Assembly (NCBI GenBank): GCA_013140695.1
Contig: JABFSI010000085.1
Span: 1-55,550, forward strand
DNA: 55,550 nucleotides
DNA from: Sideroxydans sp.
Lineage (GTDB): Bacteria > Pseudomonadota > Gammaproteobacteria > Burkholderiales > Gallionellaceae
Direction of reading: 5' to 3'
Shown: piece by piece, positions 1-55,550 of the stretch
How the letters are laid out: each line of letters opens with the position of its first letter
Position numbering within the stretch: position 1 is the first letter of the stretch
Program-made: the position numbers and the translations under genes
Notes under the pieces: model-generated
What the model saw: only the letters and a program-made list of their open reading frames with translations
What the model was told of the DNA's origin: nothing
The model's database searches: none

Positions 1-125
1 CATCCACTATTACAATCACGACCGCATCAAGCAAAAACTAAAAGGACTGAGCCCCGTAAACTACAGAACTCAGTCCTTTCCTTTAACAGCATGACTTACC
101 TGTCCAACTTTACGGGGTCAGTTCA
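1..125 (+). mobile_element. Right end of an IS3-family insertion sequence
   Basis: The window opens inside an insertion sequence. The last codons of an IS3-type OrfB transposase end at 94, and the following bases contain a sequence (about 99-125, TCCAACTTTACGGGGTCA at its core) that matches the style of IS3/IS150-group terminal inverted repeats. The exact right tip (about 120-125) is inferred, because the left end and target duplication lie outside the window. The element sits about 40 bp upstream of ogt and could affect its promoter. Confidence 0.7.
2..94 (+). CDS. IS3-family transposase OrfB, C-terminal fragment
   Basis: This partial reading frame runs off the left edge of the window. It encodes about 30 residues beginning IHYYNHDRIKQKLKG and continuing SPVNYR, ending at TGA 92-94. 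The YYNHDRIKQKLKGLSP pattern is the standard C-terminal end of the DDE integrase (rve) domain of IS3-family OrfB transposases. The catalytic DDE residues lie upstream of the window, so activity cannot be judged. Confidence 0.75.
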   Translation: MHYYNHDRIKQKLKGLSPVNYRTQSFPLTA

Positions 126-163
126 TTCGGCTCCCGTTTTTATTTTCGGGCTATCATGCGCCC

Positions 164-625
164 ATGCCATTCCATGCCATCATCACCGCACCTTTCGGCA
201 AACTCGCCATCCGTTGTTCGGATGAGGATTTGTTGGGTGTCGAGTTCGTCTCTTCCCGTATGAAGTTGTTAGCTCCGACCAGCCCTATGGCGCGGGAGAC
301 ATGCGATCAGTTATCAGCTTATTTTGCTGATGCGAGTTTTGAGTTCGACTTACCCTTCACGCTTGATGGTACGCATCACCAATGCCTTGTGTGGCAGGCG
401 ATGCTGGATATCCCTCGCGGGCAGACGTTGACCTATGGCGAGCTGGCGAAGCAGATCGGTTCCAGTGCGCGTGCGGTCGGGCGAGCATGTGGCTGCAATC
501 CGATCCCCATCGTCATTCCGTGTCATCGAGTGGTGAGCGCGTCAGGACTGGGCGGTTTCATGCATCAGGCCGAGGGTGACGCACTCGATATCAAGCGGTG
601 GTTGTTGGCGCATGAGCGACGCTGA
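164..625 (+). CDS. ogt: Methylated-DNA--protein-cysteine S-methyltransferase
   Basis: Suicide DNA-repair protein of 153 residues that transfers the O6-alkyl group of guanine onto its own cysteine. The active-site motif IPCHRVV is present with the acceptor Cys at about residue 120, preceded by the helix-turn-helix region (TYGELAKQIGS, about 90-100) and the RAVGRA segment carrying the arginine finger. The usual Asn of the A-N-G motif before NPI is Cys here (RACGCNPI), a small departure. The length suits a stand-alone Ogt/MGMT without an Ada domain. Its 3' end overlaps the xerD start by 14 bp, so the two genes are probably translated from one mRNA. The IS3 end lies just upstream. Confidence 0.9.
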   Translation: MPFHAIITAPFGKLAIRCSDEDLLGVEFVSSRMKLLAPTSPMARETCDQLSAYFADASFEFDLPFTLDGTHHQCLVWQAMLDIPRGQTLTYGELAKQIGSSARAVGRACGCNPIPIVIPCHRVVSASGLGGFMHQAEGDALDIKRWLLAHERR

Positions 626-1508
626 GTTGTTGGATGAGTTCAGCGACGCACTGTGGTTAGAGGATGGTTTGTCGCGCAACACGTTGGAAAGTTACCGACG
701 CGATCTGAATAAGTTCTCTGTTTGGCTTGAGGCGCAGCACGGTTACGGTATTACCTCAACCACGCATGCCGACATCCAGGGTTTCTTGGCGCATCTGGTT
801 GCGGGACAAAAAGCCAAGGCCACATCTACCTCGCGCGCCATTTCTAGCCTCAAACGTTTATTTCGTTACCTGCTACGTCAGAACAAGATATCTGCCGATC
901 CTACCTTGCAGATCGCTACACCCAAGTTGCCACGCAGTCTGCCCAAGAGTCTTACCGAAGAAGACGTGGAGTTGTTGCTGAATGCACCCGATGTGCAAAC
1001 GCCATTGGGAATGCGTGATCGCACCATGCTGGAGACTATGTATGCCAGCGGTTTGCGCGTGTCTGAGTTAGTCACCCTAAAGGTGGCTCAAGTGAGCTTG
1101 GACATGGGTGTGACACGGGTGATGGGCAAGGGTAGCAAAGAGCGCCTCGTGCCTTTGGGGGAAGAGGCATTGGATTGGATCAAGCGATACTTAGCCGATG
1201 TGCGCCCCGTGTTGCTGGAAGGCAAGCTAACCGATGACCTGTTCGTGACACAGCGTGGCGAAGGCATGACGCGCCAGATGTTCTGGTACCTCATCAAGAA
1301 ACACGCGAAAACGGGGGGCTTGCATAAGCCACTTTCGCCGCACACCTTGCGCCATGCCTTTGCCACGCATCTGCTTAACCATGGCGCCGATCTGCGGGTG
1401 GTGCAGATGTTGTTGGGCCATTCAGACATCTCGACCACGCAGATCTACACGCATGTGGCGCGCGAAAGATTGAAGGCGCTACATCACACGCATCATCCGC
1501 GTGGCTAA
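612..1508 (+). CDS. xerD: Site-specific tyrosine recombinase XerD
   Basis: Tyrosine recombinase of 298 residues that, with XerC, resolves chromosome dimers at dif next to the FtsK translocase. The N-terminal SAM-like core-binding domain (about 1-90) is followed by the catalytic domain with all expected residues: Arg in ASGLRVSEL, Lys in [19 protein letters not shown] (H-x-x-R), LGHSDIS and the nucleophile Tyr in TQIYTHV. The frame is open from 576, but ATG 612 gives [10 protein letters not shown], which fits the family. Naming as XerD rather than XerC rests on overall resemblance and should be taken as likely. It overlaps ogt by 14 bp. Confidence 0.88.
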
Positions 1509-1594
1509 AGATTGACGCTGACATTGAGTTCCTTAATCCCTTAATTCCTGCAATAATCCACGCACTAAATAACATGAACGAAGTGAGGAATGAA

Positions 1595-2260
1595 ATGGCT
1601 TTAACTCAAGACGATATGAAACGGGCAGTGGCACAAGCCGCTATTACCTACGTACCTAACGATTGCATCGTGGGGGTGGGAACAGGCTCGACCGCTAATT
1701 TTTTCATTGATGAATTAGCCAAAATAAAAGGAAAAATTCGCGGTGCTGTGGCGAGTTCTGAAGCCTCTGCAAAACGCCTGCAAGGCCACGGTATTCAAGT
1801 GTTGTCGCTGAACGAAGCGGGTGATTTGCCTGTGTATGTGGATGGCGCGGACGAAATTACCAAGCACATGCACATGGTGAAGGGCGGTGGTGGCGCATTG
1901 ACCCGCGAGAAAATTGTTGCGGCAGCGAGCAAAAAATTTATTTGCTTGTGTGACGAGAGCAAACTGGTGGATGTACTCGGCAAATTCCCTCTGCCAATCG
2001 AAGTCATTCCCATGGCGCGCAGTTATATCGCGCGTGAAGTGGTGAAGTTGGGCGGTCAGCCGAAGTTGCGCGAAGGTTTTACGACTGATAATGGCAACGT
2101 CATTCTCGATGTTCACAATCTACAAATTATGAATCCAGTCGAATTAGAGACGCTGCTCAATCATTTACCTGGCGTGGTAACCAATGGCCTATTTGCGCGC
2201 CGTGGTGCGGATGTGTTGTTGCTGGGAACGCCAAATGGAGTGAAAACGCTCACGGCATGA
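1595..2260 (+). CDS. rpiA: Ribose-5-phosphate isomerase A
   Basis: Converts ribose 5-phosphate and ribulose 5-phosphate in the non-oxidative pentose phosphate pathway. The 221-residue protein has the family motifs [11 protein letters not shown] near the N terminus, VDGADE with the catalytic Asp in the middle, and [11 protein letters not shown] just after. The frame opens at ATG 1574, but ATG 1595 is preceded by GTGAGGA at good spacing and gives [12 protein letters not shown], aligning with the usual N terminus, so 1595 is preferred. The gene stands alone, 86 bp after xerD and 69 bp before phoU. Confidence 0.93.
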
Positions 2261-2329
2261 CATTCCGTAACAAAAATTTAATCACGCGTTGGTAGCATCC
2301 ATCATTTGGTACAACATTAAGGAAACACC

Positions 2330-3037
2330 ATGGTCAGCAGTGAACACACCTCCAAGCAATTCGATACCGAGCTAGAAGCTGTACGCGCACGTGTGTTGCA
2401 GATGGGCGGACTGGTTGAAAGTCAAATTAAACAGGCGGTCGAATCTTTGGTCACGGGGGATGTGGCGCTGATGAATCGCGTGATTGAAAACGATCACAGC
2501 GTGAACTCGATGGAAGTTGAAATTGATGAAAGCTGCAATCGAATTTTGGTACGTCGTCAGCCTGCCGCTGGGGATTTGCGCATGGTGATGACGGTTATCA
2601 AAACGATTACCGATTTGGAGCGTATCGGCGACGAAGCAGAAAAAATAGCCCGCATGGCAAAATTGTTGTCGCAAAAAGAACGCTTCCATATTCCCCGCTA
2701 TACTGAAATTAAACATGCAGCTGACATCGCATTAGATATGTTGCGTAAATCGCTGGATTCATTTGCGCGTTTGGATTTGAGCGTTGCTGCGCAGGTGGTG
2801 CGCCAAGATGAGCAAGTGGACGAAGAGTTCCGCGCCATCATGCGTTACCTCATCACCTTCATGATGGAAGACCCACGCACTATCTCGACTTCGCTGGAAA
2901 TTTTGTTTGTGGCAAAAGCCATCGAGCGCATTGGAGACCATGCCAAAAACATGTCTGAATATGTGGTCTACATGGTTAAAGGACGCGACGTGCGTCACGT
3001 GACCGTGGAAGAGATCGAGCGCGAAGTACAACAGTAA
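2330..3037 (+). CDS. phoU: Phosphate signalling protein PhoU
   Basis: Cytoplasmic helical-bundle protein of 235 residues that links the PstSCAB transporter to the PhoR sensor and keeps the Pho regulon off when phosphate is plentiful. Two repeats of the three-helix PhoU domain are visible, each ending in the metal-binding signature: DLERIGDEAEKIA in the first half and AIERIGDHAKNMSE in the second. AAGGA lies just before ATG 2330. No pst genes are adjacent. The nearest downstream gene is ppx, so phosphate signalling and polyphosphate breakdown are neighbours here, as in many betaproteobacteria. Confidence 0.93.
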   Translation: MVSSEHTSKQFDTELEAVRARVLQMGGLVESQIKQAVESLVTGDVALMNRVIENDHSVNSMEVEIDESCNRILVRRQPAAGDLRMVMTVIKTITDLERIGDEAEKIARMAKLLSQKERFHIPRYTEIKHAADIALDMLRKSLDSFARLDLSVAAQVVRQDEQVDEEFRAIMRYLITFMMEDPRTISTSLEILFVAKAIERIGDHAKNMSEYVVYMVKGRDVRHVTVEEIEREVQQ

Positions 3038-3038
3038 C

Positions 3039-3251
3039 CCGCTTCCAATTTATCGATGATACTGCGTTGGCTTCCTCGCTCACTCCTAGTCGTGCAACGG
3101 CGACACGTTACTGGCGAAGCCAGCCGATTGCGGGAGCCGTTGCGAGTCGCCCATCCCGCACCGAAGCTTCGCTCACCGTGTCCGGGCGACGGATGTACTG
3201 CCCGCGTCTTTCGCTCGTCGCCGCCTTGTCTCCTCTTCAAATTGAAACCGG
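3039..3251. repeat. About 210-bp non-coding element with imperfect terminal inverted repeats
   Basis: The gap between phoU and ppx starts with CCGCTTCCAATTT (3039-3051) and ends with AAATTGAAACCGG (about 3239-3251). These match as inverted repeats at 11 of 13 positions. The interior is GC-rich, has several short palindromes (for example around GAAGCTTC) and no convincing gene. This looks like a miniature, non-autonomous repeat element, but I see no clear target duplication and no second copy in the window. Confidence 0.35.
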
Positions 3252-3263
3252 GTTGATCTAATC

Positions 3264-4742
3264 GTGCAACAACAGCCACTCCTCGCAGCAATCGATCTGG
3301 GGTCGAATAGTTTTCGACTGCAGGTGGCGCGGGTGGTGGATGATCAGCTTTACATGCTGGATGGTTTGCGCGAGGCAGTCAGACTTGCCGCAGGTCTAGA
3401 CGAAGACAAGCTGCTTGACCAAGCAGCACAACAACGCGGCTTGTCTTGTTTACAAAAATTCGGAGAACGTCTCCGTGGTTTGCCACCTGAAGCGGTACGT
3501 GCGGTGGGCACGAACTCCCTGCGTGTCGCCAAGAATGCCCCCGAATTCCTCAAGAAAGCCGAAGCAGCGCTTGGATTTCCCATCGAAGTCATCGCGGGTC
3601 GTGAAGAAGCGCGCCTGATCTATCTGGGCGTCGCACAAGGATTGCCTCGCACCAGCGAGCGTCGCATGGTGATGGATATCGGCGGCGGCTCGACGGAATT
3701 CATCATCGGACAAGGTCTGCAACCCGCTCATCTGGAAAGTCTCTACATGGGCTGTGTCAGTTTCAGTGCGCGCTATTTTGTCGATGGCAAGATCAACAAG
3801 TCCAATCTCAAGCAGGCCGAATATGCCGCTCGTATCGAGCTGCAAACTATCGTCGCGGATTACACCAGTGGTCACTGGGATGTGGCGATGGGTTCGTCGG
3901 GTAGTGCGCGTGTCATCTGCGACATCTTGGAGCAGAACGGTTACAGCGACGGCGGCATCACCCGCGAGGGATTGGAGAAGTTGCGTGCGCAACTGCTTAA
4001 AGCAGGCGATGTGAACAAGCTTGATCTGCTGGGGTTGAAGCCAGATCGCATTCCCGTGTTGCCGGGCGGTTTCGCCATCATGTATGCGGCATTCTGTGAA
4101 CTTGGTATCGAACGTATGCAACCCGCATTGGGCGCCTTGCGCGAAGGCGTGCTGTACGACCTACATGGTCGTTTCACTCACAACGATATGCGCGAAGCGA
4201 CCGTGCAGCAATTCATGCGTCGCTACCATGTCGCACCCAAGCAATCGAAGCGAGTGGCAGAACTATCAGCCATGCTGGCGCAACAATTCTTGGGAGAGCA
4301 ATTCGATGAGCCGACCCAGCGTTATCTGAAATGGGCGGCGGATCTACATGAGATCGGGATTAGCGTCGCGCACAGTGGTTATCACAAACACTCTGCCTAC
4401 ATCCTTGCCAATGCCGACATGCCTGGGTTTTCGAAAAAAGAGCAGACGCTTTTGAGCATGCTCACCTTGGCACACCGCGGTCGCTTAGAAAAATTGCGTG
4501 TGCAACTGCGTGAGCCGAAGGATCAGGCCTTGGTCATGTCATTGCGATTGGCGACTCTGTTCTGTCGCAACCGTAGCGGCGTTCAATTGCCCAAGATGCA
4601 AGGTCGCTTCAGCGGAACGAAATTTCATCTCTCATTGGAGAGTGGCTGGTTGACTCAGAACCCATTGACCGACACCGCATTGCAGGAAGAGGCGGCGCAG
4701 TGGAAAGAGTTGGGCATCAGCGTACAAGTAGGAGAGGCCTAA
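3264..4742 (+). CDS. ppx: Exopolyphosphatase (Ppx/GppA family)
   Basis: Removes terminal phosphates from inorganic polyphosphate; relatives hydrolyse pppGpp. The 492-residue protein has the N-terminal actin-like ATPase fold with DLGSNSFRLQV (phosphate 1 motif) and DIGGGSTEF (phosphate 2 motif, around residue 135), and a C-terminal HD-type region with HEIG and HSGYHKHSAYI. The start is GTG 3264, which brings the AAIDLGSNS motif to the usual position near residue 10. Ppx versus GppA cannot be settled by eye; the position after phoU favours Ppx. Confidence 0.88.
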   Translation: MQQQPLLAAIDLGSNSFRLQVARVVDDQLYMLDGLREAVRLAAGLDEDKLLDQAAQQRGLSCLQKFGERLRGLPPEAVRAVGTNSLRVAKNAPEFLKKAEAALGFPIEVIAGREEARLIYLGVAQGLPRTSERRMVMDIGGGSTEFIIGQGLQPAHLESLYMGCVSFSARYFVDGKINKSNLKQAEYAARIELQTIVADYTSGHWDVAMGSSGSARVICDILEQNGYSDGGITREGLEKLRAQLLKAGDVNKLDLLGLKPDRIPVLPGGFAIMYAAFCELGIERMQPALGALREGVLYDLHGRFTHNDMREATVQQFMRRYHVAPKQSKRVAELSAMLAQQFLGEQFDEPTQRYLKWAADLHEIGISVAHSGYHKHSAYILANADMPGFSKKEQTLLSMLTLAHRGRLEKLRVQLREPKDQALVMSLRLATLFCRNRSGVQLPKMQGRFSGTKFHLSLESGWLTQNPLTDTALQEEAAQWKELGISVQVGEA

Positions 4743-4766
4743 GGCACGCGTGATAGTATGCGCCCC

Positions 4767-5184
4767 GAAGCTGGCTAGACAGTCGCTGCGTGCCTCGTTG
4801 CACGGAGAGGAAAGTCCGGGCTCCACAGAGCAAGATGCCGGTTAACGACCGGACGCCGTGAGGCGATGGAAAGTGCCACAGAAAATAAACCGCCGATTGA
4901 CTGACTTCGCCGACCGCAAGGGAGGCAAAGTCACCCAAGAAGAGCAAGGGCGAAAGCCATTGCGATGAGAGGGGAAGTCAAACGGTAAGGGTGAAACGGC
5001 GAGGTAAGAGCTCACCGCGCGGGTGGCAACATCCGTGGCAGGGTAAACCCCATCTGGAGCAAGACCAAATAGGCAAGCTTTGGCGCGGCTCGCGTCGCTT
5101 GCGGGTAGGTTGCTTGAGCGTCAGGTAACGAAACGCCTAGAGGAATGACTGTCCACGACAGAACCCGGCTTATCGGCCAGCTTC
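4767..5184 (+). ncRNA. rnpB: RNase P RNA component (type A)
   Basis: Catalytic RNA that trims the 5' leader of tRNA precursors. The ends pair perfectly (GAAGCTGGC at 4767 with GCCAGCTTC at 5176-5184). The conserved core is visible: GAGGAAAGTCCGGGCTCC near 4805-4825 and, near the 3' end, GAGGAATGACTGTCC followed by ACAGAACCCGGCTTATCGG. A GATAGTAT sequence at about 4751 is a plausible -10 region. It follows ppx by about 24 bp and faces argH. Boundaries are judged from the terminal helix and could shift by a few bases. Confidence 0.93.
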
Positions 5185-5220
5185 ACCTTCACTGATTGTT
5201 GAGTCAACAGCCAGCTAGAT

Positions 5221-5316
5221 AACTCGTTGCACATGTGCCAATGAGTTGTGTTCCGCTAGCGAAAATACCAAGGACATAGCACAGCTAACGGGTAGCGCTG
5301 AAACGGCAGTATTTTC
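5221..5316. other. Hairpins between convergent rnpB and argH
   Basis: Between the 3' ends of rnpB and argH there is an almost complete hairpin centred on GCACATGTGC (5221-5247, arms AACTC/GAGTT). It is followed by a perfect 8-bp inverted repeat, GAAAATAC (5261-5268) and GTATTTTC (5309-5316), and then ATTTTT. These may be terminator or 3'-end structures for the two converging transcripts. No gene is visible here. Confidence 0.35.
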
Positions 5317-5339
5317 ATTTTTAAGCAACGCTCTAAAAT

Positions 5340-6731
5340 TTAATCTTCAAGCAGCTTACGCGCCCGCCCAATGGCGGCTTCCACTTGTTGTGGCGCTGTA
5401 CCGCCCGTGTGGTTACGCGCGGCGAGCGAACCTTCCAGCGTCAGCACAGCGTAGATGTCGTTCGTGATGAGCGGGGAGAATTGTTGCAACTCTTCTAATT
5501 TGAGTTCTGCCAAGTCCACTTTGCGTTGTTCCGCGAAACGCACCGCCAAGGCAACGGCCTCGTGTGCATCACGGAAGGGTAAGCCCTTCTTCACTAGATA
5601 GTCAGCCAGATCCGTCGCTGTGGCGTAACCCTGCAACGCCGCGCTGCGCATCGCGTCCGGCTTCACTGTGATGCCGCGCATCATGTCCGCGTAGATGCGC
5701 AAGGTCATCGTCAGCGTATCCACCGTATCGAACAAAGGCTCTTTGTCTTCTTGGTTATCTTTGTTGTAGGCCAGCGGCTGACCTTTCATCAAGGTGAGCA
5801 ACGCGACCAGATTTCCGTTAACACGACCTGTCTTGCCGCGCACGAGTTCTGGCACATCGGGATTCTTCTTCTGCGGCATGATGGACGAGCCGGTGCAGAA
5901 GCGATCCGCGATGTCGATGAAACCGAAGCGGGGGCTCATCCACAAGATCAACTCTTCTGACAGACGTGACAGATGCGTCATCGTTAGCGCGGAAGCCGCA
6001 GTGAATTCGATGGCGAAGTCGCGGTCGGACACGGCATCCAATGAGTTCTGACATACAGACTCAAAGCCCAATATCTCCGCCACCAATTCACGATTGATGG
6101 GATAGCTAGTACCTGCCAACGCGGCAGCCCCCAAGGGTAGACGATTCACACGACGGCGCGCATCGCTGAAGCGCTCCACATCGCGCTGGCACATCTCGAA
6201 GTAAGCCATCAGGTGATGCGCGAAGCTGACCGGTTGCGCCACTTGCAGGTGGGTGAAGCCGGGCATGATGGTATGCGTGTGCGGTTGCGCCAAGTCGAGC
6301 AATGATGCTTGCAGGGCTTTGAGCAAGCTCACGATGTCGTCGATGGAGCTACGCAGATACAAGCGGATGTCGGTCGCCACTTGGTCGTTGCGTGAACGAC
6401 CTGTGTGCAGGCGCTTGCCCGCGTCACCGACTAAGGTGGTGAGGCGCTTCTCGATGTTCAGATGCACGTCTTCCAGATCAAGCTGCCATACGAACTCACC
6501 GTTGATTACCTCGTTCTCGATCTGCGCCAAGCCGCGCTGGATGTCTTTCAGGTCTTGCGCGCTGATGATGGCGCAGTGGGCGAGCATCTGCGCGTGAGCC
6601 AAAGAACCTTGGATGTCGAACAGCGCCAAGCGTTTGTCGAAATCTACCGAAGCGGTATAACGCTTCACCAGTTCAGCCACGGGTTCGTTGAAACGTCCCG
6701 ACCATGTTTGATTGTCTTGCATCGTAGCCAT
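5340..6731 (-). CDS. argH: Argininosuccinate lyase
   Basis: Cleaves argininosuccinate to arginine and fumarate, the last step of arginine synthesis. The 463-residue protein shows the superfamily signature [12 protein letters not shown] (flexible loop with the catalytic Ser) and [13 protein letters not shown] near residue 105. The frame is open to 6767, but ATG 6731 ([14 protein letters not shown]) gives the usual length and N terminus; ATG 6722 is also possible. It is divergent from the downstream sensor kinase gene and convergent with rnpB. Another arginine gene, argJ, lies 31 kb away. Confidence 0.95.
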
Positions 6732-6793
6732 GTCTTGTCCAGAATGAGTGCCCACTCTTACCCACAATTACACGCGGATGCGTGGCGTTTGTT

Positions 6794-6826
6794 CCTTCCC
6801 CTGCAGGGAGAAGGTTGGGATGAGGG
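6794..6826. repeat. Short palindromic repeat upstream of the sensor kinase
   Basis: CCTTCCCCTGCAGGGAGAAGG (read as two arms, CCTTCCCC and GGGAGAAGG) is followed by TTGGGATGAGGG. It has the same build as the repeat translated inside lgt (54659-54697): a C-rich/G-rich hairpin followed by TGGG(G)xGAGGG. The GAGGGAG tail at 6822-6828 is the only purine-rich stretch upstream of the kinase start and may act as its ribosome-binding site. Confidence 0.5.
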
Positions 6827-6845
6827 AGATTTAATTATTAATGCG

Positions 6846-7877
6846 ATGAAACGGATGAGCAGTATAAATCAAATCATTACCCCCACGTGGCTGCCCAACT
6901 TCCGTAATTTGGGTACGGTATTGCGCACGGTGCTTTTGGTGAATGCGATTGCATTTTTTTCGGCGCTAACGCAAGCCGATACTTTCGACCATTTATGGCA
7001 ACAATTGCTGTATGGCTCTGCCCTATTGCAGCCCGTGTTGCTGATGTCGCTCCTGCTGTTGTATATCATCAACCCATATCTCAATCGTTTTAATTATTGG
7101 CTAAACGTAGCGGGCATCGTGGTGCTGGTTGCGTTGATTACCCTGGGCCTCGATAAATTAGGTGGCGATTTATTTGCCGCACCGGATGAGCTCAACTCGT
7201 TTCGTTATCTGCGTCACGTGTTGGAAAGCGCGATAGTCATCCTCTTGTTGTTAAGCTACTTTCGCTGGCGCACCTTGGCGCTGTCTCCCGCCAAACATGC
7301 TGCCCGGCTACAAGCACTGCAAGCGCGCATTCGCCCTCATTTTCTGTTCAATAGCATCAATGCGGTACTTGCCATTGTGCGTGCCGACCCCAAGCGAGCC
7401 GAGATTGCACTAGAGGATATGGCAGATTTATTTCGCATGGCCATGAGCGACGCACAGGAAATGGTTTCGTTGCGTAAAGAAGTGCAGTTGGCGCGGCAAT
7501 ACATTGCGTTAGAAGTCATGCGCATGGGCGAACGCTTGCAGGTACGCTGGGATATCCAGCACATGCCCGATGACGCGCTCATTCCGCCGCTGGTGTTACA
7601 GCCGTTGCTGGAAAATGCCGTGTATCACGGCATTGAGCCCTTGGGTGAAGGCTGCATCGAGGTGAAAATTAGGCAGGATGGCAAGCATTTACAGGTGCAA
7701 GTAAGTAACCCCGTCGCACCTCATGCGCGCCCACATACCCAAGGACATAAAATTGCACTGTCCAATATTCGTGAACGATTGTCATTGCTGTTTGATGTAG
7801 AAGCAGATTACCGCGTGGAGCGAGCTTCAGATTATTATCATGTCCATATTCTGATTCCCTATGTAAAGGAAACGTGA
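6846..7877 (+). CDS. Sensor histidine kinase, LytS/AlgZ (YehU) type
   Basis: Membrane sensor kinase of 343 residues. The N-terminal third has four to five hydrophobic segments (about residues 20-140). The cytoplasmic His_kinase domain contains the phospho-acceptor in RPHFLFNSINAVL, and an HATPase_c domain follows with PLVLQPLLENAVYHG (N box) and KIALSNIRERL (G box region). Its stop overlaps the regulator start (TGATG), so they form one two-component operon. The open frame extends back through argH to 6462; ATG 6846 or 6855 are the credible starts. It most resembles FimS/AlgZ of AlgZ-AlgR pairs, but the stimulus is unknown. Confidence 0.85.
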   Translation: MKRMSSINQIITPTWLPNFRNLGTVLRTVLLVNAIAFFSALTQADTFDHLWQQLLYGSALLQPVLLMSLLLLYIINPYLNRFNYWLNVAGIVVLVALITLGLDKLGGDLFAAPDELNSFRYLRHVLESAIVILLLLSYFRWRTLALSPAKHAARLQALQARIRPHFLFNSINAVLAIVRADPKRAEIALEDMADLFRMAMSDAQEMVSLRKEVQLARQYIALEVMRMGERLQVRWDIQHMPDDALIPPLVLQPLLENAVYHGIEPLGEGCIEVKIRQDGKHLQVQVSNPVAPHARPHTQGHKIALSNIRERLSLLFDVEADYRVERASDYYHVHILIPYVKET

Positions 7878-8644
7878 TGAGTGACGATGCAATTACGCTA
7901 CCGCTAAAAGTATTTATCGTTGATGACGAAGCGCCCGCGCGTAGTCGCCTCAAAGATTTGCTCGCAGATTGTGAGGCGCAGCTTGCTTTGCAGCTGGTGG
8001 GCGAGGCCAGCAATGGACAAGAGGCATTAGATAAATTGAGTGAGACGCACGCCGAAGTCGTGTTGATGGATATTCGCATGCCTAAAATGGACGGCATCGA
8101 ACTCGCCCGTCACCTCAACAAACTCGAGCATCCCCCTATCATTATTTTCACCACGGCTTATGACAGCTACGCCATTCAAGCTTTCGAGCAGCGCGCTATT
8201 GACTACCTGCTTAAGCCCATTCGCCTAGGACGCTTGTTTGAATCGCTATCGCGCGCGCGCGATGCGGTGCCCATTCGCACTGAAGTCTTGCAAGAATTAA
8301 TGCCAGAACCGCGCACCCATTTATCGGTGCATGAGCGCGGCAAAGTTATTCTCGTTCCCATTGAAGAAGTGCTTTATTTGCGTGCCGAAATGAAATACAT
8401 CACCGTACGCACCGTGGCGCGTGAGTATCTCATTGAAGAATCACTCACCGCGCTAGAGCGTGAATTTTCGATTCGTTTTGTGCGCATTCATCGCAGCTGT
8501 CTCGTGGCAAAATCCGCCATCTCGGGCTTTGAAAAAGGCGGGGATGAGGGCGAAAGTGATTGGCAAGTTAAGCTTAAAGGCATAGCCGAAACCTTGCCCG
8601 TCAGCCGCCGTCAATGGGCGGGCGTCAAACATTTGGGAGCGTAG
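7877..8644 (+). CDS. LytTR-family response regulator (AlgR-like)
   Basis: DNA-binding response regulator of 255 residues paired with the kinase just upstream. The receiver domain (about 10-125) has the acidic pocket VDDE, the phospho-acceptor Asp65 in VLMDIRMPKMDGIE, the conserved Thr in FTTAYD and Lys in LLKPI. The C-terminal LytTR domain (about 150-250) includes VLYLRAEMKYITVRT and RFVRIHRSCLVA. Such regulators bind direct repeats upstream of surface or virulence genes; in pseudomonads AlgR controls type IV pili and alginate. The target here is unknown. ATG 7877 overlaps the kinase stop. Confidence 0.9.
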   Translation: MSDDAITLPLKVFIVDDEAPARSRLKDLLADCEAQLALQLVGEASNGQEALDKLSETHAEVVLMDIRMPKMDGIELARHLNKLEHPPIIIFTTAYDSYAIQAFEQRAIDYLLKPIRLGRLFESLSRARDAVPIRTEVLQELMPEPRTHLSVHERGKVILVPIEEVLYLRAEMKYITVRTVAREYLIEESLTALEREFSIRFVRIHRSCLVAKSAISGFEKGGDEGESDWQVKLKGIAETLPVSRRQWAGVKHLGA

Positions 8645-8662
8645 GTCAATCATGGAGTGCAT

Positions 8663-9403
8663 GTGCTAACAATTCTGGTCATCAATTCCAAAGGCGGTTC
8701 AGGCAAGACCACACTGACCACCAACCTTGCCAGCTTTTACGCGAGCAAAAAAATTCGCGTTGCCATTGCGGATTACGACCCCCAAGGTTCTAGCCTGCAT
8801 TGGCTACAAGCGCGTCCCGCCACCCACCACAGTATTCACGGCGCAAATGCCGCGCCCGCCAAAGGCAACACCGCACTGCATAGTCGGCAAGGCTTTGTGC
8901 CGCTAGACACCGATGTGTTAGTCATCGACGCCCCCGCAGGTGCATCAGGCTTGTTGCTTAAAGATTTAGTGCGCAAAGCCAACTACATCGTCATCCCCGT
9001 TGCCCCTTCGCCTATCGACATTCGCGCCACCGCCGACTTCATCAAAGACCTATTCCTAGTGGGTGGTGCGCACACCTCTAAAGCCAAGATAGCCGTCGTC
9101 GCCAATCGCGTGCGCATGCGTTCATCCAGCAACTACGCCGCGTTGGAGCGCTTCCTCACTTCGCTCAAGTTGCCCTTCCTCACCAGCATCAGCGATTCAG
9201 ACAACTACCTGCGTGCAGTTGAAGAAGGTGTAGGGGTGTTTGAGATGGATGAGTTCGTCACCGCCTCAGAGCGGCAAGAGCTCATGCCGATTCTAAAATG
9301 GGTGGAAGGCCAATTCCCCAACCGCTTCGGCATTCGCGCCGACGACAAAATTGTCAGCTTGGAAAGTTCTAAGAAGTGGGCGGTGTATCGGGGTGGGGCT
9401 TAA
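8663..9403 (+). CDS. ParA-family ATPase (MinD/Mrp-like)
   Basis: Deviant Walker ATPase of 246 residues. The Walker A motif SKGGSGKTTLTTNLA lies at residues 9-23, Walker A' is DYDPQGSS and Walker B is VLVIDAPAG. This looks like an orphan ParA: no parB or parS is adjacent, so plasmid or chromosome segregation is unlikely to be its direct job. Orphan ParAs often position protein complexes. GTG 8663 is preferred (GGAG at 8654-8657) over GTG 8657. It follows the LytTR gene by 18 bp and may belong to that operon. Confidence 0.82.
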   Translation: MLTILVINSKGGSGKTTLTTNLASFYASKKIRVAIADYDPQGSSLHWLQARPATHHSIHGANAAPAKGNTALHSRQGFVPLDTDVLVIDAPAGASGLLLKDLVRKANYIVIPVAPSPIDIRATADFIKDLFLVGGAHTSKAKIAVVANRVRMRSSSNYAALERFLTSLKLPFLTSISDSDNYLRAVEEGVGVFEMDEFVTASERQELMPILKWVEGQFPNRFGIRADDKIVSLESSKKWAVYRGGA

Positions 9404-9443
9404 TTGCCAGAAGGTGCGTACAAGTAATGTGACTGAGGGAAGA

Positions 9444-9472
9444 TTGACCCAGCCAATTTGGCTGCGTACACT
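9444..9472 (+). promoter_or_regulatory. Promoter with embedded operator palindrome for the toxin-antitoxin operon
   Basis: TTGACC (9444-9449) and TACACT (9467-9472) are separated by exactly 17 bp and fit a sigma-70 promoter. The spacer contains the perfect palindrome CAGCCAA-T-TTGGCTG (9450-9464). An operator between -35 and -10 is what is expected for autorepression by a Phd/YefM antitoxin, alone or with its toxin. The start codon of the antitoxin is 27 bp downstream. The operator role is inferred. Confidence 0.6.
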
Positions 9473-9499
9473 CCATAGCACATTATTCAGGACATAATC

Positions 9500-9757
9500 A
9501 TGAACGCCATCCATGCAGGAATCACCATCGGGGTTACCGAATTGCGCGAGTCGCCAACGCGCATTCTTCAGCGAGCAGAAACTGAAAATCAAGCCGTTGC
9601 CATCCTCAATCACAACAAGCCAGCGGGCTACATCATTTCACCAAGAATGATGGAGGCCATGTTGGATTCCATCGCCGAGCGCATCGCCGAGAATCGCGCA
9701 AAAACTCGGTTGACTACATTAAGTAAATCGCGCAGGGTTAAGCTGGATGACCTATGA
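9500..9757 (+). CDS. Type II antitoxin, Phd/YefM (StbD) family
   Basis: Small protein of 85 residues with the Phd/YefM N-terminal DNA-binding fold: GVTELRESPTRILQRAE, then AVAILNHNKPAGYIISP, a pattern typical of StbD/YefM antitoxins. The C-terminal tail (about 50-85) is charged and would wrap around the toxin. It overlaps the toxin gene by 11 bp, antitoxin first, the usual order that ensures antitoxin excess. An operator palindrome lies in its promoter. It should neutralise the RelE-like partner and repress the operon. Confidence 0.85.
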   Translation: MNAIHAGITIGVTELRESPTRILQRAETENQAVAILNHNKPAGYIISPRMMEAMLDSIAERIAENRAKTRLTTLSKSRRVKLDDL

Positions 9758-10028
9758 ACTGGCCATTCACGGGGATGCCGAAAAGGAGTGGGCGAAGCTG
9801 GACGGCAGTATCAAAAAGCGTTTCAAAGAGAAATTTGCCAAAGAGCGTTTGATTCATCCTCGCGTGGCAAAAGATGCGCTACGTGAACTTCCTGACTGCT
9901 ACAAAATAAAAATCACCACCCCGCAATTTCGACTCATCTACCACGTCAACGACACCAAGTATTTGCTGACCATTCTTTCCGTCGCATCTCGAGATGATGT
10001 GTATGCAGAATTGAGGTCTAGGCTTTGA
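9747..10028 (+). CDS. Type II toxin, RelE/StbE family
   Basis: Protein of 93 residues with the compact RelE/ParE fold: an N-terminal MTYELAIHGDAEKEWAKLD strand-helix segment, a central LPDCYKIKI strand and the C-terminal signature RLIYHVNDTKYLLTILSVASRDD. RelE and StbE toxins of this type usually cut mRNA in the ribosome, whereas ParE relatives inhibit gyrase; sequence alone cannot fix which applies. The 11-bp overlap with the antitoxin shows translational coupling. Confidence 0.83.
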   Translation: MTYELAIHGDAEKEWAKLDGSIKKRFKEKFAKERLIHPRVAKDALRELPDCYKIKITTPQFRLIYHVNDTKYLLTILSVASRDDVYAELRSRL

Positions 10029-10039
10029 TTCAAATTGAA

Positions 10040-10077
10040 TGGGCGCGCGGCTGAAAACGATAGCGACTGCGCGCCCA
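10040..10077. terminator. Hairpin between convergent toxin and lipoprotein genes
   Basis: TGGGCGCGC (10040-10048) and GCGCGCCCA (10069-10077) form a perfect 9-bp stem with a 20-base loop, placed between the convergent toxin gene and the minus-strand lipoprotein gene. There is no T run, so this is at best a structural end for both transcripts rather than a classical intrinsic terminator. Confidence 0.4.
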
Positions 10078-10088
10078 GTGTCACTGCC

Positions 10089-10406
10089 TTAATTTGGACT
10101 GACTTTCCATTTCCCCTCATCTTTGTAGAAACGTAATTTGACCGTTGTTTTATTGCGGTTCAATTGACCATTCCATGGCGAAGGAGAAGAGATGTCAATT
10201 TCAACATCACACATGTAACCAACCGCGCCTTGTGCGGCCGCACAACCAATTTTCCTAATCTCGTGAATTTGCGTGCGCTTTGATGATTTTTCATATTCTG
10301 CACGAAATGTTTGGTCAATATCAGAAGCGGAGGGTTCGCTTGAGCAAGCCGTTAAAAGTAACAGCAGAGCTAGGGAGGTAGTAACAACAGCGATATTATT
10401 TTTCAT
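10089..10406 (-). CDS. Small predicted lipoprotein of unknown function
   Basis: Unrecognised protein of 105 residues. ATG 10406 has GGAGAA just upstream on the minus strand. The N terminus is a lipoprotein signal: a short basic start (MKNN), a hydrophobic core rich in Leu, and the lipobox LTACSS. The mature part is polar, carries two further Cys residues (around KIGCAAA and YMCDVEI) that could form a disulfide in the periplasm, and ends in a strand-rich region with FYKDEGKWKV. It is the last gene of a minus-strand group running from about 12.5 kb. Confidence 0.7.
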   Translation of the reverse strand: MKNNIAVVTTSLALLLLLTACSSEPSASDIDQTFRAEYEKSSKRTQIHEIRKIGCAAAQGAVGYMCDVEIDISSPSPWNGQLNRNKTTVKLRFYKDEGKWKVSPN

Positions 10407-10428
10407 TATTTTCTCCAATTAACCCAGA

Positions 10429-10764
10429 TTACCAAGTCATGCCTGTGCGATATTCTTTTACAAGAACGTCGCGGTCGTTAAATTCGAGAACTACCTTCCC
10501 TGAATCCGCACCCTTCAATCCATTGTTAGTGTTATAAAAATACTCAAAAAGCTCGCTGTTTTTCAATGCAACACGCCTATCGGGATTGCCAATTGCAGCC
10601 ACCATCTCATCTTTAGTGGCATTACGCGCGACGTAAGGCTTGAATTGCTCATCAGTCAATTGCGTTCCCGACGTAGGCACAAGCGCATCAGCAATTAAAC
10701 TTCCACAACCAGTCAAAGAAATAAGTAATACAGAAAACAATGCAGCAAAGGATAATTTTTTCAT
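10429..10764 (-). CDS. Small predicted lipoprotein, SmpA/OmlA-like
   Basis: Protein of 111 residues with a clear lipoprotein signal (MKKLSFAALFSVLLISLTGC, lipobox LTGC). The mature part resembles the SmpA/OmlA/BamE-like small outer-membrane lipoprotein fold: a TKDEMVAAIGNPDRRV helix-turn, a central LFEYFYN strand and VVLEFNDRDVLVKEY. The KxxMxxxxGxPxR pattern followed by strands is the family's hallmark. This is not the main BamE, which is normally near fur; a role in envelope integrity is an inference. Confidence 0.7.
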   Translation of the reverse strand: MKKLSFAALFSVLLISLTGCGSLIADALVPTSGTQLTDEQFKPYVARNATKDEMVAAIGNPDRRVALKNSELFEYFYNTNNGLKGADSGKVVLEFNDRDVLVKEYRTGMTW

Positions 10765-10896
10765 GGGATACCTTTCGTTGTGGTGCGGTTAAAAAACAAA
10801 TTTAGAGACTCGTTTGAAACTCATCCAGTAGGATTTTTTTACTATCGGCAGAACGCAATTTTTTGTAGAGCGGTATCCACTCATCGGGGTGTTCAC

Positions 10897-11676
10897 CTAA
10901 TTCTGTACCGCTTTCAGCATGCGGAAAGATTGAGTGCAAGCCCCTTCATGAGACTCATACGATGCGACTTCGGCTGCCAGCGTCATGGCGGTATCGCCGG
11001 TAGGCGTGCTTATTTTGGTATCTGCTTTTAATTCCAATAGGAGTTGCACTGTGTTGCGCCCACAATTTTGGGCGGCAATCATCAGTGGAGTCATCCCGAT
11101 TTTATTTTGATGGTTGATATCAGCACCCCGAACACTCACGAGGTCACGAATGATTTGTGACTTTCGGATTTTCCGTTCATCGGTATAGACGCTATCGGGC
11201 TGTAATGTGGACACAGCATGGATGAGCGCTGTGTTGCCGTTAGCATCTTCAAGGTCAACTTGTGCGCCGCCTTCAAAAAGAGCTGGGATTTGCGTTAGAA
11301 CCGAATCCTGTGAGGTTATACGAACCAAGTTCATTAAGGCAGTTGTCCCAGTTGGGGTTTGCAAATTTGGGCTGGCATCATGGGACAGCAAAAAATCAAA
11401 CACATCTAGATGGTAATAGTCTGGCTGTACGCTATGAATGAGGGGTGTTTCATTGAGGAAATCGCAGTTGGTGCTATTGATGTCTGCCCCTTGCTCTAAA
11501 AATACCTCCATCATTTCTAGGTTGCCATTTTTTGCGGCTTCGCAAAAATTCAAGGTGGCTTTGCTGGGTTGTGGCGCCGCAATTTTTACGTGCCCCTTTT
11601 TCTTTTCGGCCGCTCCGCAAGTGGAAGTGGCTGAAAGCGAAATTAAGGTAAAGATAATTACAGAAATTAATTTCAT
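10897..11676 (-). CDS. Secreted ankyrin-repeat protein
   Basis: Protein of 259 residues with a cleavable signal peptide (MKLISVIIFTLISLSATS, then CGAAEKKK). Four to five ankyrin repeats follow: NFCEAAKNGNLEMMEVFLEQ, then a TPLIHSVQ repeat, a TTALMNLV repeat, a NTALIHAVS repeat and MTPLMIAAQNCGRNTVQLLL. Ankyrin repeats bind protein partners, so this is a periplasmic or exported binding protein of unknown target. The open frame continues back to 11727, but ATG 11676 has GAGAAA upstream and directly precedes the signal peptide. Confidence 0.78.
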   Translation of the reverse strand: MKLISVIIFTLISLSATSTCGAAEKKKGHVKIAAPQPSKATLNFCEAAKNGNLEMMEVFLEQGADINSTNCDFLNETPLIHSVQPDYYHLDVFDFLLSHDASPNLQTPTGTTALMNLVRITSQDSVLTQIPALFEGGAQVDLEDANGNTALIHAVSTLQPDSVYTDERKIRKSQIIRDLVSVRGADINHQNKIGMTPLMIAAQNCGRNTVQLLLELKADTKISTPTGDTAMTLAAEVASYESHEGACTQSFRMLKAVQN

Positions 11677-11702
11677 CGTTTTTCTCTGGTAGTTATGGGC
11701 GG

Positions 11703-12254
11703 TTAGTTTTGTGTAGAACAAGAGCAATGAGATGAGCTATGGCACTTGAATTTATCATGCGTGTTGACTGCCGCTCCTTCAATGTATTCTGAAACAAAGC
11801 GTTCAAGATGACCGTATTTGCGTAAGTAATAGGCAGTAATAAATTGACCGCAAACTATCAAAAAGAGTGCGGAAATAAAGCTAATCGCGCCGTTTTGCCA
11901 TGAAAGCGCTAACAAAAATCCTATTCCAATTCCGAACGTAATGCGTTCTGCGTTGTTGCTTTTGCGCAGCCCTATTTCATTTTGGACAAATGCTGTGATA
12001 CCAAGGGCTAGCACCAGCAAAATCAGCCCCAGATGTACGTATGTGGAAAGCAGCGGCGCAAAAGAAGGCTCTATAGCAATTTCTGCCATCACCCCTAAAT
12101 ATAGCCCCGTGCAACGAGCGCATAGTCGAAGGTTGGCGATGCGTATTGTTCGATCATATTGAATTGGTGGATGGTGCGAAATAATCATGCTCCATCGCGG
12201 CTTTGCTTTCACTACCTGTTGCGATGGGGTTTTGAGGTTATTGGGCAATTTCAT
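11703..12254 (-). CDS. DUF2085-type membrane protein
   Basis: Integral membrane protein of 183 residues with the DUF2085 signature: SHHPPIQYDRTIRIANLRLC running into CARCTGLYLGV, a His/Cys motif that suggests metal or heme contact. Three hydrophobic segments follow (LLSTYVHLGLILLVLALGI, ITFGIGIGFLLALSW, ISFISALFLIVCGQFI). The tail is Cys- and His-rich (KCHSSSHCSCS). The frame opens at 12341; ATG 12254, which overlaps the upstream gene by 17 bp, is preferred because it avoids the long basic lead. Function is not known. Confidence 0.65.
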   Translation of the reverse strand: MKLPNNLKTPSQQVVKAKPRWSMIISHHPPIQYDRTIRIANLRLCARCTGLYLGVMAEIAIEPSFAPLLSTYVHLGLILLVLALGITAFVQNEIGLRKSNNAERITFGIGIGFLLALSWQNGAISFISALFLIVCGQFITAYYLRKYGHLERFVSEYIEGAAVNTHDKFKCHSSSHCSCSTQN

Positions 12255-12426
12255 TAGCTTTAGCTGGCCCAAAATTATCGCCTTGGCAAATAGGACACTT
12301 TTTCTTCGCCGTGAGCCAGAAGGGAAGGTAAAAGCAGCCACATAAAAAAATGAATAGTAGCCAATTGAAGTTCTTGGTTGGAACTACGTTGCGATTACAT
12401 AAGTTACAAAATTTCGGCGAACTCAT
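12238..12426 (-). CDS. Small zinc-ribbon membrane protein
   Basis: Protein of 62 residues not recognised as a named family. Two CxxC pairs (FCNLCNRNVVP near the N terminus and KKCPICQGDNFG near the C terminus) flank one hydrophobic stretch (WLLFIFLCGCFYLPFWL). The arrangement is a membrane-anchored zinc ribbon. ATG 12426 is preceded by GGGGAAG. Its 3' end overlaps the DUF2085 gene by 17 bp, so the two are probably made together and may interact. Confidence 0.65.
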   Translation of the reverse strand: MSSPKFCNLCNRNVVPTKNFNWLLFIFLCGCFYLPFWLTAKKKCPICQGDNFGPAKANEIAQ

Positions 12427-12435
12427 TACTTCCCC

Positions 12436-12510
12436 TTATTTATATTTTGGATGTTGTTTTTTCAGAATTACCAAGCCATTTTGCCCAATATATTGTGAAG
12501 ACGCAAACAT
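12436..12510 (-). CDS. Possible 24-residue small protein
   Basis: A short frame starts at ATG 12510, directly behind the strong ribosome-binding sequence GGAGAAG, and encodes 24 residues (MFASSQYIGQNGLVI followed by LKKQHPKYK). It stops 9 bp before the zinc-ribbon gene, within reach of translational coupling. It could be a true small protein or a leader peptide. A longer version of the same frame extends back to 12630 but would run antisense through the XRE gene. Confidence 0.35.
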   Translation of the reverse strand: MFASSQYIGQNGLVILKKQHPKYK

Positions 12511-12549
12511 AACTTCTCCGTACCTTGCCTCGCCAACAAGGAGAGGTGC

Positions 12550-12795
12550 GTGGAGCCAGAAGTTGCGTTTGGAATCGTGTTGAGAGAATTGCGCAAACAG
12601 CGAGAACTGTCGCAAGAAGTACTCGCGCACGAGTCTGGTTTGGAGCGTAACTATATTTCCCTGTTGGAGCTTGGGCGGAATAGCGCAAGCCTCAAAACCC
12701 TTTTTAAGTTAGCGCCTGTTTTGGGCATCTCGGTTTCAGACTTTATTGTCCGTGTTGAAAGCGTTTTAACCAAAGCTAAACGAGCAACTCGTTAA
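12550..12795 (+). CDS. XRE-family transcriptional regulator
   Basis: Helix-turn-helix protein of 81 residues. The Cro/C1-type domain spans about residues 8-65 (GIVLRELRKQRELSQEVLA, then HESGLERNYISLLELGRN and TLFKLAPVLGISVSDF). It starts at GTG 12550 with GGAGAGG just upstream. It is divergent from the minus-strand zinc-ribbon/DUF2085 group and may control that group or itself. A strong hairpin terminator follows, separating it from the dcw cluster. Confidence 0.85.
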   Translation: MEPEVAFGIVLRELRKQRELSQEVLAHESGLERNYISLLELGRNSASLKTLFKLAPVLGISVSDFIVRVESVLTKAKRATR

Positions 12796-12800
12796 ATAAC

Positions 12801-12840
12801 GGGTGGGGCGTATCACCCCCACCCCACTTAACTTACTTTT
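12801..12840 (+). terminator. Terminator after the XRE gene
   Basis: GGGTGGGG (12801-12808) and CCCCACCC (12817-12824) form a perfect 8-bp GC stem with an 8-base loop, followed by an AT-rich stretch ending in TTTT. It insulates the XRE gene from the mraZ promoter. Confidence 0.6.
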
Positions 12841-12993
12841 ACACTTCTGTATCAACCTTCAAGAATATATAGACCCTCCATCACAAACAACTTTAGCTTG
12901 TTTGTGCAATCCATTGCTTTTTAAGCATATTTGTTTTTCTTTAACTTCCGTCGCTAACTCCTTGTACCGTAAAGAAAATCCCTGATTTCTTGC

Positions 12994-13056
12994 TTGACCC
13001 ACCCATATATTTTCAATATAGTGGGGGCTAGTGGTGATAAGTGGGAATAAATGGGG
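12994..13056 (+). promoter_or_regulatory. dcw promoter with four MraZ boxes
   Basis: TTGACC (12994-12999) and TATAGT (13017-13022) are 17 bp apart and form a near-consensus sigma-70 promoter. Starting inside the -10 are four boxes in exact 10-bp register: GTGGGG (13021), GTGGTG (13031), GTGGGA (13041) and ATGGGG (13051). MraZ is known to bind TGGGN repeats spaced by 5 nt upstream of its own gene, so this is its operator. Overlap of box 1 with the -10 predicts repression of the whole cluster by MraZ. Confidence 0.85.
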
Positions 13057-13071
13057 GTTCAAAGGGGTTCT

Positions 13072-13518
13072 ATGTTCCAAGGGGCGACGCAGTTCAACAT
13101 CGATGGCAAGGGCAGGTTGACGATTCCGACACGGTATCGCGACATGCTGCTGGCGCATTGTGCGGGTCAGTTGGTGCTGACCGCCGATGCGGATGGCTGT
13201 CTGTTGATGTATCCGCAGCCTGAGTGGCAACCCATCCGCGAGAAGCTGATGCAGCTCTCTGCCTTCAATCCAAAGATCCGTGCTTTGCAACGCTTCCTCG
13301 TCGGCCACGCCGAAGATGTGGTGATGGATGCCGCTGGGCGCGTGCTCATCTCGGCCACCCTGCGCGATTACGCCAAGCTGGACAAGCGCGTGATGCTGGT
13401 GGGTCAGGGCAATAAATTCGAATTGTGGGACGAGGCGCGTTGGCAAGCGCAGTACGAAAAGATGACGACCTTCTCAACGGACAACTTGCCGCCTGAGCTG
13501 GAGGGCTTCACGTTGTGA
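13072..13518 (+). CDS. mraZ: Transcriptional regulator MraZ
   Basis: AbrB-like regulator of 148 residues and first gene of the division and cell-wall cluster. Two SpoVT/AbrB domains are present: the first with [18 protein letters not shown] near residue 10, the second with [20 protein letters not shown] near residue 85. MraZ forms ring-shaped oligomers and represses its own promoter. An upstream in-frame ATG exists at 13051, but ATG 13072 has AAGGGG upstream and gives the standard MFQGATQFN start. The 13051 ATG lies inside the fourth operator box. The stop overlaps the rsmH GTG start (GTGA). Confidence 0.95.
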
Positions 13519-14447
13519 GCCAGAGTCTGGTTCACGCGACCGTCTTATTGAACGAAGCCGTCGATGCCTTGCAGGTGAAACCTGATGGCATCTATGTGGA
13601 TGGCACTTTCGGGCGCGGCGGACACAGTCGCTTGATATTGAGCAAGCTGGGTGCGTCGGGGCGTTTGGTCGCATTCGATAAAGACCCAATGGCGATCGCG
13701 GCAGGGCAGACGATACAGGATGCGCGTTTTCACATGGTGCATAGCGGTTTCGAGCATCTGAGCGAGAAGTTGCGCGAGTTGGGCGTAGGCAAGGTGGATG
13801 GTGTGTTGCTGGATTTGGGCGTGTCATCACCGCAGTTGGATGACGCGCAACGCGGCTTCAGTTTTCGCTTCGATGCGCCACTGGATATGCGTATGGATAC
13901 CAGTCGCGGGCGGACGGCGGCGGAATGGTTGGCGGTAGCGGACGAAGGCGAACTGACGGAGGTGATACGTGATTACGGCGAAGAACGGTTTGCTAGGCAG
14001 GTTGCAAGGGCGATTGTTGCTGCGCGCCAAGAGCATTCAATCGACACAACGAAACAGCTCTCCGACATTGTTGGGAAAACGGTACATACCCGCGAACCCG
14101 GCAAGAATCCGGCTACGCGTACCTTTCAAGCTATACGGATTTATATCAACCGCGAACTCGAAGAGCTCGAGAGCGTGTTGCCGCAGTGTGTCGATGAGCT
14201 GAAGGCGGGCGGGCGCATGTCGGTGATCAGTTTCCACTCGCTGGAAGACCGCATGGTGAAGCAGTTCATGCGCGATGCGGCGGAGGGCGACAAAATTCCT
14301 AAATGGGTGCCGATTCGTGCCGCAGAGGTGCCGCAGGGCAAAGTGAAATTGATGGGCAAACCCATCTATGCATCAGAACAAGAATTGGCGATAAATCCGC
14401 GTGCGCGCAGCGCGGTGTTGCGCGTGGCGGAGAGATTGGGTGGCTAG
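13515..14447 (+). CDS. rsmH: 16S rRNA m4C1402 methyltransferase
   Basis: S-adenosylmethionine-dependent enzyme (formerly MraW) that N4-methylates C1402 of 16S rRNA in the ribosomal P site. It has 310 residues, including the N-terminal [13 protein letters not shown], the SAM-binding [33 protein letters not shown], and [17 protein letters not shown] near the C terminus. Start is GTG 13515, overlapping the mraZ stop by 4 bp. It overlaps ftsL by 8 bp. Confidence 0.96.
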
Positions 14448-14724
14448 GTTTAATGCTTTCCTCCTCTTTGTGACTATCGCTTGCGCGTTAGGTGTTGTGA
14501 CCTCTCAACACAAAGCGCGCAAATTATTTATAGAGCTGCAAAACGAAAAAGAACGGGCTCAACAAATGGAAGTCGAGTGGGGCAAATTGCAGATTGAGCA
14601 GAGTACGTTGGCGATGCCCGCCCGCGTGGAAAAACTCGCACGTCAGCAATTGCAAATGCAGATTCCGCCCAGTGAGCAAATTCGCTATATCCGCGTGAAT
14701 GGTAGTCAGGCGGGGCAATCATGA
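14440..14724 (+). CDS. ftsL: Cell division protein FtsL
   Basis: Bitopic inner-membrane protein of 94 residues that joins FtsB and FtsQ and activates septal synthesis by FtsWI. One transmembrane segment (about residues 4-22, [17 protein letters not shown]) is followed by a periplasmic coiled coil ([20 protein letters not shown] and on) and the conserved [13 protein letters not shown] region. GTG 14440 is chosen because it lies just before the membrane segment and overlaps the rsmH stop. Its stop overlaps the ftsI ATG (ATGA). Confidence 0.88.
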
Positions 14725-16454
14725 ATTACGCCAACGTCCCTAAAACATCCGCTCAAATTGCCTTGCCTGCATGGCGTTCCCGCGTGTTGTTCGTGCTATT
14801 GCTGGGAGGCATGATGAGCTTGTTGGTGCGCGCGGTTTATCTGCAAGGTATCAACAACGATTTCTTGCAGCAAAAAGGCGATGCGCGATATGGACGCGTG
14901 ATCGAAGTGCCCGCGCATCGCGGCATGATTACCGACCGCAATGGCGAACCTTTGGCTGTAAGCACACCCGCTGAAACGATTTGGGCAAGCCCGCCTGATG
15001 TCGATGCCTCGCCAAAACAAGTGCGGCAATTGGCGGGCATTTTGGGCATGACGGAATCCGACCTTAAGGCGCGCTTGTTTGATACCTCACGCGAATTCGT
15101 TTATTTGAAACGCCAACTCCCCCCAGAACAAGCGCAAAAAGTGGCGATGTTGGCTATCCCTGGAATTTCGATGCGGCATGAATATCGTCGTTACTACCCG
15201 AGTGGCGAAGTGACCTCACACCTGCTTGGATTTACTGATGTGGACGATAACGGACGCGAAGGAATTGAGCTGGCACAGCAGGATCAGCTGGGCGGAAAAG
15301 TGGGTAGTTTGCAGGTGATTAAAGACCGCCGTGGGCACATTGTGGAAGACGTCGCAAGTTTGCGTGCACCTAAAGAAGGCGGCGATGTCGCATTGAGTAT
15401 TGATAGCAAAATTCAATTTTTAGCGTTCCGCGAAATACAGCAGGTGGTGGAAAAATATCAGGCGAAAGCAGGTTCTATCGTGGTGCTGGATGCTAAAACA
15501 GGGGAAGTGATGGCGCTCGCCAATTGGCCCACTTACAACCCAAATAATCGAATTCACCCTGCGTTGAGTGTGATGCGCAACCGTGCGGTGACGGATTTGT
15601 TTGAGCCAGGTTCAACCATGAAGCCTTTCACAGTTGCAGCCGTGTTGGAAGCTGGCAAGTACAAGCCAGACACAATGGTGAATACCGAGAATGGCCGTTA
15701 CACCATTGGCGGTCGCACCATTCACGACACCCATCCAGAACACTTTTTAAGTGTGGCGCAAGTGATTCAAAAATCTAGCAACGTGGGCGCGGCCAAGATG
15801 GCGCTGTCGCTCTCACCGCAAGATTTTTGGAGCAGCTTGAGCGAGAACGGATTTGGCGCGGCAACGGGCAGCGAATTTCCGGGGGAGGCAACAGGTCGTC
15901 TGCGCGACTTCAAAACTTGGCGGCCGATTGAGCAAGCCACCATGTCTTACGGCAACGGCATCTCGGTGAATCTATTGCAACTCGCGCGTGCCTACACTGC
16001 GTTTGCCAATGACGGCGAATTGATGCCCGTCACCCTGTTCAAACAAACAACGCCCGTGATGGGTACGAAAATATATTCAGCCGCAACGGCCACTTCAGTG
16101 CGCGCAATGCTGGAGATGGTGGTTGGCGCGGGCGGCACTGCACCGCAAGCACAAGTGGCGGGCTATCGTGTGGCGGGTAAAACAGGCACGGCGCACAAAT
16201 TACAGAATGGGCGCTACGTGGATAAGTATGTCGCATCCTTCGTGGGCATGGCACCCGCTTCAAATCCGCGATTGATTGTGGCCGTGATGGTGGATGAGCC
16301 TGCGGGTAAGGAATACTACGGCGGACAAGTCGCTGCACCAGCATTCAGTAGTGTGATGAGCGCTGCATTACGCACACTTGATGTGGCTTACGACGCGCCA
16401 TTGGATAACGTCATCGTCGCCCCCGTAAGCGCTTTGAGCGAGGAGGACATATGA
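14721..16454 (+). CDS. ftsI: Septal peptidoglycan transpeptidase FtsI (PBP3)
   Basis: Class B penicillin-binding protein of 577 residues that crosslinks septal peptidoglycan. One N-terminal membrane anchor (about 22-40) precedes the PBP dimerisation domain (GVIEVPAHRGMITDRNGEPL), and the transpeptidase domain holds the three catalytic motifs: PGSTMKPF (Ser-x-x-Lys), SSN in IQKSSNVGAA, and KTGTAHK. It acts with FtsW at the divisome. ATGA overlaps on both sides tie it to ftsL and murE. Confidence 0.96.
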   Translation: MNYANVPKTSAQIALPAWRSRVLFVLLLGGMMSLLVRAVYLQGINNDFLQQKGDARYGRVIEVPAHRGMITDRNGEPLAVSTPAETIWASPPDVDASPKQVRQLAGILGMTESDLKARLFDTSREFVYLKRQLPPEQAQKVAMLAIPGISMRHEYRRYYPSGEVTSHLLGFTDVDDNGREGIELAQQDQLGGKVGSLQVIKDRRGHIVEDVASLRAPKEGGDVALSIDSKIQFLAFREIQQVVEKYQAKAGSIVVLDAKTGEVMALANWPTYNPNNRIHPALSVMRNRAVTDLFEPGSTMKPFTVAAVLEAGKYKPDTMVNTENGRYTIGGRTIHDTHPEHFLSVAQVIQKSSNVGAAKMALSLSPQDFWSSLSENGFGAATGSEFPGEATGRLRDFKTWRPIEQATMSYGNGISVNLLQLARAYTAFANDGELMPVTLFKQTTPVMGTKIYSAATATSVRAMLEMVVGAGGTAPQAQVAGYRVAGKTGTAHKLQNGRYVDKYVASFVGMAPASNPRLIVAVMVDEPAGKEYYGGQVAAPAFSSVMSAALRTLDVAYDAPLDNVIVAPVSALSEEDI

Positions 16455-17947
16455 GTTCATTCACGCTTGACGCACTGCAAACGCTAGGCGTGAACATCAC
16501 GCACTTGGTATCGGATAGTCGCGCCGTAAAAATGGGTGACACATTTGTGGCGTACCCGGGCGCGCAAGCAGATGGAAGGCGTTTTATTGCACAGGCGATT
16601 GCACAAGGCGCGAATGCGGTGATTTGGGAAGCGCAAGATTTCAGCTGGAACACAGCCTGGACAATTCCCAATTTGGCGGTGCAAAACTTACGCATCCACG
16701 CCAGTCAAATGGCCGACTACGTGTATAGACAACCTTCGCAAAAATTGTGGATGGTGGGCATCACCGGGACCAATGGCAAAACTTCATGCAGTCATTGGTT
16801 GGCTAATTCATTGACGCAGTTGGGGCGCAAGAGCGCGTTGTTGGGCACGCTAGGAAATGGCTTTACCGAGGCGCTGCAAACTACCGCGAACACCACACCT
16901 GATGCGCTCATCGTGCAAAGTTTATTAGCCGAGTATGTGCAGCAAGGGGCGCACGCGGCGGTAATGGAAGTGTCGTCGCATGCGCTCGAACAAGCACGCG
17001 TGGCTAGTGTGCATTACGACGTGGCTTTACTCACCAATCTCACGCGCGACCACTTGGACTATCACGGCGATATGCAAAATTATGCGCGCGCAAAACGTCG
17101 TCTATTTGAGTGGGCGGGTTTGCGCTATGCGGTATTGAATTTGGATGACCTATTTGGCGCGCAAATGGCGCAAGCGTTGCAAGACACGCAGGCTGAGGTC
17201 ATTGGTTACGGCTTGAGCGATGACGCGCTTAAGTTAGCAGAACAGCTAGGCATTCGTATGGTGTACGCCAACCTCACGCAAATAAATGCACAAGGCTTGA
17301 GTTTGCAACTGCACACCAGTTGGGGCGCAGCGCTGTTGCACAGTCCATTACTGGGGCGCTTTAACGCAGAAAATTTGCTCGGTTCATTGGCCGTGTTGCT
17401 GGTGAGTAACGTAAAACTAATGGATGCCGTGCAGGTGTTGAGTGAGCAAGCTGCGGTAGCAGGACGCATGCAAAGTGTGGGTGATAAAAATAGGCCAGCG
17501 GTGGTGGTGGATTACGCCCACACGCCGGATGCACTCGAAAAAGTATTGAGTAGCCTGCGCGAATTGACGCCGGTATCGGGCGAGTTGTTGTGTGTATTTG
17601 GGTGTGGGGGAGATAGGGACCGCGGTAAGCGCCCGATGATGGGGCGCATCGCTGCCAAGCTGGCAGATGTATGCATCGTCACCAGCGACAACCCGCGTAA
17701 CGAAAATCCGTGCGTCATCATGGATGAAATCATGGGCGAGCAAGCGAGTCAGTTCGTGCCGATAGAAGACCGCGCGCAAGCGATCGCGCAAGCCATTCAA
17801 CGCGCGCGTATTAACGACACCGTGCTGATTGCAGGTAAGGGGCATGAGGAATATCAAGAAATTGCGGGTGTGCGCCATGCATTTTCCGACGTGACCATTG
17901 CACAGCACGCTTTGAGCGCATGGAAACCACAGGAGCAACGTACATGA
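16451..17947 (+). CDS. murE: UDP-MurNAc-tripeptide synthetase MurE
   Basis: Adds meso-diaminopimelate to UDP-MurNAc-L-Ala-D-Glu in the cytoplasm. The Mur ligase has 498 residues: an N-terminal MurNAc-binding domain, the ATP-binding VGITGTNGKTSCSHW (about 100-115), the central LTRDHLDYHGDM region, VVVDYAHTPDALEKVL and the C-terminal SDNPRNENP. The DNPR motif marks specificity for meso-DAP over lysine. It is preceded by GGAGGAC and overlaps ftsI and murF through ATGA. Confidence 0.96.
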   Translation: MSSFTLDALQTLGVNITHLVSDSRAVKMGDTFVAYPGAQADGRRFIAQAIAQGANAVIWEAQDFSWNTAWTIPNLAVQNLRIHASQMADYVYRQPSQKLWMVGITGTNGKTSCSHWLANSLTQLGRKSALLGTLGNGFTEALQTTANTTPDALIVQSLLAEYVQQGAHAAVMEVSSHALEQARVASVHYDVALLTNLTRDHLDYHGDMQNYARAKRRLFEWAGLRYAVLNLDDLFGAQMAQALQDTQAEVIGYGLSDDALKLAEQLGIRMVYANLTQINAQGLSLQLHTSWGAALLHSPLLGRFNAENLLGSLAVLLVSNVKLMDAVQVLSEQAAVAGRMQSVGDKNRPAVVVDYAHTPDALEKVLSSLRELTPVSGELLCVFGCGGDRDRGKRPMMGRIAAKLADVCIVTSDNPRNENPCVIMDEIMGEQASQFVPIEDRAQAIAQAIQRARINDTVLIAGKGHEEYQEIAGVRHAFSDVTIAQHALSAWKPQEQRT

Positions 17948-19338
17948 TGCTGCTTTCGCAAGCCGCGCAAGCGCTCAATGCGCAACGAGTGGGGGAAGAT
18001 GTTTTGTTCACTGCTGTATCGACCGATACCCGTTCGATACAAGCGGGCGACTTGTTCATTGCGCTCAAAGGTGAAAACTTCGATGGTGCAAAGTTTGTCG
18101 CTGACGCATTAAAAGCAGGGGCAGTCGCCGCTGTGGTGAGCGCTGAAGGTTATGCGCAAATCTGCGCTACGCTCAATCCGAATTCCTCAATCCTTGTTGT
18201 ACCCGATACGCGCATTGCTTTGGGCAAATTGGCAGCGCACTGGCGCGCGCAGTTTGATATTCCGTTGGTGGGCATTACAGGTAGCAATGGCAAAACGACG
18301 GTGAAAGAAATGCTGGCGGCGATTTTGCGTGTGGCAGCGGGGAGTGAGGAGGCAGTGCTCGCTACGCAAGGGAATTTGAATAACGACATTGGCATGCCAC
18401 TCACTTTGCTCAAATTGCATGCGCAGCATCGCTATGCCGTGATTGAAATGGGCATGAATCATTTGCACGAAATTGATTACCTCACACGCTTGGCGCGCCC
18501 TGATGTGGCGGTGGTGAACAACGCCTCGGGCGCGCATTTACAGGGCTTGGGTTCGATTGAAGGCGTGGCACGTGCCAAGGGTGAAATTTTTGCGGGTCTG
18601 AACGGCTATGGCACGGCGGTGATTAACGCGGATGACAATCACGCTGCACTGTGGCGCAACTTGGCGCGTCCCAATCGAATTTTCGATTTTGCATTGGCGC
18701 ATAGCGCTGCGGTGCAAGGAAAGTGGTTGCCGGCTGAATTTGGTGGTGAGCTAAAACTTCGCACGCCATTGGAGAGCATCAGCATTCAGCTACAAGTGCC
18801 GGGCGAACACAATGCCCGCAACGCACTTGCCGCCGCCACTGCAGCGCTGTCTTTGCAAGTATCGGTGGGCGTGATTGCGCAAGCATTGAGTGCGTTCACC
18901 GGTGTGTCAGGGCGTTTGCAACGCAAGCCAGGGCTGCACGGCGCAACCATTATGGATGACACCTATAACGCCAATCCTGCTTCGATGGCAGCCGCACTTG
19001 ATGTGCTGGCACAAGCGCGAGGTAAGCGCGTGTTTGTGTTGGGAGACATGGGGGAATTAGGCGAAGACGCAGAGAAATTTCATAACGAAGTGGGTGTGGC
19101 GGCGCGTGAACTGGGTATTGAACGCATGCTTGCACTAGGCGCAATGAGCGTGGGTGCAGTCAAAGAGTTCGGCCAAGGTGCGCAGCACTTTGCGGACATC
19201 GAAGCCTTGCAGATTGCATTAGAAAAAGAGATGGATGCGCAGACCACGGTGCTAGTGAAGGGGTCGCGCTTTATGAAGATGGAACGAGTCGTGCGTTTCT
19301 GCGCACAACAAAAGGAGGAAGCATGCTGCTCGCATTAG
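17944..19338 (+). CDS. murF: UDP-MurNAc-pentapeptide synthetase MurF
   Basis: Adds D-Ala-D-Ala to the UDP-MurNAc tripeptide, completing the cytoplasmic pentapeptide precursor. The protein has 464 residues with [16 protein letters not shown] (P-loop), [15 protein letters not shown], and [17 protein letters not shown] in the C-terminal domain. The frame is open from 17920; ATG 17944 has AGGAG upstream and overlaps the murE stop as ATGA. Its 3' end overlaps mraY by 16 bp. Confidence 0.95.
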
Positions 19339-20426
19339 CCCAGTGGTTCGCAGAAGACGTTCGTACGTTCGCCGTGTTCAATTACATCACCCTGCGTGCA
19401 GTGATGGCCGCGATGACCGCACTGTTCATCTCCTTTCTGTTAGGGCCGTGGATGATCCGCAAGCTGACCGCGATGAAGATCGGCCAGTCAGTGCGTACAG
19501 ATGGGCCGCAGACGCACTTGGTGAAAGCGGGAACGCCGACCATGGGTGGCGCGCTCATCCTTGCCTCGGTCGCCATCACTACTTTGTTGTGGGGCGATCT
19601 GCACAACGCTTACATCTGGGTGGTGCTGCTGACTACGCTGGGTGTGGGTGCGATCGGTTGGGTGGATGACTATCGCAAAGTGGTGCATCGCAATCCAGAT
19701 GGCCTGTCGGCACGCGCCAAGATGTTTTGGCAATCGCTCATTGCATTGGCGGTCGGCATCTTCTTGTGGTCGCACGCGACGCTGCCTGCACATACCGAAC
19801 TCATCGTGCCGTTCTTCAAGACCTGGGTGTTCCCGCTGGGCATGGTCGGCTTCATCGTGGTGGTGTATCTCACCATCGTGGGTAGTAGCAATGCAGTGAA
19901 TCTCACCGATGGCTTGGACGGCTTGGCCATCATGCCGACGGTGATGGTGGCGAGTGCGCTGGCGATCTTCGCCTACGTCGCAGGTCATGCCGAGTTCTCC
20001 AAATATCTGGGCGAACCGTCCATCCCAGGAGCGGGTGAGCTGGCCGTGTTCTGTGCCGCCATTGCGGGCGCGGGATTAGCGTTTTTATGGTTTAACGCTT
20101 ATCCAGCCGAAGTGTTCATGGGGGATGTGGGTGCGCTTTCATTAGGTGCGGCATTAGGTACAGTTGCCGTCATCATCCGCCAAGAATTGGTGTTGTTCAT
20201 CATGGGGGGTGTGTTCGTGGTGGAAGCCGTGTCGGTGATGTTGCAGGTCGGATGGTTCAAATACACAAAACGTAGATATGGCACAGGTCAGCGCATCTTG
20301 CTGATGGCGCCGCTGCACCATCACTTCGAACAAAAAGGTTGGAAAGAAACGCAAGTGGTCGTGCGCTTCTGGATCATCACCATGCTGTTGGTGTTGATCG
20401 GTTTGGCAACATTGAAGTTGAGATAA
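19323..20426 (+). CDS. mraY: Phospho-MurNAc-pentapeptide translocase MraY
   Basis: Polytopic membrane enzyme of 367 residues that transfers phospho-MurNAc-pentapeptide to undecaprenyl phosphate, making lipid I. About ten transmembrane helices are visible. The catalytic signatures are [17 protein letters not shown] (the Asp pair), [18 protein letters not shown], and HHHFEQKGW in the last cytoplasmic loop. GGAGGAAG precedes ATG 19323. It is followed by the only REP-cluster gap in the dcw operon. Confidence 0.96.
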
Positions 20427-20461
20427 AAAAATGAAGCGGCTAATCCTAAAGCAACTAATTA

Positions 20462-20564
20462 CCGTTCGTCCCGAGTGCCGCGCACAGCGCGGTGTATCGA
20501 GGGATTCCGGCGCATTTCGCGCCGGATGGTTCGATATGGCCTGCGGCCTACTCACCACGAACGG
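20462..20564. repeat. REP-type palindrome cluster between mraY and murD
   Basis: The 162-bp gap holds a structured repeat bounded by CCGTTCGT (20462-20469) and ACGAACGG (20557-20564), a perfect 8-bp inverted pair. Inside are further hairpins: GCCGCGC/GCGCGG-type, TCCGGCGC with GCGCCGGA, and GGCC-TGC-GGCC. The GGTTCGA and ACTCACCACGAACGG parts resemble the TTCGACA(A/G)GCTCA motifs found in hsdR, so both may belong to one repeat family. No gene is present. Confidence 0.65.
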
Positions 20565-20588
20565 GCAGCTAGGTATTAAGAAATAACA

Positions 20589-21980
20589 ATGAACGAATTG
20601 CGCAATCAATCTGTGTTGGTGATCGGCCTCGGCGAGACCGGGCTGTCACTCGCACGCTGGTTGACTGCGCAAGGTGCACAAGTCTGCGTGGCGGATAGTC
20701 GTGCCACCCCACCGGGGGCGGACACGCTGTACAAAGAGATGCCGCAGGTGGATGCGCATTTCGGCCCGTTCCGCGACGAGTCTTTGATCGGCATCGAGCG
20801 TATCGCTATCAGCCCCGGTGTGCCATTGGCAGAGCCTTTCGTGCAGCGCGCCATCGCACGCGGTATCCCAGTGGTGGGTGACATTGAGCTGTTAGCGCAG
20901 CAATTGTCGAGCAATAACTATCGACGCAATACCAAGATCATCGCTATCACCGGCGCGAATGGCAAGACCACCGTCACGAGCATGGTGGGGGCGATGTGTG
21001 TCGAAGCAGGATTGGATACGCAAGTGGCGGGCAATATCTCACCCGCCGTGCTGGATGCGCTGAATCAGCGCACGCAACAACCGCAGGTGTGGGTATTGGA
21101 ACTGTCCAGCTTCCAATTGGAGACGACGCATACCTTGGCTGCGGATGCCGCAGTCGTGTTGAATGTGACTGAAGATCATTTGGATCGTTACGACAGCAGC
21201 ATGGATAAGTATGCGTCTGCCAAGGCGCGCATCTTCCAAGGCGTGGGTGTGCAGGTGCTGAATCGCGAAGATGTGCGCAGTATCGCAATGCAGATTGCAG
21301 GACGCCCACAAATCACTTTTGGTTTGAATGCTCCGATGGGCGAATCAGATTGGGGCATCAAGCGTGAAGGCGATGTGCTGTGGCTGATGCAAGGTGCGCA
21401 AAAAATATTGCGTGCAGATGAGTTGCAGGTGAGTGGCTTGCACAACGTGGCGAATTCGCTGGCGGCGCTGGCTTTGTGTTGCTCGTTAGGATTGCCACTT
21501 GCTCCCTTGGTGAAGGCGTTGCGCAATTTCAAAGGCTTGCCGCATCGTGTCGAAAAAGTGGCTGAAATAAAGGCGGTCACTTACTACGATGATTCGAAAG
21601 GCACCAACGTTGGCGCAACCGAAGCTGCGCTGAAGGGTATGGGTAAATTGAGCGTGGTCATCTTGGGCGGTGATGGCAAAGGACAGGATTTCTCGCCGTT
21701 GAAAGAGGCGGTGGCGCAACATGCGCGCGCGGCGGTGTTGATCGGGCGTGACGCGCCGTTGATTGAAAAAGCACTGCAAGGATGTGGCAAGCCGATCTTG
21801 AAAGCAGGAGACATGGATGAAGCCGTGTGCATCGCCAGTGCGACAGCACAAAGAGGCGATGCGGTGTTGATGTCGCCTGCGTGTGCAAGCTTTGATATGT
21901 ATCGCAACTATTTGCACCGCGCCGAGGCGTTCATCGCGGCAGTCAAAAAAGTGGAGGCTTCATGCACAGTGCCGCTTTGA
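20589..21980 (+). CDS. murD: UDP-MurNAc-L-alanine:D-glutamate ligase MurD
   Basis: Cytoplasmic Mur ligase of 463 residues that adds D-glutamate to UDP-MurNAc-L-Ala. The N-terminal Rossmann-like domain contains [17 protein letters not shown], the ATP-binding loop is [17 protein letters not shown] (about 118-134), and [13 protein letters not shown] and [13 protein letters not shown] lie in the C-terminal domain. It follows the REP gap after mraY and overlaps ftsW by 19 bp. Confidence 0.96.
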
Positions 21981-23128
21981 ACGCGCCGCGTCGTGCCGCG
22001 ATGGCTGAATATGACACCGTGCTGGTGTGGATTGTCACGGGGCTGTTAGCGATTGGCTTGGTGATGGTTTATTCCGCGTCCATTGCGACGGCGGAGGCAG
22101 GGAAATTTACAGGCCATCAGTCTGCCTATTATTTGGTGCGCCATAGCATTTTCATTTCCATCGGGCTGGTGGCTGCGGTACTGGCCTTCAATGTGCCTAC
22201 ACAGGTGTGGCAAAAATACGCCCCCTATCTATTTTTATTAGGCGTAGTTTTGTTGCTGCTCGTATTGATTCCCGGTGTGGGTAAAGTCGTCAATGGCAGT
22301 CGTCGTTGGTTGTCGCTGGGGATATTTAATTTGCAGCCTTCTGAATTGATGAAGCTGTTCGCCGTGTTGTATGCCGCTGACTATGCGGTGCGCAAAGGCG
22401 CAGTGAAGGATCAGATACTCAAGCCATTTTTTCCGATGTTCCTGGCTATTTTTCTGGTGGGCACGCTGTTGTTGTCCGAGCCGGACATGGGGGCTTTCGT
22501 GGTGATTCTGGCGATTGCAATGTGCACACTGTGGCTCGGCGGTTTCAATCTAAAAATTTTTGGCGCACTGACCGTAGCCGTACCGTTGGCTTTTGCGGCA
22601 CTGATTTTTTCTTCACCTTATCGAATGGAACGCGTCGTGGGATTTATGAATCCATGGGCCGACCCATACGGCAAAGGCTATCAACTCAGTCACGCGCTCA
22701 TCGCCTTCGGTCGCGGCGAATGGTTCGGTGTCGGTCTGGGTGGCAGCGTCGAAAAATTGTTCTATCTGCCCGAGGCGCACACCGACTTCTTGCTGGCGGT
22801 CACTGCAGAAGAGTTGGGCTTGGTGGGGGTCGCTACCGTGCTGGTCTTGTTCGCGTGGCTCATCGTGCGGGCGTTCGCCATCGGCCGGCAAGCTGCGATG
22901 TCGGAGCGCCTGTTCCCCGCCTTGGTGGCACAAGGCATCGCCGTGTGGCTGGGCGTGCAAGCCATGATCAACATCGGCGTGAACATGGGCGTGTTGCCGA
23001 CCAAAGGATTGACGTTGCCGTTCCTAAGTTTCGGCGGCAGCGGGGTGGTGGTGAATCTGGTCGCGATCGCGGTGTTGCTCAGAATTGATTACGAGAACAG
23101 GCGAGTCGCTAAAGGACTGCCAATATGA
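21962..23128 (+). CDS. ftsW: Septal peptidoglycan glycosyltransferase FtsW
   Basis: SEDS-family polymerase of 388 residues that works with FtsI at the septum, using lipid II. About ten transmembrane segments are visible. Family features include [37 protein letters not shown] and the C-terminal [23 protein letters not shown] precedes ATG 21962, inside the 3' end of murD. It is followed by the first CCACAGAG-type hairpin. Confidence 0.95.
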
Positions 23129-23145
23129 AATTCAAAATCAAAATA

Positions 23146-23204
23146 GCCACAGAGAACACAGAGAAACCCATCAATATCTCTGTGGGCTCTGTGTTCTCTG
23201 TGGC
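23146..23204. repeat. CCACAGAG-type hairpin, copy 1 (ftsW-murG gap)
   Basis: GCCACAGAGAACACAGAG (23146-23163) and its exact reverse complement at 23187-23204 form a perfect 18-bp stem around a 23-base loop. It fills most of the gap between ftsW and murG. Two related copies occur at 24300-24369 and 26696-26768. Confidence 0.85.
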
Positions 23205-23219
23205 AAAAAGGTTTTTAGC

Positions 23220-24281
23220 ATGAGTAGAACCATCCTCATCATGGCAGGCGGTACTGGTGGACACATCTACCCAGGGTTGGCAGTGGCGGATGCGTTGAGG
23301 GCGCAAGGTTGGAACATCGTTTGGTTGGGCGCGCCCAACAGTATGGAAGCCGATCTGGTGCCCAAGCATGGTTACCCCGTGGCATGGGTGAACTTCTCAG
23401 GCGTGCGTGGCAAAGGGATTATGCGTTTGCTCACGTTGCCGTTCACTTTGCTACGGGCATTAGGGCAGAGTGCGGATGCCATCTTCCGTCACCGTCCCGA
23501 CGTGGTGCTGGGTATGGGTGGCTACATCACCATGCCCGGTGGATTGATGGCCGCCATCTTGCGTCGTCCACTGGTCATCCATGAACAGAACTCTATCGCG
23601 GGTATGAGTAACAAGGTGTTAGCGAAGTTATCTACTCGCGTGTTGAGCGGCTTTCCTGGTGTGCTGAAGGCAACGACATGGTGCGGCAATCCCGTGCGTG
23701 CGGACATCGCGGCGGTGGCTGAACCGCAAGCGCGTTTTGCGAACCGTTGTGGCAAGTTGAACGTGCTGGTGGTGGGCGGCAGTTTGGGTGCGCAGGCTTT
23801 GAACGAAGCGTTGCCGAAAGCGCTGGCGCTGATGAGTGAAGCAGAGCGTCCCAACGTATTACATCAGACTGGCAAGAAGCATTTCGAGACCGTGCAAAAG
23901 TTGTACGAGCAAGCGGGAATGAACGCAGACATCCGTGCGTTCCTCGACGACATGGCGAACCAGTATGCGAATGCCGATGTGGTGATCTGCCGTGCTGGCG
24001 CGCTCACCATCGCAGAATTAGCGGCGGCGGGTGTGGCGAGTGTGCTCGTTCCTTTCCCTTTCGCCGTGGACGACCACCAGACCTTCAACGCGCGCTTCCT
24101 GAGTGAGCAGGGCGCGGCGGTGTTGTTGCCACAAACAGAATTGAACGCAGAGAAGTTGGCGCAACTGTTGCGCGAGATGACAAGAGAGAAGTTGCTGGCC
24201 ATGGCGCAAGCCGCACGCAACTTGGCGAAACCGGATGCGACGGCGCAAGTGGTAAAGATTTGTACGGAGTTGGCGGGATGA
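23220..24281 (+). CDS. murG: UDP-GlcNAc:lipid I N-acetylglucosaminyltransferase MurG
   Basis: Peripheral inner-membrane GT28-family enzyme that adds GlcNAc to lipid I, producing lipid II. It has 353 residues: the donor and acceptor loops [19 protein letters not shown] at the N terminus, [23 protein letters not shown], and the nucleotide-binding [16 protein letters not shown] with [14 protein letters not shown] in the C-terminal half. The open frame begins at 23085, but the upstream part is the translated hairpin repeat; ATG 23220 gives the standard start. Confidence 0.95.
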
Positions 24282-24299
24282 AAGAACAAAAGACAATTT

Positions 24300-24369
24300 G
24301 CCACAGAGTACACAGAGATCACAGAGGTGGTGCGGAGGGGTTCTCTGTGGACTCTGTGTTCTCTGTGGC
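24300..24369. repeat. CCACAGAG-type hairpin, copy 2 (murG-murC gap)
   Basis: GCCACAGAGTACACAGAG (24300-24317) pairs with CTCTGTGTTCTCTGTGGC (24352-24369) with one mismatch. An extra ATCACAGAG/TTCTCTGTGG pair lies inside. It occupies the murG-murC gap and ends 18 bp before the murC start. Confidence 0.85.
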
Positions 24370-24387
24370 TAGATTTGGGGTTTGCAT

Positions 24388-25782
24388 ATGAAACATAAGA
24401 TCAAACACATCCACTTCGTCGGTATCGGCGGTTCCGGCATGAACGGTATCGCCGAGGTGTTGCTCAACTTGGGCTTCCAAGTAAGTGGCTCTGACTTGGC
24501 TGAGAGCGGCGTGACGCAACGTTTGCAGACATTGGGCGCGACCATCCATTACGGTCATGACACCAACAACTTGCAAGACGCAGATGCGGTCGTGACCTCG
24601 ACGGCGGTGAAGGCAGATAACCCTGAGGTGGTCGCAGCACGTGAGCGTCGTATCCCCATCGTGCCGCGTGCGGTGATGTTGGCGGAGTTGATGCGCTTGC
24701 GTCAGGGCATCGCCGTGGCGGGTACGCACGGAAAGACGACGACGACTTCGCTGGTGACCAGCGTGTTGGCGAAAGGCGGTTACGACCCGACCTTCGTCAT
24801 CGGTGGCCGTCTCAACAGCAGCGGTGCGAATGCGCGTCTGGGTACGGGCGAGTTCATCGTGGCGGAAGCGGACGAGTCGGATGCGTCCTTTCTTTACCTC
24901 ACTCCCATTTTGGCGGTCATCACTAACATCGATGCTGACCACATGGAGACCTATGGCCACGACTTCAATAAATTGAAGCAGGCCTTCGTCGACTTCATCG
25001 AGCGTCTGCCGTTCTATGGCCGTGCCATGTTGTGTGTGGATGACGAGAACGTGCGCGACATCTTGCCGCGTCTGAGCAAACCCATCACGACCTATGGCTT
25101 TAGCGAAGGTGCGCAGATCCGCGCGGTGAATGTGCGCCACGAAGGTGGAAAGATGCGCTTCACTGCCTTGTGCCGTCACAACACCGTGCCTATCGATTTG
25201 GAGGTGACGCTCAATTTGGCCGGTTTGCACAACGTGCTGAACTCACTCGCAGCCATCGCCGTCGCGCTGGAAGTGGGCGTGTCAGAGGAAGCCATCGTGG
25301 CAGGCTTGGCGGAATTCGAAGGCGTGGGTCGCCGCATGCAGCGCTACGGTGAGATACCACTGGCATCGGGCGGCTCGTTCACCCTCATCGACGATTACGG
25401 TCATCACCCGGTTGAGATGCGCGCGACGTTGGCGGCAGTGCGCGGTGCATTCCCCGATAAGCGTTTAGTGCTGGCATTCCAGCCACATCGCTTCACGCGT
25501 ACGCGTGACTTGTTCGAAGATTTCGTGAAGGTGATGTCAGGTGTGGATGCCTTGGCACTGGCGGAAGTTTATGCGGCAGGTGAACAACCCATCGTTGCAG
25601 CGGACGGCCGCGCACTGATGCATGCCCTACGCGTGGCAGGACAGAACGAAGCCGTGTTCGTCGAGAACATCGCGGACATGCCGCAGACCATCTTGCAGAT
25701 GGCGCGTGATGGCGACGTGGTGCTGACCATGGGTGCGGGCAGCATCGGCGGCGTGCCGAATCTGGTCAAGCAGATGAAATGA
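24388..25782 (+). CDS. murC: UDP-MurNAc:L-alanine ligase MurC
   Basis: First amino-acid ligase of peptidoglycan precursor synthesis, 464 residues. [17 protein letters not shown] lies at the N terminus, the ATP loop is [17 protein letters not shown] (about 112-128), [13 protein letters not shown] and [11 protein letters not shown] are in the central domain, and [14 protein letters not shown] and [13 protein letters not shown] are in the C-terminal domain. ATG 24388 is chosen over the in-frame TTG 24382. The stop overlaps the murB ATG (ATGA). Confidence 0.96.
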
Positions 25783-26696
25783 AGATGAGCGAACCGACAC
25801 AGTTCACGGCAGACGGGCTTCGCGGCGAATTGAGCTGCGATGTCGATATGCGCCGCCATACCAGTTGGCGTGCGGGCGGTGTCGCCAAGCGCATGTATCA
25901 AGCGGCGGACTTGGCTGATCTGCAACGCTTCTTACAGCAATTGCCTGCTGATGAACCGCTGATGGCGGTCGGTCTGGGTAGCAACCTGTTGGTGCGCGAC
26001 GGTGGTTACCGCGGCACGGTGGTGTTGATGTTGGGGGCGTTGGCCGAGCTGCGCATGGACGGTGATCTGATCTACGTGCAAGCCGGTGTGGCGGGTGCCA
26101 AGCTGGCGCGCTTTGCGGCGACCAACAATTTGTGCGGCGCGGAGTTCTTCGTGGGCATACCGGGAACGATGGGCGGCATGTTGGCGATGAACGCGGGTTG
26201 TTACGGCAGCGAGACATGGCAGAAGGTGGTGCGCGTGCAAGTGTTGACGCGCAGTGGTGAATTGATCGAACGCATCCCGCAGGAATACGACATTGGCTAT
26301 CGCCACGTGGCATTGCATGAGGCAAGCGAAGAATTCTTTGTGGGTGCGTGGTTGAAGTTGGAAGCAGGCGATGTGGAAAAAGCGCGCCAAGACATCAAGG
26401 CATTGATGGAGAAGCGCAGCGCCAGCCAGCCGTTGCAACTGCCTAACTGTGGTTCGGTGTTCCGCAATCCGGAAGGAAACCACGCGGCGAAGTTGATCGA
26501 GGGTTGCGGGTTGAAGGGCAAGACCATAGGTGGCGCGCAAGTGTCGGAGAAGCACGCCAACTTCATCGTGAATATCGGTGAGGCGACCGCGACGGATATC
26601 GAGAGTTTGATCGAAGAAGTGAAGGCGACTGTGTTGCAGCAGACGGGTGTGGAACTACATCCTGAGGTGCGAATTGTGGGAGACAAAAATATTTAG
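25779..26696 (+). CDS. murB: UDP-N-acetylenolpyruvoylglucosamine reductase MurB
   Basis: FAD enzyme that reduces UDP-GlcNAc-enolpyruvate to UDP-MurNAc. It has 305 residues and the type I/II FAD-binding features: NTSWRAGG-like [67 protein letters not shown], and [15 protein letters not shown] with the C-terminal catalytic Glu region [10 protein letters not shown]. Start 25779 overlaps the murC stop; a second ATG lies at 25785. The third CCACAGAG hairpin begins at its stop codon. Confidence 0.95.
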
Positions 26697-26768
26697 CCAC
26701 AGAGACCACAGAGCACACAGAGAAAAAAGTTCGCACACGCTCTCTGTGATCTCTGTGTCCTCTGTGGC
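26696..26768. repeat. CCACAGAG-type hairpin, copy 3 (murB-ddl gap)
   Basis: GCCACAGAGACCACAGAG and the following CACACAGAGA (26696-26723) face TCTCTGTGATCTCTGTG and TCCTCTGTGGC (26741-26768), a long imperfect stem of about 28 bp. The first base is the last base of the murB TAG stop codon, so the repeat begins exactly at the gene end. Confidence 0.85.
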
Positions 26769-26784
26769 TGGTTTGAGGTGTTGA

Positions 26785-27705
26785 ATGGAGCAAATGAAAA
26801 AATTTGGAAAAGTGGCGGTGCTGTTCGGCGGACGTTCGGCAGAGCGCGAAGTGTCATTGAAGAGTGGCGCTGCGGTTCTGGCGGCATTGCAACGCAGTGG
26901 TGTGGATGCGCACGCATTCGATCCTGCGCAACGTGATCTGCACAATCTGCTGGACGAGCGTTTTGATCGCGTGTTCATCGCGCTGCACGGACGTTATGGC
27001 GAAGATGGCACGGTGCAGGGCGCGCTGGAGTTGATGGGCATCCCCTACACAGGTAGCGGCGTGATGGCTTCCTCCATCGCTATGGATAAGTGGCGCACCA
27101 AGATGATCTGGCAGGCAGCGGGTTTGCCCATTCCAGATTTCATGATGTTGAACGAACAGAGCGATTGGGATGCGGTGGTCAAGCGTTTGGGTCTGCCGTT
27201 GTTCGTGAAGCCAGCGAATGAAGGCTCCAGCGTCGGCATCAGCAAAGTGAAACAGGTCAGTGAATTGAAAGCCGCTTACGAAGAAGCTGCCAAGCACGAT
27301 AAGTTGGTGATCGCGGAACAATTCATCGGTGGCGGTGAATACACGGCAGCGATCTTGAATGGCCGTGCGTTGCCGGTCATCAAGATCGAACCCGCGAACG
27401 AGTTCTATGACTACGAGGCGAAGTATCTGCGCGATGACACGCGTTACCTATGTCCTTGCGGTTTGAGTGCCGAGCAAGAAGCCGAAATGCAAGCACTAGC
27501 ACAACAAGGCTTCGCCGTGATCGGTGGGCAAGGTTGGGGGCGCGTGGACTTCTTGCGCGGTACGGATGGCAGCGCATATCTGTTGGAAGTGAACACGTCT
27601 CCCGGCATGACCGACCACAGCTTGGTGCCGATGGCGGCACGTGAGGCGGGTATCAGTTTCGAGCAACTCGTAGTGCAGGTGTTGGAGTCTGCGCATGTGG
27701 GATAA
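26785..27705 (+). CDS. ddl: D-alanine--D-alanine ligase
   Basis: ATP-grasp enzyme of 306 residues that joins two D-alanines for MurF. Motifs include [17 protein letters not shown] at the N terminus, [49 protein letters not shown] and the metal-binding [21 protein letters not shown] lies before ATG 26785; ATG 26794 is an alternative. The DdlB-type position within dcw is standard for proteobacteria. The 3' end overlaps ftsQ by 11 bp. Confidence 0.95.
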
Positions 27706-28399
27706 CCACCGACTTCTACGCAGCATCGCCAATCTGTTGTTCGGCGTGAGCGTGATGTTGGTGTTGGTGGGGGCGGCGCGTTATGTGTTGCGCTTGCCGG
27801 AGTTCCCGCTGAACACGGTGGAGTTGGTGGCAGCACCACAGCGTGTGTCGGAAGAGGAATTGCAGAAGGTGGTGCGCGAGCAGGTGAGTGGAAATTTCTT
27901 CACCGTCGATCTGGAAAAAACGCGGCAAGGTATTGAGGTGTTGCCGTGGGTGCGTAGCGTAAGTGTGCGGCGTAAATTTCCGTGGCGCTTGCAGGTGGAT
28001 ATTGAAGAACATGTGGCATTGGCACATTGGAATAAAGCGGCGCTGATTAATACGCACGGTGAAGTGTTCGTGGCGCAAACCGATGTTCAACTCCCCGAGT
28101 TTATGGGGCAAGGGGACAGTGCCTTGCAGGTAAGTCAGCTGCACGCCGAATTGAATGCAATTTTGCTGCCACTACATCAGCAGATTGTGCAAATTAGTTA
28201 TTCGCCGCGCTTTGCGTGGCAAGTGAAATTAGAGGGCGGCATGCTGATTGAGTTGGGGCGAGAGGAGATGCAGGCGCGCTTGGCGCGGTTTGTACAGGTT
28301 TATCCCTACAGCCTCGCGATGAATCAACAAGCAGTGCGACGCGTGGACTTGCGGTATCGCAATGGGTTTGCAGCGTATATGCCTGGCAGTGATGTTTGA
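27695..28399 (+). CDS. ftsQ: Cell division protein FtsQ
   Basis: Bitopic membrane protein of 234 residues linking cytoplasmic and periplasmic divisome parts. One transmembrane helix (about residues 12-32, [20 protein letters not shown]) is followed by a POTRA domain ([20 protein letters not shown] and on, with [19 protein letters not shown]) and the FtsQ/DivIB beta domain ([18 protein letters not shown] onward). It overlaps ddl by 11 bp and lies 10 bp before ftsA. Confidence 0.92.
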
Positions 28400-28409
28400 G
28401 GGAGTGAAG

Positions 28410-29639
28410 ATGAGTAAAGAAAATAAAAATTTAATTGTGGGCTTGGATATTGGCACGTCGAAAATCGCATGCATCGTGGCCGAGGTCAATGCAGAAGGAA
28501 AGCTAGAAGTTATCGGTGCGGGGATGACGGAATCATCTGGCATGAAAAAAGGCATGGTGGTGAACATTGATGCCACCGTGGCTGCGGTGCAGCAAGCATT
28601 GCAGGAGGCCGAGCTGATGGCGGATTGCAAAATCACCACGGTCTACACGGGCATCGCGGGTGGGCATATTCGCAGCTCGAATGCGCACGGCATGATCAAA
28701 ATTAAAGACAAAGAAGTGTCGCAAGCCGATGTGGTGCGCGCTATTGAAACAGCCAGTTCGATTAGCTTGCCAGGTGACCAACAAATTTTGCACATCCTCG
28801 AACAAGAATTCAGCATCGACGGGCAAGAGGGAATCAAAAAGCCGCTGGGCATGAGTGGTATGCGCTTGGAAGTGGAGATTCACATCGTGACGGGCGCAGT
28901 GTCAGCGGTGCAGAACATTTTGAAATGTATTCATCGCTGCGGTTTGGAAGTACACGAGATGATGTTGCAGCCACTGGCTTCCAGCAAAGCAGTGCTGGCT
29001 GACGACGAGCGTGAACTAGGGGTATGCCTGATTGACATCGGCGGCGGCACTACTGATGTGGCGATTTTTACGGGGGGCGCGATTCGTCATACGGCGGTTA
29101 TTCCCATTGCGGGAGATCAAATCACCAACGATATCGCGATGGCTTTGCGCACGCCGACCAAGGATGCAGAAGACATCAAAATTAAATATGGCTGTGCCTT
29201 GCGCCAGCTGGCAAACGATGCGCCCATTGAAGTGCCGGGCGTGGGCGAACGCGGGTCGCGCATGTTGTCGCGCCAGACCTTGGCCGAGGTAATCGAGCCA
29301 CGCATCGAAGAGTTGTATTCCTTGGTGCAGACCGAGTTGCGCCGCAGCGGATTTGAAGACGCACTGTCATCAGGCGTCGTGATTACAGGGGGCAGTAGTG
29401 CTATGCAAGGCATGGTGGAGTTGGGCGAAGAGATATTTCATTTGCCCGTGCGCCTTGGATTGCCACGCAACATCGGCGGTTTGTCGGCGGTGGTCAAGAC
29501 ACCACGCTATGCAACGGGAGTAGGTTTGTTGGTGTACGGCTTGGAGCAGTTTCAGCGTAATGAAGTGTCGCGCGTGAGTTCGGGTTCGTTCAAGGATGTG
29601 TTGAAAAACATGAAAGATTGGTTCAAGCATAATTTTTAA
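28410..29639 (+). CDS. ftsA: Cell division protein FtsA
   Basis: Actin-like ATPase of 409 residues that tethers FtsZ to the membrane. IVGLDIGTSKIACIVAEV is the phosphate 1 motif; VCLIDIGGGTTDVAIF and VITGGSSAMQGMVEL are further nucleotide-binding motifs. The C-terminal amphipathic helix (MKDWFKHNF) is the membrane-targeting sequence. The frame is open from 28362 but ATG 28410 has GGGAG upstream and matches the family start. Confidence 0.95.
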   Translation: MSKENKNLIVGLDIGTSKIACIVAEVNAEGKLEVIGAGMTESSGMKKGMVVNIDATVAAVQQALQEAELMADCKITTVYTGIAGGHIRSSNAHGMIKIKDKEVSQADVVRAIETASSISLPGDQQILHILEQEFSIDGQEGIKKPLGMSGMRLEVEIHIVTGAVSAVQNILKCIHRCGLEVHEMMLQPLASSKAVLADDERELGVCLIDIGGGTTDVAIFTGGAIRHTAVIPIAGDQITNDIAMALRTPTKDAEDIKIKYGCALRQLANDAPIEVPGVGERGSRMLSRQTLAEVIEPRIEELYSLVQTELRRSGFEDALSSGVVITGGSSAMQGMVELGEEIFHLPVRLGLPRNIGGLSAVVKTPRYATGVGLLVYGLEQFQRNEVSRVSSGSFKDVLKNMKDWFKHNF

Positions 29640-29696
29640 GAGATGTGTTTTTTGGGTATTTGGGTTAGGTCTTTGTAATTTACGATAAGGAGAAAA

Positions 29697-30860
29697 ATGA
29701 TGGCTTTCGAACTGTTAGATGAGCAACTGCAAGGCGCGGTAATTAAGGTGATCGGAGTGGGTGGTTGCGGCGGTAATGCAATCGACCACATGATCGAACA
29801 AGGCGTGCAGGGGGTCGAATTTATTGCCATCAATACTGACGCGCAAGCATTGCAACGCAGTAAAGCGCGCGTTCAATTACAAATCGGTGCGACCTTAACC
29901 AAAGGCTTGGGGGCGGGCGCCAAGCCTGCTGTAGGCCAAGCGGCGGCAGAAGAAGATCGTGAACGCATTGCGGAAATGTTACGCGGCGCTAATATGGTAT
30001 TCATCACCGCAGGCATGGGCGGCGGCACAGGAACAGGGGCTGCCCCTATCGTGGCGCAAGTAGCGAAAGAGATGAACATTCTTACCGTTGCTGTTGTCAC
30101 TAAACCGTTCGCTTACGAAGGTCGCCGCATGGCCTTGGCGCAACAAGGTATTGAAGAACTAGGCGCATATGTGGACTCGCTCATCGTTGTGCCCAATTCA
30201 AAGTTGATGGAAGTGTTGGGCGGCAAGACAACGTTGCCCGAAGCGTTCAAAGCCGCGAATGGCGTGTTGCAAGGTGCCGTAGCAGGGATTGCTGAAGTCA
30301 TCAATGTGCCAGGCATGGTCAATGTGGACTTCGCAGATATTTGTACCTTGATGTCCGAAAATGGCATGGCGATGATGGGTTCGGCTTCCGCGCATGGCGA
30401 AGGCCGCGCACAACGCGCTGCCGAGCAAGCGATTGCCAGCCCCTTGCTGGAAGATTTGGACTTGTCAGGCGCTCGTGGCGTACTGGTGAACATTACCTCC
30501 AGCAGCAATCTCACTTTGGAAGAGTTGCACGAAGTAATGAACTGCTTCCAGTTTGCCGCATCCGAAGCCACGGTTATTGTGGGCTCGGTGTTTGATGAAG
30601 CTATGGGTGACGAATTGCGTGTCACCATTGTGGCTACCGGCTTGGGCGCTATCGCACGCAAGCAACAAGCCAAACCCGTGCTCGTACCGCAACAACAACT
30701 GCGCACAGGCACACATGACGCGCCCATTGTGGATTACAGCGAGCTGGAAACAGCGACCTACTTCCGCAGCGGACGTCACCGCGAAACGGTGGAAGCGATG
30801 AAACAATCGGGTGTCGATACGCTGGATATTCCATCATTCTTGCGTAAGCAGGCGGACTGA
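29697..30860 (+). CDS. ftsZ: Cell division protein FtsZ
   Basis: Tubulin-like GTPase of 387 residues that forms the Z ring. GVGGCGGNAIDHM and the signature GMGGGTGTGAAPIVA form the GTP-binding site; NVDFADICTLMSENG contains the T7-loop region that completes the next subunit's active site. The C-terminal tail ends TLDIPSFLRKQAD, the conserved peptide that binds FtsA, ZipA and other partners. AAGGAG precedes ATG 29697/29700. It is the last gene of the continuous cluster. Confidence 0.97.
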   Translation: MMAFELLDEQLQGAVIKVIGVGGCGGNAIDHMIEQGVQGVEFIAINTDAQALQRSKARVQLQIGATLTKGLGAGAKPAVGQAAAEEDRERIAEMLRGANMVFITAGMGGGTGTGAAPIVAQVAKEMNILTVAVVTKPFAYEGRRMALAQQGIEELGAYVDSLIVVPNSKLMEVLGGKTTLPEAFKAANGVLQGAVAGIAEVINVPGMVNVDFADICTLMSENGMAMMGSASAHGEGRAQRAAEQAIASPLLEDLDLSGARGVLVNITSSSNLTLEELHEVMNCFQFAASEATVIVGSVFDEAMGDELRVTIVATGLGAIARKQQAKPVLVPQQQLRTGTHDAPIVDYSELETATYFRSGRHRETVEAMKQSGVDTLDIPSFLRKQAD

Positions 30861-30916
30861 TCGCGTGTACGCGGGCGAATAACAGCATCGTGTGTTTATA
30901 TTGAAGTGGTATCGCT

Positions 30917-30949
30917 AAAAGGCTGCCTTTAAGGGGTAGCCTTTTTGTT
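30917..30949 (+). terminator. Terminator after ftsZ
   Basis: AAAGGCTGCC (30918-30927) pairs with GGTAGCCTTT (about 30935-30944, one G-T pair) and is followed by TTTTTGTTT. This is a well-formed intrinsic terminator and marks the end of the dcw transcript before lpxC. The rest of the 191-bp gap should hold the lpxC promoter. Confidence 0.85.
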
Positions 30950-31051
30950 TGTAAATGGCATCATTCGTCGCATGGCAGTACAAGGAAAGCGGAGGGGGTT
31001 GCTGTGCTAAACTTCAAGAGTGTTTTATCTAGCTAAATCAAGCGAACGGAT

Positions 31052-31963
31052 ATGGTCAAGCAACGTACATTGAAGACAACAGTGCAGGCAACGGGTGTGG
31101 GTTTGCACACGGGGGAGAAGGTGTATCTCACGCTACGTCCGGGTGAGGTGGATAGCGGCATTGTTTTTCGTCGGGTAGATTTGCCCCAGCCTGTGTCGAT
31201 TCGCGCGGAGGCGATGTCGGTTCACGATACGCGGCTATCCACTTGTTTGGAAAGTGGGGGCGCACGCATTGCGACGGTTGAGCACCTGATGTCTGCAATG
31301 GCGGGATTGGGTATCGACAATGCGGTGGTGGATTTGACCAGCCCTGAATTGCCCATCATGGACGGCAGTGCGGGAACGTTTATTTTTTTAATCCAGTCTG
31401 CGGGGATAGTGGAGCAGGCTGCGGCCAAGAAGTTTATGCGTATTACGAGATCGGTTGAGGTGAAAGAGGGGGATAAGTGGGTACGCTTTGATCCTTTCAA
31501 TGGCTATAAGCTGAATTTCACCATCAATTTTTCACACCCTGTATTTGCCAATACGAAGCAAACAGTCAGCATTGATTTAGGAGAACACTCCTATATTAAG
31601 GAAGTGAGTCGCGCACGAACATTTGGCTTTATGCAAGATGTGGAGAACATGCGCGCACAAGGGTTGGCGCTAGGTGGCAATTTGGATAACGCCATTGTGA
31701 TGGACGAGTATCGCGTGATTAACCCCGATGGATTGCGCTTTGATGATGAGTTCGTTAAACATAAAGTGTTAGATGCGATTGGCGATTTGTACTTGCTAGG
31801 GCACCCCGTCATTGGGGCATTTTCAGGTTTTAAGTCAGGCCATGCGCTGAATAACGCCTTATGTCGCGCGCTGCTGGCGGACGAGTCGGCGTGGGAATTT
31901 GTGACGTTTGATAAGTCAGAAGAAGCGCCTGATTTCTTGCGTTTGCAGATGCAGGCCGCGTAA
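31052..31963 (+). CDS. lpxC: UDP-3-O-acyl-N-acetylglucosamine deacetylase LpxC
   Basis: Zinc enzyme of 303 residues that performs the committed step of lipid A synthesis. The zinc-site motifs are visible: [16 protein letters not shown] (first His) and [20 protein letters not shown] (second His and Asp), with [16 protein letters not shown] at the N terminus and [14 protein letters not shown] carrying the catalytic His near the C terminus. It confirms a Gram-negative outer membrane. It lies behind the ftsZ terminator, with its own promoter expected. Confidence 0.96.
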
Positions 31964-31973
31964 AGGATTCAGC

Positions 31974-32171
31974 ATGCTGATTCGACTAGCCTTCCTTATT
32001 TCAGCGTTGCTTGTGGTGATTTCATACGGCGCGTTTTTGTTCACGCGCGACGCTCGGTATGCGCGTTTTGCATGGCAGGTGGTACGTTTTATCGGTTTCG
32101 TTGGCCTAGTGTTTGGCGCGCTGTATTTGTTTGAGCGCTATGGACTGATTGCTTGGCGGGTTATGGTTTAA
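31974..32171 (+). CDS. Small two-helix membrane protein
   Basis: Unnamed protein of 65 residues starting at ATG 31974, with AAAGGA upstream and 10 bp after lpxC. It is mostly two hydrophobic helices (LIRLAFLISALLVVISYGAF and FIGFVGLVFGALYLF) separated by a basic loop (TRDARYARFAWQVVR). Similar short proteins follow lpxC in other betaproteobacteria as far as I recall, but their function is not established. It converges with and overlaps the dciA-like gene by 11 bp. Confidence 0.7.
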   Translation: MLIRLAFLISALLVVISYGAFLFTRDARYARFAWQVVRFIGFVGLVFGALYLFERYGLIAWRVMV

Positions 32172-32589
32172 GGCGTTGCCGCGCTAGTCTTTCTAGCGCA
32201 CTCTTCAGCGGGCTATTTTCTAGGCTTTGCGCTAACGTTTCTAATTCCTTTTTTCCTTGTTCTCCGATGCTCCGTGGAAGCGGCTTGCGGGCGCTCGGCA
32301 AAATGCGTACTTGCACCTTGATTTGAATTCCAGTAACCTCGCATCCCCTTGTAATAAATGAAGAAATTAATTCATCGCTCATTTGACGTAGTTTTGCCGC
32401 CACGGCGCCGTTGTCGGCGGCAATGATAAGCATCTGTCCTTTTCGCTGAATGATGCGACTTGATTGGGACAATGAGGCGGGGGCAATCAGTAGATATTGA
32501 TGTTGCAGCGCAGCAATCTCACCCACGCGTTGTGTGAGCTGTCGTAAGTCTCTATTGCTACTGAGAAAGGCCTTCAGGCGTTGTGTCAT
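32161..32589 (-). CDS. DUF721 (DciA-like) protein
   Basis: Protein of 142 residues of the DUF721 family. DciA proteins recruit and load the replicative helicase DnaB in bacteria lacking DnaC. Family features are the N-terminal LSSNRDLRQLTQRVGEIAAL, the central KGQMLIIAADNGAVAAKLRQ, and QIKVQVRILPSARKP. It is on the opposite strand to its neighbours and diverges from the M23 peptidase gene. Calling it the helicase loader is family-based and plausible, since the DUF721 core is complete. Confidence 0.75.
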   Translation of the reverse strand: MTQRLKAFLSSNRDLRQLTQRVGEIAALQHQYLLIAPASLSQSSRIIQRKGQMLIIAADNGAVAAKLRQMSDELISSFITRGCEVTGIQIKVQVRILPSARKPLPRSIGEQGKKELETLAQSLENSPLKSALERLARQRLKP

Positions 32590-32621
32590 TGGGTGGGTGG
32601 AATCACGAAAGGAGTGGGTAC

Positions 32622-33542
32622 ATGAATATTATTCTAGTTTCAAATCGGTTTGCGAAGGCGCGCAGTGTAACGCTGACAGGCACACATGCAATGATTGCGC
32701 TAGCGATGACCTTGATACTTTTCTTAGCGGCGGTGCTTACGGTGCAGTATGCCATTGTGCGTTTTCAGCCAGGTGCGGTGAGCGATGAGTTGCGTGGCTG
32801 GCTAGCCAGCGCACAAGCCGCTGAACAACAGAAACAACAAGCCTATCTGCATAAAAGCTTGGATGCGATGGCGATGCGCTTGGGGCAAATGCAGGCGCAG
32901 CTGCAACGGTTGGATGGCTTGGGCGCGCGTCTAGCCAAGATGACAGGGATGAAGCCGCAAGAGTTTTCATTTGGGCAAGCTCCCGCGCAAGGAGGCCCAT
33001 TTATTCCTGCCATACCCCAAGAGGTGACGTTTGCACTGATGGATAATCAGATGGCGGAGTTGTCGGAATTGTTGAAAGACCGTGGGGACAAGTTGGTTGC
33101 CCTGGAAACTTTGCTGCAACAAGACCGTTTGGATAAAAAAATGTTGCCGTCGGTGGCACCTGTGACGACGGCTTGGTACGCCTCTAATTTTGGCTGGCGC
33201 ATTGACCCTTTCACTGGGCAAAGTGCTATGCATGAAGGGGTGGATTATATGGTGCCCGAAGGTACGCCGATTTATGCCTCTGCTGGAGGGGTGGTGGTGT
33301 ACGCAGAGACCCATCCTCAATATGGTAATATGGTCGAAATTGACCACGGGAATGAAGTGATTACGCGTTATGCGCACGCTTCTAAATTGTTGGTCAAGGT
33401 AGGTGATGTAGTTCGACGCGGACATGAGATTGCGAAAGTGGGCAGTACAGGACGTTCAACAGGCAATCACCTACATTTTGAAGTGAGATACAAAGGCTCC
33501 GCGCAGAATCCGGTACGCTTCCTGCAAAACGCAGCCAGCTAA
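32622..33542 (+). CDS. M23-family murein peptidase (membrane-anchored)
   Basis: Periplasmic protein of 306 residues with one N-terminal membrane anchor (about 25-45), a coiled-coil region (SAQAAEQQKQQAYLHKSLDA and on) and a C-terminal LytM/M23 domain. The zinc-site residues are present: HEGVDYMVPEGTPIY (H-x(3)-D) and NHLHFEVRYKG (H-x-H). It resembles NlpD/EnvC/MepM-type hydrolases or activators; with the His set intact it could be an active endopeptidase. The frame opens at 32583 but ATG 32622 has AAAGGAG upstream. Confidence 0.88.
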   Translation: MNIILVSNRFAKARSVTLTGTHAMIALAMTLILFLAAVLTVQYAIVRFQPGAVSDELRGWLASAQAAEQQKQQAYLHKSLDAMAMRLGQMQAQLQRLDGLGARLAKMTGMKPQEFSFGQAPAQGGPFIPAIPQEVTFALMDNQMAELSELLKDRGDKLVALETLLQQDRLDKKMLPSVAPVTTAWYASNFGWRIDPFTGQSAMHEGVDYMVPEGTPIYASAGGVVVYAETHPQYGNMVEIDHGNEVITRYAHASKLLVKVGDVVRRGHEIAKVGSTGRSTGNHLHFEVRYKGSAQNPVRFLQNAAS

Positions 33543-33562
33543 AACGTTCCATTTTGAAGCGG

Positions 33563-33592
33563 GGGTGAGGTGCAAGCCTCACCCTTTTTTTA
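33563..33592 (+). terminator. Terminator after the M23 peptidase gene
   Basis: GGGTGAGG (33563-33570) and CCTCACCC (33577-33584) form a perfect 8-bp stem with a 6-base loop followed by TTTTTTT. It separates the peptidase from secA. Confidence 0.88.
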
Positions 33593-33626
33593 TTTGTTTG
33601 TAACCGACTTATCAGAAAATAACAGC

Positions 33627-36341
33627 ATGATCTCCAATTTGTTGAAATCCCTCTTCGGCAGCCGTAACGACCGCTTACTCAAACAATATCGTCAAACAGT
33701 GCTGCAAATTAACGCGCTGGAGGCGAGCATCGCTGCCTTGTCGGATGATGCGTTACGCGCCAAGACCGCAGAGTTTAAGCAACGTGTACAACAAGGTGAA
33801 ACGCTAGATGCGCTATTGCCTGAAGCTTTTGCAGTGGTGCGTGAGGGCGGCAAACGTGCCTTGCAGATGCGTCACTTCGATGTGCAGCTGATTGGCGGCA
33901 TGGTGTTGCATTACGGGAAAATTGCCGAGATGCGCACGGGTGAAGGTAAAACCTTGATGGCAACCTTGCCCGCCTATCTGAATGCCCTGTCTGGCAAAGG
34001 TGTGCATGTGGTGACGGTGAATGATTATTTGGCGGCCCGCGATGCAGAATGGATGGGGCGTTTGTATCGCTTCCTTGATCTGTCGGTGGGCGTTATTTTG
34101 ACCAGCATGGATCACTCGGCAAAACAAACCGCCTATGGTTCAGACATCACTTACGGTACGAACAACGAGTTTGGCTTTGACTATCTGCGCGACAACATGG
34201 CGGCTCAAGCCGATGAGCGCTTTCAACGCGGATTAAATTTTGCGATCGTGGATGAAGTGGATTCCATTTTGATTGATGAAGCACGCACACCGCTCATCAT
34301 CTCGGGTCAGGCAGATGACAACCTCGACATTTACACGCAAATGAATAAGCTCGCGCCAAATTTGGTGAGGCAAGCAGATGAAAATGCGCCGGGCGATTAC
34401 CATGTGGATGAAAAAAACCATCAGATATTGTTGAGCGAAGTAGGGCATGAACATGCCGAGCAGCTATTGGCACAGGCAGGGTTGTTGCCTGCGGGGGGAA
34501 GTGTGTATGACCCCGCTAACATCACGCTGATTCATCATCTGTACGCCGCATTGCGTGCGCATAACTTGTTCCATCTTGATCAACACTATGTGGTTCAAAA
34601 CAATGAAGTCGTCATTGTGGATGAATTTACGGGGCGCTTAATGTCTGGACGTCGCTGGTCGGATGGCTTGCATCAAGCGGTGGAAGCCAAAGAAGGGGTG
34701 GTGATTCAGAAAGAGAATCAAACACTGGCGTCGATTACCTTCCAAAATTATTTCCGCATGTACAACCGACTGTCGGGCATGACGGGTACGGCGGACACCG
34801 AAGCGTTTGAGTTTCAATCCATTTACACCTTGGAAACCGTTATTGTGCCGCCGCATCGTCCTACCGTGCGTGACGACAAAATGGATAAGGTGTTTTTGAG
34901 TGCGCAAGAAAAATACACCGCCGTGATTGCCGATGTGCGTGATTGCTACGAGCGCGGGCAGCCCGTGTTGGTGGGTACAACTTCGATTGAAACGTCCGAG
35001 TTGCTGTCGAGTTTGTTGGACAAAGCCAAGTTGCCGCACCAAGTGTTGAACGCCAAGCAACATGCGCGTGAAGCAGAAATTGTGGCGCAAGCAGGTAGCC
35101 CCAAGATGATTACCATCGCCACCAATATGGCCGGTCGCGGAACAGACATCGTGCTGGGTGGCAACGTGGAGAAGCCTATCGAGTTGGTGCGCATGGATGA
35201 GAGTTTGGATGCTGTGACGCGTGAGCAACGAGTGGCGCAGTTGAAAGCAGAATGGCTGCCTATTCACCAACAAGTGGTGGCCAGTGGTGGCTTGCATATT
35301 ATTGGTACGGAGCGCCATGAGTCGCGCCGTGTGGACAATCAGCTGCGCGGTCGTTCGGGACGTCAAGGCGACCCTGGCTCAAGCCGTTTTTATCTGTCGT
35401 TGGAAGACCCTCTGCTGCGTATTTTTGCGTCGGATCGTGTGGCGGCCATTATGAATAAATTCAAATTGCCCGAAGGTGAGGCGATTGAACATACATGGGT
35501 AACGCGTGCGATCGAAAATGCGCAACGCAAAGTGGAAGCGCGTAACTTTGATATGCGTAAGCAGATTCTGGAATACGACGACGTTGCCAACGATCAGCGC
35601 AAAGTGATTTATCAGCAGCGCGCTGAATTGCTGGAAAGCACGGACATTAGCGAAACCATTAACGCCATGCGTGATGGTGTGTTGAGCGAATTGCAGATGG
35701 AATATCTACCGCATGGCAGCATGGAAGAGCAGTGGGATGTGCAGGGCTTGGAGAAGGCGCTGGCGGCGGAATTCCAATTACAGCTACCGTTGGTGGAGTG
35801 GATGGAAACGGATAAGCAGCTTGATCAAGACGGATTGTTGACGCGCATTCTTGCTGCTGCGCAGCAGCAGTATCAAGCCAAAGTAGATAAGGTGGGCGCT
35901 GAAGTGATGCATGGTTATGAGCGCATCGTGATGTTGCAAACGCTGGATCAACAATGGCGCGAACATTTAGCTGCGTTGGATCATTTGCGCCAAGGTATTC
36001 ATCTGCGTGGTTACGCGCAGAAAAATCCTAAACAAGAATACAAGCGCGAGGCGTTTGAATTGTTCTCCAACATGTTGGATGCGATTAAGCGCGATGTGTC
36101 GCAAACTTTAATGACGGTGCAAATTCGTAGTGATGCGGATGTGGCGGCAGCGGAAGCGCCGCATACGCCTGAAAATGTGCAGTATCATCATGCTGACTAC
36201 GAAGAGGCACTGGCCTCAACCGAGCAAGCGCAAGGCGAGGCACAGCCCTTTGTGCGCGCAGGCGAAAAGGTCGGGCGTAATGACCCGTGTCCTTGTGGCT
36301 CGGGCAAAAAATATAAGCAATGTCATGGTAAGTTGAGTTGA
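33627..36341 (+). CDS. secA: Preprotein translocase ATPase SecA
   Basis: Motor of the Sec pathway, 904 residues. The nucleotide-binding domain has [17 protein letters not shown] (Walker A) and [19 protein letters not shown] (DEAD box, Walker B). NBD2 includes [19 protein letters not shown] and [19 protein letters not shown]. The C terminus is a zinc-binding SecB-interaction tail, [22 protein letters not shown] 33627 starts [14 protein letters not shown]; the frame opens upstream in the terminator region, which is ignored. Confidence 0.97.
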
Positions 36342-36368
36342 ATTGAATGCTTCCACCTAAAGGAGAAA

Positions 36369-36869
36369 ATGATGCCAACAAATAGTTTGATTTTACAAAC
36401 CTTGCATAACTCGACGCTGACGGAAGAGTTGCGTGATGCGGAAGTGGAAACGCTGGGTGCTTTGTTTGAAGTGAAAGATTACAAGGCGGGTGTTAACTTG
36501 CTTCATCCTGGTGAAGAGCGCCTCAAAAACTCGCTGATTGTATTGGCGAGTGGTGAAGTGGAAGCGACTGCCACGATTGGTAATGAGCAAGCCGTGTTGC
36601 ACTTGCTACAACCTGGCGACCTTGCGGGCATTATTACCTTTGCAGGGGGTAACGTGACGCAAATTAGCGCCACCGTGGTGGCCAAAACGGATTGCAAAGT
36701 GCTGTTACTAGAGCGCTCCAAACTGGAATCATTGTTGAATACGCAACCTGCGATTGTGTACTACGTGATGCGCGGCATCGTGCGCCACACGCATGGGATC
36801 GTACGTCGCATGAATGCACAGTCCGTTGAGATGACCAATTATCTGTACAAAACAGGTGGACGGTTCTAA
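36369..36869 (+). CDS. Cyclic nucleotide-binding domain protein
   Basis: Protein of 166 residues consisting almost only of a cNMP-binding/RmlC-like beta barrel (about 35-125: GVNLLHPGEERLKNSLIVLA, GEVEATATIG, HLLQPGDLAGIITFAGG) and a C-terminal helix pair. The classic phosphate-binding GE-x(7)-RxA signature is not visible and no DNA-binding domain follows, so it may not bind cAMP and is not a CRP-type regulator. AGGAG precedes the ATG pair at 36369/36372. Its role is unknown. Confidence 0.72.
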   Translation: MMPTNSLILQTLHNSTLTEELRDAEVETLGALFEVKDYKAGVNLLHPGEERLKNSLIVLASGEVEATATIGNEQAVLHLLQPGDLAGIITFAGGNVTQISATVVAKTDCKVLLLERSKLESLLNTQPAIVYYVMRGIVRHTHGIVRRMNAQSVEMTNYLYKTGGRF

Positions 36870-36951
36870 TTGAGGGGCTCGCGTTTCTCGCGGGTCTCTG
36901 TTGTGTCTCATTCCGCGTCGAATTAAAAATCATTAATTGAGGTTGTCACCC

Positions 36952-38169
36952 ATGCCAGTTAATCTTTCTGCGCCCGTTGCGGGTTCTTTGCTGCCCGTTG
37001 CGGGCGTTTCTTTGGGTATCGCTGAAGCGGGAATCAAACGCCCGAATCGAAAAGACCTATTAGTCATCAAGTTGGACGAAGGTGCCACGGTTGCAGGGGT
37101 ATTCACCACCAATCGTTTCTGTGCAGCCCCCGTTACCTTGGCGAAGCAGTATTTGGCGGCGGGTAAAGGAATCCGTGCGCTGCTGGTCAATACAGGCAAT
37201 GCGAATGCAGGAACGGGTGAGCAAGGCATGGATGCCGCGCGTACAACGTGTGCTGAATTAGCCAAGCTGTTGGGCTGTGCGCCAGAACAAGTCTTGCCTT
37301 ATTCCACAGGCGTCATCATGGAGCCCTTGCCTGTTGAAAAAATTGTCGCGGGGATGCCTGCAGCTATTGGCAATCTCAAATCAGATAACTGGTTCGATGC
37401 CTCGCAAGCGATTATGACCACCGACATCGTCGCTAAAGCGGTGTCGCGCCAAATTCAAATTAACGGTAAGACTGTCACGGTTACGGGTATGTCCAAAGGT
37501 TCGGGCATGATTCATCCCAACATGGCCACCATGCTGGGCTACATCGCCACCGATGCGGCGGTTGCGCAACCCTTGTTGCAGCAAATTGTCAGCGAAGCAG
37601 CCAACCTTTCTTTCAATTGCATCACCGTGGATGGTGATACCTCCACCAACGACGCGCTGATGTTGATTGCCACTGGCAAGAGTGGTGTAGCAGTTGATGC
37701 GGCGAATCGTGCGGCGATGCAAGCCGTTGTCACCGAAGTTGCTACGATTCTGGCGCAGGCCATCGTGCGTGATGGTGAAGGGGCAACCAAGTTCATCACC
37801 ATTCAAATGCAAGGCGGCAAAGACGAAGCTGAATGTAAAAAAATCGGCTACGCGATTGCGCATTCACCGCTCATCAAAACAGCTTTCTTCGCTTCCGATC
37901 CTAATTTAGGTCGCATCCTCGCCGCGATTGGTTATGCGGGGGTGATGGATTTGGATGTCGAAAAATTGCAGGTCTATTTGGACGATGTGCTGGTCGCCGA
38001 GCACGGCGGACGCGCCAAGAGCTATCAAGAAGAAGACGGCGCGCGCGTGATGCAGCAGAGCGACATTACCATTCGCGTGGTGCTGAATCGCGGTGCAGTG
38101 AACGCTACGTTGTGGACATGCGATTTCTCGTACGACTACGTGAAGATTAACGCCAGTTACCGCAGCTAG
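36952..38169 (+). CDS. argJ: Bifunctional ornithine acetyltransferase/N-acetylglutamate synthase
   Basis: ArgJ recycles the acetyl group in arginine synthesis, 405 residues. It is made as a precursor that self-cleaves before a Thr in the motif [14 protein letters not shown] (around residue 190), giving alpha and beta chains. Other family motifs are [25 protein letters not shown] and [15 protein letters not shown] 36952 is used; the frame opens at 36937. It ends in a strong terminator that marks the left border of the restriction-modification island. Confidence 0.95.
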
Positions 38170-38183
38170 TCTGTTTCGCTATG

Positions 38184-38210
38184 AAAGCCCGCCGATTGGC
38201 GGGCTTTTTC
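38184..38210 (+). terminator. Terminator after argJ
   Basis: AAAGCCCGCC (38184-38193), GATT and GGCGGGCTTT (38198-38207) form a perfect 10-bp stem with a tetraloop and a short T run. The island's first gene, hsdM, begins 24 bp later. Confidence 0.92.
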
Positions 38211-38233
38211 CATCCCAGAGAGGCGCTCAAAGC

Positions 38234-39688
38234 ATGTTTGAACAAACCTTCAGAAACATCGACGACGTACTGCGCAAAGAAGCGGGCTGCGCCAGCGAAC
38301 TCGACTACACCGAACAATCCTCTTGGCTCTTGTTCTTGAAATACCTTGATGCACTCGAACACAGCAAAGCGATGGAAGCCGAGTTGGAAGGTAAGAAATA
38401 CACCTACCTGCTCGACCCACCTTATCGCTGGCAGACATGGGCTGCGCCTAAGGGTAAGGACGGCAAGATCGACCACAACGCCGCCATGACGGGCGACGAC
38501 CTGCGTGATTTTGTGAATCAAACGCTGTTCCCCTACCTGCATCGCTTCAAAGAAAAAGCCGATAACGCCAAAACGCTGGAATACAAAATCGGCGAAATCT
38601 TCGGTGAGATCAAAAACAGAATCCAGAGCGGCTACAACCTACGCGACATCATCGACCACATCGACGAGCTGCGCTTCGGTTCGCAAGTGGAAAAGCACGA
38701 ACTCTCGCACCTGTACGAAGCCAAGATCAAAAACATGGGCAACGCCGGGCGCAACGGCGGCGAGTACTACACCCCGCGCCCGCTCATTCGCGCCATGGTG
38801 CAAGTGGTCAATCCCACAATCGGCGAAACCATTTATGACGGCGCATGTGGCAGTGCAGGCTTTCTGTGCGAAGCGTTCGATTATTTGAGAACGAAACCGC
38901 AGCTCACCACGCGCGATCTCAAGACCCTGCAAGAGACCACCTTCTACGGCATCGAAAAGAAAAGCCTCGCCTACGTCATCGCGATCATGAACATGATCCT
39001 GCACGGCATCGAAGCGCCCAACATCGCCCACGCCAACACCCTTGGCATGAACCTAAACGATGTGCAGGACAAAGACCGCTTCGACATCGTCCTCGCCAAC
39101 CCGCCTTTCGGCGGCAAAGAACGCAAGGAAGTGCAGCAAAACTTCCCCATCAAGACCGGCGAAACCGCCTTCCTGTTTTTGCAGCACTTCATCAAGTTTT
39201 TGAAAGCAGGCGGACGCGGCGCAATCGTCATCAAAAATACCTTCCTCAGCAACACCGACAACGCCTCGGTGAGCCTGCGCAAACACCTGCTGGAAAGTTG
39301 CAACCTGCACACCGTGCTCGATTGCCCCGGTGGCACGTTTCAAGGCGCGGGCGTGAAAACCGTGGTGCTGTTTTTCGAGAAAGGCGCACCGACGCGCAAG
39401 GTTTGGTACTACCAGCTCGAACCCGGCCGCAACATGGGCAAGACCAACCCGCTCAACGATGCCGACCTCGCCGAATTCATCGCGCTGCAAAAAAGCTTCG
39501 CCGTTTCGCCCAAGAGCTGGAGCGTGGATGCGGCGACAATTGATCCCGCGACCTTCGATCTTTCCGTGAAGAATCCCGAAGGTGGCGAAGCCGTGGTGCA
39601 TCGTAGCCCGCAGGACATCATGGACGAGATCGCCGCGCTGGATGCGGAGAGTGCGGAAGTGCTGGGGAATATCAGGGCGTTGCTATGA
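38234..39688 (+). CDS. hsdM: Type I restriction-modification methyltransferase subunit HsdM
   Basis: N6-adenine methyltransferase of 484 residues. The N-terminal HsdM helical domain (about 1-140) is followed by the SAM-binding motif I region YDGACGSAGFLCEAFDY and the catalytic motif IV NPPFGG (DIVLANPPFGGK). GRNGGEYYTPRPLIRAMVQ is typical of the subunit. With HsdS it methylates the host sites and with HsdS and HsdR it forms the restriction complex. It overlaps hsdS by 4 bp (ATGA). Confidence 0.95.
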   Translation: MFEQTFRNIDDVLRKEAGCASELDYTEQSSWLLFLKYLDALEHSKAMEAELEGKKYTYLLDPPYRWQTWAAPKGKDGKIDHNAAMTGDDLRDFVNQTLFPYLHRFKEKADNAKTLEYKIGEIFGEIKNRIQSGYNLRDIIDHIDELRFGSQVEKHELSHLYEAKIKNMGNAGRNGGEYYTPRPLIRAMVQVVNPTIGETIYDGACGSAGFLCEAFDYLRTKPQLTTRDLKTLQETTFYGIEKKSLAYVIAIMNMILHGIEAPNIAHANTLGMNLNDVQDKDRFDIVLANPPFGGKERKEVQQNFPIKTGETAFLFLQHFIKFLKAGGRGAIVIKNTFLSNTDNASVSLRKHLLESCNLHTVLDCPGGTFQGAGVKTVVLFFEKGAPTRKVWYYQLEPGRNMGKTNPLNDADLAEFIALQKSFAVSPKSWSVDAATIDPATFDLSVKNPEGGEAVVHRSPQDIMDEIAALDAESAEVLGNIRALL

Positions 39689-40899
39689 AGGCAGGGTGGC
39701 AGACAGTTACCGTTGGCGAGTTGGGCCGTGTCTTTAACGGCAACAGCATCAGCGAGGCTGAAAAGAAGGCCAACTTCGAAGGATTGGAAGAAGGTGTGCC
39801 ATATATCGGAACAAAGAACGTTAGCTTCGACCACGAGATTGAGTATGAAACGGGGGTAAAAATCCCGGGCGAAAAGCAAGGTGGCTTCAAGTTAGCTCCA
39901 GCGAATACTGTTTTCATTTGTGCGGAAGGCGGCAGCGCGGGGCGAAAAATTGCGCACACCGACAGGGAGGTCTTCTTCGGGAATAAGCTATATGCAATTA
40001 GCCCGACACATTTCAACAGCAGCCGCTTTGTTTTCTACTACTGTTTGAGTGACGATTTCGCGAAGCAGTTCAAAAGTGCAATGGCTGGCCTCATTGGTGG
40101 TGTGTCGATGAATAAGTTCAAGGAATTGAACATCACGCTTCCTCCGCTTTCTGAACAGCAGCGCATCGTCGCCATACTCGACGAGGTGTTCGACGGCATC
40201 GCCACCGCCAAAGCCAATACCGAAAAGAACCTGCAAAACGCACGCGCCCTGTTCGAAAGCCACCTGCAATCCGTCTTCACCCAACGCGGCGAGGGGTGGA
40301 TGGAGAAGGCGCTCGGCGATGTCTGCGAATTTGAGAATGGTGACCGCGGCAAAAACTATCCCAACCGTAACGAATATGTTGAGTCTGGGATTCCTTGGAT
40401 CAACACGGGGCACATTCAGCCAGACGGAACTCTCTCCACAGATGAAATGAATTTCATCACGCAGAAAAAATTCGATTCGCTACGCAGCGGTAAGATTCAA
40501 CCAGGAGACTTAGTCTATTGCTTGAGAGGTGCAACGCTTGGCAAAACAGCATTAGTTGCTCCGCTCACCGAGGGGGCAGTCGCGTCCTCTCTCGTCATAG
40601 TCCGCCCGTCCGCGATTCTGGATAGTAGGTTTCTTTACTTCTTTCTCACCAGTCCACATGGACAAGGGCTCATCAGAGGATTCGAGAACGGCGCTGCCCA
40701 ACCAAATCTTGGTGCAAGGAGTGTGGCTAAATATCCGATTTCATTCCCTACGGCTAAAGAGCAAAAGGGAATCGCCGATAGGCTCATGGTTTTTCGTGAA
40801 GAAACCCAACGCCTCGAATCCCTCTACCAGCGCAAGCTCGCCGCCCTAGCCGAGCTGAAAAAGTCGCTGCTGCATCAGGCGTTTAGCGGGATGCTTTAA
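39685..40899 (+). CDS. hsdS: Type I restriction-modification specificity subunit HsdS
   Basis: DNA-recognition subunit of 404 residues with two target-recognition domains. TRD1 spans about 1-150; the central conserved helical spacer is LPPLSEQQRIVAILDEVFDG to FESHLQSVF (about 152-200); TRD2 spans about 205-350; a second conserved helix region ends in QRKLAALAELKKSLLHQAFS. The target is bipartite, but its sequence cannot be predicted by eye. It starts inside the end of hsdM. Confidence 0.93.
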   Translation: MKAGWQTVTVGELGRVFNGNSISEAEKKANFEGLEEGVPYIGTKNVSFDHEIEYETGVKIPGEKQGGFKLAPANTVFICAEGGSAGRKIAHTDREVFFGNKLYAISPTHFNSSRFVFYYCLSDDFAKQFKSAMAGLIGGVSMNKFKELNITLPPLSEQQRIVAILDEVFDGIATAKANTEKNLQNARALFESHLQSVFTQRGEGWMEKALGDVCEFENGDRGKNYPNRNEYVESGIPWINTGHIQPDGTLSTDEMNFITQKKFDSLRSGKIQPGDLVYCLRGATLGKTALVAPLTEGAVASSLVIVRPSAILDSRFLYFFLTSPHGQGLIRGFENGAAQPNLGARSVAKYPISFPTAKEQKGIADRLMVFREETQRLESLYQRKLAALAELKKSLLHQAFSGML

Positions 40900-40949
40900 T
40901 GAACTGTTCCCCGTACAATTCTGCAATTCCTGCCTAGCCGGAGAGCGCC

Positions 40950-41723
40950 ATGAGTGCAAAACGTATTGCCAATCAATATCACGCCACCTTTGAGGGGGCT
41001 CGCCAAGTTGATGAGGACGGCAACGAGTTTTGGTTTGCCCGCGATCTTGCCCCTTTGCTGGATTACCAGCAGTGGCGCAATTTCATGCTGGTGATCGACA
41101 AGGCACGACAGGCTTGCGAAAAGTCGGGACGCGCGGTTGCCGACCATTTTGCTGATATCAGCAAAATGGTCGATATAGGCTCTGGCGCGCAGCGCGAAGT
41201 TGCAGATATCAGGCTGTCGCGTTACGCCTGCTACCTAATCGTGCAGAACGGCGATCCTTCCAAGCCGGTAATCGCCAACGGGCAAACCTACTTTGCGATG
41301 CAGACGCGGCGGCAGGAGCTGAACGACGACGAGAAGTTTGCGCGCCTATCGGAAGATGAGAAGCGTCTGGCTATCCGCAATGAGCTAGCTGAGCACAACA
41401 AACAACTTGCCGCTGCTGCCAAGGATGCCGGAGTGGATACGCCGCTCGACTATGCCATCTTTCAGGACCACGGTTACAAGGGCTTGTACGGCGGCATGGG
41501 GGCGAAGGATATTCACGCCCGCAAGGGGCTGAAGAAGAGCGAGAAGATACTCGATCACATGGGCAGCACCGAGCTGGCGGCCAACCTGTTCCGCGCCACG
41601 CAGGCCGAAGAGAAGTTGAAGCGTGACAATATCAGCGGCAAGCAGCGCGCCAATCAGGCGCATTTCGAGGTGGGTCAGAAGGTTCGCCAGACCATCAAGG
41701 AACTGGGCGGCACCATGCCGTAG
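40950..41723 (+). CDS. dinD: DNA damage-inducible protein D (DinD), probably truncated by TAG
   Basis: Protein of 257 residues of the DinD family, with an N-terminal BRO-like domain (EFWFARDLAPLLDYQQWRNF) and the typical QTRRQELNDDEKFARLSEDE and FQDHGYKGLYGGMGAKDIHA stretches. In E. coli DinD is LexA-controlled and binds RecA. Here TAG 41721-41723 follows GGTMP, while the frame continues with NLPIPEQSVKKIESAKKKLD, which looks like the normal DinD tail. A single-base change from a Glu codon (GAG to TAG) would explain it. No SOS box was recognised. It sits in an R-M operon, 50 bp after hsdS. Confidence 0.85.
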   Translation: MSAKRIANQYHATFEGARQVDEDGNEFWFARDLAPLLDYQQWRNFMLVIDKARQACEKSGRAVADHFADISKMVDIGSGAQREVADIRLSRYACYLIVQNGDPSKPVIANGQTYFAMQTRRQELNDDEKFARLSEDEKRLAIRNELAEHNKQLAAAAKDAGVDTPLDYAIFQDHGYKGLYGGMGAKDIHARKGLKKSEKILDHMGSTELAANLFRATQAEEKLKRDNISGKQRANQAHFEVGQKVRQTIKELGGTMP

Positions 41724-41828
41724 AACTTGCCGATACCAGAGCAAAGCGTAAAAAAGATTGAAAGCGCGAAGAAAAAGCTGGATAAGAAAAGTGATGGGGA
41801 TGGGGTTTGGCAATCGGAGGTATGTGTG

Positions 41829-42668
41829 ATGAAAAGTCAGCCAGCTATTTTTGAAGAGCATCAAATCCGCCGTGTGTACGTCGAAGCCACGGAAACTTGG
41901 TGGTTTTCGGTGGTGGACATTGTGCAGGTGCTGACGCAACAGCCGGATTACCAGACCGCCAGAACTTACTGGAAAGTGCTGAAGAACAGGTTAGGCAAGG
42001 AAGGCAGCCAACTGGTTACAAATTGTAACCAGTTGAAAATGACCGCCGAGGACGGCAAACAACGGCTAACCGATGTTGCTACCGCCGAAACATTGCTGCG
42101 GCTGGTGCAGTCCGTCCCTAGCCCGAAGGCGGAGCCGATCAAGCTGTGGTTGGCGAAGGTGGGCTATGAGCGGATGCGGGAAATGGCCGATCCTGCGCTG
42201 TCTTTGGAGCGCGCGCGCGAAACTTGGCAGAAGCACGGGCGTAGCGAGAAGTGGATACAGCAGCGCATGACTGGTCAGGAAACGCGCAACAAGCTAACCG
42301 ACTATTGGGCGAAGCACGATATCAAGAAGGGTGAGGAATTTGCCATCCTCACCAACATCATTCATCAGGAATGGTCCGAAGTAGATGTGAAGTCGCACAA
42401 GTCGATGAAGGGTTTGAAGACGCAAAATCTGCGCGACCACATGAGCGAGGCAGAGTTGATTTTCACTGCGCTGGCGGAGTTGTCCACGCGCCAGATCGCC
42501 GAGAGTGTCGAAGCCACGGGCATGGCAGAGAATGAGGCCGCAGCAAAGACGGGTGGCGGCATTGCCAAGAAAGCGCGCTTGGAACTGGAGGCGAAAACCG
42601 GCAGGAAAGTGGTGAGCGGGGAGAATTTTCTGCCGCCTGCAAAGCGTAAGGGAATAGCGAAAAAATGA
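41829..42668 (+). CDS. BRO-N/prophage antirepressor-like protein
   Basis: Protein of 279 residues. The N-terminal BRO domain (HQIRRVYVEATETWWFSVVD to LRLVQSVPSPKAEPIKLWLA, residues about 8-115) resembles phage antirepressors and baculovirus BRO proteins, which bind DNA. The C-terminal part is helical and charged and unrecognised. The frame is in phase with dinD back to 41727, but GGAGG at 41816-41820 points to ATG 41829. The stop overlaps the ATG of the hsdR remnant (ATGA), so it was originally the gene directly before hsdR. Confidence 0.78.
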   Translation: MKSQPAIFEEHQIRRVYVEATETWWFSVVDIVQVLTQQPDYQTARTYWKVLKNRLGKEGSQLVTNCNQLKMTAEDGKQRLTDVATAETLLRLVQSVPSPKAEPIKLWLAKVGYERMREMADPALSLERARETWQKHGRSEKWIQQRMTGQETRNKLTDYWAKHDIKKGEEFAILTNIIHQEWSEVDVKSHKSMKGLKTQNLRDHMSEAELIFTALAELSTRQIAESVEATGMAENEAAAKTGGGIAKKARLELEAKTGRKVVSGENFLPPAKRKGIAKK

Positions 42669-42736
42669 ACGAAGCCGAAACCCGCGCCGAACACATCGAC
42701 CCCGCGCTGAAAGCCGCAGGCTGTGGCGTGGTGTAG
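42665..42736 (+). pseudogene. Remnant of an hsdR 5' end
   Basis: A 23-codon frame starts at ATG 42665 (overlapping the previous stop) and ends in TAG 42734-42736. It is about 90 percent identical to the first 69 bp of the intact hsdR at 44203, differing at about six positions, then diverges. The encoded start MNEAETRAEHIDPAL is shared. It shows that an hsdR gene once began here and was cut off by the yjjJ segment; the intact hsdR now lies 1.5 kb downstream. Confidence 0.8.
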
Positions 42737-42813
42737 TCACCACCGCTTGCGCTTGTCGCCAAGCGACCTCATAATATCTATTCATTAAATTATTCACTTT
42801 TCAATTCACGATC

Positions 42814-44157
42814 ATGTCATCGCATCTTGATGCGCTTCGTATTTTGCTGGCAGCGGGCCCCCAATCAGCACAGCAACTGATTGAAAAAATGGGGATTAGC
42901 CAGCCCACTCTGTCGCGTGCGCTCAGTCGTCTTGGCGATGAGGTGGTGCGTTTGGGCGCGGCGCGATCTATGCAATACACCTTGCGGGATACGGTGCGTG
43001 GTGTGGCGGATATTCCTGTGTATCGAGTGAATGCCGAGGGGCAGATACGCAGCTTGGGCACGCTAGTTGCGGTGCGTCCGCAGGGGTTTGTGATGCGTCA
43101 GGCAGATGGTGTAACCCTGCACAGTGAGGGGCTGCCATGGTGGTTGTTTGATATGCGTCCGCAGGGTTTTCTGGGGCGGGCTTATGCCGCGCGCCACGCT
43201 GCTGCGCTGGGGCTGCCCACACGACTTAGCGATTGGAGTGATGACCATGTTTTGCGTGCATTGCAGGCGCATGGTCATGATGTGGTGGGTAATTTGCTGC
43301 TGGGTGATCTGGCCCGTGATCGCTTTCTTTCCACTCCGCTTCCTGCGCCCGTTGCAGAGGCGCAAAAGGCCGAGGTGTATCGCCAGCTCGCACTGGATGC
43401 GGCGAGTGGCGAGGTGGCCGGGAGTTCTGCTGGTGGAGAGCAGCCGAAGTTTGCGGTGTATGCCACGACGCCAGCTGGGCCGCGTCATCTGCTGGTGAAG
43501 TTTAGCGAGGCGGAGGATAGCCCGGTGAGTGAGCGCTGGCGCGATTTGCTGTTGGCCGAGCATCTGGCGCTGGAAACCTTGCGCGCAGCGGATATCCCCG
43601 CTGCACAAACTTATGTGTCCGACCATGGTGGCCAGCGCTTTCTTGAAGTGGAGCGCTTTGACCGTGTGGGTAGTCTGGGGCGGCGTGCACTGCATTCGCT
43701 CACGGCATTGGATGCGGAATTTGTGGGGGCTGGCACAGGTGGCTGGCCGCTGATTGCTCGCCGTCTTGCTGATGCAGGACAGATAGAGCCGCAGGCGGCA
43801 GAGGGGGCTGCGATGTTGTGGGCGTTTGGTACGCTGATCGGTAACACTGACATGCACAACGGCAATGTGTCGTTCATTGCCGAGCATGGACGACCCTATG
43901 CCATTGCACCAGCTTATGACATGACGACGATGGCTTTTGCGCCACGTAGCGGCGGCGGACTGCCGGAGAGTATCGCTGCCCCCACCATTCAGGCAGATGT
44001 GCCCAACGATATATGGAGACGCGCAGAAATGCTGGCGCGCGAATTCCGTGTTCGGGTGCGCGCTTCAGATGGCTTCAGTCTCCGTTTCGGCGCGTGTATT
44101 ACCGCACTTGAAAATCACCTCAATGCGGCGAGTACCGCGATTGCTCGGTTGGGGTAG
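42814..44157 (+). CDS. yjjJ: HipA-family kinase, YjjJ type
   Basis: Protein of 447 residues close in length and build to E. coli YjjJ: an N-terminal winged helix-turn-helix (LDALRILLAAGPQSAQQLIE, GISQPTLSRALSRLG) fused to a HipA kinase domain. Visible kinase features are the GEQPKFAVY strand and LLVKF, the catalytic loop GNTDMHNGNVSF, and the PAYDMTTM metal-binding motif. HipA relatives phosphorylate translation factors such as tRNA synthetases and cause growth arrest; no separate hipB is present, so the N-terminal domain may act as built-in repressor. It is inserted in the R-M operon. Confidence 0.85.
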   Translation: MSSHLDALRILLAAGPQSAQQLIEKMGISQPTLSRALSRLGDEVVRLGAARSMQYTLRDTVRGVADIPVYRVNAEGQIRSLGTLVAVRPQGFVMRQADGVTLHSEGLPWWLFDMRPQGFLGRAYAARHAAALGLPTRLSDWSDDHVLRALQAHGHDVVGNLLLGDLARDRFLSTPLPAPVAEAQKAEVYRQLALDAASGEVAGSSAGGEQPKFAVYATTPAGPRHLLVKFSEAEDSPVSERWRDLLLAEHLALETLRAADIPAAQTYVSDHGGQRFLEVERFDRVGSLGRRALHSLTALDAEFVGAGTGGWPLIARRLADAGQIEPQAAEGAAMLWAFGTLIGNTDMHNGNVSFIAEHGRPYAIAPAYDMTTMAFAPRSGGGLPESIAAPTIQADVPNDIWRRAEMLAREFRVRVRASDGFSLRFGACITALENHLNAASTAIARLG

Positions 44158-44202
44158 CGCAGGAATGCTAAGGGCGGTGACCATGAGGTATATTGCAAGT
44201 CT

Positions 44203-47010
44203 ATGAACGAAGCCGAAACCCGCGCCGAACACATCGATCCCGCCCTGCGTGCCGCAGGCTGGGGCGTGGTCGAGGGCAGCAAAGTGATGCGCGAATACCG
44301 CATCACCGAGGGACGCTTGCAGGGGGCGGGGCAGCGCAGCAAGCCGGAGATTGCGGACTATGTGCTGGTGTATCGCAACCACAAGCTGGCGGTGGTTGAG
44401 GCGAAGCGCCGCGACTTACCTTACACAGAAGGATTGGGTCAGGCCAAAGCATACGCGGGCAAGATCGGTTCGCGTTTTTCCTATGCCACGAATGGCTTGC
44501 GCATCTACGGTGTAGATATGCAAAGTGGGGCAGAGGCTGAGGTCGAGGCTTATCCGACCCCGGATGAATTGTGGAGCCGTACCTTCGTTTCGACAGGCTC
44601 AACGACCGATGAATGGAGGGAGCGTTTTGCCGCCGTACCGTTCGAGGATAAGGGGGGCATGTGGGGTTCGCGCTACTACCAAGACAGTGCGATCAATGCC
44701 GTGTTGGAAGCGATAGCCGACAACCACCAGCGCATCTTGCTGACGCTGGCGACCGGCACGGGCAAGACTTTCATCGCGTTTCAGTTGGCGTGGAAGCTGT
44801 TTCATGCACGCTGGAATCTCAACCGCGATGGGGCCCGCCAGCCGCGCATCCTGTTCCTCGCCGACCGCAACATCCTGGCGGATCAGGCGTACAACGCATT
44901 TTCCGCTTTCCCCGAAGACGCGCTGGTGCGCATTGCGCCGGACGACATCCGCAAGAAGGGGCGCGTGCCGAAGAATGGCAATGTGTTCTTCACGATCTTC
45001 CAAACTTTTGCTTCGACAGGCTCAGCAACCGGAGCTCCTAAATCGGAGGGGGAGCTTGTTGAACTCGAGATTAAAGATGCCTATGGCTATATGTACATTC
45101 TGGAGTGTGCGGATGGCAGCTTTTATACTGGGAGTACAGTTGATTTAAGGTTACGGCTTGAACAACACCAAAACGGTGAAGGCGCTAAGCACACAAAAAA
45201 TAATGCGCCTGTGAAGCTCGTCTATTACGAAACGTATGATCGGATTGATGAAGCTTTTGCGAGAGAGAAGCAGGTGCAAGGTTGGAGTCGCGCTAAGAAG
45301 ATTGCTTTGATTAACGGCAATGCCGATTTGCTTCGAAAATTATCCAAGTGTTCGACAAGCTCACACACCGCGCCAAGCGTAATGCCGGCCTCTGGAGTTT
45401 CGGCAAGCTCACCCACCAAGCCTGTCGAAGGCGCGGTCCCTGAGCCTGTCGAAGGGTACTTCGGTGAGTACCCGCCTGACTTTTTCGACTTCATCATCAT
45501 CGATGAGTGTCATCGTGGCGGGGCGAATGACGAAAGCACTTGGCGCGGCATTCTTGAATATTTCGCGCCTGCGGTGCAGCTCGGCCTGACCGCGACGCCC
45601 AAAGTGGCGGACAACGTGAACACCTACGATTACTTTGGCGAGCCGGTGTATGTGTATTCGCTGAAGGAAGGTATCAATGACGGTTTCCTTACGCCGTTCC
45701 GCGTGAAACAGTACGCCACCACGCTGGACGAGTATGTGTACACCCCAGACGACTACCTGATCGAGGGCGAGATAGAGGCGGGCAAGCGCTACGAGGAGAA
45801 GGATTTCAATCGCATCATCGAGATCGAAGCACGCGAACGTTATCGCGTGAAGCTATTCATGGAATCGATCAACCAGCGGGAGAAGACGCTGGTGTTCTGC
45901 GCCAATCAGGCGCACGCGCTGGCGGTGCGCGATCTGATCAATCAGCTCAAAACAAGCAGTACCGATTCGAACTATTGCGTGAGGGTGACGGCCAATGACG
46001 GTGAGCGCGGCGAACAATTCCTGCGCGAATTTCAGGACAACGAGAAAAGCCTCCCCACGATACTTACGACCTCGCAGAAACTTTCCACTGGTGTAGATGC
46101 ACGCAACGTGCGCAACATTGTGCTGATGCGCCCGATCAATTCGATGATCGAGTTTAAGCAGATCATCGGGCGCGGCACGCGGCTGTATGACGGCAAGGAT
46201 TACTTCACTATTTTCGATTTTGTGAAGGCGCATGAAAAGTTTAACGATCCAGGATGGGATGGCCCCGTTGATGCGCCTGAGCCGTGCAAGACGTGCGGCC
46301 GTTCTCCCTGTGTGTGCGTCAGGGAGCCGCAGCCGCCTTGTTATGTGTGCGGCCAGCAACCATGCATTTGCGAAAAAGCGCCGTGTCGGAAATGCGGCCA
46401 GCGTCCTTGCGTGTGCAAGAAGGTTAGGGTGAAGTTGGCGGATGGCAAGGATCGCACTATCCAACATATTGCGGTGACGACTTTCTGGGGTGCAGACGGG
46501 AAGCCTCTTTCTGCAGCACAATTTTTGGAATTACTGTTCGGCCAGTTGCCGGAATTTTTCAAAGACGAAGACGAGTTGCGTGCGTTGTGGAGTTTGCCAG
46601 ATACGCGCAAGAAGTTGCTGGAAGGCTTGGCGGAAAAGGGCTTCGGCAAAGACCAACTTTTCGAGATGCAGAAAATCATCGACGCCGAGAAGAGTGACTT
46701 GTTTGATGTGTTGGCGCACGTGGCGTTTGCGATGGAGCCGATCACTCGCGAAGCGCGCGCCGAGGTGGCACACAAGGCTGTGCATCAACGCTTCAACGAC
46801 AAGCAGCAAACCTTCCTTGATTTTGTGCTGGCGCATTACGTGAAAGAAGGTGTGGAAGAATTGGAGCAGGAAAAACTCACCAAGCTCCTGCGTTTGAAAT
46901 ATCACGATTCAATTCCTGATGGCGTGGCAGACTTGGGTGGAGACATCGCCCAGATTCGAAATTTATTTTCCGGTTTTCAACGCTATTTGTATAAGGCAGA
47001 AGTTCGATGA
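44203..47010 (+). CDS. hsdR: Type I restriction subunit HsdR with inserted GIY-YIG domain
   Basis: DNA translocase and nuclease of 935 residues, about 150 longer than expected. The N-terminal nuclease has D52 and E66-x-K68; the helicase has Walker A ATGTGKT (183-189) and DECH (434-437), with later motifs such as QIIGRGTRLYDG. Residues about 270-417 are an in-frame insertion between FFTIFQTF and YFGEYPPDFFDF, carrying a GIY-YIG nuclease domain. A short solo repeat is translated near residue 129 (STGST). Residues about 694-738 hold three PCxxCGxxPCxC repeats. It lies 45 bp after yjjJ and overlaps the next ATG. Whether the protein still restricts is unknown. Confidence 0.93.
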   Translation: MNEAETRAEHIDPALRAAGWGVVEGSKVMREYRITEGRLQGAGQRSKPEIADYVLVYRNHKLAVVEAKRRDLPYTEGLGQAKAYAGKIGSRFSYATNGLRIYGVDMQSGAEAEVEAYPTPDELWSRTFVSTGSTTDEWRERFAAVPFEDKGGMWGSRYYQDSAINAVLEAIADNHQRILLTLATGTGKTFIAFQLAWKLFHARWNLNRDGARQPRILFLADRNILADQAYNAFSAFPEDALVRIAPDDIRKKGRVPKNGNVFFTIFQTFASTGSATGAPKSEGELVELEIKDAYGYMYILECADGSFYTGSTVDLRLRLEQHQNGEGAKHTKNNAPVKLVYYETYDRIDEAFAREKQVQGWSRAKKIALINGNADLLRKLSKCSTSSHTAPSVMPASGVSASSPTKPVEGAVPEPVEGYFGEYPPDFFDFIIIDECHRGGANDESTWRGILEYFAPAVQLGLTATPKVADNVNTYDYFGEPVYVYSLKEGINDGFLTPFRVKQYATTLDEYVYTPDDYLIEGEIEAGKRYEEKDFNRIIEIEARERYRVKLFMESINQREKTLVFCANQAHALAVRDLINQLKTSSTDSNYCVRVTANDGERGEQFLREFQDNEKSLPTILTTSQKLSTGVDARNVRNIVLMRPINSMIEFKQIIGRGTRLYDGKDYFTIFDFVKAHEKFNDPGWDGPVDAPEPCKTCGRSPCVCVREPQPPCYVCGQQPCICEKAPCRKCGQRPCVCKKVRVKLADGKDRTIQHIAVTTFWGADGKPLSAAQFLELLFGQLPEFFKDEDELRALWSLPDTRKKLLEGLAEKGFGKDQLFEMQKIIDAEKSDLFDVLAHVAFAMEPITREARAEVAHKAVHQRFNDKQQTFLDFVLAHYVKEGVEELEQEKLTKLLRLKYHDSIPDGVADLGGDIAQIRNLFSGFQRYLYKAEVR
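44588..44603 (+). repeat. Solo terminal motif translated in hsdR
   Basis: TTTCGACAGGCTCAAC is a one-mismatch copy of the insertion's terminal motif CTTCGACAGGCTCAG, read in the same codon phase as the copies at 45011 (Ser-Thr-Gly-Ser). It lies in a variable region before FEDKGGMW of HsdR and has no partner arm, so it looks like a lone half-element. Confidence 0.7.
45011..45454 (+). mobile_element. Inverted-repeat-bounded GIY-YIG element, in frame inside hsdR
   Basis: The 444-bp segment (148 codons) starts with CTTCGACAGGCTCAG (45011-45025) and ends with its exact reverse complement (45440-45454). Further arms occur as GAGCTTGTTGAAC (45053-45065), TTCGACAAGCTCA (45351-45363), TTTCGGCAAGCTCA (45398-45411) and GCCTGTCGAAG (45420-45430), giving hairpins at both ends. 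Between them (45088 to about 45345) is a GIY-YIG domain of the small YhbQ-like kind: YMYIL and FYTGS, the Arg-bearing DLRLRLEQHQNG, and AREKQVQGWSRAKK with the catalytic Glu. The reading frame stays open from end to end. Mobility is inferred. Confidence 0.75.
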
Positions 47011-47873
47011 TGGATAGACTTGAGCATGTGTTAATTCGCGCTGACAGCTTGTTGGAACGTCTGGAAAAAATACTGCCCAGCACACAGCCGCAGCCTCCCG
47101 CTTGGCAAGCCGCCGCCGCTTTCCGCTGGGATCACCAGCAACGTGTCTTACACCCCGTTCCCAATTTTCAGCGCATCGCGTTATCCGATCTTTCGGGTAT
47201 CGATGATCAGAAGCAACGCATCCAGCAGAACACACTGCAATTCGTGCGCGGTGGTACGGCCAACAATGTGTTGCTCTCTGGCGCGCGCGGCACCGGTAAA
47301 TCGTCGTTGGTGAAGGCGCTTCTGAATGAGTATGCGACACAGGGGTTGCGCGTCATTCAGATCGACAAACAAGGCCTGATCGATTTGTCACATATTGTTG
47401 GGTTGGTGCAGGGGCGTAGTGAGCGATTCATCCTGTATTGCGACGACCTTTCTTTCAACGATGCAGAGCCGGGTTATCAGGCACTCAAGGCTGCGTTGGA
47501 TGGTGATCTGGTCGCTTTCTCGGACAATCTGCTCATCTATGCCACCTCCAATCGCCGTCATCTGATGCCGGACTATATGCAAGACAATCTCGCCACGAAA
47601 TATGTCGGTGATGAGATTCATCCGGCTGAAAGCGTAGAAGAGAAGGTCTCGCTGTCAGAGCGTTTTGGTTTGTGGATATCGTTCTATCCCTTCACACAGG
47701 ATGAGTATCTGCAAGTGGCGACACATTGGTTGGCGCATCACGGTTGGAGGCAGGGGCTCACTGATGAGGTGCGTACGGCTGCGTTGCAGTGGTCGCTGAT
47801 GCGAGGTTCGCGCAGTGGTCGCGTGGCCGGGCAGTTCGCGAAAGATTGGTGTGGCCAGCATGTCGCAAAATAA
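47007..47873 (+). CDS. DUF815 AAA-type ATPase
   Basis: ATPase of 288 residues of the DUF815 family, conserved but without a settled function. Walker A is GARGTGKSSLVKALL (about 92-106) and Walker B is FILYCDDLSF (about 132-141); the later YATSNRRHLMP carries a sensor-1 type Asn. The ATG at 47007 overlaps the hsdR stop (ATGATG; 47010 is the alternative). In relatives this gene follows argJ directly, so the R-M island lies between them. It overlaps the Nudix gene by 14 bp. Confidence 0.85.
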   Translation: MMDRLEHVLIRADSLLERLEKILPSTQPQPPAWQAAAAFRWDHQQRVLHPVPNFQRIALSDLSGIDDQKQRIQQNTLQFVRGGTANNVLLSGARGTGKSSLVKALLNEYATQGLRVIQIDKQGLIDLSHIVGLVQGRSERFILYCDDLSFNDAEPGYQALKAALDGDLVAFSDNLLIYATSNRRHLMPDYMQDNLATKYVGDEIHPAESVEEKVSLSERFGLWISFYPFTQDEYLQVATHWLAHHGWRQGLTDEVRTAALQWSLMRGSRSGRVAGQFAKDWCGQHVAK

Positions 47874-48798
47874 CATCGTCGAGGTTGCCGCTGCGGTCTT
47901 GCAGCGGCCGGATGGCACTTTCCTCTTGGCGCAACGTCCTGCCGGCAAGATATGGGCGGGATACTGGGAGTTTCCCGGTGGCAAGTTGGAGCAAGGAGAA
48001 TCCGCGCGTGATGCCTTGGTGCGCGAGTTGCGTGAAGAGTTGGGTATCGAAGTGCGTACCGCTTATCCCTGGCAGATGCGGGTGTTCACCTATCCCCATG
48101 CGACAGTGCGATTGCATTTTTTTAGGGTGACTGCATGGAGTGGAGAGTTGCATCCACATGAGGGGCAACAGTTCGCATGGCAATTGCCAACGCAGGTCGC
48201 GGTCAATCCCATCTTGCCTGCTAATGCCCCCATCTTGCGTGCGCTTGAATTACCCACTGTGTATGCCATCAGCAATGTGGCGGAATTGGGCGAAGAAGAT
48301 TTTTTATTGCGATTGCAGAGGCAGCTGGATTCTGGCCTGCGCTTAATTCAGTTGCGAGAGAAACATCTCACGCGCGATGCACTTAAGGTGTTGGCGCAAC
48401 GTGTGGTGGCTATGGCACACGCACAAGGGGCGAAGGTGCTACTCAATGGTGATGTCGCGCTAGCACAAGAAATAGGTGCAGATGGTGTGCAGCTGACCGC
48501 ATCGCAGCTGGGCGAATTAACGACAAAGCCTGATGTAAATTGGTGTGGTGCTTCGTGTCATAACGCAGAAGAGTTGCGGCGGGCAGCAACGCTGGGTTGT
48601 GATTTTGCATTGTTGTCGCCTGTGCTCCCCACGCAATCTCACCCAGGCGCCGCTCATTTAGGTTGGGATGGATTTGCACTTAACGTCGTGGGAAATTCAA
48701 TTCCAGTTTATGCCTTGGGCGGTTTGTTGCCAGAGGATAAGGAAGGCGCATGGCAACACGGTGCGCACGGCATTGCCCTACTGCGTCAGGCTTGGTGA
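47860..48798 (+). CDS. Nudix hydrolase fused to a ThiE/TenI-like domain
   Basis: Fusion protein of 312 residues. The N-terminal MutT-like domain (about 1-130) holds the Nudix box [24 protein letters not shown] and would hydrolyse oxidised nucleotides such as 8-oxo-dGTP. The C-terminal domain (about 138-312) is a TIM barrel of the thiamine-phosphate synthase/TenI type ([49 protein letters not shown]). ATG 47860 is preferred over the open frame to 47815. This fusion is common in beta- and gammaproteobacteria; whether the ThiE part is active is unclear. Confidence 0.9.
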
Positions 48799-48971
48799 TC
48801 AGGTTCTTGTAAATCTTGTTCGCGTTGCTCGACGCGATATTCTTCGTTCGCCCATTTGCCTAAATCAATCATTTTGCAGCGCTCACTACAGAAGGGGCGA
48901 AAGAGATTGCTAGATTGCCAAGGATGTTCTTTGCCGCAATGTGGGCAGGTGACGATAAGGGGTTTATTCAT
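48786..48971 (-). CDS. yacG: DNA gyrase inhibitor YacG
   Basis: Zinc-finger protein of 61 residues that binds the GyrB C terminus and inhibits gyrase. The four zinc ligands are in [12 protein letters not shown] and [20 protein letters not shown], the family signature. It overlaps the zapD stop by one base (TAATG) and runs 13 bp into the convergent Nudix gene. The yacG-zapD-coaE-pilD order matches E. coli and many proteobacteria. Confidence 0.95.
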
Positions 48972-49726
48972 TACAGGGCGCAGAAGGTGAGATTGAACTC
49001 TACATCGTGTTCGTACAGCGATGTTTTAGCGGTGAACTGCGCTGCAATAAAACGAATGTTGAGTGCGTATTTGTTAGCGCTGACTTCGGGAATGCACGGT
49101 AAGTCTTGGTCAAGCGAGATGCGTAATAATTGCGCAACGCGCCCACCTTGCATTTGTTGGAAAGTGCCTTGATGTGCAACAAAGGGATATAGCTTGCCGC
49201 CTTCGCGCAATATTTTGAGTAAGACCGCAATCCCATTTTGTAAGGGCAGTAGCGGTGACAGCCAATTGTTTAGATTGCTCCGGCGCAAGTTAGCGGGCTG
49301 ATGTTGCCAATAGTGGAACGAGGGCAAATCAAACTCACACACGCCACCAGGAATACACGCGCGTTGTTTAATCCCCATCAACCACTCGTCATCGCGTAGG
49401 TGCTGCCCCATTTTTCCAGTGAGCGCGAGCAGCTGCGAGCTATGCTTTTCTATTTCACCTAATACGCTATCCAGCGCCGTTTCGGAAATTTGTGGATTGT
49501 TATGTAAAGCTTGAAGCAGCTTTTTTTGACGCTCTAATTCTTGCAGCAACTCGGATTTGAGATCCGCGCGCCCGACGATTTCTAATATCTCGAACAGCAC
49601 CCCTAAAGCCGCTTGATGATCGACACAGTCATCGCTGGTAATGAAGCGAGAAATGCGCAGAAAGAGATCCTCTAGTCGCAGCAAAGTGCGGACACGTTCA
49701 GTGAGAGGAAACTCGTAATGGATCAC
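48971..49726 (-). CDS. zapD: Z-ring-associated protein ZapD
   Basis: Cytoplasmic protein of 251 residues (DUF1342) that bundles FtsZ filaments by binding the FtsZ C-terminal tail. It has an N-terminal helical domain ([19 protein letters not shown]) and a C-terminal beta-barrel region ([20 protein letters not shown]). The start is GTG 49726, with AAAGG upstream on the minus strand. It overlaps yacG by one base. The FtsZ tail in this window (DIPSFLRKQ) is its expected target. Confidence 0.93.
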
Positions 49727-49800
49727 AGAGGCCTTTTAATTGAGGGTGGAGTGGTTGGGGGCGAAAGATATAGGCAGTATTCGCTATCGTCAATGGATTT

Positions 49801-50397
49801 TCATCGCAAAATCAACTGGCTGTGCAAAGAGCGTACCTGCGCCGTCAAATTGGCGATGTCTAGCTCGTTGTGAATGAGGTAATTCGCCAATGGGATGCGT
49901 TGCGTGCGGCTAAATTGTTGCGCCATGATGGCGCGCACTGCACTTTCAGAAAGCCCGCTGCGTTGCATAGTACGGCTGATTTGCAATGATTCTGGACAGT
50001 CCACCACAATCACCTGTGTGAGCCAGCTGCGGTAGCGTTGGCTTTCGAAAAGCAACGGCACGACCACTAATGTGTAGGGGGCTACGGTATCTGCCGCAAC
50101 TTGCGCTTGGCTTTGCGCCCAAATAAGGGGATGCAAAATGTGTTCTAGCTGCTGCTTTGAGGCGGGGTGGGCGAAAATTTCTTCGCGCATCTTGGTGCGC
50201 TTGAGTGAGCCATCTGGGTTGAGGAAATCGTCACCGAATGTTTGCCTAATTTGCGGCATGGCAAGTCCATTTGCTTGTGTCAAATGGTGTGAGATGAGAT
50301 CGGTATCAACGATGCGCACCCCCAAATCTGCAAAGCATTGCGCGACGGTGCTTTTACCGCATCCAATGCCGCCCGTTAGTCCGTAGCAGGGGTTCAC
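49801..50397 (-). CDS. coaE: Dephospho-CoA kinase
   Basis: Phosphorylates dephospho-CoA in the last step of coenzyme A synthesis. The P-loop is YGLTGGIGCGKSTVAQCF at residues 5-22, followed by DTDLISHHLTQANG and PLLFESQRYRSWLTQVIVVD. The open frame continues to 50688 inside pilD, but GTG 50397 overlaps the pilD stop (GTGA) and gives a protein of 198 residues, the normal length. It is coupled to pilD and lies about 75 bp upstream of zapD. Confidence 0.93.
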   Translation of the reverse strand: MNPCYGLTGGIGCGKSTVAQCFADLGVRIVDTDLISHHLTQANGLAMPQIRQTFGDDFLNPDGSLKRTKMREEIFAHPASKQQLEHILHPLIWAQSQAQVAADTVAPYTLVVVPLLFESQRYRSWLTQVIVVDCPESLQISRTMQRSGLSESAVRAIMAQQFSRTQRIPLANYLIHNELDIANLTAQVRSLHSQLILR

Positions 50398-51257
50398 GGC
50401 ACGGCCAGCAATTGCAAATAAGCTTGCGTTAAAGGCTGCCCCCAAAATAATGCAATCAATCCGCCGCCTGCTAAATACGGACCAAAAGGAATCGGAATGT
50501 TGCGCCCTTGTTGGGTGAATACGATGAGCGCAATGCCCACCACCGCACCCACCAGCGACGATAGCAAAATCATCAGTGGCAACATTGTCCAACCCAGCCA
50601 CGCACCCAGTGCGGCGAGTAATTTGAAATCGCCGTACCCCATGCCTTCTTTGCCCGTAGTCAGTTTGAATGCCCAATACACACTCCATAGCACAAGGTAA
50701 CCCGCTGTTGCGCCAATAACGGCGCTGGGTAATGAGGTGAATGCGTTATTTAGGTTGAGCAACAGTCCGAGCCATAACAAGGGCAAAGTGATGCTGTCGG
50801 GTAAGAGCTGTGTATCGAAGTCAATGAAGGTGAGTGCAATGAGCGCCCAAATGAATACGATAGCGGCGAGGCCGCCCAAGCCAAACCCAAAGTGCCAAGC
50901 GGCATACGCGCTTAACAGACCCGAGAGGGATTCAACAATGGGATAGCGCGCAGAAATTTTTGCGCCACAGCCTGCGCATTTGCCGCGCAGGAATAAATAA
51001 CTTAATACAGGAATGTTTTCTAATGCCGTAATGGCGTGCCCACAATGCGGGCATGCGGAGCGTGGCAGGGTTAAGTTGTAAGTGGGGGCGGCAGTGGCGG
51101 TTTGTCCATTCAACTCTGCGCATTGTTCATGCCACTCACGCTCCATCATTTTGGGTAAGCGATGAATGACGACGTTGAGAAAACTGCCCACCAGCAGACC
51201 AATGATTCCAGCGAGAGCAACAAAAACAAGCGGCGTGGTTTGCAGTAGTGACAACAT
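50394..51257 (-). CDS. pilD: Prepilin leader peptidase/N-methyltransferase
   Basis: Polytopic aspartic protease of 287 residues that cuts and methylates type IV prepilins and type II secretion pseudopilins. The N-terminal cytoplasmic domain has paired CxxC motifs (SACPHCGHAIT and KCAGCGAKI). The two catalytic Asp motifs are FIDFDTQLLPDSITLP and GMGYGDFKLLAALGAWLG. Seven to eight membrane helices are visible. A terminator separates it from pilC upstream; coaE overlaps its 3' end. Confidence 0.94.
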   Translation of the reverse strand: MLSLLQTTPLVFVALAGIIGLLVGSFLNVVIHRLPKMMEREWHEQCAELNGQTATAAPTYNLTLPRSACPHCGHAITALENIPVLSYLFLRGKCAGCGAKISARYPIVESLSGLLSAYAAWHFGFGLGGLAAIVFIWALIALTFIDFDTQLLPDSITLPLLWLGLLLNLNNAFTSLPSAVIGATAGYLVLWSVYWAFKLTTGKEGMGYGDFKLLAALGAWLGWTMLPLMILLSSLVGAVVGIALIVFTQQGRNIPIPFGPYLAGGGLIALFWGQPLTQAYLQLLAVP

Positions 51258-51270
51258 TATTTTTACCTAT

Positions 51271-51296
51271 AAAAAAGGCGCGGCATTTGCCGCGCC
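51271..51296 (-). terminator. Terminator between pilC and pilD
   Basis: On the minus strand GGCGCGGC, AAAT and GCCGCGCC (51277-51296) form an 8-bp stem followed by TTTTTT (51276-51271). It ends the pilC transcript just 14 bp before the pilD start, so pilD needs its own promoter or read-through. Confidence 0.85.
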
Positions 51297-51314
51297 TAGA
51301 AAGCGAAATAACCG

Positions 51315-52529
51315 TTAAACGACCTGACCCATTTTGAAAATAGGGAGGTACATCGCCACCACCATGCCGCCAATGAGCGTACCCAATACCACCATGATGA
51401 TAGGCTCCATGAGGCTGGACAATGCTTCAACTGCATCATCAACTTCGGCCTCGTAGAAGTCAGCCACTTTCGACAACATGCTGTCGATAGAGCCAGATTC
51501 TTCACCAATCATGACCATTTGTAACACCATGCTAGGGAATACATTCGAGTTGACCATGGCTGCATTTAAGCTACTCCCCGAAGTGACTTCTCGTTGAATT
51601 TGTTTGGTGGCATCGAAATACACCGCATTGCCCGCTGCACCCGCGACCGAATCAAACGCTTCAACCAAGGGAACCCCCGCCGCAAACATGGTGGACAGTG
51701 TACGCGTCCAGCGTGCAATCGTAGCCTTGCGTACCAAGGGGCCAAATACGGGAATCTTTAACATCAACCTGTCCATGGCTGCCTGCATGGTTTTGCTGCG
51801 TTTCCAAGTATAGAAAAACCAATACCCACCGCCACCGATAGAGCCGAAAATAGCCCACCAATAGGTGACGAAGAAATCGGACATGGCCATGATGACCAAA
51901 GTTGGGCCAGGCAGATCGGCGCCGAAATTGCTGAATAGTTCTTTGAACGCGGGAATCACGAAAATCATAATCACTGCGGTAATGACGAACGCAATAATAA
52001 TGATGGAGACAGGATAAAACAGAGCGGATTTAATTTTGCTCTTGATAGCCTGAATTTTTTCTTTATAGGTTGCTAAACGGTCTAGCAGACTATCCAAAAT
52101 ACCCGCCGCCTCACCCGCACCAATCAGGTTGCAAAACAGTTCATCGAAATGCAGGGGAAATTTGCGAAAGGCTTGTTCCAAGCTACTCCCTGTTTCCACA
52201 TCGGTCTTAATATCCATAAGCAAGCGCGACACCGCAGGATTGTCATGACCTTTACCTACAATATCGAAGGCTTGTAGCAAGGGCACACCCGACTTCAACA
52301 TGGTGGCGAGTTGACGTGTGAATAAGGTCACGTCTTTTTCAGAAACCGTACCACCTCCACTCGACATTTTTTTAACTTTGGTCGTTGTAATGCCTTGGCG
52401 GCGTAATTGAGCCGACACGCTGGCCTCACCTGCGGCGCGCATCGTCCCCTTGACGATTTTCCCTGCTTTGTCTTTGCCTTCCCAGGTGTATTGAATCTCT
52501 TTAGGTTTATCTGGTTTTGCGGTAGCCAT
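51315..52529 (-). CDS. pilC: Type IV pilus inner-membrane platform protein PilC
   Basis: Member of the GspF/PilC family, 404 residues, forming the base on which the PilB and PilT motors act. Two repeats of the T2SF domain are visible: LFTRQLATMLKSGVPLLQAF (about 65-85) and TRTLSTMFAAGVPLVEAFDS (about 275), each followed by membrane helices (IIIIAFVITAVIMIFVIPAF; MEPIIMVVLGTLIGGMVVAM). ATG 52529 has GAGGTAAC upstream and is preferred to the open start at 52553. pilB, often next to pilC, is not in this window. Confidence 0.94.
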   Translation of the reverse strand: MATAKPDKPKEIQYTWEGKDKAGKIVKGTMRAAGEASVSAQLRRQGITTTKVKKMSSGGGTVSEKDVTLFTRQLATMLKSGVPLLQAFDIVGKGHDNPAVSRLLMDIKTDVETGSSLEQAFRKFPLHFDELFCNLIGAGEAAGILDSLLDRLATYKEKIQAIKSKIKSALFYPVSIIIIAFVITAVIMIFVIPAFKELFSNFGADLPGPTLVIMAMSDFFVTYWWAIFGSIGGGGYWFFYTWKRSKTMQAAMDRLMLKIPVFGPLVRKATIARWTRTLSTMFAAGVPLVEAFDSVAGAAGNAVYFDATKQIQREVTSGSSLNAAMVNSNVFPSMVLQMVMIGEESGSIDSMLSKVADFYEAEVDDAVEALSSLMEPIIMVVLGTLIGGMVVAMYLPIFKMGQVV

Positions 52530-52670
52530 AGTGTTACCTCGATCGAAATGCAATGATTAAAAAGCGTTAGTAAATTATTAAGGCCAATGCCGATGCACTA
52601 GATTACAAAGGGTTTTTGCATGATGCATGGCTTTGTAAGCTTTGTAAAGCTGAGGCGAACGCTATGACAA

Positions 52671-53951
52671 TTACTTGTGATTACCTACGTGGGGCGGGAA
52701 AATTCGTACCACTTTTACCGCTCTATCCTGTGTCTGAATAATCTCCATAGGATAGTCGCCAATTTTGACGCTTGTTCCCGCTTCTGGAATGTCTTGCAGA
52801 TGCTCTGAAATAAGTCCGTTAAGCGTTTTAGCTTCACCTAAAGGCAGGTGCCAGCCCAACTTGCGATTTAATTCGCGCAGACTGCTACTGCCTTCAAGCA
52901 AATAACTACCGTCGGTTTGCCGCAAAAATTTACCCGTTTGGGCTGGCGATTGAGTAGTGAAGTCACCCACAATTTCTTCCAAAATATTTTCTAGGGTCAC
53001 GAGGCCCAACAGCTCGCCGTATTCATCCACCACCAAACCCATGCGGGCACGGCGCTCTTGAAATTGTTGTAATTGCTTAAGCAAAGGCGTATCGGAAGGA
53101 ATGAAATACGGCTCTTGCAATGTTTCGCGCAGCAGCGTGGTGTCTAAAACCTCTTCTTGTAGCAGAGCCAGCACACGTTTGAGGTGCAGGATGCCGATGA
53201 TATTGCTTTGTGATTCAGCATAAACAGGGGTCAAGGTGTGATGGCTGGTAATAATTTGCTGGCGCAATTCGGCGGGGTCTGTGTCGATATGTAACGACTC
53301 TATCTGGTTTCGCGGCACCATCACATCGTTCACAGTGATACGTTCCAAGTCCACCAGATTCAGCAACATTTTTTGATGTTTGCGCGGCAAGAAATGCTCC
53401 GCCTCCAAGACTAATCCGCGTAATTCTTCTAGCGTCACCTTCTGCTTGCTTTGATCGGTTTGCACGCGAATACCAAATAGCCATAAACAGCCCTTCACCA
53501 CCGCAGTGGCAATAAATACCACAGGATGAAACAGCGTGATGAGTGGCGCTAACAAATAGCTGGAAGGTAGCGCCACGCGCTCGGGATGGCTCGCTGCGAT
53601 AATCTTCGGCATGATTTCGCTGAACACCAGCAAAACAAACGTGATGAGTAGTGTGCCCAGCAACAGAGCAAGCTCGCTCGCCCCGAACAAACGCAGAATC
53701 AGTATATTGGTGACCGCGGCCGCCGCCACATTAAGCAAGGTATTGCCGAATAAAATCGAGCCCAGTAATTTATCCACCTTGGACAGTAGGCGCCCTGTCA
53801 GTTTTGCACTGCGGTTTCCTTTGCGAATCAGCAGGTTTAAGCGATAGCGATTGATTGCCATCATGCTGGTCTCGGCGGCAGAAAACCAAGCGCCAAAAAT
53901 GAGTAGCAACAGCAGTATTCCAAATAGCGCGTTGAGTGTGAGGTCGTCCAA
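52671..53951 (-). CDS. CNNM/CBS/CorC-family transport or resistance protein
   Basis: Membrane protein of 426 residues of the HlyC/CorC (CNNM, DUF21) family linked to magnesium and cobalt efflux. Four N-terminal membrane segments (DUF21, about 1-190: FSAAETSMMAINRYRLN, SILFGNTLLNVAAAAVTNIL) are followed by two CBS domains (about 205-330: VMVPRNQIESLHIDTDPAEL, ARMGLVVDEYGELLGLVTLE) and a C-terminal CorC_HlyC domain. The best start is TTG 53951. It is separated from lgt by 55 bp and from pilC by a 141-bp AT-rich gap that probably holds the pilC promoter. Confidence 0.88.
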   Translation of the reverse strand: MDDLTLNALFGILLLLLIFGAWFSAAETSMMAINRYRLNLLIRKGNRSAKLTGRLLSKVDKLLGSILFGNTLLNVAAAAVTNILILRLFGASELALLLGTLLITFVLLVFSEIMPKIIAASHPERVALPSSYLLAPLITLFHPVVFIATAVVKGCLWLFGIRVQTDQSKQKVTLEELRGLVLEAEHFLPRKHQKMLLNLVDLERITVNDVMVPRNQIESLHIDTDPAELRQQIITSHHTLTPVYAESQSNIIGILHLKRVLALLQEEVLDTTLLRETLQEPYFIPSDTPLLKQLQQFQERRARMGLVVDEYGELLGLVTLENILEEIVGDFTTQSPAQTGKFLRQTDGSYLLEGSSSLRELNRKLGWHLPLGEAKTLNGLISEHLQDIPEAGTSVKIGDYPMEIIQTQDRAVKVVRIFPPHVGNHK

Positions 53952-54006
53952 AGTTAATTCATTATTTATGTGGGGGAGGGGATGGTGTTTGACGGATAGG
54001 GGCGTG

Positions 54007-54840
54007 TCAAGTGGTGCGGCGCAAGCTGGTGCGCATCATCCAGATGCCAATTAACACCATAGGTAAACTCAACCACTGCCCCATACTGATGTTAAAAGTC
54101 ATCAATCCAAAAATCCCATCATCAGGGTTGCGCGCGAACTCGGCGATGAAGCGGAAACTACCGTAACCGATGAGGAACAAGCCTGACACTGCACCCACTG
54201 GGCGCGGCTTACTCGAATACCACCACAGCAAAATAAAAAATAGCACACCTTCCAGCGCAAACTCATACAACTGTGAAGCATGACGCGGGAGGCTATCTAC
54301 TTGTGGAAATACCATGCCCCACGCCCCATCAGTGGGGCGCCCCCACAACTCGCCATTGATGAAATTGCCAATGCGCCCAAAGCCTAAGCCCGGGGGCACT
54401 AAAGGCGCGATGAAATCCATTAAAGCGAGCCATTGAATTTTGCGGCCGTGTGCGAACAACGCCATCGCAATCAACACGCCGAGGAAGCCGCCATGGAATG
54501 ACATGCCGCCTTCCCACACCGCTAGAATTTTGAAGGGATGAGAAAAGTAATAGCTGGGGTTGTAGAACAACACCTCGCCTAAACGTCCACCCAGCACCAC
54601 CCCTAGTACGCCGTAGAAAAGTAAATCGTCGAGAAACTTTTCGTCCCATGGCTTAACTCCCTCGCCCGCTCGCGGGAGAGGGCTGGGGAGAGGGTGTTTT
54701 TGTGAGTTTCGCGCGCGTAAGCGCACCCTCCCCAACCAAATAAAACAAGCAAAAGCCAACAGATACATCAGCCCATACCAGTGGATGCCGAAAGGACCGA
54801 GGTGGATGGCGACAGGGTCGAATTGTGGGTGAGTGAACAT
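54007..54840 (-). CDS. lgt: Prolipoprotein diacylglyceryl transferase with an in-frame repeat
   Basis: Seven-helix inner-membrane enzyme of 277 residues that adds diacylglycerol to the lipobox Cys of prolipoproteins. Family motifs: [14 protein letters not shown], the phosphatidylglycerol-binding [20 protein letters not shown], and [18 protein letters not shown] 54840 gives the standard [16 protein letters not shown] start. Between the first helix and [13 protein letters not shown] there is an unusual [13 protein letters not shown] stretch encoded by a palindromic repeat. It should process the lipoproteins predicted in this window. Confidence 0.95.
54659..54697. repeat. Palindromic repeat translated inside lgt
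   Basis: On the plus strand CCCTCGCCCGCTCGCGGGAG (54659-54678) continues as AGGGCTGGGGAGAGGG, a hairpin with CCCGCTCGCGGG at its core and a G-rich tail. On the coding strand it reads [13 protein letters not shown]. It lies in a cytoplasmic loop where extra residues are tolerated. A relative sits in the argH-kinase gap (6794-6826). Confidence 0.75.
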
Positions 54841-54971
54841 GGGGTGCGAATGTACCACAGGGCAAAAATAAAAATTATTTACGCCGCCGATATGGATTGA
54901 CTTTGTGTTGATGGTGAGTACCCTGCGCGCGGCTTTTTAGAAACATCAACGTAACATTACAAGGAACAGAC

Positions 54972-55475
54972 ATGAAGAAAAGCTTTATTAGTATAGCGGT
55001 AGGAGCATTATTTTTAAGTGGATGCGCCACGATTTTTGAAGGCGGTACGCAGCCAGTTACGTTTAAGAGTGTACCTGACACAGCAGCCATTTCGATTCTG
55101 AATCATGCGGGAGAAAAAGTGCATGCAGGCACCACACCCATGACCGTGACACTCAAACGTGGCGCGGGCTATTTCAAAGCAGAGTCTTATACCGTTAATG
55201 TCACTAAAGAAGGCTACATCTCTAAAGACATTACAGTGACGGGTTCGGTGAACGGTTGGTATGTCGCCAACATCTTGTTTGGCGGTTTAATTGGACTGTT
55301 GGTGGTTGATCCCATTACGGGCGCCATGTATGACCTGACACCCGATACCGTCAGTGCCACGCTGGATGCGATGAATGTGAAAACATCTAGCAATGAACGT
55401 TCTCTCACCGTTGTATTGGCGGAGCAACTGCCTGCGGATGCTTGGAAAAATGCACGTTTGATTAAGACCAATTAA
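54972..55475 (+). CDS. Predicted lipoprotein with PEGA-like domain
   Basis: Outer-envelope lipoprotein of 167 residues. The signal is MKKSFISIAVGALFLSGCAT with lipobox LSGC at about residues 15-18. The mature part has a strand-rich stretch resembling a PEGA domain (ISILNHAGEKVHAGTTPMTV, YTVNVTKEGYISKDITVTG), then a hydrophobic, Gly-rich segment (YVANILFGGLIGLLVVDPIT) typical of small lipoproteins ending GAMYDLTP. Function unknown. AAGGAACAG precedes the ATG. It is divergent from lgt and ends in a terminator. Confidence 0.82.
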   Translation: MKKSFISIAVGALFLSGCATIFEGGTQPVTFKSVPDTAAISILNHAGEKVHAGTTPMTVTLKRGAGYFKAESYTVNVTKEGYISKDITVTGSVNGWYVANILFGGLIGLLVVDPITGAMYDLTPDTVSATLDAMNVKTSSNERSLTVVLAEQLPADAWKNARLIKTN

Positions 55476-55494
55476 GTTTCATTGTTTTAACAAC

Positions 55495-55530
55495 AAAGCT
55501 GCCCGCCTTGAGCGGGCAGCTTTGTTTTTG
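55495..55530 (+). terminator. Terminator after the lipoprotein gene
   Basis: AAAGCTGCCCGC (55495-55506) and GCGGGCAGCTTT (55512-55523) form a 12-bp perfect stem with a short loop, followed by GTTTTTG. Confidence 0.9.
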
Positions 55531-55550
55531 CAGCTAGGAAAAGTCTCGCT

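Follow-up and report, generated by a model that had tools for sequence, protein, structure and literature searches.

What is a nuclease domain doing inside the motor of a type I restriction enzyme: does it serve the enzyme, or is it a mobile element that has settled there? The question is raised by a 55,550-nucleotide stretch of DNA from Sideroxydans sp. (contig JABFSI010000085.1; hereafter the window), whose type I restriction locus consists of hsdM, hsdS, two Bro-N genes, a HipA-like gene and hsdR (Table 1). The hsdR product is an R subunit of the EcoAI type: it has the nuclease, motor and EcoEI_R_C domains, hsdM and hsdS adjoin, and NCBIfam names it an EcoAI/FtnUII R subunit; its HSDR_N match lies slightly under the Pfam cut-off. 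The interval between hsdS and hsdR (window 40950-44157) holds the HipA-like gene and the two Bro-N proteins, which are a PADLOC candidate (PDC-S13).

An in-frame insert with inverted ends

The insert lies between the HsdR motifs IFQTF and YFGEYP and is 444 bp long, a multiple of three. The initial annotation had described an in-frame segment with perfect 15-bp inverted ends, and this is what we find: the ends are perfectly inverted over 15 bp (45011-45025 versus 45440-45454), the inversion extends to 21 nt at 90%, and hsdR, insert included, is one uninterrupted reading frame of 935 codons. The short loop that ordinary HsdR proteins were said to have at this position is also seen in homologues from the same family, for example MSGPPKDGHPSPY, where a 13-residue loop stands in place of the insert.

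Table 1. Features of the restriction locus and of the insert in hsdR (window coordinates)
Feature	Position	Strand	Basis
hsdM, methyltransferase subunit, same locus as hsdR	38234..39688	+	ORF and gene annotation
hsdS, specificity subunit, same locus as hsdR	39685..40899	+	ORF and gene annotation
hsdR, EcoAI/FtnUII-type restriction subunit with insert	44203..47010	+	935 aa; ORF, Pfam, NCBIfam
In-frame repeat copy in another, earlier hsdR loop (VSTGST)	44589..44601	+	Repeat search
In-frame insert, 148 codons, inverted ends	45011..45454	+	ORF, inverted-repeat search; homologues with short loop
Left insert end	45011..45031	+	First 15 bp perfectly inverted at right end; similar left ends in other alleles
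Degenerate inner repeat copy upstream of GIY-YIG domain	45051..45063	-	2 mismatches
GIY-YIG domain, aa 295-366	45085..45300	+	Pfam; aa 287-385 modelled at pLDDT 91
Inner repeat copy downstream of GIY-YIG domain	45351..45363	+	Repeat search
Further repeat copy in insert	45399..45411	+	1 mismatch
Further repeat copy in insert	45417..45429	-	2 mismatches
Right insert end	45434..45454	-	Inverted-repeat search; compared with other alleles

With one mismatch allowed, the window contains five copies of the repeat TTCGACARGCTCA, every one of them in hsdR, compared to a mean of 0.07 and a maximum of 1 in 100 shuffles. At up to two mismatches the insert contains three plus and three minus copies; all six are read in the Ser-Thr-Gly-Ser or the Glu-Pro-Val-Glu phase, in agreement with the matching phases noted initially, and the same holds for 119 of the 120 copies found at this threshold across 29 embedded inserts (see below). 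Exact copies number 17 in this 2.5-Mb genome and 2,101 in 100 genomes of the family. The repeat thus has the properties of a REP family, being short, palindromic, present in many copies and often arranged in inverted pairs. When folding was compared with that of shuffled sequences, a repeat dimer from another allele (L047) reached a z of -4.9, and the window's own end segments, as single strands, folded no better than shuffles. Repeat-like peptides are also found in frame in two further HsdR loops, one near aa 126 and the other following WKLF..RW, in G405 (L135), G427 (L039), L165, L185 and L198.

Two other identities were considered for the insert and rejected. An intein would contain a Hint splicing domain, for which Pfam gives no match in HsdR or in the insert alone. 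A group I or II intron is rejected on the grounds that its RNA has no Rfam match in hsdR up to E 1 and that the reading frame remains open. Since the length of the insert is a multiple of three and the repeats are read as flexible linkers, no splicing would be needed.

The GIY-YIG domain and its conservation

The complete-looking GIY-YIG domain of the initial annotation is matched by Pfam at aa 295-366 (E 1.8e-16), flanked by ResIII and SWI2_SNF2/Helicase_C parts, and it has all of the Tyr, Tyr, Arg, His and Glu residues that we take to be catalytic, as in other GIY-YIG enzymes. A structure prediction, proposed at the outset as a check on the segment, returned the GIY-YIG domain for the isolated aa 287-385 with a pLDDT of 91 and a pTM of 0.82, so that the family assignment is backed by the Pfam match, the catalytic residues and the predicted fold. 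The best solved matches, in both sequence and fold, are the UPF0213 proteins 1zg2 (sequence E 1.3e-19) and 1ywl, followed by Slx1; these are separate proteins, whereas the present domain lies inside HsdR. The model of the whole HsdR is weak (pLDDT 62, pTM 0.36), with residues 291-380 at 70-86 and residues 269-287 and 383-418 below 50. Low-confidence stretches on either side of the GIY-YIG domain would be expected for a domain carried on flexible linkers.

The five catalytic residues are intact in 29 of 29 embedded domains and in 52 of 52 free-standing relatives from our scan. The domains of the window and of G412 differ by 27 synonymous and 2 non-synonymous changes, and among the three closest carriers (G000, G405 and G412) the dN/dS of the domain is 0.011-0.029, compared to 0.098-0.191 for the HsdR parts of these pairs; saturation affects all pairs that include G485 and every pair but one that includes G422. 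Judging from these substitutions, the domain is under purifying selection. In all 18 full-length loci its G+C content is lower than that of the flanking HsdR parts. At synonymous sites, the inserts of G000 and G412 (pS 0.545) are not younger than their flanks (0.507 and 0.608), and we therefore see no recent transfer among the Gallionellaceae carriers.

Occupied, empty and otherwise filled alleles

Seven GIY domains, with their conserved motifs, were scanned against 84,980 genomes, and the best 80 of 412 relatives were retained. In 28 of these best 80 the domain is found inside HsdR at the same loop; they include the four of 100 family genomes (G405, G412, G422 and G485) that carry the insert besides the window. 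The record titles of the carriers name Pseudomonadota, Planctomycetota, Verrucomicrobiota, Thermodesulfobacteriota, Nitrospirota and Bacteroidota, but all 28 other carriers are metagenome assemblies, and single host labels may thus be wrong. Because the scan was based on motifs and retained the best 80 of 412, decayed copies would be missed and conserved copies favoured. An assembly or binning artefact, an objection foreseen from the start, would be in keeping with the metagenomic origin of the other 28, with the contig break that splits the G405 insert over two contigs and with a run of N in L155; however, 28 other contigs carry the insert and the same junctions recur in many separately named assemblies, so that we regard an artefact as barely credible. 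In L155, the hsdR of G412, a tandem array encoding PEPVAV follows the domain and is broken by the run of N.

It had also been asked whether the segment is an ancestral domain common to all close homologues. HsdR homologues without it exist, and among the GIY-free alleles of the family and order 14 are legible at the loop. In five the loop is short, with 9-13 residues (L040, L042, L045, L049 and L054), five have other inserts that look palindromic by eye (L038, L039, L043, L044 and L052), two have a dimer of the TTCGACARGCTCA-type repeat (L046 and L047), and two have only the two outer ends (L050 and L051). The 13-residue loop is also present in L265, a plasmid, and in L237, and is thus probably ancestral. 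In a plasmid search, HsdR matches were found in 281 records; among the 40 listed, they extended over no more than 89% of the query and were split into two pieces, the pattern expected of empty loops, and none of eight plasmid HsdR records inspected has a GIY-YIG domain. The site is therefore fixed, with occupied and empty alleles, as in homing elements. The outer ends are similar across different hsdR alleles, including the GIY-free L050 and L051, whose two-end loops could be either scars of loss or precursors.

Because the loop holds other palindrome-like in-frame inserts (in the five alleles listed above), it is a hot spot for short inserts. These inserts, and the repeat dimer in two alleles, would also be compatible with the GIY-YIG insert being a tolerated passenger, free to drift in a permissive loop. 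We consider this very improbable in view of the 27 synonymous versus 2 non-synonymous changes between the window and G412, and of the catalytic residues in all 29 embedded domains, even though the motif-based search favours conserved copies.

Histories of the domain and of HsdR

Mapped on a quick HsdR tree (63 rows, insert removed), the presence of the domain requires 12 changes, and at least 10 when judged by well-supported branches. One Gallionellaceae HsdR clade has four carriers amid nine non-carriers, and G405 is placed beside the empty G415. The 29 embedded domains form one clade (SH-aLRT 95) in a tree with few columns and many open forks; the neighbour of this clade is a free-standing copy from Bacteroidota (L175) flanked by repeats on either side. 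The correlation of domain identity with HsdR identity has an r of 0.31, compared to 0.72-0.89 for four 95-residue control segments of HsdR. The discordance runs in both directions: L167 and L170 have an HsdR identity of 0.62 and a domain identity of 0.86, and for L159 and L168 the values are reversed (HsdR 0.86, domain 0.62). The G422 domain is a mosaic.

The AU test rejects the HsdR tree for the domain; however, it also rejects this tree for the HsdR control segments, with smaller differences. This weakens the formal test, and the argument therefore rests on the identity correlations and their controls. Constraining L167, L172, L185 and L198 to group together on the domain tree is not rejected (p 0.084). 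L160 and L168, which have half of HsdR on the contig, were left out of the AU tests and the identity correlations. No co-conversion tract is recognisable, as the region round the junction is conserved anyway. The discordance with the host gene, another property of homing elements, supports the notion that the insert has moved between hsdR alleles.

The initial annotation had proposed a mobile, REP-flanked cassette able to land inside a gene. Much of this survives: the insert is absent from many close HsdRs, is recurrent, has apparently moved between alleles, is in frame, and free-standing relatives of it lie next to the same repeats. Landing in any gene does not, since all 29 embedded domains belong to one clade and share a single loop of a single gene. 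The interpretation we favour, for which we see a little better than an even chance, is that of a homing-like mobile element which occupies a single loop of EcoAI-type hsdR and is translated in place. The sequences compared show a fixed site, patchy presence, a single nuclease lineage (UPF0213/Slx1-like), a history unlike that of the host, similar ends, and an intact and conserved nuclease. In the proposed mechanism the nuclease, whose structural relatives include the branched-DNA enzyme Slx1, would cut either an hsdR allele that lacks the insert or a hairpin of the repeats. Repair templated by an occupied allele would then install the insert. The domain would hang off the motor on repeat-encoded flexible linkers, and if the sequence between the ends is lost, an in-frame scar may remain.

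The main alternative is that the domain is a domesticated second nuclease of use to the restriction enzyme, which might, for instance, employ it to cut branched or stalled DNA while translocating, and that ordinary recombination swaps the module among hsdR alleles. The use of one site in a restriction gene and the strong conservation (dN/dS of 0.011-0.029, catalytic residues intact in 29 of 29) also fit domestication, as do the adjoining hsdM and hsdS and the full-length HsdR N and C parts on both sides of the domain in 18 of the 28 carriers (six others reach the edge of the locus, and L159, L186, L189 and L198 end early). However, many close HsdRs are without the domain, its presence is patchy and its history discordant, its ends are repeats, and its free-standing relatives are associated with repeats. 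We judge domestication to be less likely than homing; the two may both be true at once.

Free-standing relatives, repeats and Y1 transposases

Repeat density within 350 bp of the domain was compared to that in the remainder of the same loci. The embedded loci have 2.65 versus 0.105 repeats per kb (exact copy in 23 of 28), and the 52 free-standing loci 2.29 versus 0.105, with a second repeat type, TTCGACN(2,3)GCTCA, counted in (28 of 52). The Gallionellaceae free-standing clade, whose 25 loci were defined by the domain tree, has 2.35 versus 0.021 (16 of 25, or 15 of 24 unselected loci, L115 having been chosen since its repeats were already seen; the duplicates L116 and L117 are uncounted), and the core UPF0213-like genes have 0.21 versus 0 (3 of 27, of which 18 are in the tree and 9 were placed by match pattern). 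Local enrichment beside the free-standing relatives is 17- to 112-fold, and a mirrored pattern used as control has zero copies. In nine of the 25 Gallionellaceae free-standing loci a minus copy occurs upstream, at a distance of 31-83 bp, and a plus copy downstream, at 18-53 bp. The link to the repeat is not universal, as a nearby exact copy is absent from 24 of 52 free-standing and 9 of 25 Gallionellaceae loci. The loci of the family GIY survey were partly picked by open-frame length. The expectation that the ends would recur beside other GIY-YIG genes is borne out in relatives but not in this genome, whose other four GIY-YIG loci have no repeat copy within the 2.4-3.2 kb examined at each.

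In RAYTs, a nuclease-type transposase gene is found amid REPs that are thought to depend on that gene. The present arrangement likewise places a nuclease-type gene amid REPs, but it is GIY-YIG, not Y1. One could assume that an ordinary REP family is moved by a Y1 (RAYT-like) transposase and that the nuclease hitch-hikes: Y1_Tnp genes occur in 77 of 100 family genomes, with three in this genome, and REPs within genes are already known (excerpts of PMC3733652). However, 50 Y1_Tnp loci (139,902 bp; the 30 best-scoring and 20 hand-picked, mostly frames of 230-250 aa) contain no copy of the repeat where genome-wide density predicts 1.1, which indicates a lack of enrichment rather than depletion, and the GIY-YIG loci are strongly enriched. 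This makes hitch-hiking very improbable, and the zero copies in these 50 loci led us to reject an identity as REP with RAYT, in which the repeat flanks a Y1 transposase gene. We read the insert as an hsdR-specific element derived from a repeat-associated GIY-YIG nuclease.

In L007 (G293; 504-2835) a related free-standing GIY-YIG gene separates cas2 from cas1 in a CRISPR locus and has repeat copies next to it. In L192 (3983-5155) a free-standing GIY-YIG domain is part of an in-frame fusion with an RlaP-type RNA repair domain.

Comparison with known elements

Homing endonuclease elements, inteins and free-standing GIY-YIG homing genes have a fixed site, patchy presence, lateral spread and an intact nuclease. 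The insert shares all four properties, but no intein or intron parts were found in it and it is not a separate gene, and its homing is something we infer. Known in-protein homing elements use self-splicing parts; persistence by harmless in-frame presence would be a different solution, and the hsdR target of the proposed homing can be tested directly. Extending this reading, we tentatively suggest that a family of REP-like palindromes spanning several phyla is mobilised by a hairpin-acting GIY-YIG nuclease that replaces the tyrosine transposase, and that one lineage may now be a splicing-free, translated homing element of the type I motor loop; this wider scenario is possible, though we would not yet expect it to be correct in full.

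The initial annotation knew of no described intein-like protein insertion of this kind. Excerpts of a 2006 paper (PMC1564403) describe a GIY-YIG insertion at about position 800 of MCA0838, an HsdR of Methylococcus capsulatus; it was called unique, a homologue at 80% identity was without it, and the authors wondered about molecular parasites. Compared to MCA0838 by the description in these excerpts, not by sequence, the present insert is at another position, between motor motifs near 270-417, and it is recurrent and repeat-bounded. Given the 2006 case, recurrence and repeat boundaries are what the present insert adds; it is not a first sighting. Our searches of the open-access literature yielded no study that connects GIY-YIG with REPs or describes recurrent insertion into this HsdR loop. 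The restriction motor of the window has a second, conserved nuclease domain that is open to assay. Other GIY-YIG domains are located inside HsdM after the methylase domain (L066:635-2734) and in the middle of HsdS (L068:1447-3312), with no repeats found within 600 bp.

REPs and Rickettsia palindromic elements, dimers included, are read in frame inside genes (excerpts of PMC3733652 and PMC10969869). They resemble the present repeats in being short in-frame palindromes, but these excerpts describe them without a nuclease, whereas here they bracket a GIY-YIG domain. The insert also offers a candidate enzyme for in-frame palindromic inserts of unexplained spread.

Elsewhere in this genome, several repeat copies in L079, L083, L084 and L085 are, by eye, nested in another palindrome, ATTCCCGC...GCGGGAAT, forming a repeat within a repeat, and those of L080 and L081 fall within open frames, one of 461 codons and one of at least 1,167.
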